Part shown: positions 1 through 64,000 of the stretch, one piece after another
Layout: every line of letters starts with the position of its first letter
Numbering within the stretch: position 1 is the first letter of the stretch
Notes under the pieces: generated by a model
What the model saw: only the letters and a program-made list of their open reading frames with translations
What the model was told of the DNA's origin: nothing
Database searches by the model: none
NCBI RefSeq assembly: GCF_000317615.1
Contig: NC_019780.1
Coordinates: 558,001-622,000 of the forward strand
Direction of reading: 5' to 3'
Source of the DNA: Dactylococcopsis salina PCC 8305
Lineage (GTDB): Bacteria > Cyanobacteriota > Cyanobacteriia > Cyanobacteriales > Rubidibacteraceae
Length of the DNA stretch: 64,000 nt
Translations under genes and position numbers: made by a program

Positions 1-767
1 GAACAGGAGGCGGCTTAACCTTTAGTCGTCCGTTAGCCCCTGATCCCTTTACTCGTGCTGATTGGAGAGTCTCGGCTGGTTTAAATTACGAACGGGTGCA
101 AATTGAAGACGATGATGGGGAGATTTCACCAGTGGATGAGTTTGGGAATCAATTGGCGTTTGATGAAAGTGGGAAGGATGATTTATTTGTCCTAGAATTA
201 GACGCAGTGCGCGATCGACGCAATCGTTCCAGTCAAACCACCAGTGGTTCGGTGTTGCGTTTAGGAGTCGATCAATCGATTCCTGTCGGTTCAGGAAATA
301 TCTTCTTTAATCGCATTCGAGGCAGTTACAGTTATTTTATCCCGGTTGACTTCACCAGCTTTAGTGAGGAAGGAGGAGAAACTCTTGCCTTTAATTTACA
401 AGCGGGAACCGTTCTTGGTGATTTACCTCCTTATGAAGCCTTTACTTTAGGAGGAAGTAATTCTGTGCGAGGCTATGAACAAGGTGATGTGGGGGCTGGA
501 CGGAGTTTTGTCCAAGCAACCGCCGAATATCGTTTCCCCATTTTCTCCATTGTTGGCGGTGCTTTATTTGTGGATGTGGGAACGGATTTAGGAACAGGAG
601 ACGATGTTCCAGGGGAACCGGCGGAGGTACGAGGTAAACCTGGCAGTGGTTTCGGTTATGGTGCTGGTGTGCGAGTACAATCCCCATTAGGGGCGATTCG
701 AGTTGATTTTGGCTTGAATGATGAGGGAGAGAGTCGCATTCATTTTGGGATTGGGGAAAAATTTTAG
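1..767 (+). CDS. Omp85/BamA-family outer membrane protein, C-terminal barrel (5' truncated by window)
   Basis: The frame is already open at the first bases of the window, so only the last ~255 residues are present. What is seen is a beta-barrel: alternating polar/apolar strands, a loop motif NSVRGYEQGD that matches the conserved VRG(F/Y) of the L6 loop of the Omp85 superfamily, and a C-terminal Phe (GIGEKF) as expected for a barrel targeting signature. Family knowledge: these proteins insert beta-barrels into the outer membrane; cyanobacteria carry several, related to Toc75. POTRA domains would lie upstream of the window. The downstream ABC exporter pair is 80 bp away and may be separate. BamA versus TamA or another paralogue cannot be decided from this part. 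Confidence 0.85.
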   Translation, partial: TGGGLTFSRPLAPDPFTRADWRVSAGLNYERVQIEDDDGEISPVDEFGNQLAFDESGKDDLFVLELDAVRDRRNRSSQTTSGSVLRLGVDQSIPVGSGNIFFNRIRGSYSYFIPVDFTSFSEEGGETLAFNLQAGTVLGDLPPYEAFTLGGSNSVRGYEQGDVGAGRSFVQATAEYRFPIFSIVGGALFVDVGTDLGTGDDVPGEPAEVRGKPGSGFGYGAGVRVQSPLGAIRVDFGLNDEGESRIHFGIGEKF

Positions 768-784
768 CAATGTACCATAGAAGG

Positions 785-810
785 TAGGGATGTGCTGTGG
801 CACGTCCCTA
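785..810. other. imperfect hairpin between Omp85 gene and ABC exporter
   Basis: Arms TAGGGATGTGC (785-795) and GCACGTCCCTA (800-810) pair with one G.T wobble around a 4-nt loop, 17 bp after the upstream stop. There is no T tract, so it is not a canonical terminator; it may stabilise a 3' end or be one of the window's palindromic repeats. Confidence 0.5.
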
Positions 811-846
811 GATAACATTGCCATGAAATCTGAGGATTAAACATTT

Positions 847-1872
847 ATGACACCTGCTGTTTCCATCGAACACTTGCAAAAATCCTATGGTGAGGTAGCA
901 GCAGTTAAAGATGTTACCTTTACTGTCCAACCTGGAGAAATCTTCGGGTTGCTGGGGCCCAACGGCGCGGGAAAGACAACCACCATACGCTGTTTATGTA
1001 CGTTAACGAAACCTGATCAAGGGCGTGTGACGGTGGGGGGTGTCTCTAGCATCGAACAACCGAAAGCGGCGCGACGGAAACTGGGTTATGTGGCGCAAGA
1101 GGTGGCTTTGGATAAGGTTCTCACTGGAGAAGAGTTATTACAACTCCAAGCTAGTTTGTATCATATCCCGAGATCGATCGCGCGGGAACGCATTCCCCAA
1201 TTGTTGAAGTTACTAGGATTAGAAGATTACGCTCACAAAAAAACAGGAACTTATTCTGGTGGCTTAAAAAAACGCCTCGATCTCGCGGCGGGATTACTTC
1301 ATCAACCCGATGTGTTGGTGTTAGATGAACCAACTGTTGGATTGGATATCGAAAGCCGTTTTGTGGTTTGGGATTTTCTGCGAAAGTTGCGGGAAGCGGG
1401 AACAACGGTTCTCCTGACTAGCCATTATTTAGAAGAGGTGGATGCTCTCGCCGATCGAGTTGCTATCATCGACCAAGGAGAAGTTATCGCCAGTGGTACG
1501 CCTAATGAGTTGAAAGACCGTTTAGGGGGCGATCGAGTTACCCTCCGCATCCGAGAGTTTACTCCCACAGCAGAAGCGGAAAAAGCAAAAACCCATCTCT
1601 CTAATTTAGATTTTGTTAGAGAAATTATTGTTAATCCCGCGCAGGGAAATTCCCTGAATTTGGTGGTAGAACCCAATAGTAATCCCATTGGTTCGATCGA
1701 GCAAACTCTCTCTAATTTAGACTTACCCACCTTCGGCATTTCTCAATCTCGTCCCAGTTTAGATGATGTTTATCTCGCCGCCACTGGACGCACTTTAATG
1801 GATGCGGAAATGGCAGCAGCGAGTAATCGTGATCTCAAAGCGGAGAAAAAACAAGCGATGAAAGGAAGTTAA
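847..1872 (+). CDS. ABC transporter ATP-binding protein, DrrA/CcmA-type exporter
   Basis: A 341-residue ATPase. Walker A GPNGAGKT at residues 37-44, Q-loop near 84, signature YSGGL at 136-140, Walker B VLVLDEP at 156-162 and H-loop His at about 193 are all intact. A C-terminal extension of about 100 residues after the ATPase domain is typical of DrrA (daunorubicin/antibiotic efflux) ATPases, which work with an ABC-2 permease. That permease follows 27 bp downstream with its own ribosome site (aggaga), so the two form an operon and a cytoplasmic-membrane exporter. Substrate unknown; lipids or polysaccharide are as likely as a drug. Confidence 0.9.
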   Translation: MTPAVSIEHLQKSYGEVAAVKDVTFTVQPGEIFGLLGPNGAGKTTTIRCLCTLTKPDQGRVTVGGVSSIEQPKAARRKLGYVAQEVALDKVLTGEELLQLQASLYHIPRSIARERIPQLLKLLGLEDYAHKKTGTYSGGLKKRLDLAAGLLHQPDVLVLDEPTVGLDIESRFVVWDFLRKLREAGTTVLLTSHYLEEVDALADRVAIIDQGEVIASGTPNELKDRLGGDRVTLRIREFTPTAEAEKAKTHLSNLDFVREIIVNPAQGNSLNLVVEPNSNPIGSIEQTLSNLDLPTFGISQSRPSLDDVYLAATGRTLMDAEMAAASNRDLKAEKKQAMKGS

Positions 1873-1899
1873 TCGAGAAAACATAGGAGAACACAAATT

Positions 1900-2778
1900 A
1901 TGAGTGATAGTATGACCCCTTTATCCCCAAATTCCATTGCGATCGAACAGGAAACCAGTTCGGAAAATCCCGTTGGTGAATTTTTCCAAGAAACGGGGGC
2001 TTTAACCAAACGTCTCTTTATCCAATTAAAACGTCGCCCTTCTACCCTCGTCGCTGGGATTATTCAACCGTTAATGTGGTTGATTTTGTTTGGTGCTTTG
2101 TTTCAGTATGCACCAGAAGGGTTGTTAGGAGAAGGGCTGAGTTATGGGAAGTTTCTCGCCCCTGGTGTGATTGTATTTACTGCTTTTTCGGGGGCTTTAA
2201 ATGCGGGACTTCCTGTGATGTTCGATCGAGAGTTTGGTTTTCTCAATCGTTTGCTAGTCGCGCCGTTGAGTTCTCGCTATTCGATCGTTGCGGCTTCTAC
2301 GATTTATATTATTAGTCTCAGCTTGTTACAAACCGCCTCGATCGTGGCGTTAAGTGCGGTAATCGGCGCTGGTTTACCCAGTTTAGCAGGTTTAGGCGCG
2401 ATCGCATTGATTGTGTTCTTAATTGTCGCTGGTGTCACTGCTTTAAGTCTCGGTTTAGCCTTTGCGTTACCCGGTCACATCGAACTGATTGCAGTGATCT
2501 TTGTGACGAATCTTCCCCTACTGTTTGCCAGTACCGCCCTTGCGCCTTTAAACTTTATGGCAGACTGGTTAAAAGTTGTGGCGAGTGTCAATCCTTTAAC
2601 CTACGCGATCGAACCAATTCGCTATATTTATCTCAACGGAGAATGGAGTCTCACCAGCACGGTTTTAGAAACATCCTGGTTTAACTTCTCCTTCGGCGCA
2701 TCCATTCTCGCTTTAGTTGCTTTTGATTTAGTAATTCTCTTTCTCATTCAGCCGCTACTGCGTCGTCGTTTCGCTTAG
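1900..2778 (+). CDS. ABC-2 type transporter permease
   Basis: A 292-residue integral membrane protein with a ~40-residue cytoplasmic N-terminus and about six hydrophobic segments, ending in a basic RRRFA tail. The segment SVNPLTYAIEPIRYIYL is the typical ABC-2 signature region (NP.TY..) before the last transmembrane helix. Partner of the preceding ATPase (27 bp apart, same strand); together they should form a homodimeric exporter. Cyanobacterial homologues are commonly annotated as DrrB-type permeases. Substrate not predictable. Confidence 0.88.
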   Translation: MSDSMTPLSPNSIAIEQETSSENPVGEFFQETGALTKRLFIQLKRRPSTLVAGIIQPLMWLILFGALFQYAPEGLLGEGLSYGKFLAPGVIVFTAFSGALNAGLPVMFDREFGFLNRLLVAPLSSRYSIVAASTIYIISLSLLQTASIVALSAVIGAGLPSLAGLGAIALIVFLIVAGVTALSLGLAFALPGHIELIAVIFVTNLPLLFASTALAPLNFMADWLKVVASVNPLTYAIEPIRYIYLNGEWSLTSTVLETSWFNFSFGASILALVAFDLVILFLIQPLLRRRFA

Positions 2779-2811
2779 TTTCTCAATTTCCGTAGGGGCG
2801 CTCGATCGCCC

Positions 2812-2919
2812 TTACCTGATCAAACGGAGTGCGATCGAATAGTGGCTAAAAGCTGCATCAAGTGTCACGATCGGAATGCTTTCAGCCAGAGATTGAGAGA
2901 TGATAAGACGATCGTAAAA
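2812..2919 (-). pseudogene. C-terminal remnant of a PIN-domain (VapC-like) toxin
   Basis: Read on the minus strand, 2919 to 2812 encodes YDRLIISQSLAESIPIVTL followed by DAAFSHY and ends in a stop at 2814-2812. This matches the C-terminal third of PIN-domain toxins (DRLLIAQAL..E...LVT.D..F..Y), including the conserved (F)DR(L/M)(I/L) helix and the last Asp of the acidic active site. The reading frame is cut off exactly where the 97-bp tandem repeat (2914 on) begins, so the N-terminal two thirds are gone. Identification rests on a ~33-residue match and is therefore moderate. Confidence 0.6.
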
Positions 2920-3187
2920 AGTTGATTAACTGTTCCCCCCTTACGAAGGGGGGTTAGGGGGGATTGATTGACAATTCTTATGGGATTGCTATAGCAGTTC
3001 TAATTCATTTGTAAAAAGTTGATAAACCGTTCCCCCCTTACGAAGGGGGGTTAGGGGGGATTGATTGACAATTCTTATGGGATTGCTATAGCAGTTCTAA
3101 TTCATTTGTAAAAAGTTGATAAACCGTTCCCCCCTTACGAAGGGGGGTTAGGGGGGATTGATTTACAATTCTTATGGGATTGCTATA
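2914..3187. repeat. 97-bp tandem repeat, about 2.8 copies
   Basis: Units start at 2914, 3011 and 3108, period 97 bp, nearly identical. Each contains a C6/G6 palindrome (TTCCCCCCTTACGAAGGGGGG followed by TTAGGGGGGATTGATT) and a TTCTTATGGGATTGCTATA tail. The palindromic core recurs singly at about 8036-8063, 37652-37685, 52057-52088, 57126-57172 (inside a gene) and 63862-63912, so this is a dispersed family that has been amplified here. No ORF is supported inside it. Confidence 0.9.
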
Positions 3188-3206
3188 TTACTGGTAACTG
3201 ATTGAT

Positions 3207-3301
3207 GTTGGGTTTCGTGTAGAGACGTTCCATGGAACGTCTCTACACAACCTACGTTTGACTGATTGTTGTTGGGTTTCGTATTCTCCACCCAACCTAC
3301 G
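3207..3301. repeat. two GTTGGGTTTCGT..CAACCTACG palindromic repeats, the first with a second palindrome in its loop
   Basis: Copy one runs 3207-3256. Its loop holds a perfect 28-bp palindrome at 3219-3246 (left arm GTAGAGACGTTCCA). Copy two at 3271-3300 has an ordinary short loop. Together with the 97-bp array this accounts for the whole gene-free stretch 2779-3315. Other copies of the GTTGGGT family are at 6893-6922, 8880-9060, 10951-10985, 20978-21320, 25499-25525, 31022-31050, 45755-45785 and 55244-55445. Confidence 0.85.
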
Positions 3302-3315
3302 TTTGACTTATCGCA

Positions 3316-3558
3316 ATGACAAAATCAGAATTATCAGCGCAAGAAAAGCAAGCAAAAATGAAAAACGAATCTATTACCAGAGTTACTTGGGATAAACTTG
3401 ATCAAATGGAAGACTTAACCGATTGGGAACGAGTGAATAACATGACTGAGGAGGAAATCGAGCAAAACGCACTTGATGATCCTGACAATCCTCCTCTAAC
3501 TGATGAAGAATTGAAATATCTTAAACCATTGTCAAATCCCCCCTTCAGAAAAACATGA
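3316..3558 (+). CDS. small acidic protein, resembles BrnA-like/orphan antitoxin tail
   Basis: 80 residues, very acidic, with no membrane segment. The core DWERVNNMTEEEIEQ followed by DPDNPPLTDEEL resembles the short linker found in many type II antitoxins of the BrnA/RHH kind (D..R...M.DEEI...A..DPD.PPL.D), but no BrnT toxin or DNA-binding domain is visible on either side. The ATG at 3316 has no clear ribosome site and sits immediately after a repeat, so the N-terminus may be repeat-derived or truncated; ATG at 3358 (MKNESI) is an alternative. Likely a real but orphan antitoxin-type gene; function not proven. Confidence 0.5.
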   Translation: MTKSELSAQEKQAKMKNESITRVTWDKLDQMEDLTDWERVNNMTEEEIEQNALDDPDNPPLTDEELKYLKPLSNPPFRKT

Positions 3559-3635
3559 AATCAAAAATTGTAACAGCGACATTTTTGGTAAAATAACTGA
3601 GGCTTAAACGTGCGTAAGACCTCCGTAAGAAAAAT

Positions 3636-6600
3636 ATGCCCCGTCGTACCGATTTAAAAAAAATTCTAGTGTTGGGTGCTGGTCCGATTATTATTGGACA
3701 AGCCTGTGAGTTTGACTATTCTGGAACGCAGGCTTGTAAAGCACTACGAGAAGAAGGTTATGAGGTGGTATTGGTCAATTCTAACCCCGCAACGATTATG
3801 ACCGATCCAGAAACGACGGAACGCACCTACATTGAACCGTTAACGGCTGAAATTGTGGAAAAGGTGATTGCGAAAGAACGTCCTGACGCGCTTCTACCGA
3901 CGATGGGAGGACAAACGGCGTTAAATGTGGCGGTGGAGTTGGCACAAGCTGGGATTTTGGAACGGTATCAGGTGGAGTTGATTGGGGCGAAATTACCAGC
4001 AATTACAATGGCAGAAGATCGCCAGTTGTTTAAGGAGGCAATGGCGCGGATTAATATTCCTGTGTGTCCATCAGGAATTGCTAGTAATTTAAAGCAAGCA
4101 CGGACGATCGCCCTAGAAGAAATTGGTAGCTATCCGATCATTATTCGTCCTGCTTATACTCTCGGCGGGAGTGGCGGCGGTATCGCTTACAATCAAGAGG
4201 AATTTGAAGAAAAAGCGCAGCAAGGACTGGATGCGAGTCCCGTTTCTCAGATTCTCATTGAGCGATCGTTGCTGGGTTGGAAAGAATACGAATTAGAGGT
4301 GATGCGTGATCTGGCGGATAATGTGGTGATTATTTGCTCGATCGAAAACCTTGATCCGATGGGAGTGCATACAGGAGACTCGATTACAGTCGCACCCGCG
4401 CAAACGCTCACCGATAAAGAATATCAACGCTTACGAGACTATTCTAAACAAATTATCCGTGAAATTGGAGTCGAAACAGGCGGATCAAATATTCAATTTG
4501 CCGTTAACCCAGTGGATGGGGAAGTGGTGGTAATTGAAATGAATCCTCGCGTGTCTCGTTCTTCTGCTTTAGCCTCGAAAGCGACGGGATTTCCTATTGC
4601 TAAATTTGCGGCGAAGTTAGCGGTGGGTTACACCCTCAATGAAATTCCCAACGACATCACGAAGCAAACTCCAGCTTCCTTTGAACCGACAATTGATTAT
4701 GTGGTGACAAAAATTCCTCGCTTCACCTTTGAAAAGTTCCCTGGCTCTAAACCAAACCTTAGCACACAAATGAAGTCAGTAGGGGAAGCCATGGCGATCG
4801 GGCGCACTTTCTGCGAATCCTTCCAAAAAGCACTACGTTCCCTCGAAACTGGGCGTTATGGGTGGGGATGCGACCAGAAGGAAAAATTGCCCTCTGTTAA
4901 TCAAATTCGCGCCCAATTACGCACCGCAACGCCCGATCGCATCTTTACGGTGCGCCACGCTTTCCAGTTGGGAATGACAACAGAGGAGATTCATCAGCTA
5001 ACGGCGATCGATCCTTGGTTCTTAAACCACTTATCTAGCATTATTGCAGGGGAAAAATTCCTGAAAGCAACCCCTCTCGAAGCCATCACCGCCGAACAAA
5101 TGCGAGAAATCAAACAACTGGGTTTCAGCGATCCACAAATTGCCTTCGCTACGGAAACCACAGAAGCCGCAGTGGCAAAAAAACGGGGCGATCTCAACAT
5201 TTTTCCCGTTTATAAAATGGTGGATACCTGCGCCGCAGAATTTGAAGCGTTTACTCCCTATTATTATTCCACCTATGAGGAGGGAGAATCAGAGGTGATT
5301 CCTTCTGAAAAGCCAAAAGTGATGATTTTAGGCGGTGGACCGAATCGCATTGGACAAGGAATTGAATTTGATTATTGCTGTTGTCATGCGTCTTTTTCCC
5401 TGTCCGATGCGGGTTATGAGACGATTATGGTGAACTCGAATCCCGAAACGGTTTCCACCGATTACGATACCAGTGATCGATTGTATTTTGAACCCTTAAC
5501 ACGGGAAGATGTTTTTAATATCATCGCTGTGGAACGTCCGCAAGGGATTATTATTCAGTTTGGGGGACAAACGCCGTTAAAACTAGCGGTTTCTCTAGAA
5601 GAATATCTCGACCAACATCAAGATACGATTCCTACTAAGATTTGGGGAACGTCTCCCGACTCGATCGATATCGCAGAAGACAGAGAACGATTTGAGCAAA
5701 TTTTACGGCAATTAGTGATTGATCAGCCTCCCAATGGACTGGCGAGAAGTTATGAGGAAGCGTTGGTGATCGCAGGAAATATTGGCTATCCCGTCGTTGT
5801 GCGTCCGTCTTATGTGTTGGGGGGTCGGGCGATGGAAATCGTCTATTCTGACCAAGAGTTAGAACATTATATGAGTTTTGCGGTGCAAGTAGAACCCGAA
5901 CATCCGATTCTGATTGATAAGTTTTTAGAAAACGCGATCGAAGTGGATGTAGATGCGATCGCAGATCAACAAGGAAATGTGGTCATTGGCGGTATTATGG
6001 AACACATTGAACAAGCGGGGATTCATTCTGGGGACTCAGCTTGTTCTCTCCCCTATGTCTCTCTCAGTGAAACTGTGGTCAATACTATCCGCAAAGGTAC
6101 AGAACAACTCGCAAAAGCGCTGAAAGTTGTGGGATTAATGAATATCCAATTTGCGGTTCAAGGAGAAACAGTTTACATTTTAGAAGCCAACCCCCGCGCT
6201 TCTCGAACCGTTCCCTTTGTCTCTAAAGCCACTGGTGTTCCCCTTGCGAAAATTGCCTCGCTGGTGATGTCTGGACAAACCCTACCTGAGTTAAACTTTA
6301 CCCAAGAACCGCAACCGCGACATATTGCGGTAAAAGAGGCAGTTTTACCCTTTGAAAAATTCCCCGAAACCGATGTTATTCTCGGTCCAGAAATGCGTTC
6401 TACTGGGGAAGTGATGGGAATCGACTATGATTTTGGGAAAGCGTTTGCCAAAGCAGAATTAGCCGCTGGTCAACGTTTACCCCTATCAGGAACGGTTTTT
6501 GTTTCCACGAACGATCGAGATAAAAAAGCGGTGATTCCTGTGATTAAAGAATTTATAGCATTAGGATTTAATATTATCGCCACTGAAGGCACAAAAGTCG

Positions 6601-6887
6601 CCTTAGAAGCAGAAGGCTTAACAGTGGGATTACTTTTGAAATTACATCAAGGTCGTCCTCATGTGTTAGATGCAATTAAAAACCGTGAGATTCAACTGAT
6701 TATTAATACACCCACTGGACAGGAAGCACAAACCGACGGACAATTAATTCGACGCACCGCTTTAGCTTATAAAATTCCGATGGTGACAACGATCGCGGGT
6801 GCAAATGCTAATGTCCAAGGCATTCGATCGTTACAATCTGGATCATTAGATGTGAAAGCATTACAAGATTACCAGAACCCTATTTAG
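3636..6887 (+). CDS. carB: carbamoyl-phosphate synthase large subunit
   Basis: 1083 residues, normal length for CarB. It makes carbamoyl phosphate from glutamine-derived ammonia, bicarbonate and two ATP, feeding pyrimidines and arginine. The internal duplication is visible: first ATP-grasp half begins [15 protein letters not shown] and contains the glycine loop LGGSGGGIA; second half begins [15 protein letters not shown] at about residue 560 and contains [10 protein letters not shown]. Metal-binding motifs [18 protein letters not shown] and [18 protein letters not shown] occur in the two halves. An MGS-like allosteric domain covers about residues 945-1083. No carA nearby. The downstream pyrR is convergent. 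Start chosen at the ATG that gives the standard MPRR-DLKKIL N-terminus. Confidence 0.98.
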
Positions 6888-6892
6888 AAAAG

Positions 6893-6922
6893 TAGGTTGG
6901 GTGAAGCGAAGCGAAACCCAAC
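6893..6922. repeat. GTTGGGT palindromic repeat between carB and pyrR
   Basis: GTAGGTTGGGTG, a GAAGCGAAGCG loop, then AAACCCAAC. It lies between two convergent genes and could act as a bidirectional hairpin, but lacks T tracts. Confidence 0.75.
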
Positions 6923-6938
6923 ACAAATATATAAACTC

Positions 6939-7466
6939 CTATTTAGTAAGTTCCACCGCATCCCGTCCATCAAGGGGCTGTAAATAAACCTTAACCTGTT
7001 CCTCTGTAGAAGTGGGGAGAGTTTTCCCCACAAAATCAGGATGAATGGGAAGCTGACGGTGTCCGCGATCGACCAGAACCACCAACCAAATGCTAACAGG
7101 TCGCCCATATTCTGTGACCGCATTCAAAGCAGCGCGGGCGGTACGTCCTTTATAAATAACATCATCCACTAAAACCACCGTTTTGTTCGTTAAATCAAAG
7201 GGAATATCAGTTTTAGCAGGAGTCCGAGTTTTAATTTGATCTAAATCGTCTCGATAAAAGGTAATATCTAAAGCGCCAACGGCGACAGAAACCCCTTCTA
7301 ACGTCTCAATTTGTTGTCCTAACATTTTCGCCAGGGGAACACCTCTGGTGTGAATCCCTAAAAGCACAAGATTAGATAAATTATCAGCTTTTTCGATGAC
7401 TTGAGACGCTAATCGAGTAATCGCACGTCTGATTTCTTCTGTAGATAAAATCTCAACAACTTTCAT
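6939..7466 (-). CDS. pyrR: bifunctional pyrimidine regulatory protein PyrR / uracil phosphoribosyltransferase
   Basis: 175 residues, type I phosphoribosyltransferase fold. The PRPP-binding motif [18 protein letters not shown] lies at residues 97-114 (two Asp, then GRT). [11 protein letters not shown] (36-46) is the PyrR pyrophosphate loop and [11 protein letters not shown] is the PyrR-specific segment near residue 132. Family role: UMP-dependent RNA-binding attenuator of pyr operons with weak uracil phosphoribosyltransferase activity. Cyanobacterial PyrR is often not accompanied by visible pyr attenuators, and I see none before carB. Convergent with carB, 12 bp after the DUF2062 gene on the same strand. 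Confidence 0.95.
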
Positions 7467-7478
7467 TAATCGCTTTTC

Positions 7479-7961
7479 TTAATTCTTATTTCGTAGCTTC
7501 GGAATGAGCCATAATCCGATAAAATAGGCATTGATCGCAACGATCGCGCCCACAACCGTACATCCTAATAATAAGGTTGCAATAAAGGTTTTTCCCGCTT
7601 CTAAAATTTCTGTGCTAGAAGTCCAATCAATATCCGTCGATAAATAGTGAGTTCCTAACAAGAATTGTCCCACTTTAAAGTTAAATAAATAAATGGGAAT
7701 ATAAGTCAAAGGATTACTAATCCAAGTGCCAACGGCGGCAGTAATTTTGTTTCCTCGTACTAAAATCGCCAAAAGAACGCCGAGAAGGGTTTGTGCGCCA
7801 AAAAAAGGGAATAAACCAGCAAAAACTCCCATGGCTAAACCCCGCGCAATTGCTGGGGTGGTACTACGCAAACGAATGATTCGTAAATAGAGATAGCGCA
7901 GTTTTCGTTTCCACCAGGACTGTTTTCGTTTTTTTTGATTGAGAAAAGAGGCGGGTTGCAT
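7479..7961 (-). CDS. DUF2062 membrane protein
   Basis: 160 residues with a very basic N-terminus (KKRKQSWWKRKLRYLYLR) and about three hydrophobic helices. The segment IARGLAMGVFAGLFPFFGAQ followed by KITAAVGTWISNPLTYIPIY is characteristic of DUF2062, whose members are small inner-membrane proteins of unknown function, sometimes fused to glycosyltransferases. It precedes pyrR by 12 bp on the same strand and may be cotranscribed. Upstream region holds no obvious regulatory site. Confidence 0.85.
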   Translation of the reverse strand: MQPASFLNQKKRKQSWWKRKLRYLYLRIIRLRSTTPAIARGLAMGVFAGLFPFFGAQTLLGVLLAILVRGNKITAAVGTWISNPLTYIPIYLFNFKVGQFLLGTHYLSTDIDWTSSTEILEAGKTFIATLLLGCTVVGAIVAINAYFIGLWLIPKLRNKN

Positions 7962-8063
7962 AAGTTTGGATCAAGCGATAGTTAACCGAATTGCGCGATC
8001 GCCACATTACTTTTATCTTACCTCGTTAGGCAATTACTCCCCCATAATTGGGGGCTGGGGGGC

Positions 8064-8753
8064 TTAACGTTTTCTGCTGTAGGAACGCCTAGCAGGTTTT
8101 CTCAATTCTAAACTCACTTCAATAAAAGTATCTCGTCTCAAGACAGGATAATTACTGACCCAGAGATCAAGTTGTGGGAGATAAGCATCACTAATTTTGC
8201 TGATACGAGCCAGATCAGGGTCTTTAGATAGAACTAATAATTCCACCACTTGACCGGTTTTAATGTTGCGATGGAGACGACGGAGAGGGGCTTGAATTTG
8301 GATTTCAAAACCACTTTTATCCCCCACTTGTAGGTTAATTCGCCGTTCTCGGTTTTCGACAATGACTAATTCTCCCTGTTCGTTAACGGTTTCTTCTGTT
8401 CCCACTAACTCTTCGCTGACAAAGACTTCTAAAACTCGCCCTCGCCAAAACCCACTATAAGGAAAACGGCGATAAGTGCTATTGCGTCGAGTTGCCCAGT
8501 AAACTGGAGACCATAACCAATATAAACCAGCGATCGCGCAAAATAAAGAAGTTGTCGCCCCACCACTCCTAGTAATTTCTCCCAGTAACCAAATCACAAC
8601 AACCCCCACAAACGAGATTAACAGTTTACGGAGAAAATCGGGCCACTCACCCGCATAATAGCGATATTGTTCGGCAGTGGCTGTGAAGGGGATTAATTGC
8701 TCAAATTTCTTGCGAGTGATGGGAACTAGCATAGAATCATAGAGAATAGGCAA
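8064..8753 (-). CDS. conserved cyanobacterial membrane protein of unknown function
   Basis: 229 residues. Residues about 40-90 hold two hydrophobic helices (KLLISFVGVVVIWLLGEI and SLFCAIAGLYWLWSPVYWA); the rest is soluble and beta-rich with basic ends (RSYSRKR tail). Homologues in cyanobacteria have been labelled phosphate ABC transporter permease, but I see no ABC permease signature, so that name is not supported. A C/G palindromic repeat (8036-8063) lies just 3' of the stop. Confidence 0.7.
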   Translation of the reverse strand: MPILYDSMLVPITRKKFEQLIPFTATAEQYRYYAGEWPDFLRKLLISFVGVVVIWLLGEITRSGGATTSLFCAIAGLYWLWSPVYWATRRNSTYRRFPYSGFWRGRVLEVFVSEELVGTEETVNEQGELVIVENRERRINLQVGDKSGFEIQIQAPLRRLHRNIKTGQVVELLVLSKDPDLARISKISDAYLPQLDLWVSNYPVLRRDTFIEVSLELRKPARRSYSRKR

Positions 8754-9108
8754 ATGTTTTTATTTTATCAGTGTTGTTTACAGAGGTTGCTCGATCGGGG
8801 AATCTGTTGATTAAAATTCTAATATCTTGGTTTTTGTAAATAGAAGGAAGATAAAACGCTAAAAATTTTTTTCTGTCGGTTGGGTGATAACCCAACAAAT
8901 GTTATCCGTAGGTTGGGTGATAACCCAACATTGCAAAATTGCTGCTTGATGTTGGGTTTCATTATCATTGCACCGAACCGACATCCCGTTGGGTTTCATT
9001 ATCATTGCACCGAACCGACATCCTGTTGGGTTTCATTGCTGATGTTGGGTTTCATTATTGGTGACTGGATTACACTAGAAAAGCATTGCTTTATTTTTCC
9101 AGAAACCT
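8754..9108. repeat. gene-free stretch with GTTGGGT palindromes and a 37-bp direct repeat
   Basis: 8754-8870 is AT-rich with nothing recognisable. 8880-8931 holds two GTTGGGTGATAACCCAAC palindromes. 8951-9056 holds a direct repeat with units starting at 8951, 8988 and 9025 (period 37, core GTTGGGTTTCATTATCATTG), the third degenerate. An open frame through this repeat is not a gene. Confidence 0.8.
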
Positions 9109-10806
9109 ATGCAGCCCGTTGATTTAACCACTCTCAGAGCCATTTGCGCCGAATTACGGAAAGGTTGGCTACCTGCTCGTCTTGAACAAGTCTATCAGCG
9201 CGATCGCGCTACAATATCTCTAGCCCTCCGTACCCTAAAAGGAAGAGATTGGTTAACCCTTTCTTGGCATCCTCAAGCCGCCAGAATTTGCCTTGATGAC
9301 GCACCGCCTCGCACTCCCGACACCTTCACCTTTAGCGACCAACTTCGCCATCAACTGCAAGGTTTAGCACTCACAGCAATGCCCCTAATTTCGCCCTGGG
9401 AACGGGTGATTAACTTCCAATTCGCCCCCCGACCCGACGACCCCCCTTTATGGCATCTCTACGCTGAAATTATGGGGAAATACAGCAACATTATTCTTAC
9501 CGATGCTAATCAACAAATTATCACCGCCGCACACCAAGTCAGTGCAGAAAAATCCAGTTTGCGTCCCATTCAAACTGGACACATTTACGAACCTCCTCCT
9601 CCCCTCACTGGAAGCATCCCCAATGTTAAGGAATACCAAGAAACCTGGCAAGAAAAAGTCAGTTTAATTCCCACCCAATTGAAACAACAACTCCTCAAAA
9701 CTTATCGCGGTTTGGGACCAAATTTAGTAAAAGCAATGATCCAACGTGCTGACTTAAACCCTCAACAAACCGCTGACACGCTTACTCAAGAAAACTGGAA
9801 TACGCTCTTTCAAATTTGGCAAGAATGGTTACACATTCTCGAAAGTGAACAATTCCAACCAGGTTGGACAGAAAACGGTTTTACAGTTTTAGGTTGGGGA
9901 ATGATTGAACCAGTTTCTTCAATCCAAACCATCATTAAAGATTATTACACCGAACAACTGAATCAACAAGTTTTTAAACAACTTCATCACCAACTCTTCC
10001 AGAAAGTTAGTAACTTAATTAAAAAACAAACCCAAAAACAAGAAACCTTTCAACAGCGATTGAAACAATCAGATGAGGCGGAAATCTATCGTCAACGGGG
10101 AGACTTATTGATGGCTTATTCCTATCAATGGGAACCTGGAATGGATGCCATAGAGTTACCTGATTTTGAGACAGGAGACTTAATCCGTATTCCCCTTAAC
10201 CCAGAAAAAAATGCGATTCAAAACGCTCAAAGTTACTATAAACGTCATCAAAAATTAAAACGCGCTCGCACGGCGGTAGAACCTTTATTAGGAGAAACTA
10301 ATCAAGAAATTAATTATTTACAGCAAGTGGAAGCTGCACTCAAACAATTAAAAGATTATCAGCAAGGGGAAGATTTACAAACCCTAAAAGAAATTCAAGA
10401 AGAATTAATCGAACAAGGCTATATTATTCCCCAAAGAGAACGATCGACCTCGCAAGCAACCCAACCCATTACTTATTATTCTCCTCATGGTTATGAGGTT
10501 TTAGTGGGACGAAATAATCGACAAAATGATCAGTTAACCTTTCGTCTGGCGACTGATTATGATTTATGGTTTCACGCTCAAGAAATCCCAGGCAGTCATG
10601 TCTTATTACGCTTACCTGCTGGTGCAATTCCAGACGAAAAAGACTTACAATTTGTTGCCAATGTTGCTGCTTATCATAGTCGCGGGAGAGAAAGTCAACA
10701 AGTTCCTGTTATTTATACAAAACCCAAATATGTTTATAAACCAAAAGGAGCAAAACCAGGGATGGTAATATACGATCGAGAAACGGTAATTTGGGGAACA
10801 CCGTAA
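9109..10806 (+). CDS. Rqc2/RqcH-type NFACT RNA-binding protein
   Basis: 565 residues, the size of bacterial RqcH/FbpA proteins. The N-terminal NFACT-N domain covers about 1-300, a long Gln/Lys-rich coiled coil 290-430, and the C-terminal NFACT-R domain 450-565 with the diagnostic DLWFHAQEIPGSHVLLR. Family role: binds stalled 60S/50S-peptidyl-tRNA and recruits tRNA-Ala for C-terminal alanine tailing in ribosome quality control; historically annotated as fibronectin-binding protein. Start at ATG 9109 gives the usual MQPVDLTTLRA N-terminus. Stands alone downstream of a repeat stretch. Confidence 0.92.
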   Translation: MQPVDLTTLRAICAELRKGWLPARLEQVYQRDRATISLALRTLKGRDWLTLSWHPQAARICLDDAPPRTPDTFTFSDQLRHQLQGLALTAMPLISPWERVINFQFAPRPDDPPLWHLYAEIMGKYSNIILTDANQQIITAAHQVSAEKSSLRPIQTGHIYEPPPPLTGSIPNVKEYQETWQEKVSLIPTQLKQQLLKTYRGLGPNLVKAMIQRADLNPQQTADTLTQENWNTLFQIWQEWLHILESEQFQPGWTENGFTVLGWGMIEPVSSIQTIIKDYYTEQLNQQVFKQLHHQLFQKVSNLIKKQTQKQETFQQRLKQSDEAEIYRQRGDLLMAYSYQWEPGMDAIELPDFETGDLIRIPLNPEKNAIQNAQSYYKRHQKLKRARTAVEPLLGETNQEINYLQQVEAALKQLKDYQQGEDLQTLKEIQEELIEQGYIIPQRERSTSQATQPITYYSPHGYEVLVGRNNRQNDQLTFRLATDYDLWFHAQEIPGSHVLLRLPAGAIPDEKDLQFVANVAAYHSRGRESQQVPVIYTKPKYVYKPKGAKPGMVIYDRETVIWGTP

Positions 10807-11000
10807 ACAAATATTCGCCCCTTTCTAAGGCAGGTTCTTTTCATTCTCCCCCTTAAATTTACACTGACAACTCCTGAATCGGCTTGCATACCATATTTTC
10901 CCAATTTCACCCACTACTTTTCCTTATGGTAAGTCTTCAGCAAAAGACTCCGTAGGTTGGGTGAAGGTAACGAAACCCAACATCAATATTTGTTATTTGT
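10807..11000. other. intergenic stretch with dispersed hairpin unit
   Basis: 10885-10941 (GCATACCATATTTTC .. TTATGGTAAGTCTTCAG) is a copy of a segment that occurs in each 336-bp unit at 44693, 45028 and 45367. It contains the inverted repeat ACCATA/TATGGT. A GTTGGGT palindrome follows at 10951-10985. Confidence 0.7.
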
Positions 11001-11181
11001 TCACTGGTCACTGATCACTGGTCACTGATCACTGGTCACTGATCAGTGACCAGTGATCACTGGTTACTGATCACTGGTCACTGATCACTGGTCACTGATC
11101 ACTGGTCACTGATCACTGGTTACTGATCACTGGTCACTGATCACTGGTCACTGATCACTGGTCACTGATCACTGGTCACTG
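11001..11181. repeat. heptanucleotide tandem repeat (TCACTGG/TCACTGA), STRR type
   Basis: About 26 heptamers alternating TCACTGG and TCACTGA, with one internal inversion near 11041-11060. Because GATC/GGTC centres alternate, the tract is nearly self-complementary. It ends two bases before the pipY stop. A reverse-oriented copy lies at 28696-28862 with the same TTATTTGTTCACTGG boundary. Heptamer STRRs are known in cyanobacterial genomes. Confidence 0.92.
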
Positions 11182-11182
11182 A

Positions 11183-11854
11183 CTATTGGGGACGTTTGCC
11201 AAAAATCGTTTGTCCTAACCGAATCATGGTTGCTCCTGCTTCTATGGCGAGAGGATAATCCCCAGACATTCCCATTGAGAGTTCTTTCATGGAAAAATGA
11301 TGATTTTGAGATTGAATTTGTTGTGCTAAATCACGGACTTTCTCAAATCCAGTTTGGGTTTCTGCTGCGGATTGACCAAAGGGGAGAATCGTCATCAAAC
11401 CTTGAATACTTAAATGATGATACTGTTCAAGAGTGGGGAGTGCGTCTAATAATTCGGGAATTGTCCAGCCGTATTTGTTGGGATCAGATAGCGGTTTCAC
11501 TTGGAGGAGAATTTTCGGGGAAGTGATTTCGAGATCGCCCAGGAGTCGATCGAGCCGACTGGCAAGTTTTACACGATCACAAGTATGAATCCAATCAAAG
11601 TGAGTGAGAGCCAATTTCGCTTTATTGGTTTGAAGATGACCAATAAAATGCCAGCGAATATCTTTTAAATCTTGTAATGCTTTTTGTTTGGTGAGTGCTT
11701 CTTGGATTTTATTCTCACCAAAATCTCGAATTCCTGCGGCGTATGCTTCTCGTATTGCTTCCTCCGATACAGTTTTTGTTACTGCAATCAACCTCACCTG
11801 TGACGGTAAAGTTTCACTCAGTTCTTGAATGCGTTTTGTGATTTTACCAGTCAT
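11183..11854 (-). CDS. pipY: YggS/PipY family PLP-binding protein
   Basis: 223 residues, single-domain fold-type III PLP protein. The PLP lysine sits in RLIAVTKTVSEEAI (about residue 26); the phosphate-binding end is SMGMSGDYPLAIEAGATMIRLG, the family's hallmark. Role: PLP homeostasis (PLPHP family). It overlaps the 3' end of pipX by 4 bp, the conserved pipX-pipY arrangement of cyanobacteria, indicating translational coupling. Confidence 0.96.
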   Translation of the reverse strand: MTGKITKRIQELSETLPSQVRLIAVTKTVSEEAIREAYAAGIRDFGENKIQEALTKQKALQDLKDIRWHFIGHLQTNKAKLALTHFDWIHTCDRVKLASRLDRLLGDLEITSPKILLQVKPLSDPNKYGWTIPELLDALPTLEQYHHLSIQGLMTILPFGQSAAETQTGFEKVRDLAQQIQSQNHHFSMKELSMGMSGDYPLAIEAGATMIRLGQTIFGKRPQ

Positions 11855-12123
11855 TGAAAAATACGTTTATAGGTTTCATTTAAGAGGGAATAGTCTTCCT
11901 TAGCGCCGAGACGACGCAGTTTCCGTAACCGATTTTCTATCATCAGACGAGCGTCGGAGCGGCTTTTGCTTTCAAAGGTTAATCCTTCCTCGCTCACTGT
12001 CACTACAAAAAAGAGACGTTGAGCATAAAGAGTAGCAAAAATTTCTTGGTTCGACTCAATAATACAAACGCGGTAAAGTAAGCCAAAAGTTGGGTGATTT
12101 ATATAGGTTTCATTCGTATTCAT
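11851..12123 (-). CDS. pipX: PipX, NtcA co-activator and PII partner
   Basis: 90 residues, usual length. Sequence HPTFGLLYRVC...LFATLYAQRLFFVV-type beta (Tudor/KOW-like) N-terminal part (about 1-55) followed by two helices starting SRSDARLMIENRLRKLRRLG is diagnostic. Known role: binds either NtcA (with 2-oxoglutarate, activating nitrogen genes) or PII (with ADP), and acts with PlmA. Overlaps pipY. I found no GTA-N8-TAC NtcA box in the 94 bp before it. Confidence 0.95.
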   Translation of the reverse strand: MNTNETYINHPTFGLLYRVCIIESNQEIFATLYAQRLFFVVTVSEEGLTFESKSRSDARLMIENRLRKLRRLGAKEDYSLLNETYKRIFQ

Positions 12124-12217
12124 TCAAATTTTGCCGTGATGTTTGCTCCAAGTTCTCTACCAAATCCGAGGAAAAGACTTAATGATACTTTGATGATATC
12201 TTGCTGAGGAAATAATC

Positions 12218-13186
12218 TTAAATTTTAGGAGAGGGTAAAATTCCTAAAAGAAGAAGCCACCAAGGTACTTTAAAATCAGGAACGAGCCAAGAAGCCTGTC
12301 TTAAGGCTGGAATCGCTGCGGGAAGAATAAATCGCAACGATCGCAAAGAAACAGGACGATTCCCGTCTCGATCGAGCAAATTATACCGTTGAGCGACTTC
12401 GGCGACAATTTGCACTTTTCCCGTGAGAGATTGTAAATTGGTTTCTGCGGCTAAAGCAGCAATTACTCGTCCCGTAAAAAGGGGAGTTTCCCAATTATAT
12501 CGATCGCGCAAGACAGAAGTTTGCGGATCAATGTCTTCTTGGCTCATTTGATCAGCAAATCGTGAAATCGCTTCTGTTCCAACAATACCTGGCCACAGGG
12601 CGATCGAAGTAACATTTTTTGATTTTAATTCCTGTGCCATTTCTGCGGCTAATCGATCGCAAGCGGCTTTTCCTACGCCATAAGCAACCCCAAAAATGGG
12701 AGACATTCCTCCCCAAGAGGAAATTGTACAAATTAATCCTTGTTGACGCTGACTCATTAACCGTGCTGCGAATAAACTCGCTATGTAATGACTCCGTAGC
12801 CCTACGTTATTCACCGCATCCCATAAGTCGGGTTCGTTTTCCCAAAATGGTTGTCCCGAGGCTTGGGCGATCGAGCTTACTCCTGCAAATACATTATTGA
12901 CTAATACATCAAGCCTGCCCTTTTGCTCTCGATCGATGCGCTGAAACAACTGTCGGACTTGTTCATCATCACTATGATCCACCTGTACGGGAAAACAAAC
13001 CCCACCGGCTGCTTCTACCGCCGTTTGAGTGTCGGTGAGCGTTCCTGATTCCTCTCCAGAAGGGGAAAGGGTGCGACCTGTAATATAAACCGTTGCGCCA
13101 GCTTCTCCTAAGCCAATGGCAATTCCCTTCCCAATTCCCCGTGTCGCACCAGTGACTAGAGCGATTTTCCCTGCAAGTGTTTTCAT
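12218..13186 (-). CDS. short-chain dehydrogenase/reductase with C-terminal hydrophobic extension (DHRS1-like)
   Basis: 322 residues, about 70 longer than a classical SDR. Rossmann motif TGATRGIGKG (residues 13-22), NNVFAG in place of NNAG, catalytic Ser in CTISSWGG and YGVGKAACDR (YxxxK). The overall pattern resembles the DHRS1 subgroup. After the catalytic domain the tail ends PWWLLLLGILPSP, a short hydrophobic segment that may anchor it to a membrane. Its start is only 61 bp from the IsrB-like gene's stop, so its promoter region coincides with the end of that element. Confidence 0.85.
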   Translation of the reverse strand: MKTLAGKIALVTGATRGIGKGIAIGLGEAGATVYITGRTLSPSGEESGTLTDTQTAVEAAGGVCFPVQVDHSDDEQVRQLFQRIDREQKGRLDVLVNNVFAGVSSIAQASGQPFWENEPDLWDAVNNVGLRSHYIASLFAARLMSQRQQGLICTISSWGGMSPIFGVAYGVGKAACDRLAAEMAQELKSKNVTSIALWPGIVGTEAISRFADQMSQEDIDPQTSVLRDRYNWETPLFTGRVIAALAAETNLQSLTGKVQIVAEVAQRYNLLDRDGNRPVSLRSLRFILPAAIPALRQASWLVPDFKVPWWLLLLGILPSPKI

Positions 13187-13205
13187 CTATTCTTCGTGCT
13201 GGAGA

Positions 13206-13257
13206 CTCCCAATATAATCGGTAACTGAGCGCGGTCGTTGTTCTGATTTATTGGGAG
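13206..13257. repeat. hairpin at the 3' end of the isrB-like element
   Basis: Arms CTCCCAATATAATC (13206-13219) and GATTTATTGGGAG (13245-13257) pair with one bulge and overlap the isrB stop codon. A strong subterminal hairpin just after the nuclease gene is what IS200/IS605-related elements carry at their right end; here that role is inferred. Confidence 0.55.
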
Positions 13258-14346
13258 AGGAAAGCACGTCCTCCATTTAATGTGTTTACAATTAAGTTAG
13301 TGTTCCGTTTCAAAAGTTGAGTCTTTTTGGCTGAAAATTGTCCCAGTCTTTTCCAATCAAAGTCAGAAACTGAGACTTGAGTTTTGGTGTCTCCTGAAAC
13401 CCAGCCTTGATATTTGATTCCTTTCCTTTCTGTCTCGACATAATCTCCCTTACGGAAGCCATGTCGAGTTGTTGTGCCTCCATATTTCCGTCTCACCCCA
13501 CCTGTAGTAGGAATCATTAATTGAAGCTGACGGCGACTAACTGGAGGTCTTTTAATTACTGAGAAAGGGGCATTTGTTATCTCAACACTTCCTTCAAACC
13601 ATCCTTTGTCTCCTTTTAAATATTTGTACTTCAAGAACTCGTGGGAAGCTAAAGCAACTCCATCAACGGCATGAGTGGCAGGGGTTTGATTAGACTTATT
13701 TCGGTCTTTCTCTAACCCAAGAAGTTCTCTTCTTGCTGAAGTTTCCCACCCAAAAAGCGTGGTGACAAGAGCAATGCTCGGCAGCCACTGTTCTGTCATT
13801 ACCTTTTGTCCTACCATCACTGGGGAGAATCCCTGATCACCTTTCGCTTTAACGATTTCGTAGATGATAGAAGAGATGGGAAAAAGTTGGGATAACTCTT
13901 TGACCACACGATATTCAAGCTGTCGATTCGCTTTAATACGCTTGAGGAAGTTTGTGGCAACGACGATTATTAAACCGTTTCTGACGGTGAGAACGTTGGT
14001 CAAAGGGTAATTTACGATTAATTCGTCTTCCTCTTCTTCCACGACGCATCATCGCTCTGGTTTCCATGTGGTTTTTAACCCGTTGGAATGGTAACTCTAG
14101 ATGGGCGGTGAATAAAGTAGCTTTAGATGATTGAACTCCAATCCCTGAGTAATGCTTTCCTGGGTCAATTCCCACCGCTACAGGTTGGATTTCTTCTCCA
14201 GATTCAATGGTTAACTGAACTGCGAAGAAATGTAAGTCGTTTTTGTAAATCACCGCCTTTCCTTCTTTAAGCCAACGTCTAGCACGACTAGCCTTAGTAG
14301 GCATTAATGGTTTTCCGTTTTTTGATCGAACTGGTACACGAGACAT
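13248..14346 (-). pseudogene. isrB: IsrB-like RuvC nuclease (RRXRR/PLMP protein), one-base frameshift
   Basis: Minus strand from ATG 14346. Frame one encodes MSRVPVRSKNGKPLMPTKAS: the N-terminal PLMP domain of IscB/IsrB. Then RuvC-I GIDPGKHYSGIG, then an Arg-rich bridge helix (MRRGRRGRRINRK). The frame stops after HKLPQAY, but a +1 shift at about 13935-13941 continues the family sequence IKANRQLEYRVVKEL, RuvC-II IIYEIVKAKGDQGFSPVMVG, RuvC-III THAVDGVALASHEF and the C-terminal domain (RRQLQLMIPTTGGVRRKYGG). Only ~50 residues separate RuvC-II and -III, so there is no HNH domain: IsrB rather than IscB. Catalytic D, E and H/D residues are all present. Together ~365 aa. The frameshift makes it a pseudogene unless it is bypassed or an assembly error. 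Confidence 0.85.
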
Positions 14347-14500
14347 GGAGATAATCCTTTCGCTCTGGAAGTTTTTAACCTCTTCGCCCACCTTGACCAA
14401 GATGCGCGGAATGCGCCGCCGCGTTCCTGCCCGAATCGAATTCGGGCAGGGTCGGCGGTCCCTTCTTAAGGCAACCCTCCAACGAGTTTTAGAGATAATC
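14347..14500 (-). ncRNA. putative IsrB omegaRNA
   Basis: The 170 bases upstream of isrB (minus strand) hold no ORF but strong structure: an 11-bp stem CCTGCCCGAAT/ATTCGGGCAGG (14426-14436 with 14440-14450, 3-nt loop), extended by CCGCCG (14416-14421) with CGGCGG (14453-14458), then a GCGC..GCGC mini-hairpin (14404-14416) and an A-rich run AGGTTAAAAACTTCCAGAG leading to the start codon. Known IscB/IsrB systems encode their guide RNA directly 5' of the nuclease gene on the same strand, guide at the RNA's 5' end. Position and structure fit; the exact 5' end and guide are not resolvable, and a group II intron abuts at about 14519. Confidence 0.5.
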
Positions 14501-14586
14501 CGAACTAGAGGAGATCGGGTAAGGTTCGAGAGTCGCCTCTCTCCCCTCCCCTAAGAACCGTACGTGACAGTTTCCCATCATACGGC

Positions 14587-15969
14587 TCAAGCCTTACTTC
14601 CAGCCTTCGTCTTGGTTTTTGAACTGTGTACCTGCTTATGACACGCTTTGTGTAAGTGGACTAGATTCTCAGCGTCGTCTGAGCCACCGTCTTTCGCAGG
14701 TACTATATGGTGAGTCTCGATTTCTTCTCCGTTATAAAGGCTATCACCACAGACAGGACATTTATGCTCTTGCATCTTGGCTACTTGCTCGTATTTAGAA
14801 CCTTTTGCCCATTTTTGTTTTCCTATCTTGAGGCTTCGATTTTGCCAGTAATCCCGAAGTGAGGGGTCATCAGGGCTTGCTGTCCCTTTGACCTTCACGT
14901 GCCTTACTATGGGTGTACTACCAATGTCATAGAGGATAAAGAGTGTATCCTTATTTCCACGACCAGTCCCTTTACACATGAAAGTCCAATGATTCCCTTT
15001 GTATGAACCGAAATATCTATCTCGTACCCACATTTTGGACTTTAGGGGGTGTCGCCGACAGCACCATTTCCAGAGGTATTGCCACACTCGATGTGAGATG
15101 TAACTAAAGGTTTCTTTGCTAACCACCCCTCTGTAGTAGTTAGCAAAACCTCGGAGAAGTGGATTTAGGACTTTAATGACTTCTTCCTGAGTACAGGCTT
15201 TCATTTTGCTTAGAGTTTCCCCAATCTTTTTACAGAAGGCAAGTACCTTCTTTTTCTGGGGCTTAATCAATAGTTTGCCACCGTAGTGACGTAAGTTGAA
15301 CCCAAGAAAGTCAAAACCTTCTTCCATTGGGACGATTCTCGTCTTCTCCGAGCTTATTTCCAGACCTCGTTCTAACATCCACTGCTTTATCTGGTCAAGT
15401 ATGTGTTCTAGGCTTTCCTTATCCTTAGAAGTAACCACGAAGTCATCCGCATATCGAATAACTCCGAGCTTCGGATTGACTGACTTAATAAAATCCTCCA
15501 ACCCGTGTAACCCAATGTTTGCTAGTAGAGGGCTAATCACTCCACCTTGTGGTGTTCCCATGTCGGTCGGATTCAGTACACCCTTATCGAGATAACCAGT
15601 TTTTAACCATCCTTCAATTAAATCCCCACGTGGAACAGACTCAATTGCTATCAGGATGGATTCATGGGCAATGTTGTCGAAGAATCCTTTAATATCAGCG
15701 TCTAGAACCCAAGTGTCACGTCCTCCTTGAACTCTCGTAAAACATTGAGCTATGGCATCGTGACAACTCCGACCGCATCTAAACCCATAAGAATTAGGCT
15801 CAAATACAGCTTCCCATTGGGGTTCCAGTATATTCTTAACCATTGCTTGTGCGACTCTATCCCGCACGGTAGGGATTCCGAGGGGACGTTTCTTCCCGTT
15901 GGGTTTGGGTAGGTAAACTCGTCGTGTCGAGTTAGCTTTGGGCATTTCCCAACTGTTCACAAGTTTCAC
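14587..15969 (-). CDS. group II intron reverse transcriptase/maturase, N-terminally truncated, with HNH
   Basis: 460 residues; begins inside the region just before RT motif 1-2 (RRVYLPKPNGKKRPLGIP), so ~60-90 N-terminal residues are missing. The remainder is complete: palm motif [10 protein letters not shown], thumb/domain X (FDFLGFNLRHYGG ... RGFANYYRGVVSKETF) and C-terminal HNH endonuclease (CPVCGDSLYNGEEIETHHIV ... HLHKACHKQVH). Family role: intron splicing and retrohoming. Start at GTG 15969 is simply the first usable codon; a strong AAAGGAGG lies ~20 nt upstream at the junction with the other RT fragment. Different sequence type from the 41110-43011 RT. Confidence 0.85.
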   Translation of the reverse strand: MKLVNSWEMPKANSTRRVYLPKPNGKKRPLGIPTVRDRVAQAMVKNILEPQWEAVFEPNSYGFRCGRSCHDAIAQCFTRVQGGRDTWVLDADIKGFFDNIAHESILIAIESVPRGDLIEGWLKTGYLDKGVLNPTDMGTPQGGVISPLLANIGLHGLEDFIKSVNPKLGVIRYADDFVVTSKDKESLEHILDQIKQWMLERGLEISSEKTRIVPMEEGFDFLGFNLRHYGGKLLIKPQKKKVLAFCKKIGETLSKMKACTQEEVIKVLNPLLRGFANYYRGVVSKETFSYISHRVWQYLWKWCCRRHPLKSKMWVRDRYFGSYKGNHWTFMCKGTGRGNKDTLFILYDIGSTPIVRHVKVKGTASPDDPSLRDYWQNRSLKIGKQKWAKGSKYEQVAKMQEHKCPVCGDSLYNGEEIETHHIVPAKDGGSDDAENLVHLHKACHKQVHSSKTKTKAGSKA

Positions 15970-15989
15970 TCGCTCGTTTGGGGTATTTA

Positions 15990-16946
15990 TTACCTCCTTT
16001 CAATCAGCATTTTAGCTTGTTGGATGATGGATTTTTCCTTGTGGAGAACAACAAAATCATCTGCATACCTTACGATGGATATACTCCGACGGTTTACCGA
16101 CTTTCCTCTCCCTTTCCAGGTTTCAGCCCATTGTTTAATGTACTCCTCAAGTCCATGCAGGGCGATGTTTGCCAATAGAGGACTTATCACCCCTCCTTGT
16201 GGTGTTCCCTCATTTGTTGGAAACCAATCGCCTCTATCCAAGACCCCCGATTTCAACCAAGCTCGAATCTGTCGAGCCATAGTCGGGGTTGTATTTAATT
16301 TTTCTAAGAGAACACTGTGGTTTATACGGTCGAAGCATTTGGAAATATCAGCGTCTAAAACCCATTTATCTTTTAGACTTATGGATTTGAAAATTGCTTT
16401 TTCCGCATCATGGCAAGAACGTCCTGGTCTGAATCCGTACGAATTCGGCTCGAATTTTGCTTCCCATTCTGGCTCCAAAGCCAATTTGAGAAGTGCCTGT
16501 CTCGCACGGTCTTCCATTACTGGAATGCCCAGACCCCGCTTTTCTGCGCGACCTGGTTTTGGAATCCAGACCCGTCTTAAGGATTTACCCTTCCCTGTAA
16601 GGGTTAGGCTTTCAGCAAGGCTCAACCGTTGTTTAGGACTTAGGCTTTTTATACCATCTATCCCTGCGGTATTTTTTCCCTTGTTATCCTGCGAAATGCG
16701 CCGTACTGCTAAGAGCTTGGCACACCAAGACCGTAACAATAATCTTTGAAGTTTGTGAACTTTAGCCACGTCACCACTTTGAGAAGCTCGATAAATCCGT
16801 TTTTGGAGCTTAAATACTCTTAATTCCACCTCTCGCCAGTCAATCTGACTCCACTCTGTTTCTGCCATGAGATTCAACCCAAAGCCTAACCAGAGCATTA
16901 AGAAGGTTTTTGTCCGAGCATCACATTTATACTTCATTGAGTTCAT
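15990..16946 (-). pseudogene. group II intron reverse transcriptase, N-terminal half only
   Basis: 318 residues, almost the same as the first 318 of the 633-residue RT at 41110-43011 (both contain [17 protein letters not shown]-type and [14 protein letters not shown] motifs). It ends abruptly 20 residues after YADD with ...MLIERR and a stop, losing thumb, domain X and HNH. The break lies 20 bp from the start of the other RT fragment, marking the recombination joint between two introns. Confidence 0.88.
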
Positions 16947-17395
16947 AACTTTACCCTACTTCACTTATTATCTTCGTAATCTAAAGTGGCTACGTCTGCT
17001 TATCCTCCTTGTTAAAGAAGGCTTTTGCTTCTTAGCCAATCCTGCCCTCGTCCTACCTGACAAATGAGCCAGAGATTGCATCCCGACAGACTACTTGAGA
17101 AATCGACCTTCCCCAAGAGTATGAACGAAGGTTATTTCGTTTCTGATTTCCATTCATTGAGACTTTAGCCCCCTACTATCCTCCGAGTAAATCTATAGGT
17201 GTGATATAAGCTACTTGATACTTATATCATTTTACTCTGGTCTTATTTCGACCCTTGCGACAGCCTTTACGCAAGTTCCTAATTACGAAGGTTCAAGCAT
17301 AGGTTTGTTGACTAGACATAGCCTCTTGCTAGGGATTTACCAGTTTAGGCTTCCAGCAGTGACCCCATTTAACCCTGCTTCATCCTCCAATCTCC

Positions 17396-17421
17396 CGTTA
17401 TACCCGAAGGGTTAACGGGAG
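17396..17421. other. hairpin at the 5' edge of the chimeric intron
   Basis: CTCCCGTTATACCC.. pairs with GGGTTAACGGGAG. It lies where similarity with the other intron's 5' RNA ends. The 17422-17556 remainder holds only the leader of the next gene. Confidence 0.5.
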
Positions 17422-17556
17422 TCGTTGAAAATCTGTTAGTCTTGGCGTGATCAAACGCTTTCCAAGATAGCAGTCTTCTCCTCTTGAAGCGAAATCAAAT
17501 TGGTTCGATAATATGATGGGTGAAGACGCTTAACCTGATTACTCTCTTTTAAAACC

Positions 17557-17904
17557 ATGGCTCGATACACTTGCAGATTTTCTGTTGCGATCCCTTTAGA
17601 GCACCTTGAATCATCTCTTATGGAGGTTTTAGAATCCTGTCATCTAGAAATGATCTATGACACTGGAGAGTACCTCATGGCGCGAGAAGTACCGAACCGC
17701 GCTCCTTTTCCGAAGCTGGTGACAGCAGAAGTTTTGATCGATCGCACCACCGCGACTGCTGAGGAAGTTCGCATGAATTTAGTGATGAAAAATGAAGAAC
17801 TCCCGTTACAAACCAACAACCACTGTCGCCAAATGTTTGATCTAATGCAAGAGGCTTTAGTCGCATATTCCCAGTGGCAATTATTAAATAAAGTCGCTGG
17901 TTAG
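17557..17904 (+). CDS. conserved cyanobacterial protein of unknown function
   Basis: 115 residues, no signal peptide or membrane helix, mixed alpha/beta, starting MARYTCRFSVAIPLEHL. I do not recognise a named domain. Codon use matches the neighbours, and the compact, fully open frame with a normal length supports a real gene. It is convergent with the tagA-like gene (4-bp overlap of ends). The 5' leader borders the chimeric intron, so the upstream promoter may have been altered by the insertion. Confidence 0.65.
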   Translation: MARYTCRFSVAIPLEHLESSLMEVLESCHLEMIYDTGEYLMAREVPNRAPFPKLVTAEVLIDRTTATAEEVRMNLVMKNEELPLQTNNHCRQMFDLMQEALVAYSQWQLLNKVAG

Positions 17905-18662
17905 CCTCGATTTCTGGTAATAAGAGAAGCCCAAGCGAATTGGGGTAAAACGAGCATCCGTCGCCAGCGCGAAGGCTCTTGATAGAGGCGATATAACCAT
18001 TCTAAATTGTGTTCACAGAACCAAGTCGGCGCTCGTTGTTTTGCTCCTCCCCAAATATCAAAAGCGCCGCCAACTCCAATCCAAATCGCTTGTGGACAAA
18101 GATGACGGTTTTTAGCAATCCAAAGCTCCTGACGAGGTACACCTAACCCGACTAAAATTAAACGGGGTTGCTGTTCACTTAGTTGTTGACAGAGTTGCGT
18201 TTGTTCTTCTGGGGAGAGGTATCCATGTTGAGTGGTGATAGACAAATTGGGATACTGATCACGCCACTGTTGAGCGGCGGCTTCAGCGCGGTTGGGAACT
18301 CCCCCATAGAAAAAAATTTCCCTCTCTGTCTTCTTCTCAGCGATACTTTTGATCAAATACCCCGCCAGTTCAATTCCTGGACAACGCTCCTGTTGTTTTC
18401 CCTGTAGGCGTAAGGATAACACGACTCCTGCTCCGTCGGGGATCACTAATTCGGCTTGCTCGATCGCCTTGGCTAAGTCACCGTCTTTCCTCGCTAACAT
18501 CACCATTTCTGCATTGAGCGTCACCACATGAACTCCTTGACCCAGATGCCAACAAGTTCGTAACCAACGAACATAATCAGAGAGCAGATGAACTTGGATT
18601 CCCAACACAGTCGCTGTTTTGGGAGTCATTGATACGGAATTTATCTCACCAGAGAAAGTCAT
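17901..18662 (-). CDS. WecG/TagA/CpsF family glycosyltransferase
   Basis: 253 residues from ATG 18662. The longer open frame (to 18911) is rejected because it overlaps the DUF3593 gene entirely; ATG 18662 overlaps that gene's stop by 4 bp (ATGA), the usual coupling. Family motifs: VVTLNAEMVMLARKDGDL, VIPDGAGVVL, FFYGGVPN and LVGLGVPRQELWIAKN, ending in the typical ..AP.W....LEWLYRL..EPSRWRR. Members (GT26) transfer N-acetylmannosamine-type sugars to lipid carriers during surface polysaccharide or teichoic acid synthesis. A further in-frame Met at 18629 is an alternative start. Confidence 0.92.
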   Translation of the reverse strand: MTFSGEINSVSMTPKTATVLGIQVHLLSDYVRWLRTCWHLGQGVHVVTLNAEMVMLARKDGDLAKAIEQAELVIPDGAGVVLSLRLQGKQQERCPGIELAGYLIKSIAEKKTEREIFFYGGVPNRAEAAAQQWRDQYPNLSITTQHGYLSPEEQTQLCQQLSEQQPRLILVGLGVPRQELWIAKNRHLCPQAIWIGVGGAFDIWGGAKQRAPTWFCEHNLEWLYRLYQEPSRWRRMLVLPQFAWASLITRNRG

Positions 18663-18967
18663 TTTTCTTGCTCGGAAGAAGCGGTTTCTTGGCGACGAAT
18701 CGCGAGGAGAAACCCTAAAGCAACGAGAATGTTGGACAGCGTGAGAAAAGATTCTGCGCTGCCATGTAACCAATCCACATTGGCTAGGGATTCGCCATAA
18801 ACCCGTTCGGCGTAAATACCAGCGGGAATTGTCACCAACACAAATAATAACAGCACATAGAACCCAATAACGGCTAAACGTGGAAATTGACCCGATCGAG
18901 TGAGAAACCAAAGAAAGCCCAGGTAGGGAAATAGGGAAGCGGCGAACAAGGTTTGTTTATCTAGCAT
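18659..18967 (-). CDS. DUF3593 membrane protein
   Basis: 102 residues with three hydrophobic helices: LFAASLFPYLGFLWFLT, LAVIGFYVLLLFVLVTIPAG and LTLSNILVALGFLLAI. The motif YGESLANVDWLHGSAESFLT is what I associate with DUF3593, a family confined to cyanobacteria and plastids of unknown function. Translationally coupled to the glycosyltransferase downstream (4-bp overlap). Divergent from the hli gene; both promoters lie in 18968-19097. Confidence 0.85.
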   Translation of the reverse strand: MLDKQTLFAASLFPYLGFLWFLTRSGQFPRLAVIGFYVLLLFVLVTIPAGIYAERVYGESLANVDWLHGSAESFLTLSNILVALGFLLAIRRQETASSEQEK

Positions 18968-19041
18968 TGACTTTTATTGATTAGATTCAAAATAGCAATA
19001 CTTCTATTCCTTACAGATGATTGCTTTATTGTAAAAAATCA

Positions 19042-19059
19042 GTTACATTTATTTACAGA
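19042..19059 (+). promoter_or_regulatory. HLR1-type RpaB box upstream of hli gene
   Basis: GTTACATT-TA-TTTACAGA: two direct copies of (G/T)TTACA(A/T)(A/T) with 2-nt spacing, the published HLR1 layout; first copy perfect, second 7 of 8. It lies about 40 bp before the hli start codon. HLR1 is bound by the response regulator RpaB and controls high-light genes including hli genes. Site identity is inferred from pattern. Confidence 0.65.
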
Positions 19060-19097
19060 AGCTAATTGAACGAGTATTTATTCATTAAGAGGTCATC

Positions 19098-19247
19098 ATG
19101 GAAGAAAATCGTAACGATTTCAAATTTGGTTTCAACCCTTCCGCAGAAAACTGGAACGGTCGCCTAGCAATGATCGGCTTTGTGGCTGCTTTACTCACCG
19201 AAATCCTCAGTGGACAAGGTGTACTCCATTTCTGGGGACTTCTCTAA
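19098..19247 (+). CDS. high-light-inducible protein (one-helix LHC-like)
   Basis: 49 residues. It contains the chlorophyll-binding signature [20 protein letters not shown] (E..NGR.AM.GF) followed by [12 protein letters not shown], the classic Hli/Scp C-terminus. These thylakoid proteins bind chlorophyll and carotenoid, quench energy and support photosystem II assembly or repair under high light. Preceded by AAGAGG at 19087 as a ribosome site, an HLR1 box further upstream, and followed by a terminator at 19339, so it is probably a monocistronic, light-stress-regulated gene. Confidence 0.95.
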
Positions 19248-19338
19248 ACTAAAATCGTATTCATTTTTGGGCGGGAGTGGTAATCTACCTCCTTCCTCTC
19301 CCAAGTTAAATTTAAGCGTTTAGAAATTATAACATAAG

Positions 19339-19370
19339 GCTGGGTTGATTTGTCTCTCCCAGCTTTTTGT
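19339..19370 (+). terminator. Rho-independent terminator of hli gene
   Basis: GCTGGG (19339-19344), 13-nt loop, CCCAGC (19358-19363) followed by TTTTT. Confidence 0.75.
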
Positions 19371-19763
19371 TTTTTGGATTGCTGTAACAAATTTATTTGC
19401 TAATGTCAAGTCTTTCCTTTTGGGGTTAAGTTTAGCTTAACAAAAATCAATGTGAATAGATTGCTTTGTCAAGGGGAGTGATTCTCGAAAATATCACGAG
19501 TTTCCGCTATCTGAGTCGGCAATTTCTATTTTTGGCACTAATACCCATTATTTAGAAATACTCTATCACGAAAAATGTTGACGCGCAAGTCCACCCACCC
19601 CAAAAATCCTGATTTCGTTCTTTGTTACTGTTTGTAATATAAGTAATTGTAATTATTTAACGTAAGAAGTTGAGAAAAGTTAATTTTATCGCGGTGAATT
19701 GGTGTTCCCTGAAACAGGTAAGAGGTGAGGTTGGGTTGATTGTTTTTCCACCTCACCTCAGTC
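19371..19763. other. gene-free stretch with a dispersed-repeat fragment and a hairpin
   Basis: 19533-19577 (TTGGCACTAATACCCATTA then TTAGAAATACTCTATCACG) is a diverged copy of the segment inside the 336-bp units at 44850 and 45185. At 19723-19758 AGGTGAGGT pairs with ACCTCACCT just 3' of the methyltransferase stop and may end that transcript, although no T run follows. No ORF. Confidence 0.65.
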
Positions 19764-20954
19764 TTATTTGGGATTAGGAATGAGGGTAATTAATTTTTGT
19801 TGATGCAACGATCGAGCGTCTTCGAGGGTGGCTGTAGTTTGTTTGATCATCTCTGCTAATGAAAGCTGTTTTTCAACATTTTGGTCGATCGCTTGTAAGA
19901 GTTTAAATGAATTTTCAGACAAAGTAACTAATTCATAATCAGGGTTAAATAAAGTTTGACTTTCCCAACCTTCTAAACAGGGATGACGTTCTGGAATTGC
20001 GTTTAAAAAGTCTGTATCTTTTGACCAATTAAATTGAGGAAGCGGCGGTTTAGCGAGGAAAAATTCGTAGTGAGTGACTTCAGGATCAAGTAATTCGATA
20101 AGTCGATATCGATCGCGCGGCGAAAGTTGATTTGTCTTTGCTAAGATTTCTGGAGCATTTCCTAACAGCCGTTCAATTTGCCAAAACTTGGGATTAGAAA
20201 AGCCGACAAACTCTAATCCTGACGCTGTAACTAAATCAAATAAAGTATTGATATTGTAGTCAATTTCTTGAGGATGAACATACATATCAGCAAAGCAAGC
20301 ATCTCGTTGATTATCAAGCGCCCAACGCTCTTTTTCTCGTTTAACGATGCGATTCTCTTGAGGAAGCGTTTCAAACAGTTTCCGACCAATTTTGACCCCT
20401 TCTTGATAGTTTTCTGGTTGGAGAAGGGAGATCGCATTCTGCATTAAACGCACTTCCCACCGTCCTAACTCCCCATAAACAAAAATGTGCATAATCCCAC
20501 CAGGAGTGAGTTTTTCTGCGAGGGCTTTAATTCCCGCCGTTGGATCAGGAAGATGGTGTAACACACCGACACAGTTAATCATCTGAAACTGACCATCTAA
20601 TTGGTGTGCGTTTTCTAAATTCATTTGCTGAAATTGAACACGATTTGCACCACTGCGCTGACACCTTTCTTTTGCCACCTCGATCGCGCTTTCACTGATA
20701 TCAATTCCGACAACTGATGCTTCAGGATTGAGATGAACTAAATATTCTGTCCCGACACCTGTTCCACAACCCGCGTCCAAAATGCGAATCTCTTGTTGTG
20801 GGGGTTTACGTCCTGTACAAAAATCATAAGCAGCAATCCAACTCCAGCGCCAATTGTAACCAGGTGGGGGTTCATCTAAGAGAGGTTCAGGGGGAAAGGG
20901 ATAAGTATTGTAAAGATTTGCAACTGCGGAATGAATACTTCGATCGTCAGACAT
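19764..20954 (-). CDS. SAM-dependent class I methyltransferase
   Basis: 396 residues from ATG 20954 (MSDDRSIHSAVANLYN). An upstream in-frame Met at 21002 is rejected because those codons come from a GTTGGGT repeat. The SAM motif I is ILDAGCGTGVGTEYL (about residue 57), followed by VVGIDISESAIEVAKERC, MINCVGVLHHLPDP (post II) and LTPGGIMHIFVYGE. The C-terminal 150 residues after the methyltransferase domain are not recognised; similar two-part methyltransferases occur across cyanobacteria. Substrate unknown. Confidence 0.88.
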   Translation of the reverse strand: MSDDRSIHSAVANLYNTYPFPPEPLLDEPPPGYNWRWSWIAAYDFCTGRKPPQQEIRILDAGCGTGVGTEYLVHLNPEASVVGIDISESAIEVAKERCQRSGANRVQFQQMNLENAHQLDGQFQMINCVGVLHHLPDPTAGIKALAEKLTPGGIMHIFVYGELGRWEVRLMQNAISLLQPENYQEGVKIGRKLFETLPQENRIVKREKERWALDNQRDACFADMYVHPQEIDYNINTLFDLVTASGLEFVGFSNPKFWQIERLLGNAPEILAKTNQLSPRDRYRLIELLDPEVTHYEFFLAKPPLPQFNWSKDTDFLNAIPERHPCLEGWESQTLFNPDYELVTLSENSFKLLQAIDQNVEKQLSLAEMIKQTTATLEDARSLHQQKLITLIPNPK

Positions 20955-20977
20955 TTCTATAATTATTTTGAAACTGT

Positions 20978-21320
20978 AGGTTGGGTGATAACCCAACATC
21001 ATCTTATCCTCATCTCCACTACATCTTGTGTTGGGTTACGTTTCCCTTCACCCAACCTACATCTTGTGTTGGGTTACGTTTCCCTTCACCCAACCTACAT
21101 CTTGTGTTGGGTTACGTTTCTCTTCACCCAACCTACATCTTGTGTTGGGTTACGTTTCTCTTCACCCAACCTACAGGTGGTGTTGGGTTACGTTTCCCTT
21201 CACCCAACCTACATCTTGTGTTGGGTTACGTTTCTCTCCACCCAACCTACATCTTGTGTTGGGTTACGTTTCTCTCCACCCAACCTACTTGAGTCAAATA
21301 GTAGGTTGGGTGATAACCCA
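20978..21320. repeat. 38-bp tandem array (7 units) of GTTGGGT palindromes, with flanking palindromes
   Basis: Units start at 21021, 21059, 21097, 21135, 21173, 21211 and 21249, period exactly 38. Each is ACATCTTGTGTTGGGTTACG plus TTTC(C/T)CTTCACCCAACCT. Single GTAGGTTGGGTGATAACCCA palindromes flank it (20978-20999 and 21300-21321). Because 38 is not a multiple of 3, three overlapping pseudo-ORFs arise; none is a gene. Occupies the 21003-21446 gap; 21322-21446 is the AT-rich leader of pcrA. Confidence 0.95.
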
Positions 21321-21446
21321 ACTTTACTCATTCTTAGCCTCAAGTTTTACTTTTTTCGATTCAATCTACTCACTAGGGTAAAATATTTTTCCGCTACCAT
21401 GTAAAAAACAATCACAAGCAACAAACACTCAATTACTCATTTAATT

Positions 21447-23789
21447 ATGTCAGTGGAAACAGATTTTTTAGCCTCGCTTAATTCTTCACAACGTCAAGCT
21501 GTTCAACATTTTTGTGGTCCTTTATTGGTGGTTGCGGGTGCGGGTTCTGGAAAAACTCGCGCTCTTACTTATCGCATTGCTCATTTAATTTTAAATCATA
21601 AGGTTAATCCTGAAAATATTTTAGCGGTAACTTTTACTAATAAAGCGGCGAAGGAGATGAAGGAGCGTATTGAGCTTATTTTTTCTCGACGGTTAGCGCA
21701 AGAAAAACACGGACAACGGTTAGAATTACTTTCTGAATATGAACAAACTAAACTTCGATCGAGCGCTTATAGAAGTATAATAAAATATCTTTGGATTGGA
21801 ACGTTTCACAGTCTTTTTGCGCGAATTTTACGTTATGATATCAATAAATACCAAGACAAAAAAGGCTACGAATGGACAAAAAGTTTCACAATATATGATG
21901 AATCTGATGCCCAAAGTTTAGTTAAAAAAATTGCTACTAAAGAACTGAATATTGATGATAAAAAGTTCAATCCTCGTTCTCTTCGATACAGCATTAGTAA
22001 TGCCAAAAATCAAGGACTTTACCCAGAAGATGTCCTCACCCAACAGCCTACCTATCGGGGAAGAGTCATCTCAGAAGTTTATCAAGAATATCAAGCGCAG
22101 CTGGCGGCTAATAATGCTCTAGATTTTGATGATCTGATTCTGATTCCGACGCGATTATTTGCTCAAAATGAATCGGTTTTAGGGTATTGGCATCAACAGT
22201 TTAAACATATTTTAGTGGATGAATATCAAGATACGAATCGCATCCAATACCAATTAATTAATCTTCTTGCGACTAATGGCGAAACGAATCGAAAAAACTT
22301 AAATTGGGAGAATCGATCGATTTTTGTGGTGGGAGATGCGGATCAATCTATTTATTCTTTTCGCATGGCTGACTTTACCATTCTTCTTGATTTTCAAGAA
22401 GATTTTGGGGATGGTTTACCCGATGATGATACGCGAACAATGGTTAAATTAGAGGAGAATTATCGATCGCGCGAAAACATCTTAGAAGTGGCAAATACAT
22501 TAATCGAAAATAACACCGAACGCATTGACAAAATTCTGAAACCGACGCGAGGTTATGGGGAAGAAATCTATTGCTACAAAGCGGATAATGAAATTGAAGA
22601 AGCCAAATTTATTCATAACCAAATTCTAAAATTAACGCAAGAAAATCCCGAACTTGGGTGGGGAAGTTTTGCGATTTTATATCGAACGAATGCTCAATCT
22701 CGTGTCATTGAAGAAGCACTCCTTTCTGATATTCCTTATCATGTTGTTGGCGGATTAAAGTTTTACGATCGAAAAGAGATTAAAGACGCACTCGCCTATT
22801 TACGATTACTAAATAATCCCAACGATACGGTTAGTTTACTGCGAATTATCAACACACCTCGGCGAGGAATCGGACAAAAAACTCTCGATCAATTGATTAC
22901 CGCATCTCAAGAATTAAATGTTCCTCTCTGGGAGATCATAAGCGATGAAACTTCAGTTAATACTTTAGCTGGACGCGCAACAAAAGCCGTTAATGAATTT
23001 GCCCAAATCATCAAAAAATACCAAGCAAGTTTAGAAACCTTACCAGGCGCTGAAATTTTAGATGGAATTTTAGATGAATCAAACTATCGGGAAGACTTGA
23101 AAAATCAAGGAACAGATGAAGCAGAAAATCGACTGGAAAACTTGAAAGAGTTAGACAGCGCCATGATGCAATTTGCAGAGGAAAATGAGGATTCGAGTTT
23201 AGAAGGTTTCTTGGCAAATGCGGCTTTAGCGTCTGATTTAGATAACTTAAATGAGGAAGAGGAAAAAGTCTCTTTAATGACCTTACATTCTGCGAAAGGG
23301 TTAGAATTTCCTGTGGTGTTTTTAGTGGGATTGGAACAAGGTTTATTTCCGAATCATCGCACCTTAAATGATCCGACTGCGTTAGAAGAAGAACGACGAT
23401 TATGTTATGTGGGGATTACTCGCGCCCAAGAACAATTATTCTTATGTTATGCTCAAGAACGTCGTTTATGGGGATCACGAGAACCAGCGATTCCTTCACA
23501 ATTTATCGCAGAATTGCCCAAAGATTTGATTAATTTTAGTTCTCCTCCTCTCCAACCTCGTCGTCAGAAAAAAACGACAAGTAAGAATAATAAAGAAACG
23601 AAGAAAACATCAGATCAATCCTCTCGCAATTGGGAAGTGGGCGATCGAGTGTTTCATAAGACATTCGGGGAAGGAAATGTCACCCATGTTCTCGGAAGTG
23701 GGAACAAAACCAACCTCGCGGTAGAGTTTCCAGGTTTAGGGCGTAAAATTCTCGATCCCAGAATTGCGCCATTACAACCCCTTTCCTAG
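21447..23789 (+). CDS. pcrA: UvrD/PcrA-type superfamily 1 DNA helicase
   Basis: 780 residues, full length. Motif I VVAGAGSGKTRALTYR (about 27-42), motif Ia AVTFTNKAAKEMKERI, motif II LVDEYQDTN, motif III VVGDADQSIYSFR, motif IV YRTNAQSRVIE, motif V LMTLHSAKGLEFPVVFLVG and motif VI EEERRLCYVGITRA are all seen in order. The C-terminal tail WEVGDRVFHKTFGEGNV is the Tudor-like domain of PcrA that contacts RNA polymerase. Role: 3'-5' helicase in repair and replication-transcription conflict. An Asp/Glu-rich acidic stretch lies before motif V. Confidence 0.97.
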   Translation: MSVETDFLASLNSSQRQAVQHFCGPLLVVAGAGSGKTRALTYRIAHLILNHKVNPENILAVTFTNKAAKEMKERIELIFSRRLAQEKHGQRLELLSEYEQTKLRSSAYRSIIKYLWIGTFHSLFARILRYDINKYQDKKGYEWTKSFTIYDESDAQSLVKKIATKELNIDDKKFNPRSLRYSISNAKNQGLYPEDVLTQQPTYRGRVISEVYQEYQAQLAANNALDFDDLILIPTRLFAQNESVLGYWHQQFKHILVDEYQDTNRIQYQLINLLATNGETNRKNLNWENRSIFVVGDADQSIYSFRMADFTILLDFQEDFGDGLPDDDTRTMVKLEENYRSRENILEVANTLIENNTERIDKILKPTRGYGEEIYCYKADNEIEEAKFIHNQILKLTQENPELGWGSFAILYRTNAQSRVIEEALLSDIPYHVVGGLKFYDRKEIKDALAYLRLLNNPNDTVSLLRIINTPRRGIGQKTLDQLITASQELNVPLWEIISDETSVNTLAGRATKAVNEFAQIIKKYQASLETLPGAEILDGILDESNYREDLKNQGTDEAENRLENLKELDSAMMQFAEENEDSSLEGFLANAALASDLDNLNEEEEKVSLMTLHSAKGLEFPVVFLVGLEQGLFPNHRTLNDPTALEEERRLCYVGITRAQEQLFLCYAQERRLWGSREPAIPSQFIAELPKDLINFSSPPLQPRRQKKTTSKNNKETKKTSDQSSRNWEVGDRVFHKTFGEGNVTHVLGSGNKTNLAVEFPGLGRKILDPRIAPLQPLS

Positions 23790-23801
23790 GTGGCGATGAC
23801 G

Positions 23802-23829
23802 GTAGAGACATCTGATCCCACGTCTCTAC
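23802..23829. repeat. variant of 28-bp GTAGAGACG palindrome
   Basis: GTAGAGACA ... CGTCTCTAC, 20 bp after the pcrA stop. Family copies: 3219-3246, 26248-26275, 30844-30869, 30979-31006, 54009-54032. Often located right after stop codons. Confidence 0.75.
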
Positions 23830-23897
23830 ATTGCGGTTCAGGTAAGATTTCGTAATAAAACTATACAATAGTTTAAATAGTTTTTAATGATGACGAA

Positions 23898-24920
23898 ATG
23901 GAACTGAAAGTCAAGCAACCTCAACAGTTATTGTTTCCTCTTGCTTTAATTGCACCTTTTTTCCTCTGGGGAACCGCCATGGTCGCCATGAAGGGCGTAA
24001 TCCCAAATACAACGCCGCTATTCTTAGGAGGGATGCGGATTCTTCCTGCAGGAATTTTGGTGTTAATTTTCGGTATAATTCTAAAGCGTCCCCAACCAAA
24101 AGGATGGTTAGCGTGGGGATGGTTAAGTTTGTTTGCGCTGGTAGATGGGGCTTTATTTCAAGGGTTTCTCGCCGAGGGATTAGTGCGAACTGGCGCGGGA
24201 ATTGGTTCGGTAATGATTGATACTCAGCCGTTGACAGTGGCACTGTTATCTAGTATTTTGTTTAGCGATCGCGTGCGAAAAATCGGCTGGTTGGGATTAG
24301 GGTTTGGTGTGTTGGGAGTGAGTTTAATTGGTTTACCAGAACAGTGGATTTTGCAAGGATTACAAGGCAATTTTACGGGTTTAGAATTTGAGATTTCTCG
24401 TTTGTTTGATAGTGGTGAATGGTTGATGCTATTGGCTTCTTTATCAATGGCAACGGGAACAATTTTAATTCGTTATGTTTGCCGTCATGTTGATTCAGTT
24501 ATGGCGACGGGATGGCATTTGATTTTAGGGGGAATTCCTTTGTTTTTCTTATCAGGAAGTCTGGAAACCCAACAATGGCAAAATATCAGTTTTGACGGGT
24601 GGCTGGCGATTAGTTATGCGACTATTTTTGGCAGCGCGATCGCTTATGGAATTTTCTTTTATTTGGCTTCAACTCGCAATTTAACGAGCTTTTCTTCTCT
24701 GACGTTTCTAACGCCAGTTTTTGCTTTATTGTTTGGTAATTTATTATTAGCGGAAACCTTGAGTCCTTTACAATGGGTGGGAGTGAGTTTAACTTTAGTC
24801 AGTATTTATTTAATTAATCAACGGGAAAAACTCTCTCACGTATTACAAAATTTGCAAACTCAGAAAAAGTTAAATTTTGAGCAATTGAAAGGAGAGAAAA
24901 CTAGAAAAAGCGAAGGATAG
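23898..24920 (+). CDS. EamA/DMT family transporter
   Basis: 340 residues, ten hydrophobic helices in two EamA repeats (about 15-150 and 175-305), e.g. FFLWGTAMVAMKG in the first and FGSAIAYGIFFYLASTR in the second; the latter is the conserved EamA signature region. A ~30-residue charged C-terminal tail follows. Likely an inner-membrane metabolite exporter; substrate unknown. Next gene begins 22 bp downstream on the same strand. Confidence 0.9.
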   Translation: MELKVKQPQQLLFPLALIAPFFLWGTAMVAMKGVIPNTTPLFLGGMRILPAGILVLIFGIILKRPQPKGWLAWGWLSLFALVDGALFQGFLAEGLVRTGAGIGSVMIDTQPLTVALLSSILFSDRVRKIGWLGLGFGVLGVSLIGLPEQWILQGLQGNFTGLEFEISRLFDSGEWLMLLASLSMATGTILIRYVCRHVDSVMATGWHLILGGIPLFFLSGSLETQQWQNISFDGWLAISYATIFGSAIAYGIFFYLASTRNLTSFSSLTFLTPVFALLFGNLLLAETLSPLQWVGVSLTLVSIYLINQREKLSHVLQNLQTQKKLNFEQLKGEKTRKSEG

Positions 24921-24942
24921 AGAATAATTAAGAATCAGGTTG

Positions 24943-25458
24943 ATGAGTGAGAAACAAGAAGACTTTAAGCAAGCGTATTACAAAGGGAAATTGGCGTTAG
25001 AACGAGGGCGCTATCGAATTAGTATTGAACAGTTGGAAATGGCAAAAAAACTGAGTAATCCTTATTCTAAAATGGGGGGAGAAGTACGCATTTGGTTAGT
25101 GAGTGCTTATCAAGCTGCCAATCAAATGCAAAGCGCGATCGAGTTGTGTCAAGATTTAATTAAACATCCTTCTTCCGATATCCGTAAACAAAGCGAACGC
25201 ATCCTCTACATCCTCAAAGCACCCGCCTTAAAACGTCCAGAAGAATGGCTAACTAAAATCCCCGATTTATCGCAACTTTCGGAAGAAGAGGAAACAAAAA
25301 CTCGTTATCGTCCTGTGGGGAGTAGTAAACCTCGCCAACGGAAAAAACTCGAACCAAAACCGATCGATCCCAGTGAAATTAATACAAAGGATAATCAATT
25401 TGTTTGGGTCGCCCTAATAGCGATTGTAATCCTGTTCATTGTATTTCTAGCAAGATGA
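24943..25458 (+). CDS. TPR-like protein with C-terminal membrane anchor
   Basis: 171 residues from ATG 24943 (the TTG at 24940 is not needed). Residues 5-80 are helical with TPR-like spacing (AYYKGKLALERGRYRISIEQ), followed by a charged linker (KPRQRKKLEPKP) and one C-terminal helix FVWVALIAIVILFIVFLA. Tail-anchored cytoplasmic TPR proteins of this type are common in cyanobacteria; no function can be named. Probably cotranscribed with the EamA gene. Confidence 0.75.
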   Translation: MSEKQEDFKQAYYKGKLALERGRYRISIEQLEMAKKLSNPYSKMGGEVRIWLVSAYQAANQMQSAIELCQDLIKHPSSDIRKQSERILYILKAPALKRPEEWLTKIPDLSQLSEEEETKTRYRPVGSSKPRQRKKLEPKPIDPSEINTKDNQFVWVALIAIVILFIVFLAR

Positions 25459-25730
25459 TTTGAGTGGTTATATAAGGTTTAGGTGATTGCTTATAATTGG
25501 TGTTGGGTTTCGCTTCGCTTCACTAGGGCCTACTTTTTACTAACCAAACATTAAGTTTTGTAACCAAGTTACTAAGGAAATGTCGCAAGAAAAGGGAAGA
25601 TAGGGACAGATCGACGATACAATAATCACCGACTCGATGCTTGTTTTACTGAAAAGAACAATGGGTCAAACAATAAACTTACTTTTTTCACACAACAATA
25701 AAATCAGTTACTTTGGGAGGAATATATAAA

Positions 25731-26240
25731 ATGCAAGATGCAGTAACCACGTTAATTAAAAACTATGATGTTACAGGTCGCTATTTAGACCGTGATGCAA
25801 TGGATGAACTTGAATCCTATTTTGCATCGGGACAGGCGCGAATTCAAGCGGCGACGATTATTAATGGTAATGCGGCTTCCATTGTCAAGGAAGCTGGTCG
25901 TCAACTCTTTGATGAACAACCAGAATTAATCCGTCCCAGTGGGAATGCTTACACCACTCGTCGTTATTCCGCTTGTTTAAGAGATATGGATTATTATCTC
26001 CGTTATGCAACCTACGCAATTGTTGCGGGAGATACTTATGTTCTCGATGAACGAGTGTTACAAGGATTACGGGAAACTTATAATTCTTTGGGTGTTCCCA
26101 TTGCGCCAACGGTGCGAGGAATTGAGATTATGAAGGAGATGGTGAAACAGATGGTAGAAGAAGCTGGGGTGACAGATACCTCTTTCCTTGATCAGCCGTT
26201 TGATCACATGAATCGTGAGTTAAGTGAGAAAGATATTTAA
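25731..26240 (+). CDS. apcF: allophycocyanin beta-18 subunit (phycobilisome core)
   Basis: 169 residues from ATG 25731, preceded by GGGAGG at 25713-25718. The bilin-binding Cys82 lies in RRYSACLRDMDYYLRYATY, with GNAYTTRRY before and DERVLQGLRETYNSLGVP after. The sequence is an allophycocyanin beta chain, but the unusual N-terminal region (IKNYDVTGRYLDRDAMDEL) and a longer C-terminus ending MNRELSEKDI fit ApcF rather than ApcB. Role: low-copy beta-like subunit in the basal core cylinders, pairing with the terminal-emitter chain. Monocistronic; a long AT-rich leader (25459-25730) holds one GTTGGGT repeat remnant at 25499-25525. Confidence 0.93.
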   Translation: MQDAVTTLIKNYDVTGRYLDRDAMDELESYFASGQARIQAATIINGNAASIVKEAGRQLFDEQPELIRPSGNAYTTRRYSACLRDMDYYLRYATYAIVAGDTYVLDERVLQGLRETYNSLGVPIAPTVRGIEIMKEMVKQMVEEAGVTDTSFLDQPFDHMNRELSEKDI

Positions 26241-26247
26241 AAAACCT

Positions 26248-26275
26248 GTAGAGACGTTCCATGGAACGTCTTTAC
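26248..26275. repeat. 28-bp GTAGAGACG palindrome after apcF
   Basis: GTAGAGACGTTCCA and its complement TGGAACGTCTTTAC, one mismatch. Seven bases after the apcF stop; may serve as a transcript-end hairpin. Confidence 0.8.
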
Positions 26276-26305
26276 TACATTAATAGGTTTAGGATTAAAC
26301 CCCAC

Positions 26306-27004
26306 CTAAAGTTGTCCGTAAACGGGAAGGGTCGCACCGCGAACATCTTTCGCCGCTTCTGAAGCTAAATAACAGATACCAGCCGCGAGTGATTCGGGTT
26401 TAATCCATTGATCGGCTTGATCACTTCCCATTGCTTCTCGGTTAGTAGGAGTGTCGATGATGCTGGGAAGAACACAGTTAGCGGTGATGTTATCGTAGTC
26501 TTTTACCTCCTCCGCGATCGCCTGCGTTAAGGCAACAACTCCCGCTTTTGAGGCACAATAAGAGGCAAGTCCGCCCATGGGTTGCACAGCGCCTTTTGAA
26601 CCAACGGTGACAATGCGCCCATAACCAGAGTTGATCATCGAACGTAAGCTGTGTTTACAGACGAGGAAGGTTGTGTCTAGGTTTAGCTGAAAGTCTTTTT
26701 TCCAGTCTTCATAACTGTAATCAATCAGTTGTCCCATTGAAAAACCGCCGACGAGATGAATTAAAACGTCAACTCGTCCCATGTCTTCTACCAGTTGCGC
26801 GATCGCGCTTTCTTTGCTTAAATCAACGCTAACAAAGCGGATACTCTCAAACTCACTGGGAGATAATTGTTGCTTGAGACGTTCTATTGATGCTTCGTTG
26901 CGATAGGGAATGGTAACTTTTGCCCCCTGTCTAACCACAGCAGGAGTAACCCCTAAACCTAAACCACCAGCGCCACCAGTGAGAAGAACTTGTTTACCTT
27001 CCAT
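26306..27004 (-). CDS. short-chain dehydrogenase/reductase
   Basis: 232 residues, classical SDR length. Cofactor motif TGGAGGLGLG (residues 9-18), an LVGG variant in place of NNAG, catalytic Ser in VTVGSKGAV, and YCASKAG (YxxxK). FabG-like overall, but the loss of NNAG makes fatty-acid function unsure; closely related proteins are annotated 3-oxoacyl reductase. Divergent from the ABC ATPase, with a 124-bp shared upstream region. Confidence 0.88.
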   Translation of the reverse strand: MEGKQVLLTGGAGGLGLGVTPAVVRQGAKVTIPYRNEASIERLKQQLSPSEFESIRFVSVDLSKESAIAQLVEDMGRVDVLIHLVGGFSMGQLIDYSYEDWKKDFQLNLDTTFLVCKHSLRSMINSGYGRIVTVGSKGAVQPMGGLASYCASKAGVVALTQAIAEEVKDYDNITANCVLPSIIDTPTNREAMGSDQADQWIKPESLAAGICYLASEAAKDVRGATLPVYGQL

Positions 27005-27128
27005 ATTAAACTAATTCCTTGTTTGTCCTTCCCTCAACTTAGCAAAATTGCTGTTGGATAGATATTATTGCCATCTCACGTCATTTTCTACAGTAAAATT
27101 GAGAGACGAATCATCTTTATGGTCCTCC

Positions 27129-28235
27129 ATGAAACAAGACCCAATTTTAAAATTACAAAAAATCAGTAAGAAATATTCTCGTCAAGGGATTCCTGCTGTG
27201 AAGGAAGTGAGTTTGAGTTTACCTCAAGGACACTTACTCAGTCTCTTGGGACCTTCTGGGTGTGGGAAAACGACTTTGTTACGTCTCATTGCAGGATTTG
27301 AGCAACCCTTACAGGGAGAGATTACCATTGCAGGAACGGTGGTGGCAAATACGGGTTTTTATCTTCCTCCAGAGAAACGGGATGTGGGGATGGTGTTTCA
27401 AGATTATGCGTTGTTTCCTCATCTCAATGTGGGAAAAAATATCGCCTTTGGTTTGAAGCAAAATCGCAGTCTCAGTGGGACGGAAATTAAAAAGCAAGTA
27501 CAAGCGGCTTTAGATTTAGTGGGATTAGATGGGTTGGAGAATCGCTATCCTCACGAGTTATCGGGTGGTCAACAACAACGGGTTGCTTTAGCTAGGGCTT
27601 TAGCCCCTCGTCCGAATTTAGTGCTATTAGATGAACCGTTGAGTAATTTAGATGTACAAGTGCGGCTACGGTTGCGAACTGAGTTACGAGATATTCTGAA
27701 AGCGGCGGGGATTGCGGCGGTGTTTGTGACTCACGACCAAGAGGAAGCGCTTTCAATTTCTGATTCGGTGGCGGTGATGCAACAAGGCTCGATCGAACAA
27801 CATGAGACACCAGAACAGGTTTATCTCAGTCCAGCGTCCCGTTTTGTGGCAGAGTTTGTCACTCAGGGTAATTTTTTACCCGCTTCTCGCAACGGTAAGG
27901 GGTGGGAAACGGAAATCGGAACGTTTGCGTTAGATGCGTCTCAAGTCTCGGATGCGGTGGGGGGAGACAGTGGCGAGTTGATGATTCGTCAGGAGGATAT
28001 GAGTTTAACCCCTGATGAGAGTTCTGAGATTGTGATCCTCGATCGAGAATTTTTAGGACGAGAACACCGTTATCGGTTGCAATTACCTTCGGGAATGCAG
28101 TTAAAGGTTCGCACGCATCAAACGCCTCCTTTAGTCCCAAAAACAGCAGTGAAGCTGACGATCGAGGAAGGAATGTTACAGTTATTTTCCAGTGGTTCTA
28201 CGCTGAACCGTGAACGATTAACAGCGATTCATTAA
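27129..28235 (+). CDS. ABC transporter ATPase, Fe(III)/FutC-type
   Basis: 368 residues from ATG 27129 (upstream in-frame codons to 27048 have no ribosome site and fall outside family length). Walker A GPSGCGKTT at 41-49, Q-loop GMVFQDYALFPHL, signature LSGGQQQRVALARAL, Walker B LVLLDEPLSNLD, H-loop VTHDQEEAL. The C-terminal TOBE-like regulatory region spans about 240-360. The pattern matches FbpC/FutC ATPases of ferric iron importers. No permease or binding-protein gene is adjacent, common for futC. moaE follows after 9 bp. Confidence 0.88.
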   Translation: MKQDPILKLQKISKKYSRQGIPAVKEVSLSLPQGHLLSLLGPSGCGKTTLLRLIAGFEQPLQGEITIAGTVVANTGFYLPPEKRDVGMVFQDYALFPHLNVGKNIAFGLKQNRSLSGTEIKKQVQAALDLVGLDGLENRYPHELSGGQQQRVALARALAPRPNLVLLDEPLSNLDVQVRLRLRTELRDILKAAGIAAVFVTHDQEEALSISDSVAVMQQGSIEQHETPEQVYLSPASRFVAEFVTQGNFLPASRNGKGWETEIGTFALDASQVSDAVGGDSGELMIRQEDMSLTPDESSEIVILDREFLGREHRYRLQLPSGMQLKVRTHQTPPLVPKTAVKLTIEEGMLQLFSSGSTLNRERLTAIH

Positions 28236-28244
28236 TGATTCGGG

Positions 28245-28694
28245 ATGATGGAGAACCAAGATAGTTTTAAGATTGTTTTTGCGCCCTTGATTCTAGAAGA
28301 AGTGTATCAGTTAGCAGATGATGGGGCAAACGGCGCGATCGTGCTGATGAGTGGGACGGTACGGGAACAAACAGCAGGAAAACCAGTGGCTTTTTTAGAA
28401 TATCAGGCTTATGAACCGATGGCGATCAAGCTGTTTCAACAAATCGCCCAAAACCTTCGTCAGCAATGGTCATCGGTGAATCGGGTAGTGATTCATCATC
28501 GCATTGGACGGTTAAAAATTGGCGAAATTAGCGTGTTAGTGGCGGTGGGATGTCCCCATCGTCGAGAAGCGTTTGAGGCTTGTCAGTATGCGATCGATAC
28601 CCTTAAACACAACGCCCCCATCTGGAAGAAAGAAGCGAGTATTAATCCTGACGGCTCGATCGAAGCCAACTGGGTGGATTGTCCTCGCTGTTAA
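28245..28694 (+). CDS. moaE: molybdopterin synthase catalytic subunit
   Basis: 149 residues. Motifs GAIVLMSGTVR, LEYQAYEPMA, HRIGRLKIGEISVLVAVGCP and the catalytic HNAPIWKKE are all present. It transfers sulfur from MoaD to precursor Z to make molybdopterin. Located 9 bp after the ABC ATPase; ATG 28245 or 28248. No moaD nearby. Confidence 0.95.
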   Translation: MMENQDSFKIVFAPLILEEVYQLADDGANGAIVLMSGTVREQTAGKPVAFLEYQAYEPMAIKLFQQIAQNLRQQWSSVNRVVIHHRIGRLKIGEISVLVAVGCPHRREAFEACQYAIDTLKHNAPIWKKEASINPDGSIEANWVDCPRC

Positions 28695-28695
28695 G

Positions 28696-28862
28696 GTGAC
28701 CAGTGATCAGTGACCAGTGACCAGTGACCAGTGACCAGTGACCAGTGATCAGTGACCAGTGATCAGTGACCAGTGACCAGTGACCAGTGACCAGTGACCA
28801 GTGACCAGTGACCAGTGACCAGTGATCAGTGACCAGTGACCAGTGACCAGTGACCAGTGAAC
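28696..28862. repeat. heptanucleotide tandem repeat (GACCAGT/GATCAGT), STRR type
   Basis: About 24 heptamers, the reverse complement of the 11001-11181 tract. 28863-28975 continues with TTTGTTATTCG-type heptamers, then the end of a TAGGGTTTGCTGAAAAAG element (28882-28921, minus) also seen at 53683, and a segment 28927-28980 (TTAAGTTTGAGAACTACTGG..) repeated at 55347-55410. Confidence 0.92.
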
Positions 28863-28974
28863 AAATAACAAATAACGAATAACGGTCTTCACCGACCAAT
28901 GGACTTTTTCAGCAAACCCTACTTACTGATTAAGTTTGAGAACTACTGGTAACTGGTAACTGCTTAACTGGTCA

Positions 28975-29322
28975 CTAATTGGTATTGGGCTGTAATAAGC
29001 TCACTAAATGCCCGTCTGGAGTGCGTATGGCAGCGACTTTCCCAAAGGAAGGCTCACGAATCCGCCCCTCTAAATTTGCTCCCAATGCTTCTAAGGATTT
29101 AACACTTTCTAACACATCTTCCACATGAAAACTCAAAATCGGTGAACTCCCCGCATTTGCGCCTTCTGCGGCATGAAGCGCGATCGTTGTTCCCCCAGCG
29201 TCTAATTCTGCCCAAGCAGGGCTATTTTTTTTCACGGGTAAACCCAAGCCTTCGGAATAAAATTTGACAGAAGCGTTCACGTCGTTAACCATTAACATGA
29301 CGTGCTTAAAGGTTGCACTCAT
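28975..29322 (-). CDS. VOC (glyoxalase/bleomycin-resistance) family protein
   Basis: 115 residues, two beta-alpha-beta-beta-beta modules. HVMLMVNDVNASVKFYSEGL opens the first; ILSFHVEDVLESV opens the second; FRDPDGHLVSL-type end is here RTPDGHLVSLLQ. Metal ligands would be His5-6, the Glu/His in strand 4 (IALHAAE), His (SFHVED) and a C-terminal residue where many enzymes have Glu. Function (glyoxalase, dioxygenase or resistance) cannot be assigned. Stands alone next to the solitary tnpB. Confidence 0.88.
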   Translation of the reverse strand: MSATFKHVMLMVNDVNASVKFYSEGLGLPVKKNSPAWAELDAGGTTIALHAAEGANAGSSPILSFHVEDVLESVKSLEALGANLEGRIREPSFGKVAAIRTPDGHLVSLLQPNTN

Positions 29323-29370
29323 TACTTTTCTCCATTGTTTTCACTATTCACCCTAATCTTGGCAGGATGC

Positions 29371-29400
29371 CCCAACTAATCCTTCGGATTTAGTTGTGGG
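29371..29400. repeat. hairpin upstream of solitary tnpB, probable left-end structure
   Basis: CCCAACTAATCC, loop, GGATTTAGTTGTGGG: imperfect stem ~60 bp before the tnpB start codon. Subterminal hairpins of this size are the recognition structures of IS200/IS605 ends. Confidence 0.5.
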
Positions 29401-29462
29401 AGGAATGCCAAGGGACTTATTTCTATGCTAATATACTCAATTATGGTGAAAATTTCCTAACG

Positions 29463-30635
29463 ATGGAACAGACTCTAACCATTGTAGTAAAGCTAGAAGT
29501 AGAACCTGAGCAGGCAACTCAGCTTGAAGAAACTGCTCAGACTTTTGCTGATGCTTGCTCTTGGATTAATGAGAACATAAACCATCGTTTAACCAATCGC
29601 AATTCAATTCAGGCTGTCTGCTATAACGATGTTAAAGAAAAGTTTGGATTAAAGGCTAACCATATTGTTCGTGCTTGCGCCAGAGTCGCTTCTAACCGAA
29701 AGACTGCCAAACATAAAGGTCGGAAGGTTAAAGGCTTCCAACCTACCTCCTTCGATTGTGACGGTAGGACTTTCTCTTTTCGGGAAAAAGATTGGACAAT
29801 TAGTGTCTCAACTCTTGGTAAGAGATTAAGACTACCGTTAAGAGCCAGCAATTATCATAAGGGTAAATTGACTGGTCGTAAGCCAACTTCAGCTCAAATC
29901 TGTAAACATAAAGATGGTCAATGGTATTGCCATATTCAAGTCACCATTGATTATGCCGAACCCCAAAAAACTGACAAAGTTATCGGTGTTGATTTTGGGA
30001 GACGGGAAATAGCTAGAACATCCACCAATCAAGGATGGGACGGGAAAGAAGTTCAACAAAAAAGAGATAAGTTTTCTAGAGTAAGATCATCTCTTCAGAA
30101 AAAAGCGCGTAAAGGCACAAGATCATCTAGACGTAGATGTCGAGAGGTCTTGAAACGGTTATCAGGACGCGAAAAGAGATATCAAAAGTGGGTTAACCAC
30201 AACATAAGTAAAGCTATCATCAAAGGAGCAAAAGAGACTAACTCCGCAGTGGCAATCGAAGACCTGACTGGGATTCGTGAACGAACGAATGAAAAACCAA
30301 GAAATAAAACAGAAAGAAGAAGGTCTAATTCTTGGGCTTTCTATCAGTTAAGAACGTTTCTAGAGTATAAAGGGATTAAGGAAGGAGTAAAAGTAATTGC
30401 TATTCCTCCTGCCTATACCAGCCAAACTTGCCATTGTTGTAACCACATTGGACTAAGAACCAATAAAAGTTTTAAGTGTTCTAATTCTGATTGCCGTTGG
30501 GAAGGAGATGCAGATGATAATGCTTCTGAAATGATAGCTAAATGGGGGCGATCAATTGTAATGCGTCCTGGAGGCTCGGAGATTCTATCTTGTAGGATTT
30601 CCAGGGCTACTGAAAGCCCCATCCACATTGCCTGA
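29463..30635 (+). CDS. tnpB: solitary TnpB (IS605 OrfB) RNA-guided nuclease homologue, apparently intact
   Basis: 390 residues from ATG 29463. RuvC-I Asp177 in VIGVDFGRREIA; RuvC-II Glu266 in VAIEDLTGI; zinc-finger Cys323/325/326 and Cys339/344 (SQTCHCCN, FKCSNSDC); RuvC-III Asp349/351 in GDADDNASEMI. Bridge-like basic stretch KKARKGTRSSRRRCRE lies between RuvC-I and II. All catalytic positions are conserved, so the nuclease is probably active or only recently orphaned. No TnpA transposase is present. Known TnpBs use an RNA made from their own 3' end. Upstream frame to 29394 is rejected: it runs through the left-end hairpin. Confidence 0.95.
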   Translation: MEQTLTIVVKLEVEPEQATQLEETAQTFADACSWINENINHRLTNRNSIQAVCYNDVKEKFGLKANHIVRACARVASNRKTAKHKGRKVKGFQPTSFDCDGRTFSFREKDWTISVSTLGKRLRLPLRASNYHKGKLTGRKPTSAQICKHKDGQWYCHIQVTIDYAEPQKTDKVIGVDFGRREIARTSTNQGWDGKEVQQKRDKFSRVRSSLQKKARKGTRSSRRRCREVLKRLSGREKRYQKWVNHNISKAIIKGAKETNSAVAIEDLTGIRERTNEKPRNKTERRRSNSWAFYQLRTFLEYKGIKEGVKVIAIPPAYTSQTCHCCNHIGLRTNKSFKCSNSDCRWEGDADDNASEMIAKWGRSIVMRPGGSEILSCRISRATESPIHIA

Positions 30636-30678
30636 GCAATTGGGTGGGGAAGTTTACATCGTAAACAATTTACTCAGG
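30560..30678 (+). ncRNA. putative TnpB omegaRNA (reRNA) scaffold end
   Basis: The 3' end of tnpB and following bases fold well: GGGCT/AGCCC around 30605-30618, then CCTGAG (30631-30636) with CTCAGG (30673-30678) enclosing GTTTAC-ATC-GTAAAC (30652-30666). In known systems the scaffold spans the 3' ORF end to the element's right end, and the guide follows it; the guide here would start at about 30679. Boundaries are inferred. Confidence 0.45.
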
Positions 30679-31056
30679 ACTTACGCAGTTGAATGAATTT
30701 TGCCCCCTACCCTCCAACTTTGGGGGGAATGAACTCATAAAGTCCCCCAGACTTGGGGGATTTAGGGGGCAAGTGCGTAATATTAGGTTCGGGTAATTGC
30801 TTATAATTGGTGTTGAGTTTCGCGTACAGACGTTCCATGGCGTGGAGACGTTCCATGGAACGTCTCTACCCCCACCTACATGGTTGTCCTTTGTCTTTCG
30901 TCCTTCGTCCTTCGTCCTTTGTTTTCCAATGACCAATGACCAATGACTAATGACTGATGTACAGACGTTCCATGTGATGTACAGACGTTCCATGGAACGT
31001 CTCTACAATGATGACTAATAGATGTTGGGTTTCGTAAACTCCACCCAACCTACTTT
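30676..31056. repeat. repeat-filled gap: MITE-like unit, palindromes, heptamers
   Basis: 30681-30785 is bounded by TTACGCA..CCCCCTA and TAGGGGGCAAGTGCGTAA (imperfect inverted repeats) and contains the C/G palindrome. 30793-30825 repeats 25487-25512. The 28-bp palindrome occurs at 30844-30869 and 30979-31006, with half copies at 30823-30840 and 30959-30974. Heptamers TCGTCCT and CAATGAC lie at 30895-30953. A GTTGGGT palindrome at 31022-31050 ends the gap. No gene. Confidence 0.8.
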
Positions 31057-31464
31057 TTATTGATTAATTTTTCGTGCGTCTTGAATCCAATTTTGCACGA
31101 TCGACACGGATGGACAATAATCTCTGCGCTTGAAAAGAGCGATTTGTAGGCGTAAAACTTGTTGATGGAGTTTTTGGGGGTGCATTTGCTTTAATTGCTC
31201 GATCGAGCCGATACCAGCATGAAGCAATAACCCACAGTATTCACACCCCACACTCGGAAGACGAGCTAAATCTGCCATAATCACCCATTTACTGATCTGT
31301 TGCGGTTTTTGTTGCAGATAACGGGCAATTTCTTCTTTTCCCTGCTGAGTTTGGGCTTTTAGAAGTAAGTCTTGAGTGGTTGTAATCCCTAAATCTTGAA
31401 AGCGCGATCGAGTGGTTTCATCGAGACGAGGTAAATGTTCCAGCGACCAGTTTTTCCCTTTCAT
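31057..31464 (-). CDS. DUF4332 domain protein downstream of rpsJ
   Basis: 135 residues from ATG 31464 (GGGGGG 16 nt upstream; the extra codons to 31500 are a C/G-repeat scrap). Helix-hairpin-helix type: LPRLDETTRSRFQDLGITTTQDL and ARLPSVGCEYCGLLLHAGI, the DUF4332 pattern of tandem HhH motifs, which suggests nucleic-acid or protein docking. It lies 36 bp behind rpsJ on the same strand and could be read through from the str operon. Function unknown. Confidence 0.78.
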   Translation of the reverse strand: MKGKNWSLEHLPRLDETTRSRFQDLGITTTQDLLLKAQTQQGKEEIARYLQQKPQQISKWVIMADLARLPSVGCEYCGLLLHAGIGSIEQLKQMHPQKLHQQVLRLQIALFKRRDYCPSVSIVQNWIQDARKINQ

Positions 31465-31500
31465 CGTCAAATTTCCCCCCAACAGGGGGAATCGCATCAA

Positions 31501-31818
31501 TTAGAGTTTTACTTCAATATCCACACCTGCGGGTAAATCAAGTTTCATCAAAGCATCGATTGTTTTGGAAGAAGGCTGATAAATATCAATAATCCGTCTG
31601 TGGGTGCGAGTTTCAAAGTGTTCTCTGGAATCTTTATTCACGTGAGGAGAGCGTAACACACAGTAAATTTTGCGCTTAGTGGGTAAGGGAATCGGTCCCA
31701 CTGCATTGGCATCAGTACGCTGTGCCGTTTCGACAATTTTGTCGCAAGAGGTATCTAATAATCGACGATCAAAGCCTTTGAGACGGATGCGAATTTTTTG
31801 TTGTTGGAGAGTTGCCAT
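31501..31818 (-). CDS. rpsJ: 30S ribosomal protein S10
   Basis: 105 residues, ending the str operon. [40 protein letters not shown] and the conserved loop [14 protein letters not shown] are diagnostic. S10 binds the 30S head and is also the transcription antitermination factor NusE. Placement after tuf is the cyanobacterial/plastid arrangement. 101 bp separate it from tuf. Confidence 0.99.
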
Positions 31819-31919
31819 AAGTTTTTAAGAGAATCTAATTCAGTTGTCAAGGTTCAGAGCGAAGAAAAGAGCAACAGGGAAAACGCCGCTGCTGCTCTGA
31901 AGGGATTTCTAGAAGTGAG

Positions 31920-33149
31920 CTATTTCACAATTTTGGAAACCACGCCAGCACCGATCGTGCGACCCCCTTCACGAATCGCAAAGCGCATTCCTTGCTCAAT
32001 GGCAACGGGGTTAATCAATTCCACCGTCATTTTTACACGGTCTCCTGGCATCACCATCTCGGCGGCGCTACCGTCATCGGCGGTAAAAGCGTTAATCGTA
32101 CCCGTTACATCAGTGGTTCGCACAAAAAACTGAGGACGATAGTTAGGGAAGAAAGGAGTGTGACGACCGCCTTCCTCTTTTTTCAGGACATACACTTCAG
32201 CCTCAAACTGAGTATGAGGAGTAATCGAGCCTGGTTTCGCCAAGACCATACCGCGCTCAATATCATCTTTCTGGACACCCCGAAGAAGAATCCCGACATT
32301 ATCACCAGCCATTCCTTCATCCAGAGTTTTCTGGAACATTTCCACACCGGTTACTGTGCTTTTACGAGTGTCGCCGATACCGACAATTTCCACTTCTTCG
32401 CCGACTTTGACCTTACCGCGCTCAATTCGACCTGTGGCAACAGTTCCCCGACCCGTAATGGAGAATACGTCCTCAATTGCCATCAAGAAAGGCTTATCAA
32501 CATCTCGTTCAGGAGTGGGAATATAATCATCCACTGCATCCATCAGTTCGTAGATTTTATCAACCCACTCGTTATCACCTTGAGCGATATCGGGTTTTTG
32601 GGTAAGCGCCTCTACTGCCATCAATGCTGAACCCGAAATAATCGGAATATCATCCCCAGGGAAATCGTATTCACTGAGCAATTCCCGAACTTCTAGTTCT
32701 ACTAACTCTAAAAGCTCTTCGTCATCCACTTGATCCACTTTGTTGAGAAAAACAACTAAGTTAGAGATTCCCACCTGACGAGCAAGCAAAATATGCTCAC
32801 GAGTTTGAGGCATCGGACCATCGGCAGCGGAGCAAACGAGAATTGCTCCATCCATCTGCGCTGCCCCCGTGATCATGTTTTTCACATAGTCTGCGTGTCC
32901 AGGACAATCTACGTGGGCATAGTGACGCTTGTTGGTTTCATATTCCACGTGAGCGGTATTGATGGTGATTCCCCGTGCTTTTTCTTCGGGAGCGGCATCA
33001 ATGTCTTCATAGTTCCGTGCTTTTGCCCGACCCGAATGGGATAAGGTGAGGGTCAAAGCGGCAGTTAATGTGGTTTTACCGTGGTCAACGTGACCCACTG
33101 TGCCAATGTTAGCGTGATCTTTTGTCCGTTCAAATTTTTCGCGTGCCAT
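31920..33149 (-). CDS. tuf: translation elongation factor Tu
   Basis: 409 residues. G1 GHVDHGKTT (residues 19-27), G2 [14 protein letters not shown]3 [10 protein letters not shown]4 NKVDQVDD and G5 SGSAL are intact. It delivers aminoacyl-tRNA to the ribosome. The ~10-residue insert [20 protein letters not shown] region after G5 matches cyanobacterial EF-Tu. Third gene from the 5' end of the operon after fusA (27-bp gap). Confidence 0.99.
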
Positions 33150-33176
33150 GAGTCTATTTTTCCTTAAATATCCTAA

Positions 33177-35252
33177 CTATGCGTTCCCTTGATTTTTAGC
33201 AATGACGGCTTCGGCAACATGGTTCGGAACTTCAGCGTAGTGGCTGAACTCCATTGTAAAGATGCCTCGACCTTGTGTTTTGGAGCGGATGTCGGTGGCA
33301 TATCCAAACATCTCCGCGAGAGGAACTTCTGCCGAAATTTTGGCGAGTCCATCATCGGTATTCATATTACCGATTTGACCGCGACGAGAGTTGAGATCGC
33401 CCATGACATCACCCAAGAAGTCTTCGGGGACTTCTACTTCCACTTTCATCATTGGCTCTAACAGTGCGGGGCTGGCTTTTTTCGCTGCTTCCCGAATTCC
33501 CATTGATCCAGCAATTTTGAAAGCCATTTCCGAAGAGTCCACATCGTGGTAAGACCCATCTACTAATCTGACTTTCACATCGATCAAGGGATAACCTGCT
33601 AATATACCAGATTCACAGGTTTCTTTGATCCCTTCTTCTACGGAAGGAATATATTCTTTGGGAATCACCCCACCGACGATTTTAGAGGTAAATTCAAAGC
33701 CTGTACCTGGTTCTCCTGGTTCTACCTCTAAAACCACGTGACCGTATTGTCCTTTACCGCCACTTTGACGAATAAATTTCCCTTCTGCGTTTCCAGGTTG
33801 GCGAATGGTCTCACGGTAAGCAACTTGAGGCTGACCAATGTTCGCTTCTACTTTGTATTCTCGCAGCATCCGATCGACGAGAATTTCTAAGTGAAGCTCT
33901 CCCATACCTGCGATCACGGTTTGATTTGTTTCTGCATCAGTGGTGACGCGGAAGGTGGGGTCTTCATCGGCGAGTGCTTGCAGGGCTTTGGAGAGTTTCT
34001 CCATGTCTGCTTTAGTTTTTGGCTCAACCGCTACGGAAATTACGGGTTCAGGGATAAAGATAGACTCTAATATAATCGGGTTGTTTTCATCACACAGGGT
34101 ATCCCCAGTGGTGGTGTTTTTCAAGCCCACGATCGCGCCTAATTCTCCAGCCCGCAGTTCATCCACTTCGATCCGATCGTTGGATTTCATCACAATCAAA
34201 CGGGAGAGCCGTTCTTTCTTATCTTTGGTGGCGTTATAGATATAGCTACCTTTTGCCAGAACCCCTGAATAAATGCGAACAAAGGTTAACCGTCCATAGG
34301 GGTCCGCTGCCACCTTAAACGCTAAAGCTGCCAGTGGCTCATCATCACTAGAAGGACGAGTGGCTTCTGTGCCATCAGGAAGTACCCCTTCAATGGGAGG
34401 AACTTCGGTGGGAGCGGGGAGATAATCCACCACTGCGTTTAATAACAGTTGCACGCCTTTGTTTTTGAACGCTGAACCGCATAACATGGGAACAATTTCC
34501 CGATTCAATGTTCCTCGACGTAATCCAGCGCGGATTTCTTCTTCGCTGAGGGTTTCTTCGGCGAGATATTTCTCTAACAGTTCTTCATCGGTTTCTGCAA
34601 CTGCTTCTACGAGCTTGGCACGATATTCTTGTGCTAACTCCATCATGTCTTCGGGAATCTCGGTGACTTCAATGTCTGTTCCCAAGTCATTGTTGTAGAT
34701 GTATGCTTTCATCCCCACTAGGTCAACGAGTCCTAAAAACTCACTTTCCGCACCGATCGGAAGCTGAATGGGAACAGCGTTACAACGGAGGCGATCGCAC
34801 AGTTGGTCATAAACTTTATAGAAGTTCGCCCCGGTGCGATCCATTTTGTTCACAAAGACAATTCTGGGAACCGTGTAACGTTCTGCTTGTCGCCACACGG
34901 TTTCGGTTTGAGGTTGTACCCCACCCACTGAACACAGAACTGTAATCACGCCATCTAACACCCGCATGGAACGTTCGACTTCGATCGTAAAATCCACGTG
35001 ACCTGGGGTATCAATGATGTTGATTTTGTTATCAAGCCAACTGGTACTAATTGCGGCGGCGGTAATGGTGATCCCTCTTTCTCTTTCTTGAGACATCCAA
35101 TCCATTACGGCGTTACCGTCGTGAACTTCCCCCAGCTTATGAGCCACCCCTGAATAATATAAGATGCGTTCGGTGGTTGTTGTCTTTCCCGCATCAATGT
35201 GGGCTGCGATTCCAATATTGCGGACTCGTTCTAGGGGGATAGTACGTGCCAT
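33177..35252 (-). CDS. fusA: translation elongation factor G
   Basis: 691 residues. G1 [16 protein letters not shown]2 [15 protein letters not shown]3 [10 protein letters not shown]4 NKMDRTGA. Domain IV contains [19 protein letters not shown] and the C-terminal part ends [16 protein letters not shown]. Catalyses ribosomal translocation and recycling. Lies between rpsG (117 bp upstream) and tuf. Confidence 0.99.
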
Positions 35253-35369
35253 AGCGACCTCCTTATTTGAGCAGTGCTGGTTTTTCTATACATTTTTGTC
35301 TGTTTACAATTTTATAACTTTTTTTACATTTCCACCGCAGATCGGGGAATTACTGCTCAGTTTTCCCAC

Positions 35370-35840
35370 TTAATAGCGATAGTGTGCAAATGCTTTGTTT
35401 GCTTCTGCCATTTTGTGGGTTTCTTCGCGCTTGCGGATGGTGCTACCCGTTTCGTTCGCTGCGTCCATGATTTCGTTGGCAAATCGCATCGCCATAGTTT
35501 TTCCTGATCGATTGCGACTATACTGCGATAACCAACGCAAGGCGAGACTGGTTCCTCTTTCGGGACGGACTTCCATCGGGACTTGATAGGTTGCTCCCCC
35601 CACCCGTCTGGCTTTTACCTGGACTAAAGGGGTAACATTACGCACCGCTTGTTCAAAGGTATCTAGGGGATCGCCATTGGTTTTTTCTTCTACGATTTTG
35701 AAGGCATCGTAGAGGATTCTGGAAGCCACTGATTTTTTCCCGTCCATCATCAACCGTCGAATCATCATGCTTACCAAACGGCTATTATACACAGGATCGG
35801 GAGGAACTGGGGGTTTTTTGACATTACTCCGACGAGACAT
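35370..35840 (-). CDS. rpsG: 30S ribosomal protein S7
   Basis: 156 residues, usual length. Starts [20 protein letters not shown], with [20 protein letters not shown] and [18 protein letters not shown]. Primary 16S-binding protein of the 30S head. 25 bp after rpsL. Confidence 0.99.
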
Positions 35841-35865
35841 AGTTCAGTAATTTTCCTAATTTCGC

Positions 35866-36240
35866 TTATTCTTTGGGACGTTTTGTGCCGTATTTCGATC
35901 GACCTTGACGGCGATCTTTCACGCCAGTGGTGTCGAGAGTACCACGAACAATGTGATAGCGCACCCCTGGTAAATCTTTTACCCGTCCTCCTCTAATGAG
36001 AACGACTGAGTGTTCTTGCAAGTTATGACCAATTCCAGGAATGTAGGCGGTCACTTCATATCCTGAAGTTAGACGCACCCTCGCCACTTTTCTTAGTGCC
36101 GAGTTGGGTTTTTTAGGCGTTGCGGTATAAACCCGCGTGCAAACTCCGCGCCGTTGGGGACATTCTTTTAAGGCGGGTGATTTTGTCTTTTGAGTTAACT
36201 TCGATCGTTCGTTTCGGATCAGTTGCTGGATTGTGGGCAT
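35866..36240 (-). CDS. rpsL: 30S ribosomal protein S12
   Basis: 124 residues, first gene of the str operon. [33 protein letters not shown] and [17 protein letters not shown] are diagnostic; the streptomycin region KKPNSALRK is wild-type. The C-terminal end [20 protein letters not shown] is standard. A TTGACT at about 36300 upstream (minus strand) could be part of the operon promoter, but the -10 spacing is unclear. Confidence 0.99.
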
Positions 36241-36370
36241 GAGGCAAGCCTTTTACAATTCCTAATTTAATGCTATATTTCCTGTCGCCTAAGTTTTTAA
36301 GTCAACAGCACCCCATTGTATCCCTTTTTTTTCGGGTTTGTCAAGATGAATTCTGAGGTAAGTTGCCTTA

Positions 36371-36480
36371 GGCAAAAGGCAAGAGGCAAGAGGCAAGAGG
36401 TAAGAGGTAAGAGGTAAGAGGTAAGAGGTAAGAGGTAAAAGGCAAGAGGTAAGAGGTAAGAGGTAAGAGGTAAGAGGCAG
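36371..36480. repeat. heptanucleotide tandem repeat (GAGGTAA/GAGGCAA), STRR type
   Basis: About 15 heptamers upstream of the str operon. The related GGCAAAA/GGCAAGA heptamers recur at 53722-53750 inside the MITE-like unit. The rest of the 36241-36582 gap is the str leader and AT-rich sequence. Confidence 0.9.
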
Positions 36481-36582
36481 GGTGCGTGACGATTGAACAA
36501 TCAATTAACTTCCATTTTTACTCAGATCTGAATCGCCTCAAATCCTTATTTGGTAAAAATTTTAGCTTCCCAACAGCAAACT

Positions 36583-37494
36583 CTAATTAGTTGGAAGGGG
36601 TTGAAAGTTGGTTAATATCCATAAAACGGCGGGCAAACTGATAAAACTCAACACTGTAGAAACGACAACAGTTTTCGCGGCTCGATCGGGTTCGCCGCCA
36701 AATTCCCCGACCATTAACACGGTATTGACGGCTGCGGGCATTGCGGTTTGAAGCACTAAAACTTTTAGATCAAGCCCTGTTAAGTTTAACATAATACCAA
36801 CAAAAAGCGCGATCGCGGGGGCAATAATTAGGCGTAAAACAGAGGCAAACAATTGATATTTTCCCACTGTAAAACGGGTACTAGCTAACTGCATTCCTAA
36901 AATAATTAAAGCAATGGGAATGGATGCTTTCCCTAACTGTTCAATGCCAGCATCTAACCGATAAGGAAATTCGACATTGAGAAGATGAAACACAATTCCT
37001 GCAATCATTGCCCAAAACAAAGGTAACTTTAAAGTCATCACAACGCCATATTTCCAACCGTTACCTTTTAGCAATGCGGGAATAACTCCAAATAGAAGAA
37101 TTGCAGAAGTAATTAAACAAATAATCGCCCGTTCTAAACCTGCTTCGCCAAAAGCAAAACTGTTTAAAGGGAGTCCTAAATTACCGACATTTCCGAACAT
37201 TGTTGTCGCTATCAGACTCTTTCCCACTGTTTCGGAAAGGTTTCCCAAGCGATTAATTCCTAATACCAATAAATACAATAAACCAGAGGTAATAATAAAG
37301 CCAGCGACTAATCCTAGCGCTCCTTGAGGCGCGATCGTGGTACGATAAAGTTTATCTCCCACTAAAGCTGGAATGAGGATATAAAGTGCAAGTTGGGAGA
37401 GTGTTGCTTGGTCTAGGGAAAGATAGCGTTGTCCAATTGCACCGATAAAGATAATTAAGGCAACTGGAATGATTGCAGGAAGAAGAACGGTCAT
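36583..37494 (-). CDS. AEC (auxin efflux carrier) family transporter
   Basis: 303 residues, about ten hydrophobic helices. ILIPALVGDKLYRTT, TMFGNVGNLGLPLNSFAFG (the N-G-N-x-G-L-P motif of AEC/malonate-type carriers) and LQTAMPAAVNTVLMVGEFGG are typical. Inner-membrane solute transporter; substrate unknown. No partner gene; stop lies next to the heptamer-rich str upstream region. Confidence 0.9.
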   Translation of the reverse strand: MTVLLPAIIPVALIIFIGAIGQRYLSLDQATLSQLALYILIPALVGDKLYRTTIAPQGALGLVAGFIITSGLLYLLVLGINRLGNLSETVGKSLIATTMFGNVGNLGLPLNSFAFGEAGLERAIICLITSAILLFGVIPALLKGNGWKYGVVMTLKLPLFWAMIAGIVFHLLNVEFPYRLDAGIEQLGKASIPIALIILGMQLASTRFTVGKYQLFASVLRLIIAPAIALFVGIMLNLTGLDLKVLVLQTAMPAAVNTVLMVGEFGGEPDRAAKTVVVSTVLSFISLPAVLWILTNFQPLPTN

Positions 37495-37753
37495 AAAAGA
37501 AGATTACTGTCTATATCCCACTTAATCATAAGGCAAGCTGTACGATTCAATACAATGGACGATAGCAAGGGGAGATCAGTTTTTTTCACACCCACAACCC
37601 AGTCTTGTTGGGTTACACCCTTAGCTTTACTCAACCGACAACTACAAATTTTCTTTTCCCCCAATCATCGGGGGGTTAGGGGGGATAACTTTTCCCAAAT
37701 GGTATATTTATGGTTGCTCGATCGAATTTTGTTGTCAAGAATCAAGGAGAAAT

Positions 37754-38515
37754 ATGGCACAACAATCATCAGAAATCGAAGCGATAAAAGGATTTCCCGA
37801 TCATAATCAACTCCCTGAATCAGATGGAACATTCGTGAAAAACTTTCAAGAACATCCCCAAAGCATTTTATTAACAGATTCCTTATCAGAAGTCTTAAAA
37901 AAACTGCATCCTGATGGCAATTATGCAATTGGTCAAGACTGTGGAATTTACTGGCGAGAAACTGAACCACCCGAACGCGGTGCAGAAGCACCAGACTGGT
38001 TTTATGTCCCCAATGTTCCGCCCTTATACAATGGAGAAATTCGTCGTTCTTATGTATTTTGGCGAGAATTAAAAGCGCCTTTAATTGCCTTAGAATTTGC
38101 CAGTGGTGATGGTTCAGAAGAAAGAGACAACACCCCTTTATCTTCGACGAATGGTAGTACCATTAAACCTGGAAAGTTTTGGGTTTATGAAAAAATTATT
38201 CGCATTCCTTATTATGGAATTTATGAGATTAAAACGGGAAACTTAGAAGTCTATCACCTGCAAGATTTTTCCTATCGAAAATTAAACCCTAATCAAAGAG
38301 GACATTATGAAATCGAACCGTTAGGAGTAGAATTAGGTTTATGGCGAGGCACATATCAAAATCAAAATCAACTGTGGTTGAGATGGTGGGACTTAAACGG
38401 TAAACTTTTGCTTATTGGTGAGGAAAAAGCAACTGTTGAAAGACAAAAGACGATGCGGTTAGCGCAACGGCTGAGAGAATTAGGGATTGATCCAGAAGCG
38501 GAAGGTTTGATCTAA
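37754..38515 (+). CDS. Uma2 family (DUF820) putative restriction-like endonuclease
   Basis: 253 residues. The PD-(D/E)xK-like core is PDWFYVPN (about 75-82), APLIALEFASGDGSE (catalytic Glu near 113) and KFWVYEKIIRIPYYGIYE. A coiled C-terminus EEKATVERQKTMRLAQRLRELGIDPE is the standard Uma2 tail. These genes are multicopy in cyanobacteria and of unknown role, suspected of mobile or regulatory function. Preceded by AAGGAG at 37742 and a C/G palindromic repeat at 37652-37685. Confidence 0.9.
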   Translation: MAQQSSEIEAIKGFPDHNQLPESDGTFVKNFQEHPQSILLTDSLSEVLKKLHPDGNYAIGQDCGIYWRETEPPERGAEAPDWFYVPNVPPLYNGEIRRSYVFWRELKAPLIALEFASGDGSEERDNTPLSSTNGSTIKPGKFWVYEKIIRIPYYGIYEIKTGNLEVYHLQDFSYRKLNPNQRGHYEIEPLGVELGLWRGTYQNQNQLWLRWWDLNGKLLLIGEEKATVERQKTMRLAQRLRELGIDPEAEGLI

Positions 38516-38774
38516 TCACTAAACTGTAATTTTAATCACAAAAAACGTTGCGAAACGTAAAAAAAACCCGAAATGTAGAGAATTTAATGGTTTTGACGAT
38601 CCAGAATGGGCGATCGGGGTTTAGAATAATGCAGTGAAACATAGAACAGATAAGTATTCTAGGCTTTGGAAGCTATCTTTCTCAAGATAGATGTTAGTAA
38701 ATGCAAAGAAAACTTGCTCAGAGCAAGGAATCTGTCGTTATTGTAGAGAAACACTCAAAAATCAGGAGATTAAC
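38516..38774 (+). promoter_or_regulatory. long leader of the HU gene with two small inverted repeats
   Basis: CTATCTTTCTCAAGATAG (38671-38688) and CTTGCTC-A-GAGCAAG (38712-38726) can form hairpins in the 5' region of the HU gene; GGAG at 38764 is its ribosome site. No match to a known riboswitch. Confidence 0.4.
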
Positions 38775-39062
38775 ATGAATAAAGGTGATTTAGTTGATAA
38801 AATTGCCGATCGAGCGACCGTAACCAAAAAACAAGCAGACGCAGTATTAACCGCTGCTCTGGAAACGATTATGGAAGCGGTATCAGAAGGGGAAAAAGTG
38901 ACCTTAGTGGGTTTTGGATCGTTTGAGCGTCGGGAGCGCAAAGCACGAGAAGGACGGAATCCAAAAACAGGAGATAAAATGGAAATCCCAGCAACTAAAG
39001 TCCCTGCATTTTCTGCTGGGAAACTGTTTAAAGATCGAGTTGCTCCTGACGATGAAGAATAA
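38775..39062 (+). CDS. hup: HU family DNA-binding protein
   Basis: 95 residues from ATG 38775, after CAGGAG. MNKGDLVDKIADRATVTKKQ, GFGSFERRERKAREGRNPKT and the C-terminal PAFSAGKLFKDRV are the standard HU features, including the DNA-intercalating arm (RNPKTG). Nucleoid architecture. An upstream in-frame Met (38691) is rejected since it adds 28 unrelated residues. The next gene starts 21 bp downstream. Confidence 0.97.
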   Translation: MNKGDLVDKIADRATVTKKQADAVLTAALETIMEAVSEGEKVTLVGFGSFERRERKAREGRNPKTGDKMEIPATKVPAFSAGKLFKDRVAPDDEE

Positions 39063-39083
39063 TCCACCACAAAGGATTTAATC

Positions 39084-40163
39084 ATGATCAAACGACCAAT
39101 GCATGGAGGTAATTTAAATTGGGCGGCAAAAATCGCTGGCTGTCCTCCCTCTATGCTATTGGATTTTTCCGCGAGTATTAACCCTCTCGGTCCGCCAAAA
39201 AGTGCTATTAATGCTATTGAAAAGGGGCTGAGAGGACTCGAACATTATCCTGATCCCAATTATCCCGAATTGCGATTAACGCTAGGAAATTGGCACGATT
39301 TACCCCCAGAATGGATTTTACCTGGAAATGGGGCGGCGGAGTTGCTTACTTGGGGAGGGCGAGAACTAGCGGCTTTGGATGCAGTTTATGTGTTGAGTCC
39401 AGGATTTCGGGACTATAAACGGGCGTTAGATGCCTTTGGGGCAAAAATCATCTCTTGTCCTCTTGATGTGGCGAAAAGAAGCCAAAACTCGCTACTGGAA
39501 AAGGATTTAAAGTTAGATGCACCCATTACGAGTAACTGCGGGCTGCTGTTGAATAATCCTCACAATCCCACTGGTCAATTGTTCTCTCGTCGGGAAATTT
39601 TGCCGTATTTAGAGCAGTTTGCGCTGGTTGTGATTGATGAGGCGTTTATGGATTTTTTGCGCCCAGACGCTCAAGAAAGTCTCATTGAGGACGTTAAAAA
39701 CTATCCTAACTTGGTGGTGCTTCGATCGATGACTAAATTTTACACCTTGCCAGGGTTGCGTATTGGTTACGCGGTGGCTCATCCCCAACGGTTAAAACGG
39801 TGGGAAAAATGGCGCGACCCTTGGTCAGTTAATAGTTTAGCAGCAGTAGCGGCGGTGGCGGTAGTAGCAGATACAGAATTTCAGGAAAAAACTTGGCAAT
39901 GGTTGGAAAGCGCTCGATCGAAATTCTATCAAGATTTGCTGACAATTCCAGGCTTATCTCCTATTCCCAGCGCCGCCAACTTCTTCCTCGTTGCTACCGA
40001 CATTCCCGCTTCCCAACTACAAACCCAACTCCTGAAACAATCCCAAATTTTGATTCGTGACTGTCTCAGTTTCCCCGAATTAGGAGAAAACTATTTCCGT
40101 ATCGCCATCCGTTACCCTGAAGAAAATCAAAAACTGATCAATCAACTCACAATCAATCTCTAG
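39084..40163 (+). CDS. CobD/CobC-like PLP enzyme (threonine-phosphate decarboxylase or HisC-type aminotransferase)
   Basis: 359 residues, fold-type I aminotransferase. HGGNLNWAAKIAGCPPSMLLDFSASINPLG-like opening (conserved HGG and DFS.NINPLGPP), NNPHNPTGQLF, VIDEAFMDF and the PLP Lys in RSMTKFYTLPGLRIGY are all seen. The HGG..A...G......LDFSASINP N-terminus is specific for CobD/CobC, which makes (R)-1-amino-2-propanol O-2-phosphate for cobalamin. No other cob genes nearby. Its 3' end overlaps the convergent tnpB fragment by 11 bp, so the element inserted right at its stop. Confidence 0.85.
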   Translation: MIKRPMHGGNLNWAAKIAGCPPSMLLDFSASINPLGPPKSAINAIEKGLRGLEHYPDPNYPELRLTLGNWHDLPPEWILPGNGAAELLTWGGRELAALDAVYVLSPGFRDYKRALDAFGAKIISCPLDVAKRSQNSLLEKDLKLDAPITSNCGLLLNNPHNPTGQLFSRREILPYLEQFALVVIDEAFMDFLRPDAQESLIEDVKNYPNLVVLRSMTKFYTLPGLRIGYAVAHPQRLKRWEKWRDPWSVNSLAAVAAVAVVADTEFQEKTWQWLESARSKFYQDLLTIPGLSPIPSAANFFLVATDIPASQLQTQLLKQSQILIRDCLSFPELGENYFRIAIRYPEENQKLINQLTINL

Positions 40164-41025
40164 TTGAGTTCTCCATGTTTTGAAAAACATGGATTCCAAA
40201 CGTTGCTACGAAGCGAGATTGAATCTCGCAATCGAAGCGTTTACGATATGATTTCTTCAGCGTACTGAAAACATCATATCGCTTGGGAACACTCAAACAT
40301 TCCCGACATACCTCGGCTAGAGTTAACCCTAGCTGTGTACTTACCTTTCTTAAGATATTCGCCGCTCCATTACAGTCAGCATTGATTAGCCTACCTTTAC
40401 GAGTCTGATATAAACCTCTTTTCACTCTCTTTCCTGATGCTTTCCAGTTAGCAGGTTTCTCACCGCCGAACACTGGTAAATCATCATTATCCAAAAACGA
40501 GCTACGAGAAGTGTAACTTTCCTCGGTTTCGGTAAAATTGATTCCTACTGATTCTGCCAACTCTTTAATTCGGTTCTTGAGTCTAGCAGTGGGGATTTGT
40601 ACAAAGTTTTGGTTATTTTTTGAACCCAGATTGCAATTGGTTTTAACTCCTTGTCCCCAACCGAAAACAATGTTACCGATACGATGGTTAAGACAATAGT
40701 TAACGATAAACCGTGCTGTCTTATTTACAGCGTCACACATGAAACAGGATCGTTTATGGGTTAACTCGTCTAAGTATTCATCCCAATAAAAGTCTGTGTT
40801 CCTGAGCGGGAGTTGAGCCTGTCGAAACTTGTCGAAGGACTTCCCTTGTTTATACTTAGCAACTGTTTTGTTATATCTAGCATTCACACCCTTAATTTTA
40901 TGTCCGTCAACAATGAAACTCCTTCCGAGAGTGGAGACACAAGTCAGAAGATTATTTACCCCTGGGTCACACCCCAAAGCCTGAGAATAATCTAAATCGG
41001 TCGCTACTTTTTCTTCCACCCTGTA
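40153..41025 (-). pseudogene. tnpB: TnpB 3' exon (RuvC half) interrupted by a group II intron
   Basis: 288 residues open from the intron 3' joint. It contains RuvC-I LGCDPGVNNLLT, the VFGWGQGVKTNCNLGSKNNQ segment, TEESYTSRSSFLDND (candidate relocated catalytic Glu in this TnpB clade) and RuvC-III INADCNGAANILRK. Zinc-finger Cys pairs are absent, as in that clade. A spliced message joining 43686 to 41025 would give ELV-YRVEEK in frame. Hairpin CCATGTTTT-GA-AAAACATGG at 40173-40192 lies in the last codons and probably marks the element's right end. Confidence 0.85.
40173..40192. repeat. perfect hairpin at the right end of the intron-split tnpB element
   Basis: Nine-bp arms CCATGTTTT/AAAACATGG with a 2-nt loop. 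A similar-sized perfect hairpin (CCATCCGTTT/AAACGGATGG, 44531-44551) lies at the other side, 4.36 kb away. Confidence 0.7.
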
Positions 41026-41109
41026 GTTAACCTAAGCCAAGAGGTCGCCCTCTTGACTCGGCTTCAGAACGGTACGTGAAACTTTCGCTTCATACCGCTC
41101 CTCTCCAAA

Positions 41110-43011
41110 CTACGCTGTGTTAACAGCACTTCCCTGCTTAGTTTCCGATTTACGACTTTTCTTGGTTTTCTTTTGGGTTTTCTTTTGCCCCTTATTATCC
41201 ATTTGTCGTTGTCGGTCTTCGGCAGTTTTCTGATGGTGACAATGACGATGAAGTAACTGTAAATTCTTGTAATGGTCTTTGCCCCCTTCAGCTTTAGGGA
41301 CGATGTGGTCAACCTCCACTACATCTTCACCCTTGATGTAAAGTCCACAACGGGCGCATTTGCCTTTCTGACGCTTCATCAGGGTAGCAACCCGTTTCGG
41401 TGTGCCAGGGTATTCACCCCGACGTTTACTCCAGTACCGCCAATCTCCATCGTAAGGAGACTTTGTACCCTCGATTTTTATATGTCTTTCAATTGGTGTC
41501 CATGCGTGTTTCCACAGTTCGTGCGTACCCGCAATAGGAGAATTTGGTGTATCAGAAGGAGTTGAGAAGACCCATTTGTCTTTTCTATCTTCTTTTGCTA
41601 AATCTTTCTCCTTAGTCAAATGAAAGTATCTTTCTTCACACCATTTGAGGGTTTTGTTAGAGTGACGGCTTTTTATCCAGCGACGTAGTTTGTTATAGAC
41701 CATGTAATCTATGTGTGCAAATGTTTCCTTAGAGCAGACTGTTTTGTGATAGTTGCACCATCCCCTAATTATGGGGTTAAGTTTATCAATGATTACCTCT
41801 TGGGATTTACCTTTCATTGAATCTAATACCGAAACAATCTTTTCGTAATGTGTTTTGATACTTTTGTCGCTTGGTTTGATTATTGTCTTGAATCCGAGTA
41901 ACTTGCCATTTGTATTCTTTCCTGTATGGTTCTTCCCGACTTCATACTGTCGGATGTTCCATCCCAGAAAATCAAACCCTGCTCTTTCTTTCTCAGAATT
42001 ATGCAAGGTGTGACATATTCTCGTCTTGCTCTCGCTTAATTCTAAGCCTAAGCCATGTAACCACTGTTCAATAAGCGTTTTCGCCTGTTGGATGATGGAT
42101 TTATCCTTGTGGAGAACAACGAAATCATCTGCATACCTGATAAGAGAGATACTTTTACTATTAGCTTGTTTATTCCCTTTCCAAGTTTCAGCCCATTGTC
42201 TTATGTTTTCCTCAAGTCCATGCAGGGCGATGTTTGCCAATAGAGGACTTATCACCCCTCCTTGTGGTGTTCCCTCATTTGTTGGAAACCAATCGCCTCT
42301 ATCCAAGACCCCCGATTTCAACCAAGCTCGAATTTGTCGAGCCATAGTCGGGGTTGTATTTAATTTTCTTAAGAGAACATTGTGGTTTATACGGTCGAAA
42401 CATTTAGATATGTCAGCATCCAAAACCCATTTGGCTTTAGTTTTAATCGTCTTATAAATTGCCTCTTCCGCATCATGGCAAGAGCGTCCTGGTCTAAATC
42501 CGTACGAATTAGGCTCGAATTTTGCCTCCCATTCAGGCTCTAAAGCCAATTTGAGAAGTGCCTGCCTCGCACGGTCTTCCATTACTGGAATACCCAAGCC
42601 ACGTTTTTCTTTGCGACCTGGTTTTGGAATCCAGACCCGTCTTAAGGATTTACCCTTCCCTGTAAGAGTCAGGTTTTCAGCAAGGTTTAATCTTTGCTTA
42701 GGACTTAGGGTTTTTACACCATCTATCCCCGCAGTATTCTTACCCTGGTTATCCTGCGAAATGCGCCGTACCGCTAAGAGTTTGGCACACCAAGACCGTA
42801 ACAATAATCTTTGGAGTTTGTGAACTTTAGCCACGTCACCACTTAGAGAAGCTCGATAAATCCGTTTTTGGAGCTTAAACACCCGTATTTCAATCTCCTT
42901 CCAGTCAATCTGACTCCACTCCGTCTCTGCCATGAGATTAAACCCAAAGCCTAACCAGAGCATTAAAAAGGTCTTTGTCCGAGCATCACATTTATACCTG
43001 ATTTGGTTCAT
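41110..43011 (-). CDS. ltrA: group II intron reverse transcriptase/maturase with HNH endonuclease
   Basis: 633 residues, complete. RT0-RT7 span about 50-380: [52 protein letters not shown] and the catalytic [13 protein letters not shown] near residue 295-307. Domain X follows (FDFLGWNIRQYEVG ... RGWCNYHKTVCSKETFAHID). The C-terminal En domain is HNH: CARCGLYIKGEDVVEVDHIV, then LLHRHCHHQKT. The tail is very Lys-rich. Role: reverse transcription, RNA splicing and target cleavage for retrohoming. The first half is nearly the same as the fragment at 15990-16946. Confidence 0.95.
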   Translation of the reverse strand: MNQIRYKCDARTKTFLMLWLGFGFNLMAETEWSQIDWKEIEIRVFKLQKRIYRASLSGDVAKVHKLQRLLLRSWCAKLLAVRRISQDNQGKNTAGIDGVKTLSPKQRLNLAENLTLTGKGKSLRRVWIPKPGRKEKRGLGIPVMEDRARQALLKLALEPEWEAKFEPNSYGFRPGRSCHDAEEAIYKTIKTKAKWVLDADISKCFDRINHNVLLRKLNTTPTMARQIRAWLKSGVLDRGDWFPTNEGTPQGGVISPLLANIALHGLEENIRQWAETWKGNKQANSKSISLIRYADDFVVLHKDKSIIQQAKTLIEQWLHGLGLELSESKTRICHTLHNSEKERAGFDFLGWNIRQYEVGKNHTGKNTNGKLLGFKTIIKPSDKSIKTHYEKIVSVLDSMKGKSQEVIIDKLNPIIRGWCNYHKTVCSKETFAHIDYMVYNKLRRWIKSRHSNKTLKWCEERYFHLTKEKDLAKEDRKDKWVFSTPSDTPNSPIAGTHELWKHAWTPIERHIKIEGTKSPYDGDWRYWSKRRGEYPGTPKRVATLMKRQKGKCARCGLYIKGEDVVEVDHIVPKAEGGKDHYKNLQLLHRHCHHQKTAEDRQRQMDNKGQKKTQKKTKKSRKSETKQGSAVNTA

Positions 43012-43684
43012 AACATTACTCTACTTCACTTATTATCTTCGTAATCTAAAGTGGATACGTCTGCTTATCCTTCCTGTTGTAGAAGGCATTTGCTTCTTAT
43101 CCAATCCTTCCCTCGTTCTACCCGACAAATGAGTCAGAGATTGCGTCCCGACAGACTACTTGAGAAATCGACCTTTCCAAGAGTATGAACGAGGGTTACT
43201 TCGTTCCTGATTTCCATTGATTAAGACCTTAGCCCCCTACTTTCCACCGAGCAAAATTGAAGGTGTGATATGAACTTCGCGAAATCCATATCTTCTTGCT
43301 TTGAACTTATTTTGTTCCCTGCGGTAGCCTTTACGCAGGTTGCGGATGACGAATGGTTCAAACATAGGTTCGTTGACTAGGCATCGCCTTTTGCTAGGGA
43401 TTTACCAGTTTAGGCTTCCAGCAGTGACCCCATTTAACCCTGCTTCATCCTCAAGTAGTCAACTCTATAGATGAGGGTTATGCTGTCCTCTCACACCCTG
43501 AGAGGGATGGACTTGAATTAACGGGTTATACCCTACCTGTTTCTTAGCCGAAGCTCCACAGGCTCTCACCAACATGGAATTCAAGTTGTCAAGGTTCTGT
43601 ACCCCGAAGGGTTCTTTACCAAGCTCTGGTTTATACTCCGCAGTTCGAGTGAACTACAGTGATTTCACCAGAAACGAATCGCAC
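43012..43684 (-). ncRNA. 5' RNA domains (I-III) of the group II intron
   Basis: No ORF. 43012-43455 matches 16947-17390 in long blocks (for example GGGATTTACCAGTTTAGGCT), which identifies both as intron RNA. 43456-43684 is only present here and carries the 5' splice end. Not resolved into individual domains. Confidence 0.75.
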
Positions 43685-43685
43685 C

Positions 43686-44297
43686 AACGAGTTCCGCCCA
43701 AAGTTTTCCATGCTGAGGAAGGATTCTGATCTCAGAGATGTTAGTATCACCAATATAACTAACCGAGGGAATAGAAAATTCCTCTTCTTTTCCTTTTTCC
43801 CAATACTGCGTAATGACTCGACTCATTGGTAAGAACCAAGAACCTTCTTCATGGTTAAAACGAAGCCCATCAGAAGGAAAAGTAAAACTACATAGACCTC
43901 CTTTTGTTCTATAACCAGGGAGTTTTGGTTTATGGTCTAGTTCTCCATCAAACCACATTTCTAGCAGTTCGTTATAAGACTTAAACGCCTCTTCGACTGA
44001 CTTTAACAGTTGCTGACCTTGCTGTCCACCTAACCATTGGTAATGAGGATTTTCCTTAAAGTCTTTACAAAGCTGAGAATAACTAACTTTTACCTTTTTA
44101 TCCTTGAATTGACGACGAAAACAGTCATCCTTATCGAAAAACTCTCTGATTCCACAACTGGAAAAGTGAGCTTGTCTAATTTGATACACCGCCGTGTTCC
44201 ATAAGTTATTGGCTTCGTGGCACAGAAACACCAAAACATCCCTAGTTTGGTCAGTGATGTTGCCTGTAAGAAGGATTTTTGTCGTCCTATATGACAT
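43686..44297 (-). pseudogene. tnpB: TnpB 5' exon (N-terminal half)
   Basis: 204 codons up to the intron joint; the frame then runs 6 codons into the intron (GAIRFW, stop). N-terminus MSYRTTKILLTGNITDQTRD, followed by the helical WED/REC-type region of TnpB with EEAFKSYNELLEMWFDGELD and PKLPGYRTKGG, the conserved lead-in to RuvC-I. Unless the intron splices, no functional TnpB is made. Divergent from the small RHH gene with a 54-bp gap. Confidence 0.85.
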
Positions 44298-44351
44298 TGC
44301 TTAAAGTGTGATCGTTTAGATATACTCTAAGTGTAACTCCAATAATAGAAT

Positions 44352-44489
44352 ATGGCAAGAACCAAAAAGATGCAATTTAATGTCACAACTCAAGAGTATG
44401 AAACTTTGAAGAAAGTTGCTGAAAAGAAGAACTTGTCTATGGCAGAGGTGTTAAGAGACTACATTAAATCTTTGGACACAGAGGACTAA
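44352..44489 (+). CDS. 45-residue ribbon-helix-helix (CopG/Arc-like) protein
   Basis: MARTKKMQFNVTTQEYETLK then KVAEKKNLSMAEVLRDYIKS and LDTED. This is one complete RHH unit: a basic beta strand (KKMQFNVT), helix A, the N-S/T turn (NLSMAEV) and helix B. Too short for most gene callers. It lies divergently 54 bp from the tnpB start and inside the two terminal hairpins, so it is probably an accessory gene of the element, perhaps repressing tnpB. The stop codon lies in a palindrome GAGGAC-TAAA-GTCCTC (44481-44496). Confidence 0.75.
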   Translation: MARTKKMQFNVTTQEYETLKKVAEKKNLSMAEVLRDYIKSLDTED

Positions 44490-44551
44490 AGTCCTCATTC
44501 GCCTGTTCCTGAGCCTGTCGAAGGATTCATCCATCCGTTTCAAACGGATGG
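44481..44551. repeat. two hairpins at the left end of the intron-split tnpB element
   Basis: GAGGAC-TAAA-GTCCTC (44481-44496) and the perfect CCATCCGTTT-C-AAACGGATGG (44531-44551) followed by a T-rich CTGTTTTTCTG. The first overlaps the RHH stop. Between them lies CCTGAGCCTGTCGAAGGA, similar to a short repeat that is widespread in bacteria. Confidence 0.65.
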
Positions 44552-45811
44552 CTCTCTGACTGTTTTTCTGTAGTGTCTCCTGAAAAAGTTCATGTATCGG
44601 TGAAGACCGTTATTTGTTATTTGTTATTTGGTATTGGCGAAAAAGGTATCGTGGAATGGGAATGATGCTTTATTCAACATGAGGATTCGTTTGCATACCA
44701 TATTTTCTTGATTTTAACCACTACCTTTCTCTATGGTTACTCTTCGATAACTCTTTAAACCCTTATACTCGATCGAGGCTTGTCAATACGGGGAGGGGGG
44801 AGATGAGGAACGAGTTTCCTTGCTTTCAGGGGCGTTTTCTAAAATTGGCAACACTTCCCATTATATAGAAATACTCTATCAGAAAGCTCGATCGAGCGCA
44901 ACCCCTGAAAAAAAATTTCGCCCTTTTCTTGCTTCTCTTGATTTGTTATTTGTGATTTGTGATTTGGTATTGGCGAAAAAGGTATTGTGGAATGGGAATG
45001 ATGCTTTATTCAACATGAGGATTCATTTGCTTACCATATTTTCTAGATTTTGCCCACTGCTTTCACTTATGGTAAGTCTTCAGGATTTCCTTAAATTCTG
45101 ATGCTCGATCGAGGCTTGTCAATACGGGGAGGGGGGATATTAGGAACGAGTTTCCTTGCTTTCAGGGGCGTTTTCTAAAATTGGCAACACTTCCCATTAT
45201 ATATGAATACTCTATCAGAAAGCTCGATCGAGCGCAACCCCTGAAAAAAAATTTCGCCCTTTTCTTGCTTCTCTTGATTTGTTATTTGTGATTTGTGATT
45301 TGGTATTGGCGAAAAAGGCATTGTGGAATGGGAATGATGCTTTATTCAACATGAGGATTCATTTGCATACCATATTTTCTAGATTTTGCCTACGGTTAGT
45401 GATTTTTTTGTGGTCAGCTTAATTTAACTTAATGTTCATTTCGACCCCTAACCAGAAAAGAGGAAATCGCAAGCAACCAACGAAACCATAGGAGTTTTAT
45501 GGCAATAATCTGAAAATTGGCACTACTTCCCATCATGGTACGGTCATTTTATAACGGGACACGCCATTTGGCAAGAGTAGCGTCCTGAAATGGCGAAAAT
45601 TCGTTAAATATTAAGAATGATGTAGAAAAGGAATAAATAACAATTAATCGTCAAAAAAAACCTAGCAATATCTCTCTTCATCTCCACCCTTGCGAGTTGA
45701 TTTTATTCATAATGAAACAATCCTGCCAATCTCATTTAGAATTACTATAGTCGTAGGTTGGGTGAAGTGAAAACGCAACCCAACAAAGCAAGGAATAGCG
45801 AATAACAAATA
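44552..45811. repeat. 336-bp tandem repeat (about 2.3 units) in a 1.3-kb gene-free region
   Basis: 44579-44630 is the TGAAAAAGTTCATG..CGGTGAAGACCG element also at 53691 and 28882. Units of 336 bp start at 44631, 44967 and 45303 (GTATTGGCGAAAAAGG); the third breaks off at about 45390. Each full unit holds (i) inverted repeat TTACCATA/TATGGTAA-type arms, (ii) CGATCGAGGCTTGTCAATACG, (iii) an 87-bp segment bounded by TTTCAGGGG and CCCCTGAAA (44824-44910; 45160-45246). 45390-45750 is AT-rich with a further TTGGCACTACTTCCCAT fragment (45517), and 45755-45785 is a GTTGGGT palindrome. Small ORFs in the units are not conserved in frame and are not called. Confidence 0.9.
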
Positions 45812-47212
45812 ATGAACTATGATCTAATTATTATTGGTAATACTCCTGTCGGACGTTACGCCGCTTTTACTGCTAGTTTATGGGAAGCGCGAGTCGCTTT
45901 AGTAACGCAAGAAATTATCTTCTCTGATTATGCAGACTGGCTTTATAACTTTACTTTATCTCAATTAATTGAGACAACCGAACAACAGGAAAAAATTCAA
46001 TTTTCCTCTAGTGTCTCATCAACAAGTTACCAAAAATGGGCGCAAGAAGTCATAGAAGTTATCGAGGAAAAAGAGTCTTTAGTGAAACTTACCGCTAAAG
46101 GGGTTGATATCATTTCAGGAAAAGGAGAATTTTGTCGGCTTCCGAAACAAGCATTGATTGTTAATAATGAAAAGTTACAAGCTGGTGCTTATTTAATCAC
46201 CACAGAAACCACACCAATTTTCCCAACCATTCCCAATTTATCAGAAATTGGTTATCTCACTCTCGCTGACTTAAGACAGAAACAAACTTTAGAAACGTTA
46301 CCCGATAACTTGACCATTGTCGGAGACACACCCACAGCAATCACTCTGGCGCAAAATTTAGCAAAACTGAACAAGAAAGTCACTTTATCTCTGACAAAAA
46401 CTGGTTTATTTCCCACTGAAGATCAAGAAATTGTCAATTTATTAGAGAAACAGTTAGAAGCAGAGGGAATCGAGATTTTAAAACAAAGTCCTCTTGTAGA
46501 AATTAAAGCAGTGGGAAAACGTAAATGGTTAAAGTTAGGGGAAACAGAAAGAGAAACCGATGAATTAATTATTATTCCTCAAACTCAGCCCAATATTGAG
46601 GGCTTAAATTTAGAAGGAGTCCAAGTCAGTTATTCCAAACAGAAATTGATTATCAATGAAAAATTACAAACAACGAACTCAAAAATCTATGCTTGTGGTT
46701 GTATTCTCGGTGGATATTCTTTTCTGAATTTAGCGCAATATGAAGCGAAAGTTGCGCTTAAAAATGCTTTATTGATTCCGAGACATCAGGTAAATTATCA
46801 ACCGATTCCTTGCGTAATTTCAACTCACCCTGCTTTCGGAAGAGTAGGGATGACGGAAGCACAAGCTCAAAGCTATTATCAAAATCAGGTAATTATCATT
46901 AAAGAGTATTTTAAAACCAATTTAGTTAGCCTGGTTGGTGGAGAAATTACAGGATTATTCAAAATCGTTGTTCATCGCAATGGTAAGATTTTAGGCGGAC
47001 ATATTTTCGGAAAAGATGCGGCGGAATTAGCCAGTATTTTGGCGATGGCTATATCTAGGAAAATGACGATGAAACAACTCACTTCTATGTCTTTTCCGTC
47101 TCCATCTATTGCTGAGATGATGACTCAAGTTTTAGAGAAATGGGAAGTTTATTATGATCAATGTCATCCTTTTTTGCGGTGGTTAAGAAGACGATATAAC
47201 AAGATGATTTGA
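45812..47212 (+). CDS. divergent FAD-dependent pyridine nucleotide-disulfide oxidoreductase family protein
   Basis: 466 residues with the dihydrolipoamide dehydrogenase/mercuric reductase layout: FAD domain (MNYDLIIIGNTPVGRYAA), NAD domain (TIVGDTPTAITLAQNL), second FAD contact (NSKIYACGCILGG) and C-terminal dimerisation domain (PCVISTHPAFGRVGMTEAQA). Odd points: the redox CxxxxC after the FAD helix is missing (no Cys there), GxGxxG is GNTPVG, NAD motif lacks the last Gly, and the C-terminal catalytic His-Glu (HAHPTLSE) is replaced by SFPSPSIAE. So it is probably not a disulfide reductase. Similar disulfide-less members exist in cyanobacteria; role unknown. Confidence 0.85.
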   Translation: MNYDLIIIGNTPVGRYAAFTASLWEARVALVTQEIIFSDYADWLYNFTLSQLIETTEQQEKIQFSSSVSSTSYQKWAQEVIEVIEEKESLVKLTAKGVDIISGKGEFCRLPKQALIVNNEKLQAGAYLITTETTPIFPTIPNLSEIGYLTLADLRQKQTLETLPDNLTIVGDTPTAITLAQNLAKLNKKVTLSLTKTGLFPTEDQEIVNLLEKQLEAEGIEILKQSPLVEIKAVGKRKWLKLGETERETDELIIIPQTQPNIEGLNLEGVQVSYSKQKLIINEKLQTTNSKIYACGCILGGYSFLNLAQYEAKVALKNALLIPRHQVNYQPIPCVISTHPAFGRVGMTEAQAQSYYQNQVIIIKEYFKTNLVSLVGGEITGLFKIVVHRNGKILGGHIFGKDAAELASILAMAISRKMTMKQLTSMSFPSPSIAEMMTQVLEKWEVYYDQCHPFLRWLRRRYNKMI

Positions 47213-47238
47213 GTTTGTAAAAAATAAAAATGGTGTGA

Positions 47239-47988
47239 TCAAATCAATTGAGCGATTCCTCGAAACATGAGGGTTTGATCAACAATTATGTTTTCACTGA
47301 AAAGAGGATATTTCTGTTTTAAGTAGGTTTGAAGTAGTATCGCATCTCCTCCTGTTAAGATGACAACTCCATCAGAAAAGTCTCGCCACCAATGGCTAAC
47401 ATAATCGTAAATTCCTGCGGTGACAGTGTGAATAACTCCACTCTCGATCGCGCTGGAAGTGGAAGTTGCCCACAATTGCGGTAAAGTAGGAGGTAAACTC
47501 ACTTGGGGAAGGGCTGCGGTATGTTCGGTTAAGGCGTTTAACTGTAAGCTCAAACCTGGTAAAATCGCGCCACCTTGAAAGTTACGCCATGTTCCCACAG
47601 TAGTATAGGTGAGGGCGGTTCCGCCGTCAATCACTAACACTGGATAACCATAAATTTCGCCAGCGCCATAAGCGCATAACGCTCGATCGACCCCTAATGT
47701 AGAATAAATGTTAGTGAGGGGAATATCATCGAGGGTAATGATGTGTTTATGGGGATAATTTTCCCAAAGTTGAGTTTGTTTCTCTACGACTGACACTAAG
47801 TAAATAAATACCGTTTCCGATAGAGACTGAGTGATTTCAGTGGGGAATAAATGAGTGGGTAAAGTATTGACTGGTTTTTCTAAATGAGGAGTATTCCAAC
47901 TTTGTAGAATTTTCCCTTCTTGAAACCATCCCCAATGAAGGCGAGAATTGCCAATGACTAGAAAAATTACAGACAATTTAATGCTCAA
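47239..47988 (-). CDS. coaX: type III pantothenate kinase
   Basis: 249 residues. Phosphate loop LVIGNSRLHWGWF in place of the usual DVGNT, as in other cyanobacterial CoaX; LGVDRALCAYGAGEIYGYPV followed by VIDGGTALTYTTV (catalytic Asp) and GGAILPGLSLQLNAL are diagnostic, and ILTGGDA closes the fold. It phosphorylates pantothenate, the first step to coenzyme A, in the cytoplasm. The only start before the motif is TTG at 47988; no ATG exists upstream, and the previous reading frame's stop lies 12 bp away, so a TTG start is likely. Confidence 0.93.
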   Translation of the reverse strand: MSIKLSVIFLVIGNSRLHWGWFQEGKILQSWNTPHLEKPVNTLPTHLFPTEITQSLSETVFIYLVSVVEKQTQLWENYPHKHIITLDDIPLTNIYSTLGVDRALCAYGAGEIYGYPVLVIDGGTALTYTTVGTWRNFQGGAILPGLSLQLNALTEHTAALPQVSLPPTLPQLWATSTSSAIESGVIHTVTAGIYDYVSHWWRDFSDGVVILTGGDAILLQTYLKQKYPLFSENIIVDQTLMFRGIAQLI

Positions 47989-47999
47989 CTATTCTGAAG

Positions 48000-48277
48000 C
48001 TAATTCATTTTTGTAAGTAGCTGATTGTAAATCATTAATATTTTTTGAGCTTTATTCGCCCAAATCAACTCCTTAGCTTGTTCTACTGAACTTAAAGACA
48101 TTTTTTTTCGTAATACCAATTTAAAAAGTATATGTTACATCTTGTAGGGTGGGCACTGCCCACCCTACTACTAATTGTTTCATAGAAACGATATCCTACT
48201 AAAGGCACTGATGACCAATCAGGATTACATTGTTCTATAATCAAGAGAACTTTGAGTTTTTTGGTTTCCATTGCCAA
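48000..48277 (-). pseudogene. collapsed GT4 glycosyltransferase: N- and C-terminal ends around a palindrome
   Basis: Minus strand. 48277-48180 encodes KLKVLLIIEQCNPDWSSVPL then VGYRFYETIS, the N-terminus of a GT4 (glycosyltransferase family 1 domain) protein. A 25-bp palindrome (48144-48168) follows, the frame is lost, and 48125-48000 encodes FKLVLRKKMSLSSVEQAKEL then IWANKAQKILMIYNQLL, the kind of C-terminal helix these enzymes end with. The ~300 middle codons are missing. It is downstream of the GT2-GtrA gene (37-bp overlap at 48241-48277), so it was part of a polysaccharide operon. Confidence 0.7.
48144..48168. repeat. perfect palindrome GTAGGGTGGGCA-C-TGCCCACCCTAC
   Basis: Twelve-bp perfect arms, 1-nt loop. 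Single copy in this window; sits at the deletion scar of the glycosyltransferase. Confidence 0.85.
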
Positions 48278-49386
48278 CTAAATTTTAAGTTTAAGTAAAA
48301 GTTCCATAACATCACCAGCAGGATCGCGCTTAATTTTGCCAAATATTGATTGACTCCGAATTGTTCTGATAATCCTCCTACGATTAAACCATTAATCACT
48401 AACCCTGCACCACAAATTATATTAAAACTTAACCCGCGACGCAACTGCTGTTTCAATTGTTTTTGGGTTTGCGTGATTTCGTGAAATGTCCATCGATCGT
48501 TCCAGAAAAAGTTATGGATGATTGCGATTTCTGTAGAGAGAATAGCACTACTGGTTAGGTTAAAATTGAATTGCTGTAATAACCAAAAACTCCCTAAATC
48601 AACGCCAATTCCTAAGATGCCAACGATCGCAAAGCGAAAAAATTTTTGGGTGGGAAATAAAGCCAAACGGAGACGGAATAAATGGTGTAAGTAGTCTAAA
48701 CTTTGTTGATAGCTAACTTTACTTTTTCCCCTCAATCGAGCTTGAAAACAATATCCCACTTCTGCTACTTTTTCAATCTTCCCTTTTCCCAACACCTCCA
48801 ATAGGATTTTATAGCCAACGGGACGTAAAAAACTGTATTCTAAACAACAGCGACGCACTAAAAAATAACCACTCATGGGATCAGAAACACCACTGATCAC
48901 ATCAGGAATAAAAATCAATCCTAACCAATGCGCTCCCTTCGATAAAACTTGACGAGTCACACTCCAATGTTCAACTTTTCCCCCTTTTTTATAACGAGTC
49001 GCAATTGCTAAATCTGCACCTTTTTCGATTTCTTGCCATAATTGTTTCAACACCTGTGGAGGATGTTGTAAGTCAGCGTCAATCACCCCTAAAACGTCTC
49101 CTTTCGCTACCTTCCATCCGTCTAAAACAGCAGTGGAAAGTCCTCGTTTTCCTTGACGACAAATGACTTGTAATTGCGGATAACATTTCTGTAATTTTTT
49201 AGCAATTTCCCAAGTTAAATCGGGACTATTATCATCAATAATAATGACTTCATACTGCTGAAATAGCACCTGATCTAAACAATTAGTTACCGATGCGATT
49301 AAGCTAGAAATCGTTTGACTTTCTTGATACGTGGGAATCACTAAGGAAAACTTAATTTCAGATTGATAATCTTCCTGTGCTGTCAT
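48241..49386 (-). CDS. GT2 polyprenol-phosphate glycosyltransferase fused to GtrA membrane domain
   Basis: 381 residues. Residues 12-240 are a DPM1-like GT2 domain: SLVIPTYQESQTISSLI, VIIIDDNSPDLTWEIA, VLGVIDADLQHPP (DxD-type) and ISGVSDPMSGYFLVRR. Residues 250-375 hold four hydrophobic helices of the GtrA/DPMS family (FFRFAIVGILGIGVDLGSFW...NFFWNDRWTF). Such fusions load a sugar onto polyprenyl phosphate and flip or present it at the membrane for cell-surface glycan synthesis. In the same direction as the rml genes, 20 bp after rmlA. Confidence 0.93.
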   Translation of the reverse strand: MTAQEDYQSEIKFSLVIPTYQESQTISSLIASVTNCLDQVLFQQYEVIIIDDNSPDLTWEIAKKLQKCYPQLQVICRQGKRGLSTAVLDGWKVAKGDVLGVIDADLQHPPQVLKQLWQEIEKGADLAIATRYKKGGKVEHWSVTRQVLSKGAHWLGLIFIPDVISGVSDPMSGYFLVRRCCLEYSFLRPVGYKILLEVLGKGKIEKVAEVGYCFQARLRGKSKVSYQQSLDYLHHLFRLRLALFPTQKFFRFAIVGILGIGVDLGSFWLLQQFNFNLTSSAILSTEIAIIHNFFWNDRWTFHEITQTQKQLKQQLRRGLSFNIICGAGLVINGLIVGGLSEQFGVNQYLAKLSAILLVMLWNFYLNLKFSWQWKPKNSKFS

Positions 49387-49406
49387 TAATTACTCTTTCT
49401 TTAAGT

Positions 49407-50480
49407 TTAAGTTAACTCAATTTGTGAGTCATCCCCAATTAAAAATCGCATGGCTTTTGGGCGTTTTGGCGCAACTTTTAACTCTACTCTCTCCCCAATT
49501 AAACTATCAACAATTCGTTGCTGAATCTGTAACACTTTCGCCTGTCTTAGAATAACACTATGTTCGAGATCAGCTTCCTTCAGAATCGCTTCGTCAGCAA
49601 TACTACTATACGGACCAATAAAACAATTTTCTAAAAGACAATTCTCACCGATAATGACTGGCCCCCGAATTGTAGAGTTAATAATTTTTGTTCCTTTTCC
49701 AATCTTAACTCGTCCAATGATTTCTGAGTTTTCATCGACTTCCCCTAAGACTTTTATTTCTAAACGAGTGTCTAGAATAATCCGATTCGCTTCTAGTAAA
49801 TCGTCTTTTTTTCCCGTATCTAACCACCAACCTTCGATTTGGCGTGAACCGACATTTTTCTGATGATCAATTAACCATTGAATCGCGTCGGTAATTTCTA
49901 ATTCTCCTCTCGCTGACGGTTCAATTTGCGCGAGCGCGCGATGAATATTATGATTAAAGAAATAAATTCCCACCAGTGCTAACTTAGAGGGGGGAATTTT
50001 CGGCTTTTCTACTAATCCTAAAACCGTTCCCTGTTCATCCACTTTCGCCACTCCAAACGCACTGGGATTAGAAACTGGACAAAGTAAAATCAAAGAGTCT
50101 AATTCTTGCGTTTGAAAGGCATTTAAAAAGTTCGTTAAACTGGCTTCAACTAAGTTGTCTCCTAAATACATAACAAAAGGAGAATCCCCTAAAAACGGTT
50201 GGGCAATTTTTACCGCGTGGGCTAAACCTGCTGGTTTTTCTTGAACAATATAAGTAATGGTCGCACCAAATTGGCTTCCGTCTCCTGTTTTATTTTTAAT
50301 TTCTTCTCCCGTTTCTGGACTAATAATAATTCCAATGTCTGTAATTCCCGCTTCGACAATTGCTTCGATTCCGTACCATAAAATCGGTTTATTCGCGACG
50401 GGAACTAATTGTTTCGCACCTGTATAAGTAAGCGGACGTAATCTTGTTCCTTTTCCACCAGAAAGAATTAATGCTTTCAT
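49407..50480 (-). CDS. rmlA: glucose-1-phosphate thymidylyltransferase (long form)
   Basis: 357 residues from ATG 50480. MKALILSGGKGTRLRPLTYT is the nucleotide-binding start; VMYLGDNLVEASL, VEKPKIPPSKLALVGIYFF and WWLDTGKKDDLLEANR follow. A left-handed beta-helix C-terminus (about 250-340, ..IGKGTKIINSTIRGPVIIG) makes it the long StrD/RfbA-2 type. Converts glucose-1-phosphate and dTTP to dTDP-glucose for dTDP-rhamnose. The start codon overlaps the rmlD stop by one base (TAATG), indicating coupling; upstream Met 50531 is rejected. Confidence 0.95.
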   Translation of the reverse strand: MKALILSGGKGTRLRPLTYTGAKQLVPVANKPILWYGIEAIVEAGITDIGIIISPETGEEIKNKTGDGSQFGATITYIVQEKPAGLAHAVKIAQPFLGDSPFVMYLGDNLVEASLTNFLNAFQTQELDSLILLCPVSNPSAFGVAKVDEQGTVLGLVEKPKIPPSKLALVGIYFFNHNIHRALAQIEPSARGELEITDAIQWLIDHQKNVGSRQIEGWWLDTGKKDDLLEANRIILDTRLEIKVLGEVDENSEIIGRVKIGKGTKIINSTIRGPVIIGENCLLENCFIGPYSSIADEAILKEADLEHSVILRQAKVLQIQQRIVDSLIGERVELKVAPKRPKAMRFLIGDDSQIELT

Positions 50481-51364
50481 TATTTTTGAGTTGATAATTG
50501 GGTTAACATTTCTCTTAAACTGACTCGCCATTGTGGGGGAGGAGTTCCCAAAATTTTACCAATTTTTTCTCCTGATAATACAGAATAAGCGGGTCTTTTT
50601 GCTGGGGTGGGATATTCTTCGGTGGGAATGGGGGAAACACGATGAACTGTTACAGGGAAATGTAACACTTTCGCTTCTTCAAAAATGGCGATCGAAAAAT
50701 CATACCAACTGGCGACACCACTATTCGTAAAATGATAAATTTCTTGAACAGGAGACGATGGTAATTTTGCAATTAATCCCATGATTGCTTTCGCGATGTC
50801 ATTCGTCCAAGTCGGCGTTCCCACTTGATCAAAAACGACTTTTAATTCTTCTCTTTCTTGTCCCAGTCGTAACATGGTTTTGACAAAGTTTCCTTTTCCA
50901 TAAACCCCATAAACCCAAGCGGTACGGAGAATTACATAATTATTGCAATGACTTTTTATTCCTTCTTCTCCCCCTTGTTTTGATCGACCATAAACCCCAA
51001 TTGGATGCGTTTTATCTTGTTCGGTATAGGGTTTATTTTTTGTTCCATCAAAGACATAATCTGTAGAAATATGAAACAATCTTGCACCAATTTTTTCGGC
51101 ACTTTCTGCTAGAATTGTCGGCGCATTGCTATTGACAGCGTGAGCCAATTCGGGTTCACTTTCTGCTCGATCGACGCTGGTATAAGCCCCTGCATTAATA
51201 ATAATATCAGGTTGATGTTTTTGAACACAATCCCGAATCTGATCCGAGTTACTCAAATCCAGTTCGTCTTTTCCAAACGCAATCAATTCTCCGATTGTCG
51301 ATAACAACGGCTGTAACTCTTTACCCAATTGCCCATTTTTTCCCGTTAAAAGAATTTTATTCAT
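50480..51364 (-). CDS. rmlD: dTDP-4-dehydrorhamnose reductase
   Basis: 294 residues from ATG 51364. Cofactor motif LLTGKNGQLGKEL, INAGAYTSVDRAESEPELA, STDYVFDG and the catalytic YGRSKQGGEE (YxxxK) are classic RmlD. Last step of dTDP-L-rhamnose synthesis (NADPH). Overlaps rmlC by 8 bp and rmlA by 1 bp. Confidence 0.96.
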   Translation of the reverse strand: MNKILLTGKNGQLGKELQPLLSTIGELIAFGKDELDLSNSDQIRDCVQKHQPDIIINAGAYTSVDRAESEPELAHAVNSNAPTILAESAEKIGARLFHISTDYVFDGTKNKPYTEQDKTHPIGVYGRSKQGGEEGIKSHCNNYVILRTAWVYGVYGKGNFVKTMLRLGQEREELKVVFDQVGTPTWTNDIAKAIMGLIAKLPSSPVQEIYHFTNSGVASWYDFSIAIFEEAKVLHFPVTVHRVSPIPTEEYPTPAKRPAYSVLSGEKIGKILGTPPPQWRVSLREMLTQLSTQK

Positions 51365-51902
51365 ATAACTCTGCATCTTTTAAAAGTTTTCCAGCTTGGT
51401 CTTTTGAGGATAAAATTGGAGTTGTTATATTCTCCCAGTTAATATTAAGTTCAGGGTCATTCCATAAAATGGTTCTTTCCTGTTTTGGCGCATAATAATC
51501 AGTCGTTTTGTATAAAACTTCTGCTGCTTCTGAGAGAACATAAAAACCGTGAGCAAAACCAGGAGGAATCCACAACTGTTGTTTATTTTCAGCACTTAAA
51601 ACACAACTCACCCATTGACAAAATGTTGGAGAACTGCGACGAATATCAACGGCAACATCAAGGACTTCTCCCATAATTGATCGCACTAATTTTCCTTGAG
51701 GTTGTTGAATTTGATAATGTAATCCTCGGAGGACATTTTGCTGAGAGCGAGAATGATTACCTTGAACAAATTGAGTATTTACGCCACTTTTTTGGGTAAA
51801 TTCTTTATGATTAAAACTTTCAAAGAAAAAGCCTCGATCGTCCCCAAAAATTTGGGGTTTAATGATTAAAACATCAGGAATTTTCGTCTTAATAATTTCC
51901 AT
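51357..51902 (-). CDS. rmlC: dTDP-4-dehydrorhamnose 3,5-epimerase
   Basis: 181 residues from ATG 51902. Cupin core with FGDDRGFFFESFN, FVQGNHSRSQQNVLRGLHYQ, VLDVAVDIRRSSP and IPPGFAHGFYVLSE (active-site His and Tyr). First gene of rmlC-rmlD-rmlA on the minus strand; rmlB (4,6-dehydratase) is not in the window, so the pathway is completed elsewhere. Confidence 0.97.
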   Translation of the reverse strand: MEIIKTKIPDVLIIKPQIFGDDRGFFFESFNHKEFTQKSGVNTQFVQGNHSRSQQNVLRGLHYQIQQPQGKLVRSIMGEVLDVAVDIRRSSPTFCQWVSCVLSAENKQQLWIPPGFAHGFYVLSEAAEVLYKTTDYYAPKQERTILWNDPELNINWENITTPILSSKDQAGKLLKDAELYE

Positions 51903-52123
51903 ATTTGGACATTGTATAGTTAACAAAAACCGTAATTAAATCTCTAATAATGATACAATAAAATCTTTGTCAATACCAAATCATCTTTCTTGTGCGATCG
52001 CACCTCCCTTTTACCATTACCAGAAACTGATGGTGAATAATTGGCGCTACACACCTTCCCCCCTTTCAAAGGGGGGCTAGGGGGGGATATACTGTTACCT
52101 GACTTTTTGAAAATGGTCTAATT

Positions 52124-53134
52124 ATGACTGCTTTTTCCGCACTCATTGGTCAAAAGCAAGCAGTAGAATTATTAACCAGTGCTGTTACCCGTCAACGCAT
52201 TGCTCCCGCTTACTTATTCAATGGTCCAGAAGGCGTGGGACGACATTTAGCTGCGATCGAGTTTACCACTTTAATCCTTGCTGAGGAACAAAATCTTAAT
52301 TTAGTCCGACATAAAGTTCAGAGCCAAAATCATCCTGATTTGCTCACAGTTGAACCCACCTATCTTCAGCAGGGGAAACTCTTGACGGAAGCACAAGCAC
52401 AAGCAGAGGGTTTAAAACGGAAAGCCCCCCCGCAAATACGAGTCGAACAAATCAGGGAGATTGCGCGGTTTTTATCTCGTCCACCGTTGGAAGCGTCTCG
52501 TGCTGTGGTTATCATTGAAGCGGCGCACACAATGGCAGAAGCGGCGGCAAACGCTTTGTTAAAAACCCTAGAAGAACCTGGAAAAGCCACAATTATTTTA
52601 ATTGCTCCCAGTGCTGATTCTCTCCTACCGACATTAGTTTCTCGCTGTCAACGGATTCCATTTTATCGTTTATCAATGCCAGACTTAAAACAAGTGTTAG
52701 CACAGACTGATCAGAGTGAAATTATCGAACAAGAAACCCTTTGCGCGATCGCACAAGGAAGTCCAGGAGAAGCAATGATTGCAAAGGAAAATTTAACGGA
52801 AATCCCTAAATCTATATTACAACAATTAGAAACTCTGATTAATCATCAGGAACAATCTTCCTTAATTAACACTGAAATTGCCCTAAATTTAGGAAAAGAA
52901 ATCAGTCAGAATCTTGACTTTCCGACGCAAATATGGTTAATAAACTATCTCCAACAACGATTTTGGAAGCAGGGATTAAAAACTCAAGTTCCTCTCAAGA
53001 GATTATCAGGATTAGAGCAATTAGAAACCAGTCAAAAAATGCTTTTAAGCTATGTTCAACCGCGTTTAGTCTGGGAAGTAACCCTTCTCCAAATTGGGGA
53101 AGTTACTTCACCTGAATCATTAGATCATAATTAA
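52124..53134 (+). CDS. holB: DNA polymerase III delta' subunit (clamp loader)
   Basis: 336 residues. FSALIGQKQAVELLTSAV, GPEGVGRHLAAIEF (degenerate P-loop, Lys replaced by Arg-His), VVIIEAAHTMAEAAANALLK and TLEEPG...SRCQRIPF are diagnostic for the clamp-loader delta' family, including the SRC sensor motif. A ~30-residue insertion (LLTEAQAQAEGLKRK) in the first domain is typical for cyanobacteria. The upstream gap 51903-52123 holds a C/G palindrome at 52057-52088. Confidence 0.93.
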   Translation: MTAFSALIGQKQAVELLTSAVTRQRIAPAYLFNGPEGVGRHLAAIEFTTLILAEEQNLNLVRHKVQSQNHPDLLTVEPTYLQQGKLLTEAQAQAEGLKRKAPPQIRVEQIREIARFLSRPPLEASRAVVIIEAAHTMAEAAANALLKTLEEPGKATIILIAPSADSLLPTLVSRCQRIPFYRLSMPDLKQVLAQTDQSEIIEQETLCAIAQGSPGEAMIAKENLTEIPKSILQQLETLINHQEQSSLINTEIALNLGKEISQNLDFPTQIWLINYLQQRFWKQGLKTQVPLKRLSGLEQLETSQKMLLSYVQPRLVWEVTLLQIGEVTSPESLDHN

Positions 53135-53211
53135 AATCATCAGAAACAAAACCAGATAATAAGAATAAAATCCTTGTTATCCTGAAAGTGGGTAGTTCAT
53201 ATTCAAACCTA

Positions 53212-53682
53212 ATGTCTCATCGTTTTTCTTGGATCATTCCTAATCATCTCGCTGTTGGTTCTTTCCCAAAGTTAGATAATGAAATTACTTATTTAAGTCG
53301 AGTTGGTATTACTTCAGTTTTATGTTTAATGGAACGGAAAGAAGTAAAAGTTCCTCAAGATATCAAAAATAGATTTGTCTGGCGAAATGTTCCCATTCCC
53401 GATGGCGCAACAGGAGGAATCCCCAAAGTAGAACAGTTTGAGGAAGCCTGCACAATTTTATCGCGGTGGGGAAAGAAAGGTCATGCCACTTATGTTCACT
53501 GTCTCGCAGGAGTGGGACGTTCTCCGTCTGTTTGCGCTTTATATTTAACGCAATTAGAAGGAATTTCTTTAGAGGAAGCGATTGCCAAAGTTCAGGATCG
53601 ACATCCTTACGCCCATCCTGATCCCGCACAAATCGCTGTTATGCAGAAGTTTCTCGCCCAATTCAAGACAGAAAAAGCATAA
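53212..53682 (+). CDS. dual-specificity phosphatase-like protein
   Basis: 156 residues from ATG 53212 (upstream Met 53188 has no ribosome site). The signature HCLAGVGRSP (HCx5R) lies near residue 103 with the general-acid Asp in VPIPDGATGG, and AQIAVMQKFLAQF closes the fold. Cys-based protein or lipid phosphatase; target unknown. Its stop codon TAA is the first three bases of the inverted repeat of the MITE-like unit that follows. Confidence 0.9.
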   Translation: MSHRFSWIIPNHLAVGSFPKLDNEITYLSRVGITSVLCLMERKEVKVPQDIKNRFVWRNVPIPDGATGGIPKVEQFEEACTILSRWGKKGHATYVHCLAGVGRSPSVCALYLTQLEGISLEEAIAKVQDRHPYAHPDPAQIAVMQKFLAQFKTEKA

Positions 53683-54007
53683 TTAGGGTTTGCTGAAAAA
53701 GTTCATGTTTTCGGTGTAGTAAGGCAAAAGGCAAGAGGCAAAAGGCAAAAGGGGAGATGGGGGAGATGGGGGGAGATGGGGAAGATGGGGAGATGGGGAA
53801 GATGGGGAAGATGGGGAGATGGGGAGATGGGGGAGATGGGGGAGAAAAATCGCTCCCTTGTCTTCCTTGTCTTCTTTGTCTTCCTTGTCTCCCATTGCTC
53901 CCTTGTCTCCCTTGTCTCCCATTTCTCCCTTGCATTTTTTCAAAGCATTAAGAGCCTTAAAAGCTGATTGGATAAAGGTTTTAGGTTTATTCAGTAAGCC
54001 CTAATTA
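53680..54007. mobile_element. MITE-like unit with 18-bp inverted repeats and low-complexity cargo
   Basis: Left end TAATTAGGGTTTGCTGAA (53680-53697) and right end TTCAGTAAGCCCTAATTA (53990-54007) pair at 16 of 18 positions. The interior is GGCAAAA/GGCAAGA heptamers (53722-53750), a GGGGAGAT tract (53751-53840) and a CTTGTCTTC/CTTGTCTCC tract (53852-53932). No transposase. It fills the whole gap between the phosphatase gene and gcvT together with a GTAGAGACG-type palindrome at 54009-54032. Open frames through it are repeat artefacts. Confidence 0.7.
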
Positions 54008-54051
54008 TAGAGACGCTCCCTAGAACGTCTCTCTTGACCCTAGAAATGCGA

Positions 54052-55167
54052 TTATCGTTTCGGCGGAGGGGTATTGGTGCGATAGAAAGGTTTTTTCACC
54101 ACGACGGCGGGATATTTTTTGCCCCGAATGTCGATTTCTAGAGCTTGTCCTACTTTTGAGAGAGATTGAGGGACATAACCGAGAGCAATGGCTTTCCCGA
54201 GAGTGGGTGATAAAGTGCCACTGGTCACGATTCCCACTTCTTCTCCTTCACATAAAATTGGGTAATCATGGCGAGCAATGCCGCGTCCCTGCATTTCGAT
54301 TCCCACTAAACGCCGCTTTACCCCTTCTTCTTTTTGTTCGGCTAAGACTTCCCGTCCAATAAAGTCTTTTTTACTGTTCAGGTGAACAATCCAACCCAGT
54401 CCAGCTTCGATGGGAGTCGTGGTGTCATCAATATCTTGAGTGTATAAAGATAAAGCCGCTTCTAAACGTAAGGTGTCCCGTGCGCCTAAACCACAAGGGG
54501 TAACACCTTTCGCGATGAGAGTATCCCACAATTGTTGTCCCGCATTGACAGGAAGCATGATTTCCACGCCATCTTCACCAGTGTAGCCAGTACGCGAGAC
54601 AAAGGCTTTTTCCCCAAAGACAGAAACTTCTGTATGACCAAAGGCTTTAAGCGTTGCTATCTCTCCTTCAACAAGATCAGTGAGCGTCGCAATGGCTTGC
54701 GGTCCTTGTATAGCGAGTAAAATTCTCTCTTGAGATACATCTTCTAATTGAACTGAGGTATCTTGCAAGTTTTCTAACAGCCAGTTTTTATCCTTGTCAG
54801 TGGTAGCAGCGTTAACAATGGCAACGGCGCGGTTATCCCCTTGATAGTAAAAGATGAAGTCGTCAATGATGCCGCCTTGAGGGTTGAGTAAGACGGTGTA
54901 TTGAGATTCCCCAGGTTGAAGACGAGATAAGTCGGAGGGGACTAAAAATTGCAGTTGTTCGGTGAGATTCTCTCCAGAGAGGAGAAATTTTCCCATGTGG
55001 GAAATATCAAACATTCCTACGCTTTCGCGCGCGGCAGAATGTTCGGGTTTTAAACCAGAAAACTGAACTGGCATCTCCCAGCCAGCAAATTCGGTGATAC
55101 GAGCTTTCTGTTGGATGATTCGATCGAATAACGGAGTCCGTAAGGTTTGATTAGATGTCGCTGTCAC
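54052..55167 (-). CDS. gcvT: glycine cleavage system T protein (aminomethyltransferase)
   Basis: 371 residues. TPLFDRIIQQKARITEFAGW EMP, SVGMFDISHMGK, GGIIDDFIFYYQGD (the folate-binding GGxxDD), ARDTLRLEAALSLY and VTSGTLSPTLGKAIALGYV are all GcvT hallmarks. It transfers the methylene group from glycine-loaded H protein to tetrahydrofolate, part of photorespiratory glycine handling in cyanobacteria. No gcvH/gcvP nearby, and no glycine riboswitch seen in the 55168-55240 leader. Confidence 0.96.
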   Translation of the reverse strand: MTATSNQTLRTPLFDRIIQQKARITEFAGWEMPVQFSGLKPEHSAARESVGMFDISHMGKFLLSGENLTEQLQFLVPSDLSRLQPGESQYTVLLNPQGGIIDDFIFYYQGDNRAVAIVNAATTDKDKNWLLENLQDTSVQLEDVSQERILLAIQGPQAIATLTDLVEGEIATLKAFGHTEVSVFGEKAFVSRTGYTGEDGVEIMLPVNAGQQLWDTLIAKGVTPCGLGARDTLRLEAALSLYTQDIDDTTTPIEAGLGWIVHLNSKKDFIGREVLAEQKEEGVKRRLVGIEMQGRGIARHDYPILCEGEEVGIVTSGTLSPTLGKAIALGYVPQSLSKVGQALEIDIRGKKYPAVVVKKPFYRTNTPPPKR

Positions 55168-55592
55168 AATCAGGTTTTAGTTTTACTTAATCTACAGTTT
55201 ATTTAGCATAGCAAGCTGTCCTCTCTTTCCCAAATAAAACCTAGTAGGTTGGGTGTAAGGAAATGAAGCCCAACACCAAGAGCGTAGGTTGGGTGTAAGG
55301 AAATGAAACCCAACACCAAGAGCGTAGGTTGGGTGTATTGTTCACGCATGGTATTACTAATTAAGTTTGAAAACTACTGGTCACTGGTCACTGCTTAACT
55401 GGTCACTGATTGGTGTTGGGTTTCGCTTCGCTCCACCCAACCTACTTTTTATCTGATGGAGCGAACCGAAAATGTTTACAATCCTTAATAAAATAATCTG
55501 AGTTTTGTAACAACAGATACAGAATTTCGTGTTATAGTGAACACATGAGCAAAAAATATCTTTAATTAATACATAGATAAAGGAGAAAGGTT
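55168..55592. repeat. gene-free stretch with 40-bp tandem GTTGGGT repeat and a dispersed segment
   Basis: Units of 40 bp start at 55244, 55284 and 55324 (GTAGGTTGGGTGTAAGGAAA..). 55347-55410 (TTAAGTTTGAAAACTACTGG..) is a copy of 28927-28980. A GTTGGGTTTCGCTTCGCTCC palindrome ends it at 55413-55445. 55446-55592 is the leader of the next gene. Confidence 0.85.
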
Positions 55593-55793
55593 ATGTCTGC
55601 AGAACAACAAGCTCGCGCTTTAATGATGCGTCACCACAAAATGATTAAAAATCGTCAACAGTCTATGCTAGGACGGGCTGCGTCTGAAATTGGTATGGAT
55701 GTTGATAGCGCCCAGTATTGGGGACATATTCAAGGACAACCCCAACCTAGCTTCCGTAATTCTTACGATCGAAGCGGTGCTTCTTTTAGCTAA
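55593..55793 (+). CDS. small conserved cyanobacterial protein
   Basis: 66 residues, basic N-terminal helix MSAEQQARALMMRHHKMIKN followed by RQQSMLGRAASEIGMDVDSA and a Gly/Ser-rich end. Excellent ribosome site AAGGAGAAAGG before ATG 55593 and a strong terminator 30 bp after the stop, so it is a well-defined single-gene unit. I recognise no domain; no Cys, no membrane helix. Confidence 0.8.
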   Translation: MSAEQQARALMMRHHKMIKNRQQSMLGRAASEIGMDVDSAQYWGHIQGQPQPSFRNSYDRSGASFS

Positions 55794-55822
55794 GACACCC
55801 TTAGAAAGGGGGGAAAGAAGGA

Positions 55823-55853
55823 AGAGACGTATTACGGTACGTCTCTTTTTTTT
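55823..55853. terminator. strong terminator between convergent genes
   Basis: AGAGACGTA (55823-55831), TTACGG loop, TACGTCTCT (55838-55846), then T8. It serves the 55593 gene; on the other strand it lies inside the end region of the GH13 gene ending at 55858. The stem belongs to the GAGACG palindrome type. Confidence 0.88.
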
Positions 55854-55857
55854 GGGT

Positions 55858-57990
55858 TTAATTTTCCCGATATTTCAAAACGACGATACTTCTTGCGCCA
55901 ATTTTTAAGGGAATTATATCTGCTACGTTGGAATACTCTCCCTGAGTGGTTTTTACAAGTGTTCCTGGATTGTAGGGGGTGGTGGTTTGAAATTCCTGGA
56001 GATGCGGCTGCGAGGCTTTGCTTAATGCTTCTCCATCAAATAACACTTCCCAATAACCGGTGAATCCTTCGGGAATCGGTAATTCGTAGGTGTGTTCCCC
56101 TTCAAAGGTTTGTGTTCCCAAGTTGAAGATAATCATCAGGGAGTCGTCTTTGCGGTAATGGCTGCGACGGAAAACACTGATTAGAGAGGCAAAGCCGTTA
56201 CAGTGATTCATTTCAGGAAAGATGAGCGATCGACCGCTATTGACATCAAGTTTAGTGTAACGGCGAAATATCTGACGCAGTTGGATCATATCGTGGCGAT
56301 GCTGTTCATGGAAATGGTAAATGGTACGACTGGATAAACCCGTTTTTTGCCATGTTTCCAATTGCGCGATCGATGCGCCTTCCCATTGCATCTTCCATTG
56401 ATCAGGATCATCTAATGCCCCTAAACTCAAGGCATCCACACCAGGGGTAAACATATAGCGCTCACGAGCAATAAACATCGTTAAGGCTTCAGCATTTCGC
56501 ACGGTGCGACGAACATAGTCTAATAGATGATGAGCATCTAATGCTCCCATTTCCACTAATTCATTGCCTTGATTTTTCGCTAACTGTGCTGGATGTCCAC
56601 CATAAGCCCAATCCACATGGGGACGACCTGCCATAATATGGGGACAATACCAGGTTTCGTCGTGTAATTGGGCATAAACTGCTTCTGGACGTTGAGATTG
56701 CACCACATTCCGCACATGATCGGCAATTAAACCAATATTGGGGGCAAGATGATGATCTCGTTTTCCGACGGGTTTGTATAATTCCTCAACGATCGAAAAT
56801 CCCATGGGCGCGTAAAACACATCAATAAAGTCTTGGACGACTTCATTTTGAGAGACTTCAAAGGTTTCTCCGAGGGTAATCAAGTTTGGACAAGACTCTC
56901 TCAACTCTGCTTTTAATTCTCGCAGAAATTGTTCGGCATGATTGTAATCTCGTTGGCAGTATTGGAGAATTAAGCCATCAATGTAGTCAATGCGAATGAT
57001 TTTGAGACGATAGGTTTTGATAAAACTCACAATCTTCTCAATCAACATTCGTCGAATTTCGGGAAGCGCGAGATTTAACATCCAAGTGCCATAATCTCGG
57101 AAGAGATAGGCTTCGTAATCCACAAACCCCCCTTGCTTCCCCCCTAATAGGGGGGATTGAGGGGGGTTGATTTGATCCATCGAACCTGGAAACGGGTTTC
57201 GCACTTGGTGAGCAAAAATCAGATCGGGGATGATTTGAATTTGTTCGCCGTAGAATCGATCGACGAGGCGTTTAAATTCTTGCGGTGTGCCGATTTGCCA
57301 ATCGAGATCAACAAAATTATAGGTGAGATAGTTGTATTTGGGGTTAAGATGGCTTCGATCGGCGACAGAAGAGCTAACCGCAACCATAATCTCATCCACT
57401 GCTAATTCTGCCAAACTGCCAGGGATATCTGTTTGTAGAATGCGACTCGCTAGAGATTGATTGGCTAAATCTTCTCGTTGATTATTCGGTGCATATTTTC
57501 CCCCTTTATACCCAGCCAACAAGCCTTCTAAAGTGGTTTCCATCAAAATGCGACCCTGTTTAATTGCGGGAGGATCATGTTCCCACTGATGACGCAACTG
57601 CGGCACATAAATTTTCTCGTAGCAACTGGCAAGATGATTTAAAGGCGCGATCAGTTGCCAGTCTCCTCCCTCTTGCTTGTAGCGAAATTGCAACTGCGTT
57701 CCGATCGCAATTGCTTCTAATTCTAGCCACCAAGCAGAATGCTCTCCATCTGGTGGATTTAACGGTTGCCATTCTTGCGTTGCTTTGACTTCCACTGTGA
57801 AAGCGTTGGGATTTTGTTCGCCCCCTGGGAGATAAACCGCCAGTTTTAGATTCACCGTGTCATCGGAAAATACGGCGGTTACTTGCGAGAGATATTGGGC
57901 GCAATAGCCTGATTCCCATTCCTCATTCTTGATGGCGCTGCGATCGCCCTTGATAAGTTTTGATAATAGAAAGTTGCTTTTAGTTTGCAT
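55858..57990 (-). CDS. GH13 family alpha-glucan-active enzyme with an in-frame repeat insertion
   Basis: 710 residues. An N-terminal CBM48-like beta domain (about 30-130) precedes the barrel. GH13 regions: I IIPDLIFAHQVRN, II IIRIDYIDGL (Asp nucleophile), III LITLGETFE (Glu acid/base), IV YAQLHDETWY (HD). A C-terminal beta domain follows (NHCNGFASLISVFRR ...). Residues about 273-289 (INPPQSPLLGGKQGGF) are encoded by a C/G palindromic repeat (57126-57172) that also occurs between genes; it sits in the barrel just after region I, before DYEAYLFRDYG. Divergent from the next GH13 gene. Exact specificity (amylase, branching or transferase) unclear. Confidence 0.88.
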   Translation of the reverse strand: MQTKSNFLLSKLIKGDRSAIKNEEWESGYCAQYLSQVTAVFSDDTVNLKLAVYLPGGEQNPNAFTVEVKATQEWQPLNPPDGEHSAWWLELEAIAIGTQLQFRYKQEGGDWQLIAPLNHLASCYEKIYVPQLRHQWEHDPPAIKQGRILMETTLEGLLAGYKGGKYAPNNQREDLANQSLASRILQTDIPGSLAELAVDEIMVAVSSSVADRSHLNPKYNYLTYNFVDLDWQIGTPQEFKRLVDRFYGEQIQIIPDLIFAHQVRNPFPGSMDQINPPQSPLLGGKQGGFVDYEAYLFRDYGTWMLNLALPEIRRMLIEKIVSFIKTYRLKIIRIDYIDGLILQYCQRDYNHAEQFLRELKAELRESCPNLITLGETFEVSQNEVVQDFIDVFYAPMGFSIVEELYKPVGKRDHHLAPNIGLIADHVRNVVQSQRPEAVYAQLHDETWYCPHIMAGRPHVDWAYGGHPAQLAKNQGNELVEMGALDAHHLLDYVRRTVRNAEALTMFIARERYMFTPGVDALSLGALDDPDQWKMQWEGASIAQLETWQKTGLSSRTIYHFHEQHRHDMIQLRQIFRRYTKLDVNSGRSLIFPEMNHCNGFASLISVFRRSHYRKDDSLMIIFNLGTQTFEGEHTYELPIPEGFTGYWEVLFDGEALSKASQPHLQEFQTTTPYNPGTLVKTTQGEYSNVADIIPLKIGARSIVVLKYREN
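57126..57172. repeat. C/G palindromic repeat inside GH13 coding sequence
   Basis: CCCCCCTTGCTTCCCCCCTA followed by ATAGGGGGGATTGAGGGGGG, the same family as 2929, 52057 and 63862. Length is compatible with the reading frame, so translation passes through. Confidence 0.85.
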
Positions 57991-58149
57991 AATCTCAATG
58001 GTCTAGCTGTGTTTGTTAAGAAAATATTTTTATTTTTAACGGTATGTTAAGTATAATAAACCTAACTTGAGCAAACGTCCTCATGGTTGTTGAGGAATTG
58101 TGCTGAAGTAATTACAAGTTTGGTTACATAAATTACAAAGATATAATAA

Positions 58150-60708
58150 ATGGATTTTATTTCACTGTGGTTAGCTTACCAATTAAATGTCGTTTCACCA
58201 ACGCCAGACCTCGCTAGAGATTTCAGCAACGAGGAGATGCAATTGGTGTTTCAAATTGCTTCAACAGAACAACCCTCGCAACTAGCAGAACCGACAGTTG
58301 AGCAACGGTCAGCAACCAAGAGCAACTCAAATGTCTCCTCTGATGCTGACCAAGAACCGCTAACGGTTAAAATCAATAATCTAGGGCAAGGGTTGCAGGT
58401 TGCCTTTAATGATAATAATGGTAACGATTTGAGTTCCTTTTGGTCTGGCGTTTTAAACACACTCCGAGAAAGTGTGATGAGAATCATCAAGACGTTACAA
58501 AATTTAATCATCAACGTCCCTGAAGGAGAAACAGAAGAAGAAGCGGAATTGGTCTCAGAGCCAACTTTCTCTCAGTTGCGCTATCTGGGAATTAAAGATA
58601 TTAATAATTTAACTCGTCTCTCTGCCAGAGAAATCAACGATTTTGCTCCCATGGCGAAAAAGCCAGTGGTGAGCCCAGATGTGGAAAAATTGCGTCTAGC
58701 TTCGGTAGAAAAACTGGATCAACAACCCAAATACAATCAGTTTGAGCCGCAAGTGGGAACAAGATTCCATGATGATGGTTCGGTAACGTTACGAGTGCTA
58801 GTAGGAAATGATTTTGAGCGCTTGCACGTGATTGGTGATTTCAATAACTGGGGAGAAGCGGAAAATTTAGCGGACTATCAATTGCAACCCACCGCCAAAA
58901 ATCCCCATATCCACGCGGTAACGCTTCCGCCAGATGACTACCATAAAAAACAATATCGGCTTGTGGATCAAGATGGCGAGCAACGGTTAGATTTAGGGGC
59001 TACGATGCTCTCCACTCCCGCATTTAATGAACGCTTCTATGATACTCTCAGCAGTGAGCAACTTAATTCTATTTTCTGGAAACCCACTGCTAATCAGAAT
59101 CAGGAACAGCCTTCTCCTTTGGATTTGAGAGGAAAACAATTAACGATCGCAGAAGCTGATGTTCTCTCTCTCGCCTTAAAATGGCAATGTCAAAACCCCC
59201 ATTCTGGTTTTTATGGGGATACGGGAGAAGAACATATTCCCCGTTTATACAATTTTGTCCGCGAATGTGGTTTACCGGAAGCAATGGCAAAATTAGGCTA
59301 TAACACAGTGGAATTTATGCCTCTGGATACCCATGTTGATTTCTGGCAACCTGACGCGGAATATCTTCCAGACTGGCGTTATAGCTATCAAACGATTAGT
59401 TTTTATGGGAAACATCCCGACTTTGGAAGTCCCGATGAATTGCGTCAGATGATTGATGCGTTCCATGAAACTGATGTTGCGGTGTTATTAGATGTGGTTT
59501 ATAGTCACTATTCCCCGCGTGGGAATAATCCTCCCCGTGAATTTGCTCCTGTGGGATTTTCTCAGTATGTGGGAGAAGATGGAAACGAATTATATGCGGG
59601 AAATTTGACGGAATGGGGAACTCGTCGCTTTAATTACACTCCAGAAGTTCGTCAAAATCTCATTGATGCTGGTTTGGTGAATTTGATTGATTATGGGTTT
59701 GATGGCTTGCGGATTGATAATGTCAATGGAATTGATGCTCAACCGAATGGACGAGAGTTTCTCCGAGAGTTGACGGAAGCGGTTGATGCTTATCGCCCAC
59801 AAGCGGTAGTGATTGGAGAAGGTTACTTCGGTGATCCAATCTTGAATCGATCGCGGGATGCGGGTGGTGCTGGCTTACTCACCACTTACAGCGATCGGTT
59901 TTATCTCTGGTTTACGGAAAATCTGCTGAAATATACCGAGGAAATCGACACTTGGAAATTAGACCATATGCTTTCCGAAGATTGGTCTTTGGCGATGTTA
60001 TATTATCCAGGCAACCATGATGAGTTTGCCAATCCAGGAAACTCCTTCCAAGCAAGAGGTCGCTATTTAGCAGATGCCATAGATGGGGGAGAACATAACC
60101 AGAAAATTCGTTCTTGGTCAGCATTAACCATGTTTGCTAGTTCCTATTATTTAGATATGTTCCAACTGTGGACAATGCAAGAAGGGAACTTAAACAGCAA
60201 TTCACCTGTGGACTGGTCGCAATTGACGAAGCCAGAAGTGGCGCAAATGGTGCAGTTTCAAGGGGATATGAAACGATTTTTCCGTTCTCAACCCGCGTTT
60301 GCTCCTTATAATATGCACCGTAATATGTTGCACTGGGTCGATCACGAAAATAAAGTGATTGTCTTTGAGCGCATCGACTACGAAACGGGACAACGGGTTT
60401 ATGCGGTGACGAATTTAGGGGATCACGCGATCGAGAATTACGCGCTCCCTGTCTTCCCCGAAGAGGCGAAATTTGAGATTGCTTTAGACAGCGATCGAGA
60501 AATTTACGGCGGTGAAGGAAACAATCCGACCTATACCCAAGCGCAAGATCATAAGGTAGAGTTTTCTTTGGACGCTTATGGGGTTGTGGGTTTAGTCCAA
60601 GCTGACGGTTATCAACCCGTACCAGCAACAGACATTCCCGATGAAGCACCCATCAAGCGGACTGGCTTCAATGATGAGCCATTCTACACTGAAAAATACC
60701 GTCCGTAA
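58150..60708 (+). CDS. GH13 branching-enzyme/amylase-like protein with N-terminal extension
   Basis: 852 residues. Residues 1-195 are not enzymatic: Ser/Glu-rich, with LRYLGIKDINNLTRLSAREI. A CBM48 domain follows (about 215-310, LHVIGDFNNWGEAE). The GH13 barrel has region I VLLDVVYSHYS, II FDGLRIDNVN (Asp), III VVIGEGYF (Glu) and IV YYPGNHDEF. NNWGEAENL-type and ..YHKKQYR sequences resemble 1,4-alpha-glucan branching enzymes, but the normal LxxHPDFG motif is HPDFGSPDEL, so call is family-level. ATG at 58150 is the only start that fits. Next gene follows after 4 bp: glycogen/alpha-glucan operon. Confidence 0.87.
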   Translation: MDFISLWLAYQLNVVSPTPDLARDFSNEEMQLVFQIASTEQPSQLAEPTVEQRSATKSNSNVSSDADQEPLTVKINNLGQGLQVAFNDNNGNDLSSFWSGVLNTLRESVMRIIKTLQNLIINVPEGETEEEAELVSEPTFSQLRYLGIKDINNLTRLSAREINDFAPMAKKPVVSPDVEKLRLASVEKLDQQPKYNQFEPQVGTRFHDDGSVTLRVLVGNDFERLHVIGDFNNWGEAENLADYQLQPTAKNPHIHAVTLPPDDYHKKQYRLVDQDGEQRLDLGATMLSTPAFNERFYDTLSSEQLNSIFWKPTANQNQEQPSPLDLRGKQLTIAEADVLSLALKWQCQNPHSGFYGDTGEEHIPRLYNFVRECGLPEAMAKLGYNTVEFMPLDTHVDFWQPDAEYLPDWRYSYQTISFYGKHPDFGSPDELRQMIDAFHETDVAVLLDVVYSHYSPRGNNPPREFAPVGFSQYVGEDGNELYAGNLTEWGTRRFNYTPEVRQNLIDAGLVNLIDYGFDGLRIDNVNGIDAQPNGREFLRELTEAVDAYRPQAVVIGEGYFGDPILNRSRDAGGAGLLTTYSDRFYLWFTENLLKYTEEIDTWKLDHMLSEDWSLAMLYYPGNHDEFANPGNSFQARGRYLADAIDGGEHNQKIRSWSALTMFASSYYLDMFQLWTMQEGNLNSNSPVDWSQLTKPEVAQMVQFQGDMKRFFRSQPAFAPYNMHRNMLHWVDHENKVIVFERIDYETGQRVYAVTNLGDHAIENYALPVFPEEAKFEIALDSDREIYGGEGNNPTYTQAQDHKVEFSLDAYGVVGLVQADGYQPVPATDIPDEAPIKRTGFNDEPFYTEKYRP

Positions 60709-60712
60709 CCTA

Positions 60713-63700
60713 ATGACCAAAAGACTGTCAAAAGTAAGTAATTGGGGGCATAATGCCCCTAAATTGAGTTCTTGGAAAAGACTGATTCTCGTCAGCATTA
60801 TTAGTTTATTTTTTAGTTGGGGTCAGCCTGCTTGTGCTGATTCCAACTTTTCTACTTTAAATTGGGTGGGAAATATGTTTCCCTCTGGCACTTCCAACAT
60901 TATTCTCCCCACAGGAGAATCCTTTAGCGTTTATACCCAAGTGTATAAAGAAGGCGTAACGGGTTCTTATGGACAGGGGAGCGACATTGTTTGTACCCTT
61001 TACTGGGGAGAAGTGAAGCGTTTTGGCGGCGATTGGCAAACCGTCAATATGACCCCGATGTCCTACATTGGCGATGCTAACGATAACGATGAGTATCGCG
61101 CCGTAATTTCTCCTGACACAGGGTTATATGAATATACCACTCGCTGCGCGGAAGAGAAAACTTCTACAGTACGCTGGCAAAGTGGCGGCAATGGTCGTCT
61201 TACCATTAGCCCCGTTCCCAACGCGCCAGAAAGAAGACAAGCTATGTGGTTAGACCAAAAAAATATTGCTTGGAATCAAGAGGAAGGTGTAACTTATGAG
61301 TTACATTACGCGCCAAGTGGTAATTTAATGGTGCCAGTGCGAAGTGGTGATGGGATTAATTTAACAGGTGGTGAAACTTTATCTTGGGATAGTTATGAAA
61401 ACTTTCCCCATATTAATGGTTATCAAGCCTGGCAAGTTCCTTCCGCCGTCAAGCCTTTAATCTCAGCAATTTTGAAAAGTGAAAGCGCGATCGCGGCGTA
61501 TGATGAAAACGGTAAGCTGATCGATGCGACAGGGATTCAGTTACAAGGGGTTCTTGATGATCTGTATAACTATTCTGGTGAGCTAGGGGTGGTTTACAAT
61601 CAGGGAACACCCGCCCTCAAAGTGTGGGCCCCAACGGCGAAATCCGTCACCCTCCATCGCTATGAAAATGCGAGTCCCAATGCTTCTTCTACTCCATCGG
61701 AAATGAACTTTGATCCCCAAACAGGAGTCTGGACAGTAGTGGGCGATCGAAGCTGGGATAAACAGTATTATCTTTACGAAGTAGAAGTGTATGTTCCCTT
61801 TACTGGCAAAGTAGAGAAAAATTTTGTCACCGATCCTTATTCGGTGAATCTCTCTCAAGATAGTCGTTTCAGCCAGATTGTCGATATCTATGACGATCCG
61901 AGTTTGAAACCAGAGGGTTGGAATCAGATAGCGAAACCGCCATTAGACGCACCCGAAGACATGGCAATTTATGAAGTCCATGTGCGAGACTTTAGTCGCG
62001 ATGATTTAACCGTTGCTGAGGTCGATCGAGGGACATTTAACGCCTTCAGCTATAACGGGCAAAATGGCAAACCCTTCTCCGACGGGATGAAACACCTCAC
62101 GAAACTCGCCGAAGCTGGATTAACCCATATCCATCTTTTACCTGCTTTTGATTTTGCTTCCGTCGAAGAAAATACCCAAGCCCGACTTAACCCTGATCCG
62201 AACCTCCTCGAAAGTTTTGGACGAGACTCCGTTCAACAACAAGCCATCATCGGTTCAACTCGTGGCAATGATAGCTTTAACTGGGGATATGATCCCTATC
62301 ACTATGGCGTTCCTGAAGGAAGTTATGCCACCGCGCAAAACGACACCACCCGCATCCTTGAATTTCGGAAGATGGTACAATCCCTCAACCAAAGTGGATT
62401 AAGAGTGGTGATGGATGTGGTTTATAATCACACCTTCGCTAACGGACTTTATACCCAAGCCGTCCTCGATAAAGTCGTTCCTGGGTACTATCACCGTTAT
62501 AACAACGAAGGCGATCAGGAAAACTCCAGTTGTTGTCCTGATACTGCTACCGAGTTTGAGATGATGGAAAAACTCATGGTAGATACGATTCTTCGTTGGG
62601 CAAAAGCCTACAAAGTTGATGGTTTCCGCTTCGACTTAATGAACCTGCACACCGTTAAAAACATGGATCATTTGCGAGACACCTTAAACCGTCTCAATGT
62701 AGAACAAGACGGTGTGGATGGGGAAAGCATCTATGTTTATGGAGAAGGCTGGGATTTCGGTTCAGCAAAAGGAAAAGGACTCCATCACGCCAACCAATAC
62801 AACATGGCTGGTACGGGTATCGGCACATTTAACGATAAAATTCGAGATGTGGTTCATGGCGGTTATTCAACCAACCCCCAAGAAATCCACCGTCAAGGGT
62901 TTATCAACGGTCAATCCTACGACTGGAATGGCTATTTCTACGAAAGACGTTTTCGGAATAATCTTCGCACCACCAGTGACCGACTGCGGATTAATCTGGC
63001 GGGTAGTCTCCAAGACTTCCGTATTACCGACCAAAATAACAATCAAGTCTCTGGTATTGAATTACAGGGAACTGGCTACACAAAAGACCCCCAAGAAAGC
63101 ATTAATTACATTTCCAAACATGACAACGAAACGCTGTTTGACTTAAATATGTTCAAAATGCCTTTGGGTAAATCTGGAACCGCCGTCACCAGTATGAGTG
63201 AACGAGTCCGCGCTCAAAATTTAGGGTTGAGTCTTGTTGCTTTCAGTCAGGGGATTCCATTTTTCCAAATGGGAAGTGATCTCTTACGTTCTAAATCTTT
63301 GGATCATAATAGTTATGATTCTGGAGACTGGTTTAATCGAGTTGATTTTACTTACACCAAAAGTAACTTTGGCGTGGGATTACCACCCGCGTGGAGTAAT
63401 CAGGAACGTTGGGGAATCATGTCACCGATGCTGAAAAATTCCAAATTTGACCCGAAAAAAGAGCAGATTTTGGATAATGCGACTCATTTCCAAGAAGTTC
63501 TCAAAATTCGGCGCAGTTCTCCCTTATTCCGTTTACGAACGAAAGAAGCAATTGAACAACGGGTTAAATTCCATAATATGGGACAAAATCAGAAAGATGG
63601 TTTAATTGTGATGTCTCTTGATGACACAGTGGGAGAAAATTTAGACCCGAATTATCAGAAAATTGTTGCTTTGTTCAACGCGGATAAGTTTGCTCAGAAA

Positions 63701-63856
63701 ATCAAGGTTTCGGAGTTTGCTGGTACGCCAATGGTATTACATCCAGTACAAGCCAATTCACGAGATGATCGGGTTAAGTCTGCTAATTTTCAGATAAGTA
63801 GCGGCGAGTTTGAAGTTCCCCCTCGCACAGCTGCGGTTTTTGTCGTTCCTGAATAG
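60713..63856 (+). CDS. pulA: secreted type I pullulanase
   Basis: 1047 residues from ATG 60713 (4 bp after the previous stop; the longer frame from 60641 would overlap it). Signal peptide: KRLILVSIISLFFSWGQPACA, cleavage after ACA. Residues 30-190 form an unrecognised beta domain; 300-390 CBM48 (GVVYNQGTPALKVWAPTAKS). Type I pullulanase marker FNWGYDPYHYGVPEGSY is present. GH13 regions: I VVMDVVYNHTF, II FRFDLMNL (Asp), III YVYGEGWDFG (Glu), IV YISKHDNETL. It hydrolyses alpha-1,6 branches in pullulan or glycogen; being exported, it may act in periplasm or outside. Normal C-terminal beta domain ends at PRTAAVFVVPE. Confidence 0.95.
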   Translation: MTKRLSKVSNWGHNAPKLSSWKRLILVSIISLFFSWGQPACADSNFSTLNWVGNMFPSGTSNIILPTGESFSVYTQVYKEGVTGSYGQGSDIVCTLYWGEVKRFGGDWQTVNMTPMSYIGDANDNDEYRAVISPDTGLYEYTTRCAEEKTSTVRWQSGGNGRLTISPVPNAPERRQAMWLDQKNIAWNQEEGVTYELHYAPSGNLMVPVRSGDGINLTGGETLSWDSYENFPHINGYQAWQVPSAVKPLISAILKSESAIAAYDENGKLIDATGIQLQGVLDDLYNYSGELGVVYNQGTPALKVWAPTAKSVTLHRYENASPNASSTPSEMNFDPQTGVWTVVGDRSWDKQYYLYEVEVYVPFTGKVEKNFVTDPYSVNLSQDSRFSQIVDIYDDPSLKPEGWNQIAKPPLDAPEDMAIYEVHVRDFSRDDLTVAEVDRGTFNAFSYNGQNGKPFSDGMKHLTKLAEAGLTHIHLLPAFDFASVEENTQARLNPDPNLLESFGRDSVQQQAIIGSTRGNDSFNWGYDPYHYGVPEGSYATAQNDTTRILEFRKMVQSLNQSGLRVVMDVVYNHTFANGLYTQAVLDKVVPGYYHRYNNEGDQENSSCCPDTATEFEMMEKLMVDTILRWAKAYKVDGFRFDLMNLHTVKNMDHLRDTLNRLNVEQDGVDGESIYVYGEGWDFGSAKGKGLHHANQYNMAGTGIGTFNDKIRDVVHGGYSTNPQEIHRQGFINGQSYDWNGYFYERRFRNNLRTTSDRLRINLAGSLQDFRITDQNNNQVSGIELQGTGYTKDPQESINYISKHDNETLFDLNMFKMPLGKSGTAVTSMSERVRAQNLGLSLVAFSQGIPFFQMGSDLLRSKSLDHNSYDSGDWFNRVDFTYTKSNFGVGLPPAWSNQERWGIMSPMLKNSKFDPKKEQILDNATHFQEVLKIRRSSPLFRLRTKEAIEQRVKFHNMGQNQKDGLIVMSLDDTVGENLDPNYQKIVALFNADKFAQKIKVSEFAGTPMVLHPVQANSRDDRVKSANFQISSGEFEVPPRTAAVFVVPE

Positions 63857-63861
63857 TTTAT

Positions 63862-63912
63862 CCCCCCTCACTGATTAAGGGGGGGAAAGAATCGATCCCC
63901 CCTAACCCCCCT
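63862..63912. repeat. C/G palindromic repeat after pulA
   Basis: CCCCCCTCACTGATTAAGGGGGG followed by a second CCCCCCTAACCCCCC half. May act as the 3' hairpin of pulA. The last ~90 bases of the window hold CGATCG motifs only. Confidence 0.8.
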
Positions 63913-64000
63913 TATCAAGGCAGGGCTGTTTCATTCTCGGGGTCAAAATTGAATGCGATCGCCTGAACCCCTTATTGTACGTTCGATCGAACGCTTTTTC

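What the first reader, a model, noticed from the sequence alone, without database searches (positions are those of the whole stretch)
13206..14519. IsrB-type OMEGA locus: HNH-less RuvC protein plus structured leader
Seen: PLMP, RuvC-I, Arg-rich bridge helix, RuvC-II, RuvC-III and the C-terminal domain of the IscB/IsrB family, with no room for HNH, and a strongly structured non-coding 170-nt leader directly upstream. Known: IsrB is a rare RNA-guided nickase with its omegaRNA encoded just 5' of the gene. Inferred: this is one such locus, with a one-base frameshift between bridge helix and RuvC-II and all catalytic residues kept, so a recent loss, a recoded gene or an assembly error.
Basis: partly seen in the sequence, partly recalled or inferred. 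Interest (0 to 1): 0.72.

Follow-up and report, generated by a model that had tools for sequence, protein, structure and literature searches.

The report
Dead IsrB locus split by introns
The window holds a decayed copy of an RNA-guided DNA-nicking transposon gene (IsrB) whose guide-RNA gene was invaded by two self-splicing introns; intact relatives show such introns repeatedly sitting inside IsrB guide-RNA genes and IsrB genes, so that the guide or enzyme could be made only after splicing.

Summary
The IsrB call is right: PLMP, RuvC-I, bridge helix, RuvC-II, RuvC-III, no HNH, full-length match to the solved IsrB 8DMB, and a one-base frameshift at about 13933-13945. The locus reading is incomplete. 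The "leader" is only the 3' fragment of the omegaRNA gene. Its first six bases (14519-14514) are the end of a group II intron (D5/D6 14514-14590). The omegaRNA's first hairpin lies 2.9 kb upstream (17388-17429), beyond fused remnants of two different group II introns. Three paralogs in the same genome are frame-intact. Two (c1, c2) have uninterrupted leaders; in c3 a complete 2.66-kb intron with a 635-aa reverse transcriptase sits exactly in the omegaRNA. Window copy c0 is therefore a dead derivative, not recoding or an assembly error. The pattern recurs: 13 of about 115 IsrB matches in 46 cyanobacterial genomes, plus two further loci, carry group II introns, all in sense orientation, at nine positions (six in omegaRNA/leader, three in isrB). 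About 0.28 was expected in the first sample, where 8 elements were seen. In silico exon joining restores leader length, 36-40 of 40 conserved pairs, and full-length IsrB frames. Splicing itself is inferred. Group II introns in IS200-family elements have a precedent; I found no report of introns in an omegaRNA gene.

The parts
17388..17429 (-). 5' end of the omegaRNA gene: P1 5' strand (TTCAA) and hairpin SL1
   Evidence: 42-bp identity with the start of the uninterrupted omegaRNA of paralog c2; 95% over the same 42 bp with c3
15999..17387 (-). 5'-truncated remnant of group II intron A, with the N-terminal part of its reverse transcriptase (ORF 15990-16946)
   Evidence: 93.8% identical to the complete intron in the omegaRNA of paralog c3; RVT_N and RVT_1; sister to the c3 intron in the RT tree, support 97/81
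14514..15998 (-). 3' part of a different group II intron (B): RT C-terminus, maturase and HNH domains (ORF 14587-15969), D5 and D6, 3' end ...CCCGAT
   Evidence: RF00029 62.8 bits at 14514-14590; RVT_1, GIIM, HNH; D5/D6 identical to intact B-type introns elsewhere in the genome
14344..14513 (-). 3' fragment of the omegaRNA / leader of isrB, starting CTCCTCTAGTTCGG
   Evidence: aligned with c1, c2, c3 leaders; covariance model finds model positions 89-159 only
14405..14457 (-). extra GC-rich hairpin inside the leader
   Evidence: present in c0 and c1, absent from c2, c3
13933..14343 (-). isrB 5' part: PLMP, RuvC-I, bridge helix; ends at a stop after the frameshift
13248..13940 (-). isrB 3' part: RuvC-II, RuvC-III, C-terminal domain; stop at 13250-13248
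   Evidence: 87-90% identical to three intact paralogs
13187..13247 (-). right end of the IsrB element (...TCTCCAGCACGAAGAATAG), abutting ATGA at 13186-13183, the start codon of the next gene
   Evidence: similar end followed by ATGA in c0, c1, c2, c3

Best explanation
This is a dead IsrB element of a cyanobacterium. IsrB elements encode an RNA-guided nickase and, just 5' of it, its omegaRNA with the guide at the element's left edge. Mobile group II introns insert into this element at a few short conserved motifs. An A-type intron entered the omegaRNA, as it did in paralog c3 between ACTTG and AATAGCC. A B-type intron entered about 45 nt further on, before CTCCTC. A deletion then fused the 5' half of A with the 3' half of B and removed the omegaRNA between them, a second deletion removed the A 5' splice site, and isrB took a frameshift. 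In living copies such as c3, the intron with its own maturase is expected to splice out and restore the omegaRNA or, for introns inside isrB, the reading frame, so that the nickase-guide complex depends on splicing. Shown here: anatomy, boundaries, empty sites, restored structure and frames, recurrence, movement of introns between elements. Inferred: that splicing takes place and that the restored complexes are active.
For: Paralogs c1 and c2 have uninterrupted leaders; c3 has GTGCG...GGTAAC (2662 nt) between CTTG and AATAG, where c1 reads CTTGAATAG. The same arrangement with exact junctions occurs in L117, L079, L119, L118 (leader) and L115, L145 (isrB codon 65^66, GIDPGK(N/H)^Y(S/T)GIG), and in five of six IsrB elements of G264. 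Joined leaders are 212-229 nt against 208-250 nt for nearly all intron-free ones, with 279 nt in c1 because of its extra hairpin; they keep 36-40 of 40 pairs, mean 37.8 against 36.8 intron-free, and P1 covaries. Joined isrB frames in L115, L145 and L217 run 357-385 aa, whereas unspliced they stop at 33-82 aa. L215 and L219 have 98.6% identical leaders and isrB, one empty and one with an intron at GGATTA^TCTC, while introns up to 99% identical sit in IsrB elements only about 80% alike. The putative EBS1 loop pairs with the intron's own 5' exon over 4-8 bp in six introns. Expected introns in 84 IsrB matches 0.28 against 8 elements, P about 1e-9, and 1e-4 even at five times the density; G264 expected 0.04, observed 6 introns. 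D5/D6 is found by Rfam next to nearly all of them; L145 is the exception.
Against: No RNA data: splicing and omegaRNA function are not shown. The A-type 5' junction of the window copy is deleted, so its insertion site is inferred from c3. Some intron-bearing relatives are decaying: L145 RT frameshifted and no D5 over the Rfam cut-off, L146 5' splice site mutated, L079 RT fragmentary, L119 pseudoknot strand changed and isrB broken, L218 first 32 codons lost. Bacterial group II introns are tolerated in mobile DNA in general, so part of the enrichment may be survivorship. The G264 elements share one genome and are not independent.
Confidence: 0.83

Rival explanations
1. One reading: an ordinary IsrB locus with a complete omegaRNA leader directly upstream and only a recent frameshift, recoding or assembly error.
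For: IsrB identity and catalytic motifs; the 3' half of the leader is conserved.
Against: Group II D5/D6 ends at 14514 inside the proposed leader; the omegaRNA 5' hairpin lies at 17388-17429; the covariance model finds well under half of the omegaRNA; paralogs are free of the frameshift.
Confidence: 0.05
2. Chance neighbourhood: group II introns, 35 in this genome, happen to lie next to IsrB, or IsrB inserted beside an intron.
For: The genome is intron-rich. In L124 an intron ends just upstream of the omegaRNA and is not inside it.
Against: Both halves of the omegaRNA or of isrB flank the intron and join exactly; empty sites exist in c1, L047 and L215; frequency far above expectation and all in sense orientation.
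Confidence: 0.03
3. The introns are not spliced to any useful end: IsrB elements are simply safe harbours (dispensable mobile DNA), and intron-bearing copies are dead or dying.
For: c0, L119, L145, L146, L079 and L218 show damage in the intron or element; A-type introns also sit in TnpB and in other introns.
Against: c3, L115, L117, L216 and L217 keep long isrB frames (after joining where needed), and 5 of 5 joined leaders keep the conserved pairs; c3 keeps a 635-aa RT.
Confidence: 0.35
4. IsrB plus intron is a composite element that transposes as one unit, so that the recurrence reflects few insertion events.
For: L214 and L216 share intron and isrB at 96-98% identity.
Against: At least nine different insertion positions; IsrB-nested introns do not form one clade (at least 4 changes forced); L215 and L219 differ by the intron, and introns up to 99% alike sit in IsrB elements about 80% alike.
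Confidence: 0.1

Closest known systems
OMEGA nickase IsrB with its omegaRNA (PMC9581776: DtIsrB and five orthologues, including CwIsrB and DsIsrB)
   Same: Protein homologous over its length to 8DMB; 5' omegaRNA with P1, SL1, SL2 and an SL2-SL5 pseudoknot; all four own-genome copies abut ATGA, in agreement with the NTG TAM measured for CwIsrB and DsIsrB among others.
   Different: The omegaRNA gene, leader or isrB is interrupted by group II introns; the window copy is dead.
[quoted passage not shown]
   Same: Group II introns multiplying by targeting a conserved site in a multicopy IS200-type element of a cyanobacterium.
   Different: There the host site was not described as a guide-RNA gene or IsrB; here introns, most with their own RT, enter at least nine sites, most of them in the omegaRNA/leader.
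IStrons (group I intron joined to an insertion sequence, PMC4227781)
   Same: Self-splicing intron combined with a transposon of the IS605/IS607 kind.
   Different: Group I intron as part of the element, restoring the host gene; here a separate group II intron sits inside the element and splicing would restore the element's own guide RNA or nickase.
HEARO RNA (Rfam RF02033)
   Same: 5' non-coding RNA of the IscB/IsrB kind.
   Different: The Rfam model does not match these IsrB leaders, although it detects a HEARO in locus L209 of another cyanobacterium.

Membership tests
IsrB (OMEGA nickase) | PLMP/RRXRR domain, split RuvC with bridge helix, C-terminal domain, no HNH | tested here: met
   RRXRR, full-length match to 8DMB, no HNH in isrB; in c0 only when the two frames are read together
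IsrB (OMEGA nickase) | intact uninterrupted protein in this copy | tested here: not met
   frameshift at about 13933-13945; three paralogs intact
IsrB (OMEGA nickase) | structured omegaRNA encoded directly 5' of the gene | tested here: not met
   met for the family (40 pairs, 36 with compensatory changes; SL2-SL5 pseudoknot) and for c1, c2 and joined c3; not met for the window copy, which has 71 of 181 model positions
IsrB (OMEGA nickase) | TAM beside the element | tested here: met
   ATGA directly after the right end in 4 of 4 own-genome copies; NTG TAM reported in PMC9581776
IsrB (OMEGA nickase) | omegaRNA-guided nicking | not testable with these tools
   needs biochemistry
Group II intron (mobile, with RT) | GUGYG 5' end, D5/D6, AY 3' end | tested here: met
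   c3: GTGCG, D5/D6 51.5 bits...AAC; window: D5/D6 of B intact, 5' ends of both introns deleted
Group II intron (mobile, with RT) | RT, maturase and endonuclease domains | tested here: met
   window: RVT_N, RVT_1, GIIM and HNH spread over two partial ORFs; c3: one ORF of about 635 aa
Group II intron (mobile, with RT) | self-splicing | not testable with these tools
   inferred from exact junctions and restored exons
HEARO (RF02033) | match to the Rfam covariance model | tested here: not met
   no hit up to E 10 for five IsrB loci

The most novel reading that the evidence does not exclude
Group II introns have a standing relationship with OMEGA elements (IsrB, also TnpB) in cyanobacteria: they home to conserved omegaRNA and RuvC-I motifs and turn production of the guide RNA or nickase into a splicing-dependent step, so that intron retention or splicing switches the nickase off or on. 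It would be the reverse of the IStron arrangement.
Probability: 0.3. Interest if true: 0.82.

Novelty: new variant of a known kind. Interest (0 to 1): 0.6.

Why it matters
If splicing is confirmed, this would be a natural case of a guide RNA that must be assembled by intron removal. It links two mobile RNA machines directly: a retroelement ribozyme and the IsrB branch near the ancestry of Cas9. It makes testable how OMEGA elements survive parasites of their own, and whether splicing gates their nicking activity. G264, with five of six IsrB elements invaded and 98.6% identical empty and filled elements, is a ready natural experiment. It also warns that omegaRNA annotation taken as 'the 200-300 nt upstream of the gene' fails when an intron sits in between.

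Tried and rejected
Rfam HEARO for the leader: no match. Recoding or assembly error for the frameshift: rejected because of intact paralogs and independent damage to the omegaRNA. The 53-nt hairpin as a genome repeat: only in c0 and c1. L124: intron next to, not inside, the omegaRNA. IsrB-specific intron clade: rejected. EBS1-IBS1 pairing for the TnpB introns and the exact TnpB exon frame: not resolved. A direct sequence identity of L215 against joined L219 in a script was spoiled by an indel; the BLAST value (98.6%) is used. Model-score comparison of joined against unjoined leaders was not possible because only held loci can be searched; pair counts were used, and these lean towards the structure because joined rows were part of the alignment that gave the consensus. 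Structure prediction was not run, because the sequence match to 8DMB covers the protein.

Full report
What is there. On the minus strand two overlapping frames (14343-13933 and 13940-13248) give one IsrB protein broken by a frameshift. Pfam finds RRXRR/PLMP. The intact paralog c3 matches the solved IsrB 8DMB over residues 3-350, E 6e-49. No HNH lies in isrB; the HNH found nearby belongs to the reverse transcriptase ORF upstream.

The leader is not what it seemed. Rfam finds group II intron domains 5/6 at 14514-14590, and two partial RT ORFs fill 14587-16946. The genome holds four IsrB copies. In c1 and c2 the leader is continuous; the c2 leader's start, hairpin CTCCCG...CGGGAG, occurs in the window 2.9 kb upstream at 17388-17429. 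In c3 the leader is split between CTTG and AATAGCC by a complete 2662-nt intron (GTGCG...AAC) with an RT of about 635 aa. c1 reads CTTGAATAGCC there: it is the empty site. The window copy holds a 5'-truncated copy of the same A-type intron (93.8%), fused to the 3' part of another, B-type intron whose D5/D6 is identical to intact B introns elsewhere. The omegaRNA between the two sites is gone. The simplest history is two insertions, two deletions and one frameshift; the order is inferred.

The leader is a real omegaRNA. Thirty-two intron-free leaders from many cyanobacteria, plus five joined ones, align end to end. RNAalifold gives 40 pairs, 36 with compensatory changes. P1 covaries (UUCAA/UUGAA, GUCAA/UUGAC, GUCAC/GUGAC). 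An SL2-loop/SL5 pseudoknot, described for DtIsrB, CwIsrB and DsIsrB in PMC9581776, pairs better within a sequence than with shuffled partners, 0 of 300. A covariance model finds c1, c2, c3 and relatives at 99-181 bits, but the window at 23.6 bits, positions 89-159 only. In L117 and L079 the model finds the two omegaRNA parts on either side of the intron.

The phenomenon recurs. Of 84 IsrB matches in 33 genomes (some matches are fragments of one element), 8 elements carry introns: c0, c3, L115, L117, L118, L119, L145, L146. Of 31 further elements, 5 do, all in G264. Symploca L079 and a second omegaRNA of G054 (L279) add two. In the omegaRNA/leader the sites are: P1 3' strand (c3), SL2 loop on the pseudoknot strand (L117, L079, L279), the loop before CTCCTC (c0), the 3' tail (L119), GGATTA^TCTC (L214, L216, L219) and TCTC^TAAAAATG (L118). 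In isrB they are codons 28/29 (L217), 65/66 (L115, L145) and about 67 (L146). All are sense. Genome-wide D5 density predicts 0.28 introns in the first sample and 0.04 in G264. The leader, a sixth of the element, has six of nine sites (binomial P 0.001).

Joining the exons restores the host. Joined leaders are 212-229 nt and keep 36-40 of 40 pairs. Joined isrB frames of L115, L145 and L217 are full length, against 33-82 aa unspliced. Putative EBS1 loops pair with the introns' own 5' exons (L146 8 bp, L145 6, L119 6, c3 5, L115 5 of 6, L117 4; the pairings of c3, L115 and L117 were read by eye from the alignment in that call). In G264, L215 is the empty version of L219 (98.6% identical leader and isrB), and introns up to 99% identical sit in IsrB elements only about 80% alike: introns moved between elements. 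L218 looks like a recombinant of introns at two sites that lost the first 32 codons, a parallel to the collapse seen in the window.

Interpretation. The best-supported reading is repeated homing of diverse group II introns (they do not form one clade) into multicopy IsrB elements, with splicing expected to restore the guide RNA or nickase; the window copy is a collapsed casualty. Splicing is inferred. Whether the relationship is regulatory or only tolerated is open. Group II introns in an IS200-family element were reported in T. elongatus (PMC2882425), so the general habit is known. Searches of the held literature gave no report of introns in an omegaRNA gene; subscription papers are largely not held, so this is not proof of novelty.

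Noticed in passing
window 40200-44314 (-): A TnpB gene is split by an A-type group II intron (about 41026-43680; 3' exon just before the RuvC-I motif). A second TnpB with an identical RT stretch sits at C1:3,060,500-3,066,500 (L174). The exon frame at the joint was not resolved.
   Followed up: partly
L266, L277 (G264): Introns whose 3' exon is TnpB (L277 by tblastn, L266 judged by eye), so OMEGA nucleases other than IsrB are hosts too.
   Followed up: partly
L036, L037, L039 (own genome): A-type introns share a 3' exon that looks like domain I of another group II intron: nested introns.
   Followed up: no
L214 coordinates 492-4857: Two copies of the same intron stand in tandem at one IsrB leader site.
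   Followed up: partly
window 13183-13186 and loci L011, L012: Three of four own-genome IsrB elements abut the ATGA start codon of the next gene (in c2 between secD and secF).
   Followed up: no
window 14405-14457 (-) and c1: A 53-nt GC-rich hairpin is inserted at one place of the omegaRNA in two of four copies; L054 has another insert at about the same place.
   Followed up: no
L215 (isrB on -), 4033-4240 (+): A second, complete omegaRNA match on the opposite strand next to an IsrB locus.
   Followed up: no
L157: isrB is frameshifted at codons 59-64, close to the intron site at codon 65/66; possibly a scar.
   Followed up: no
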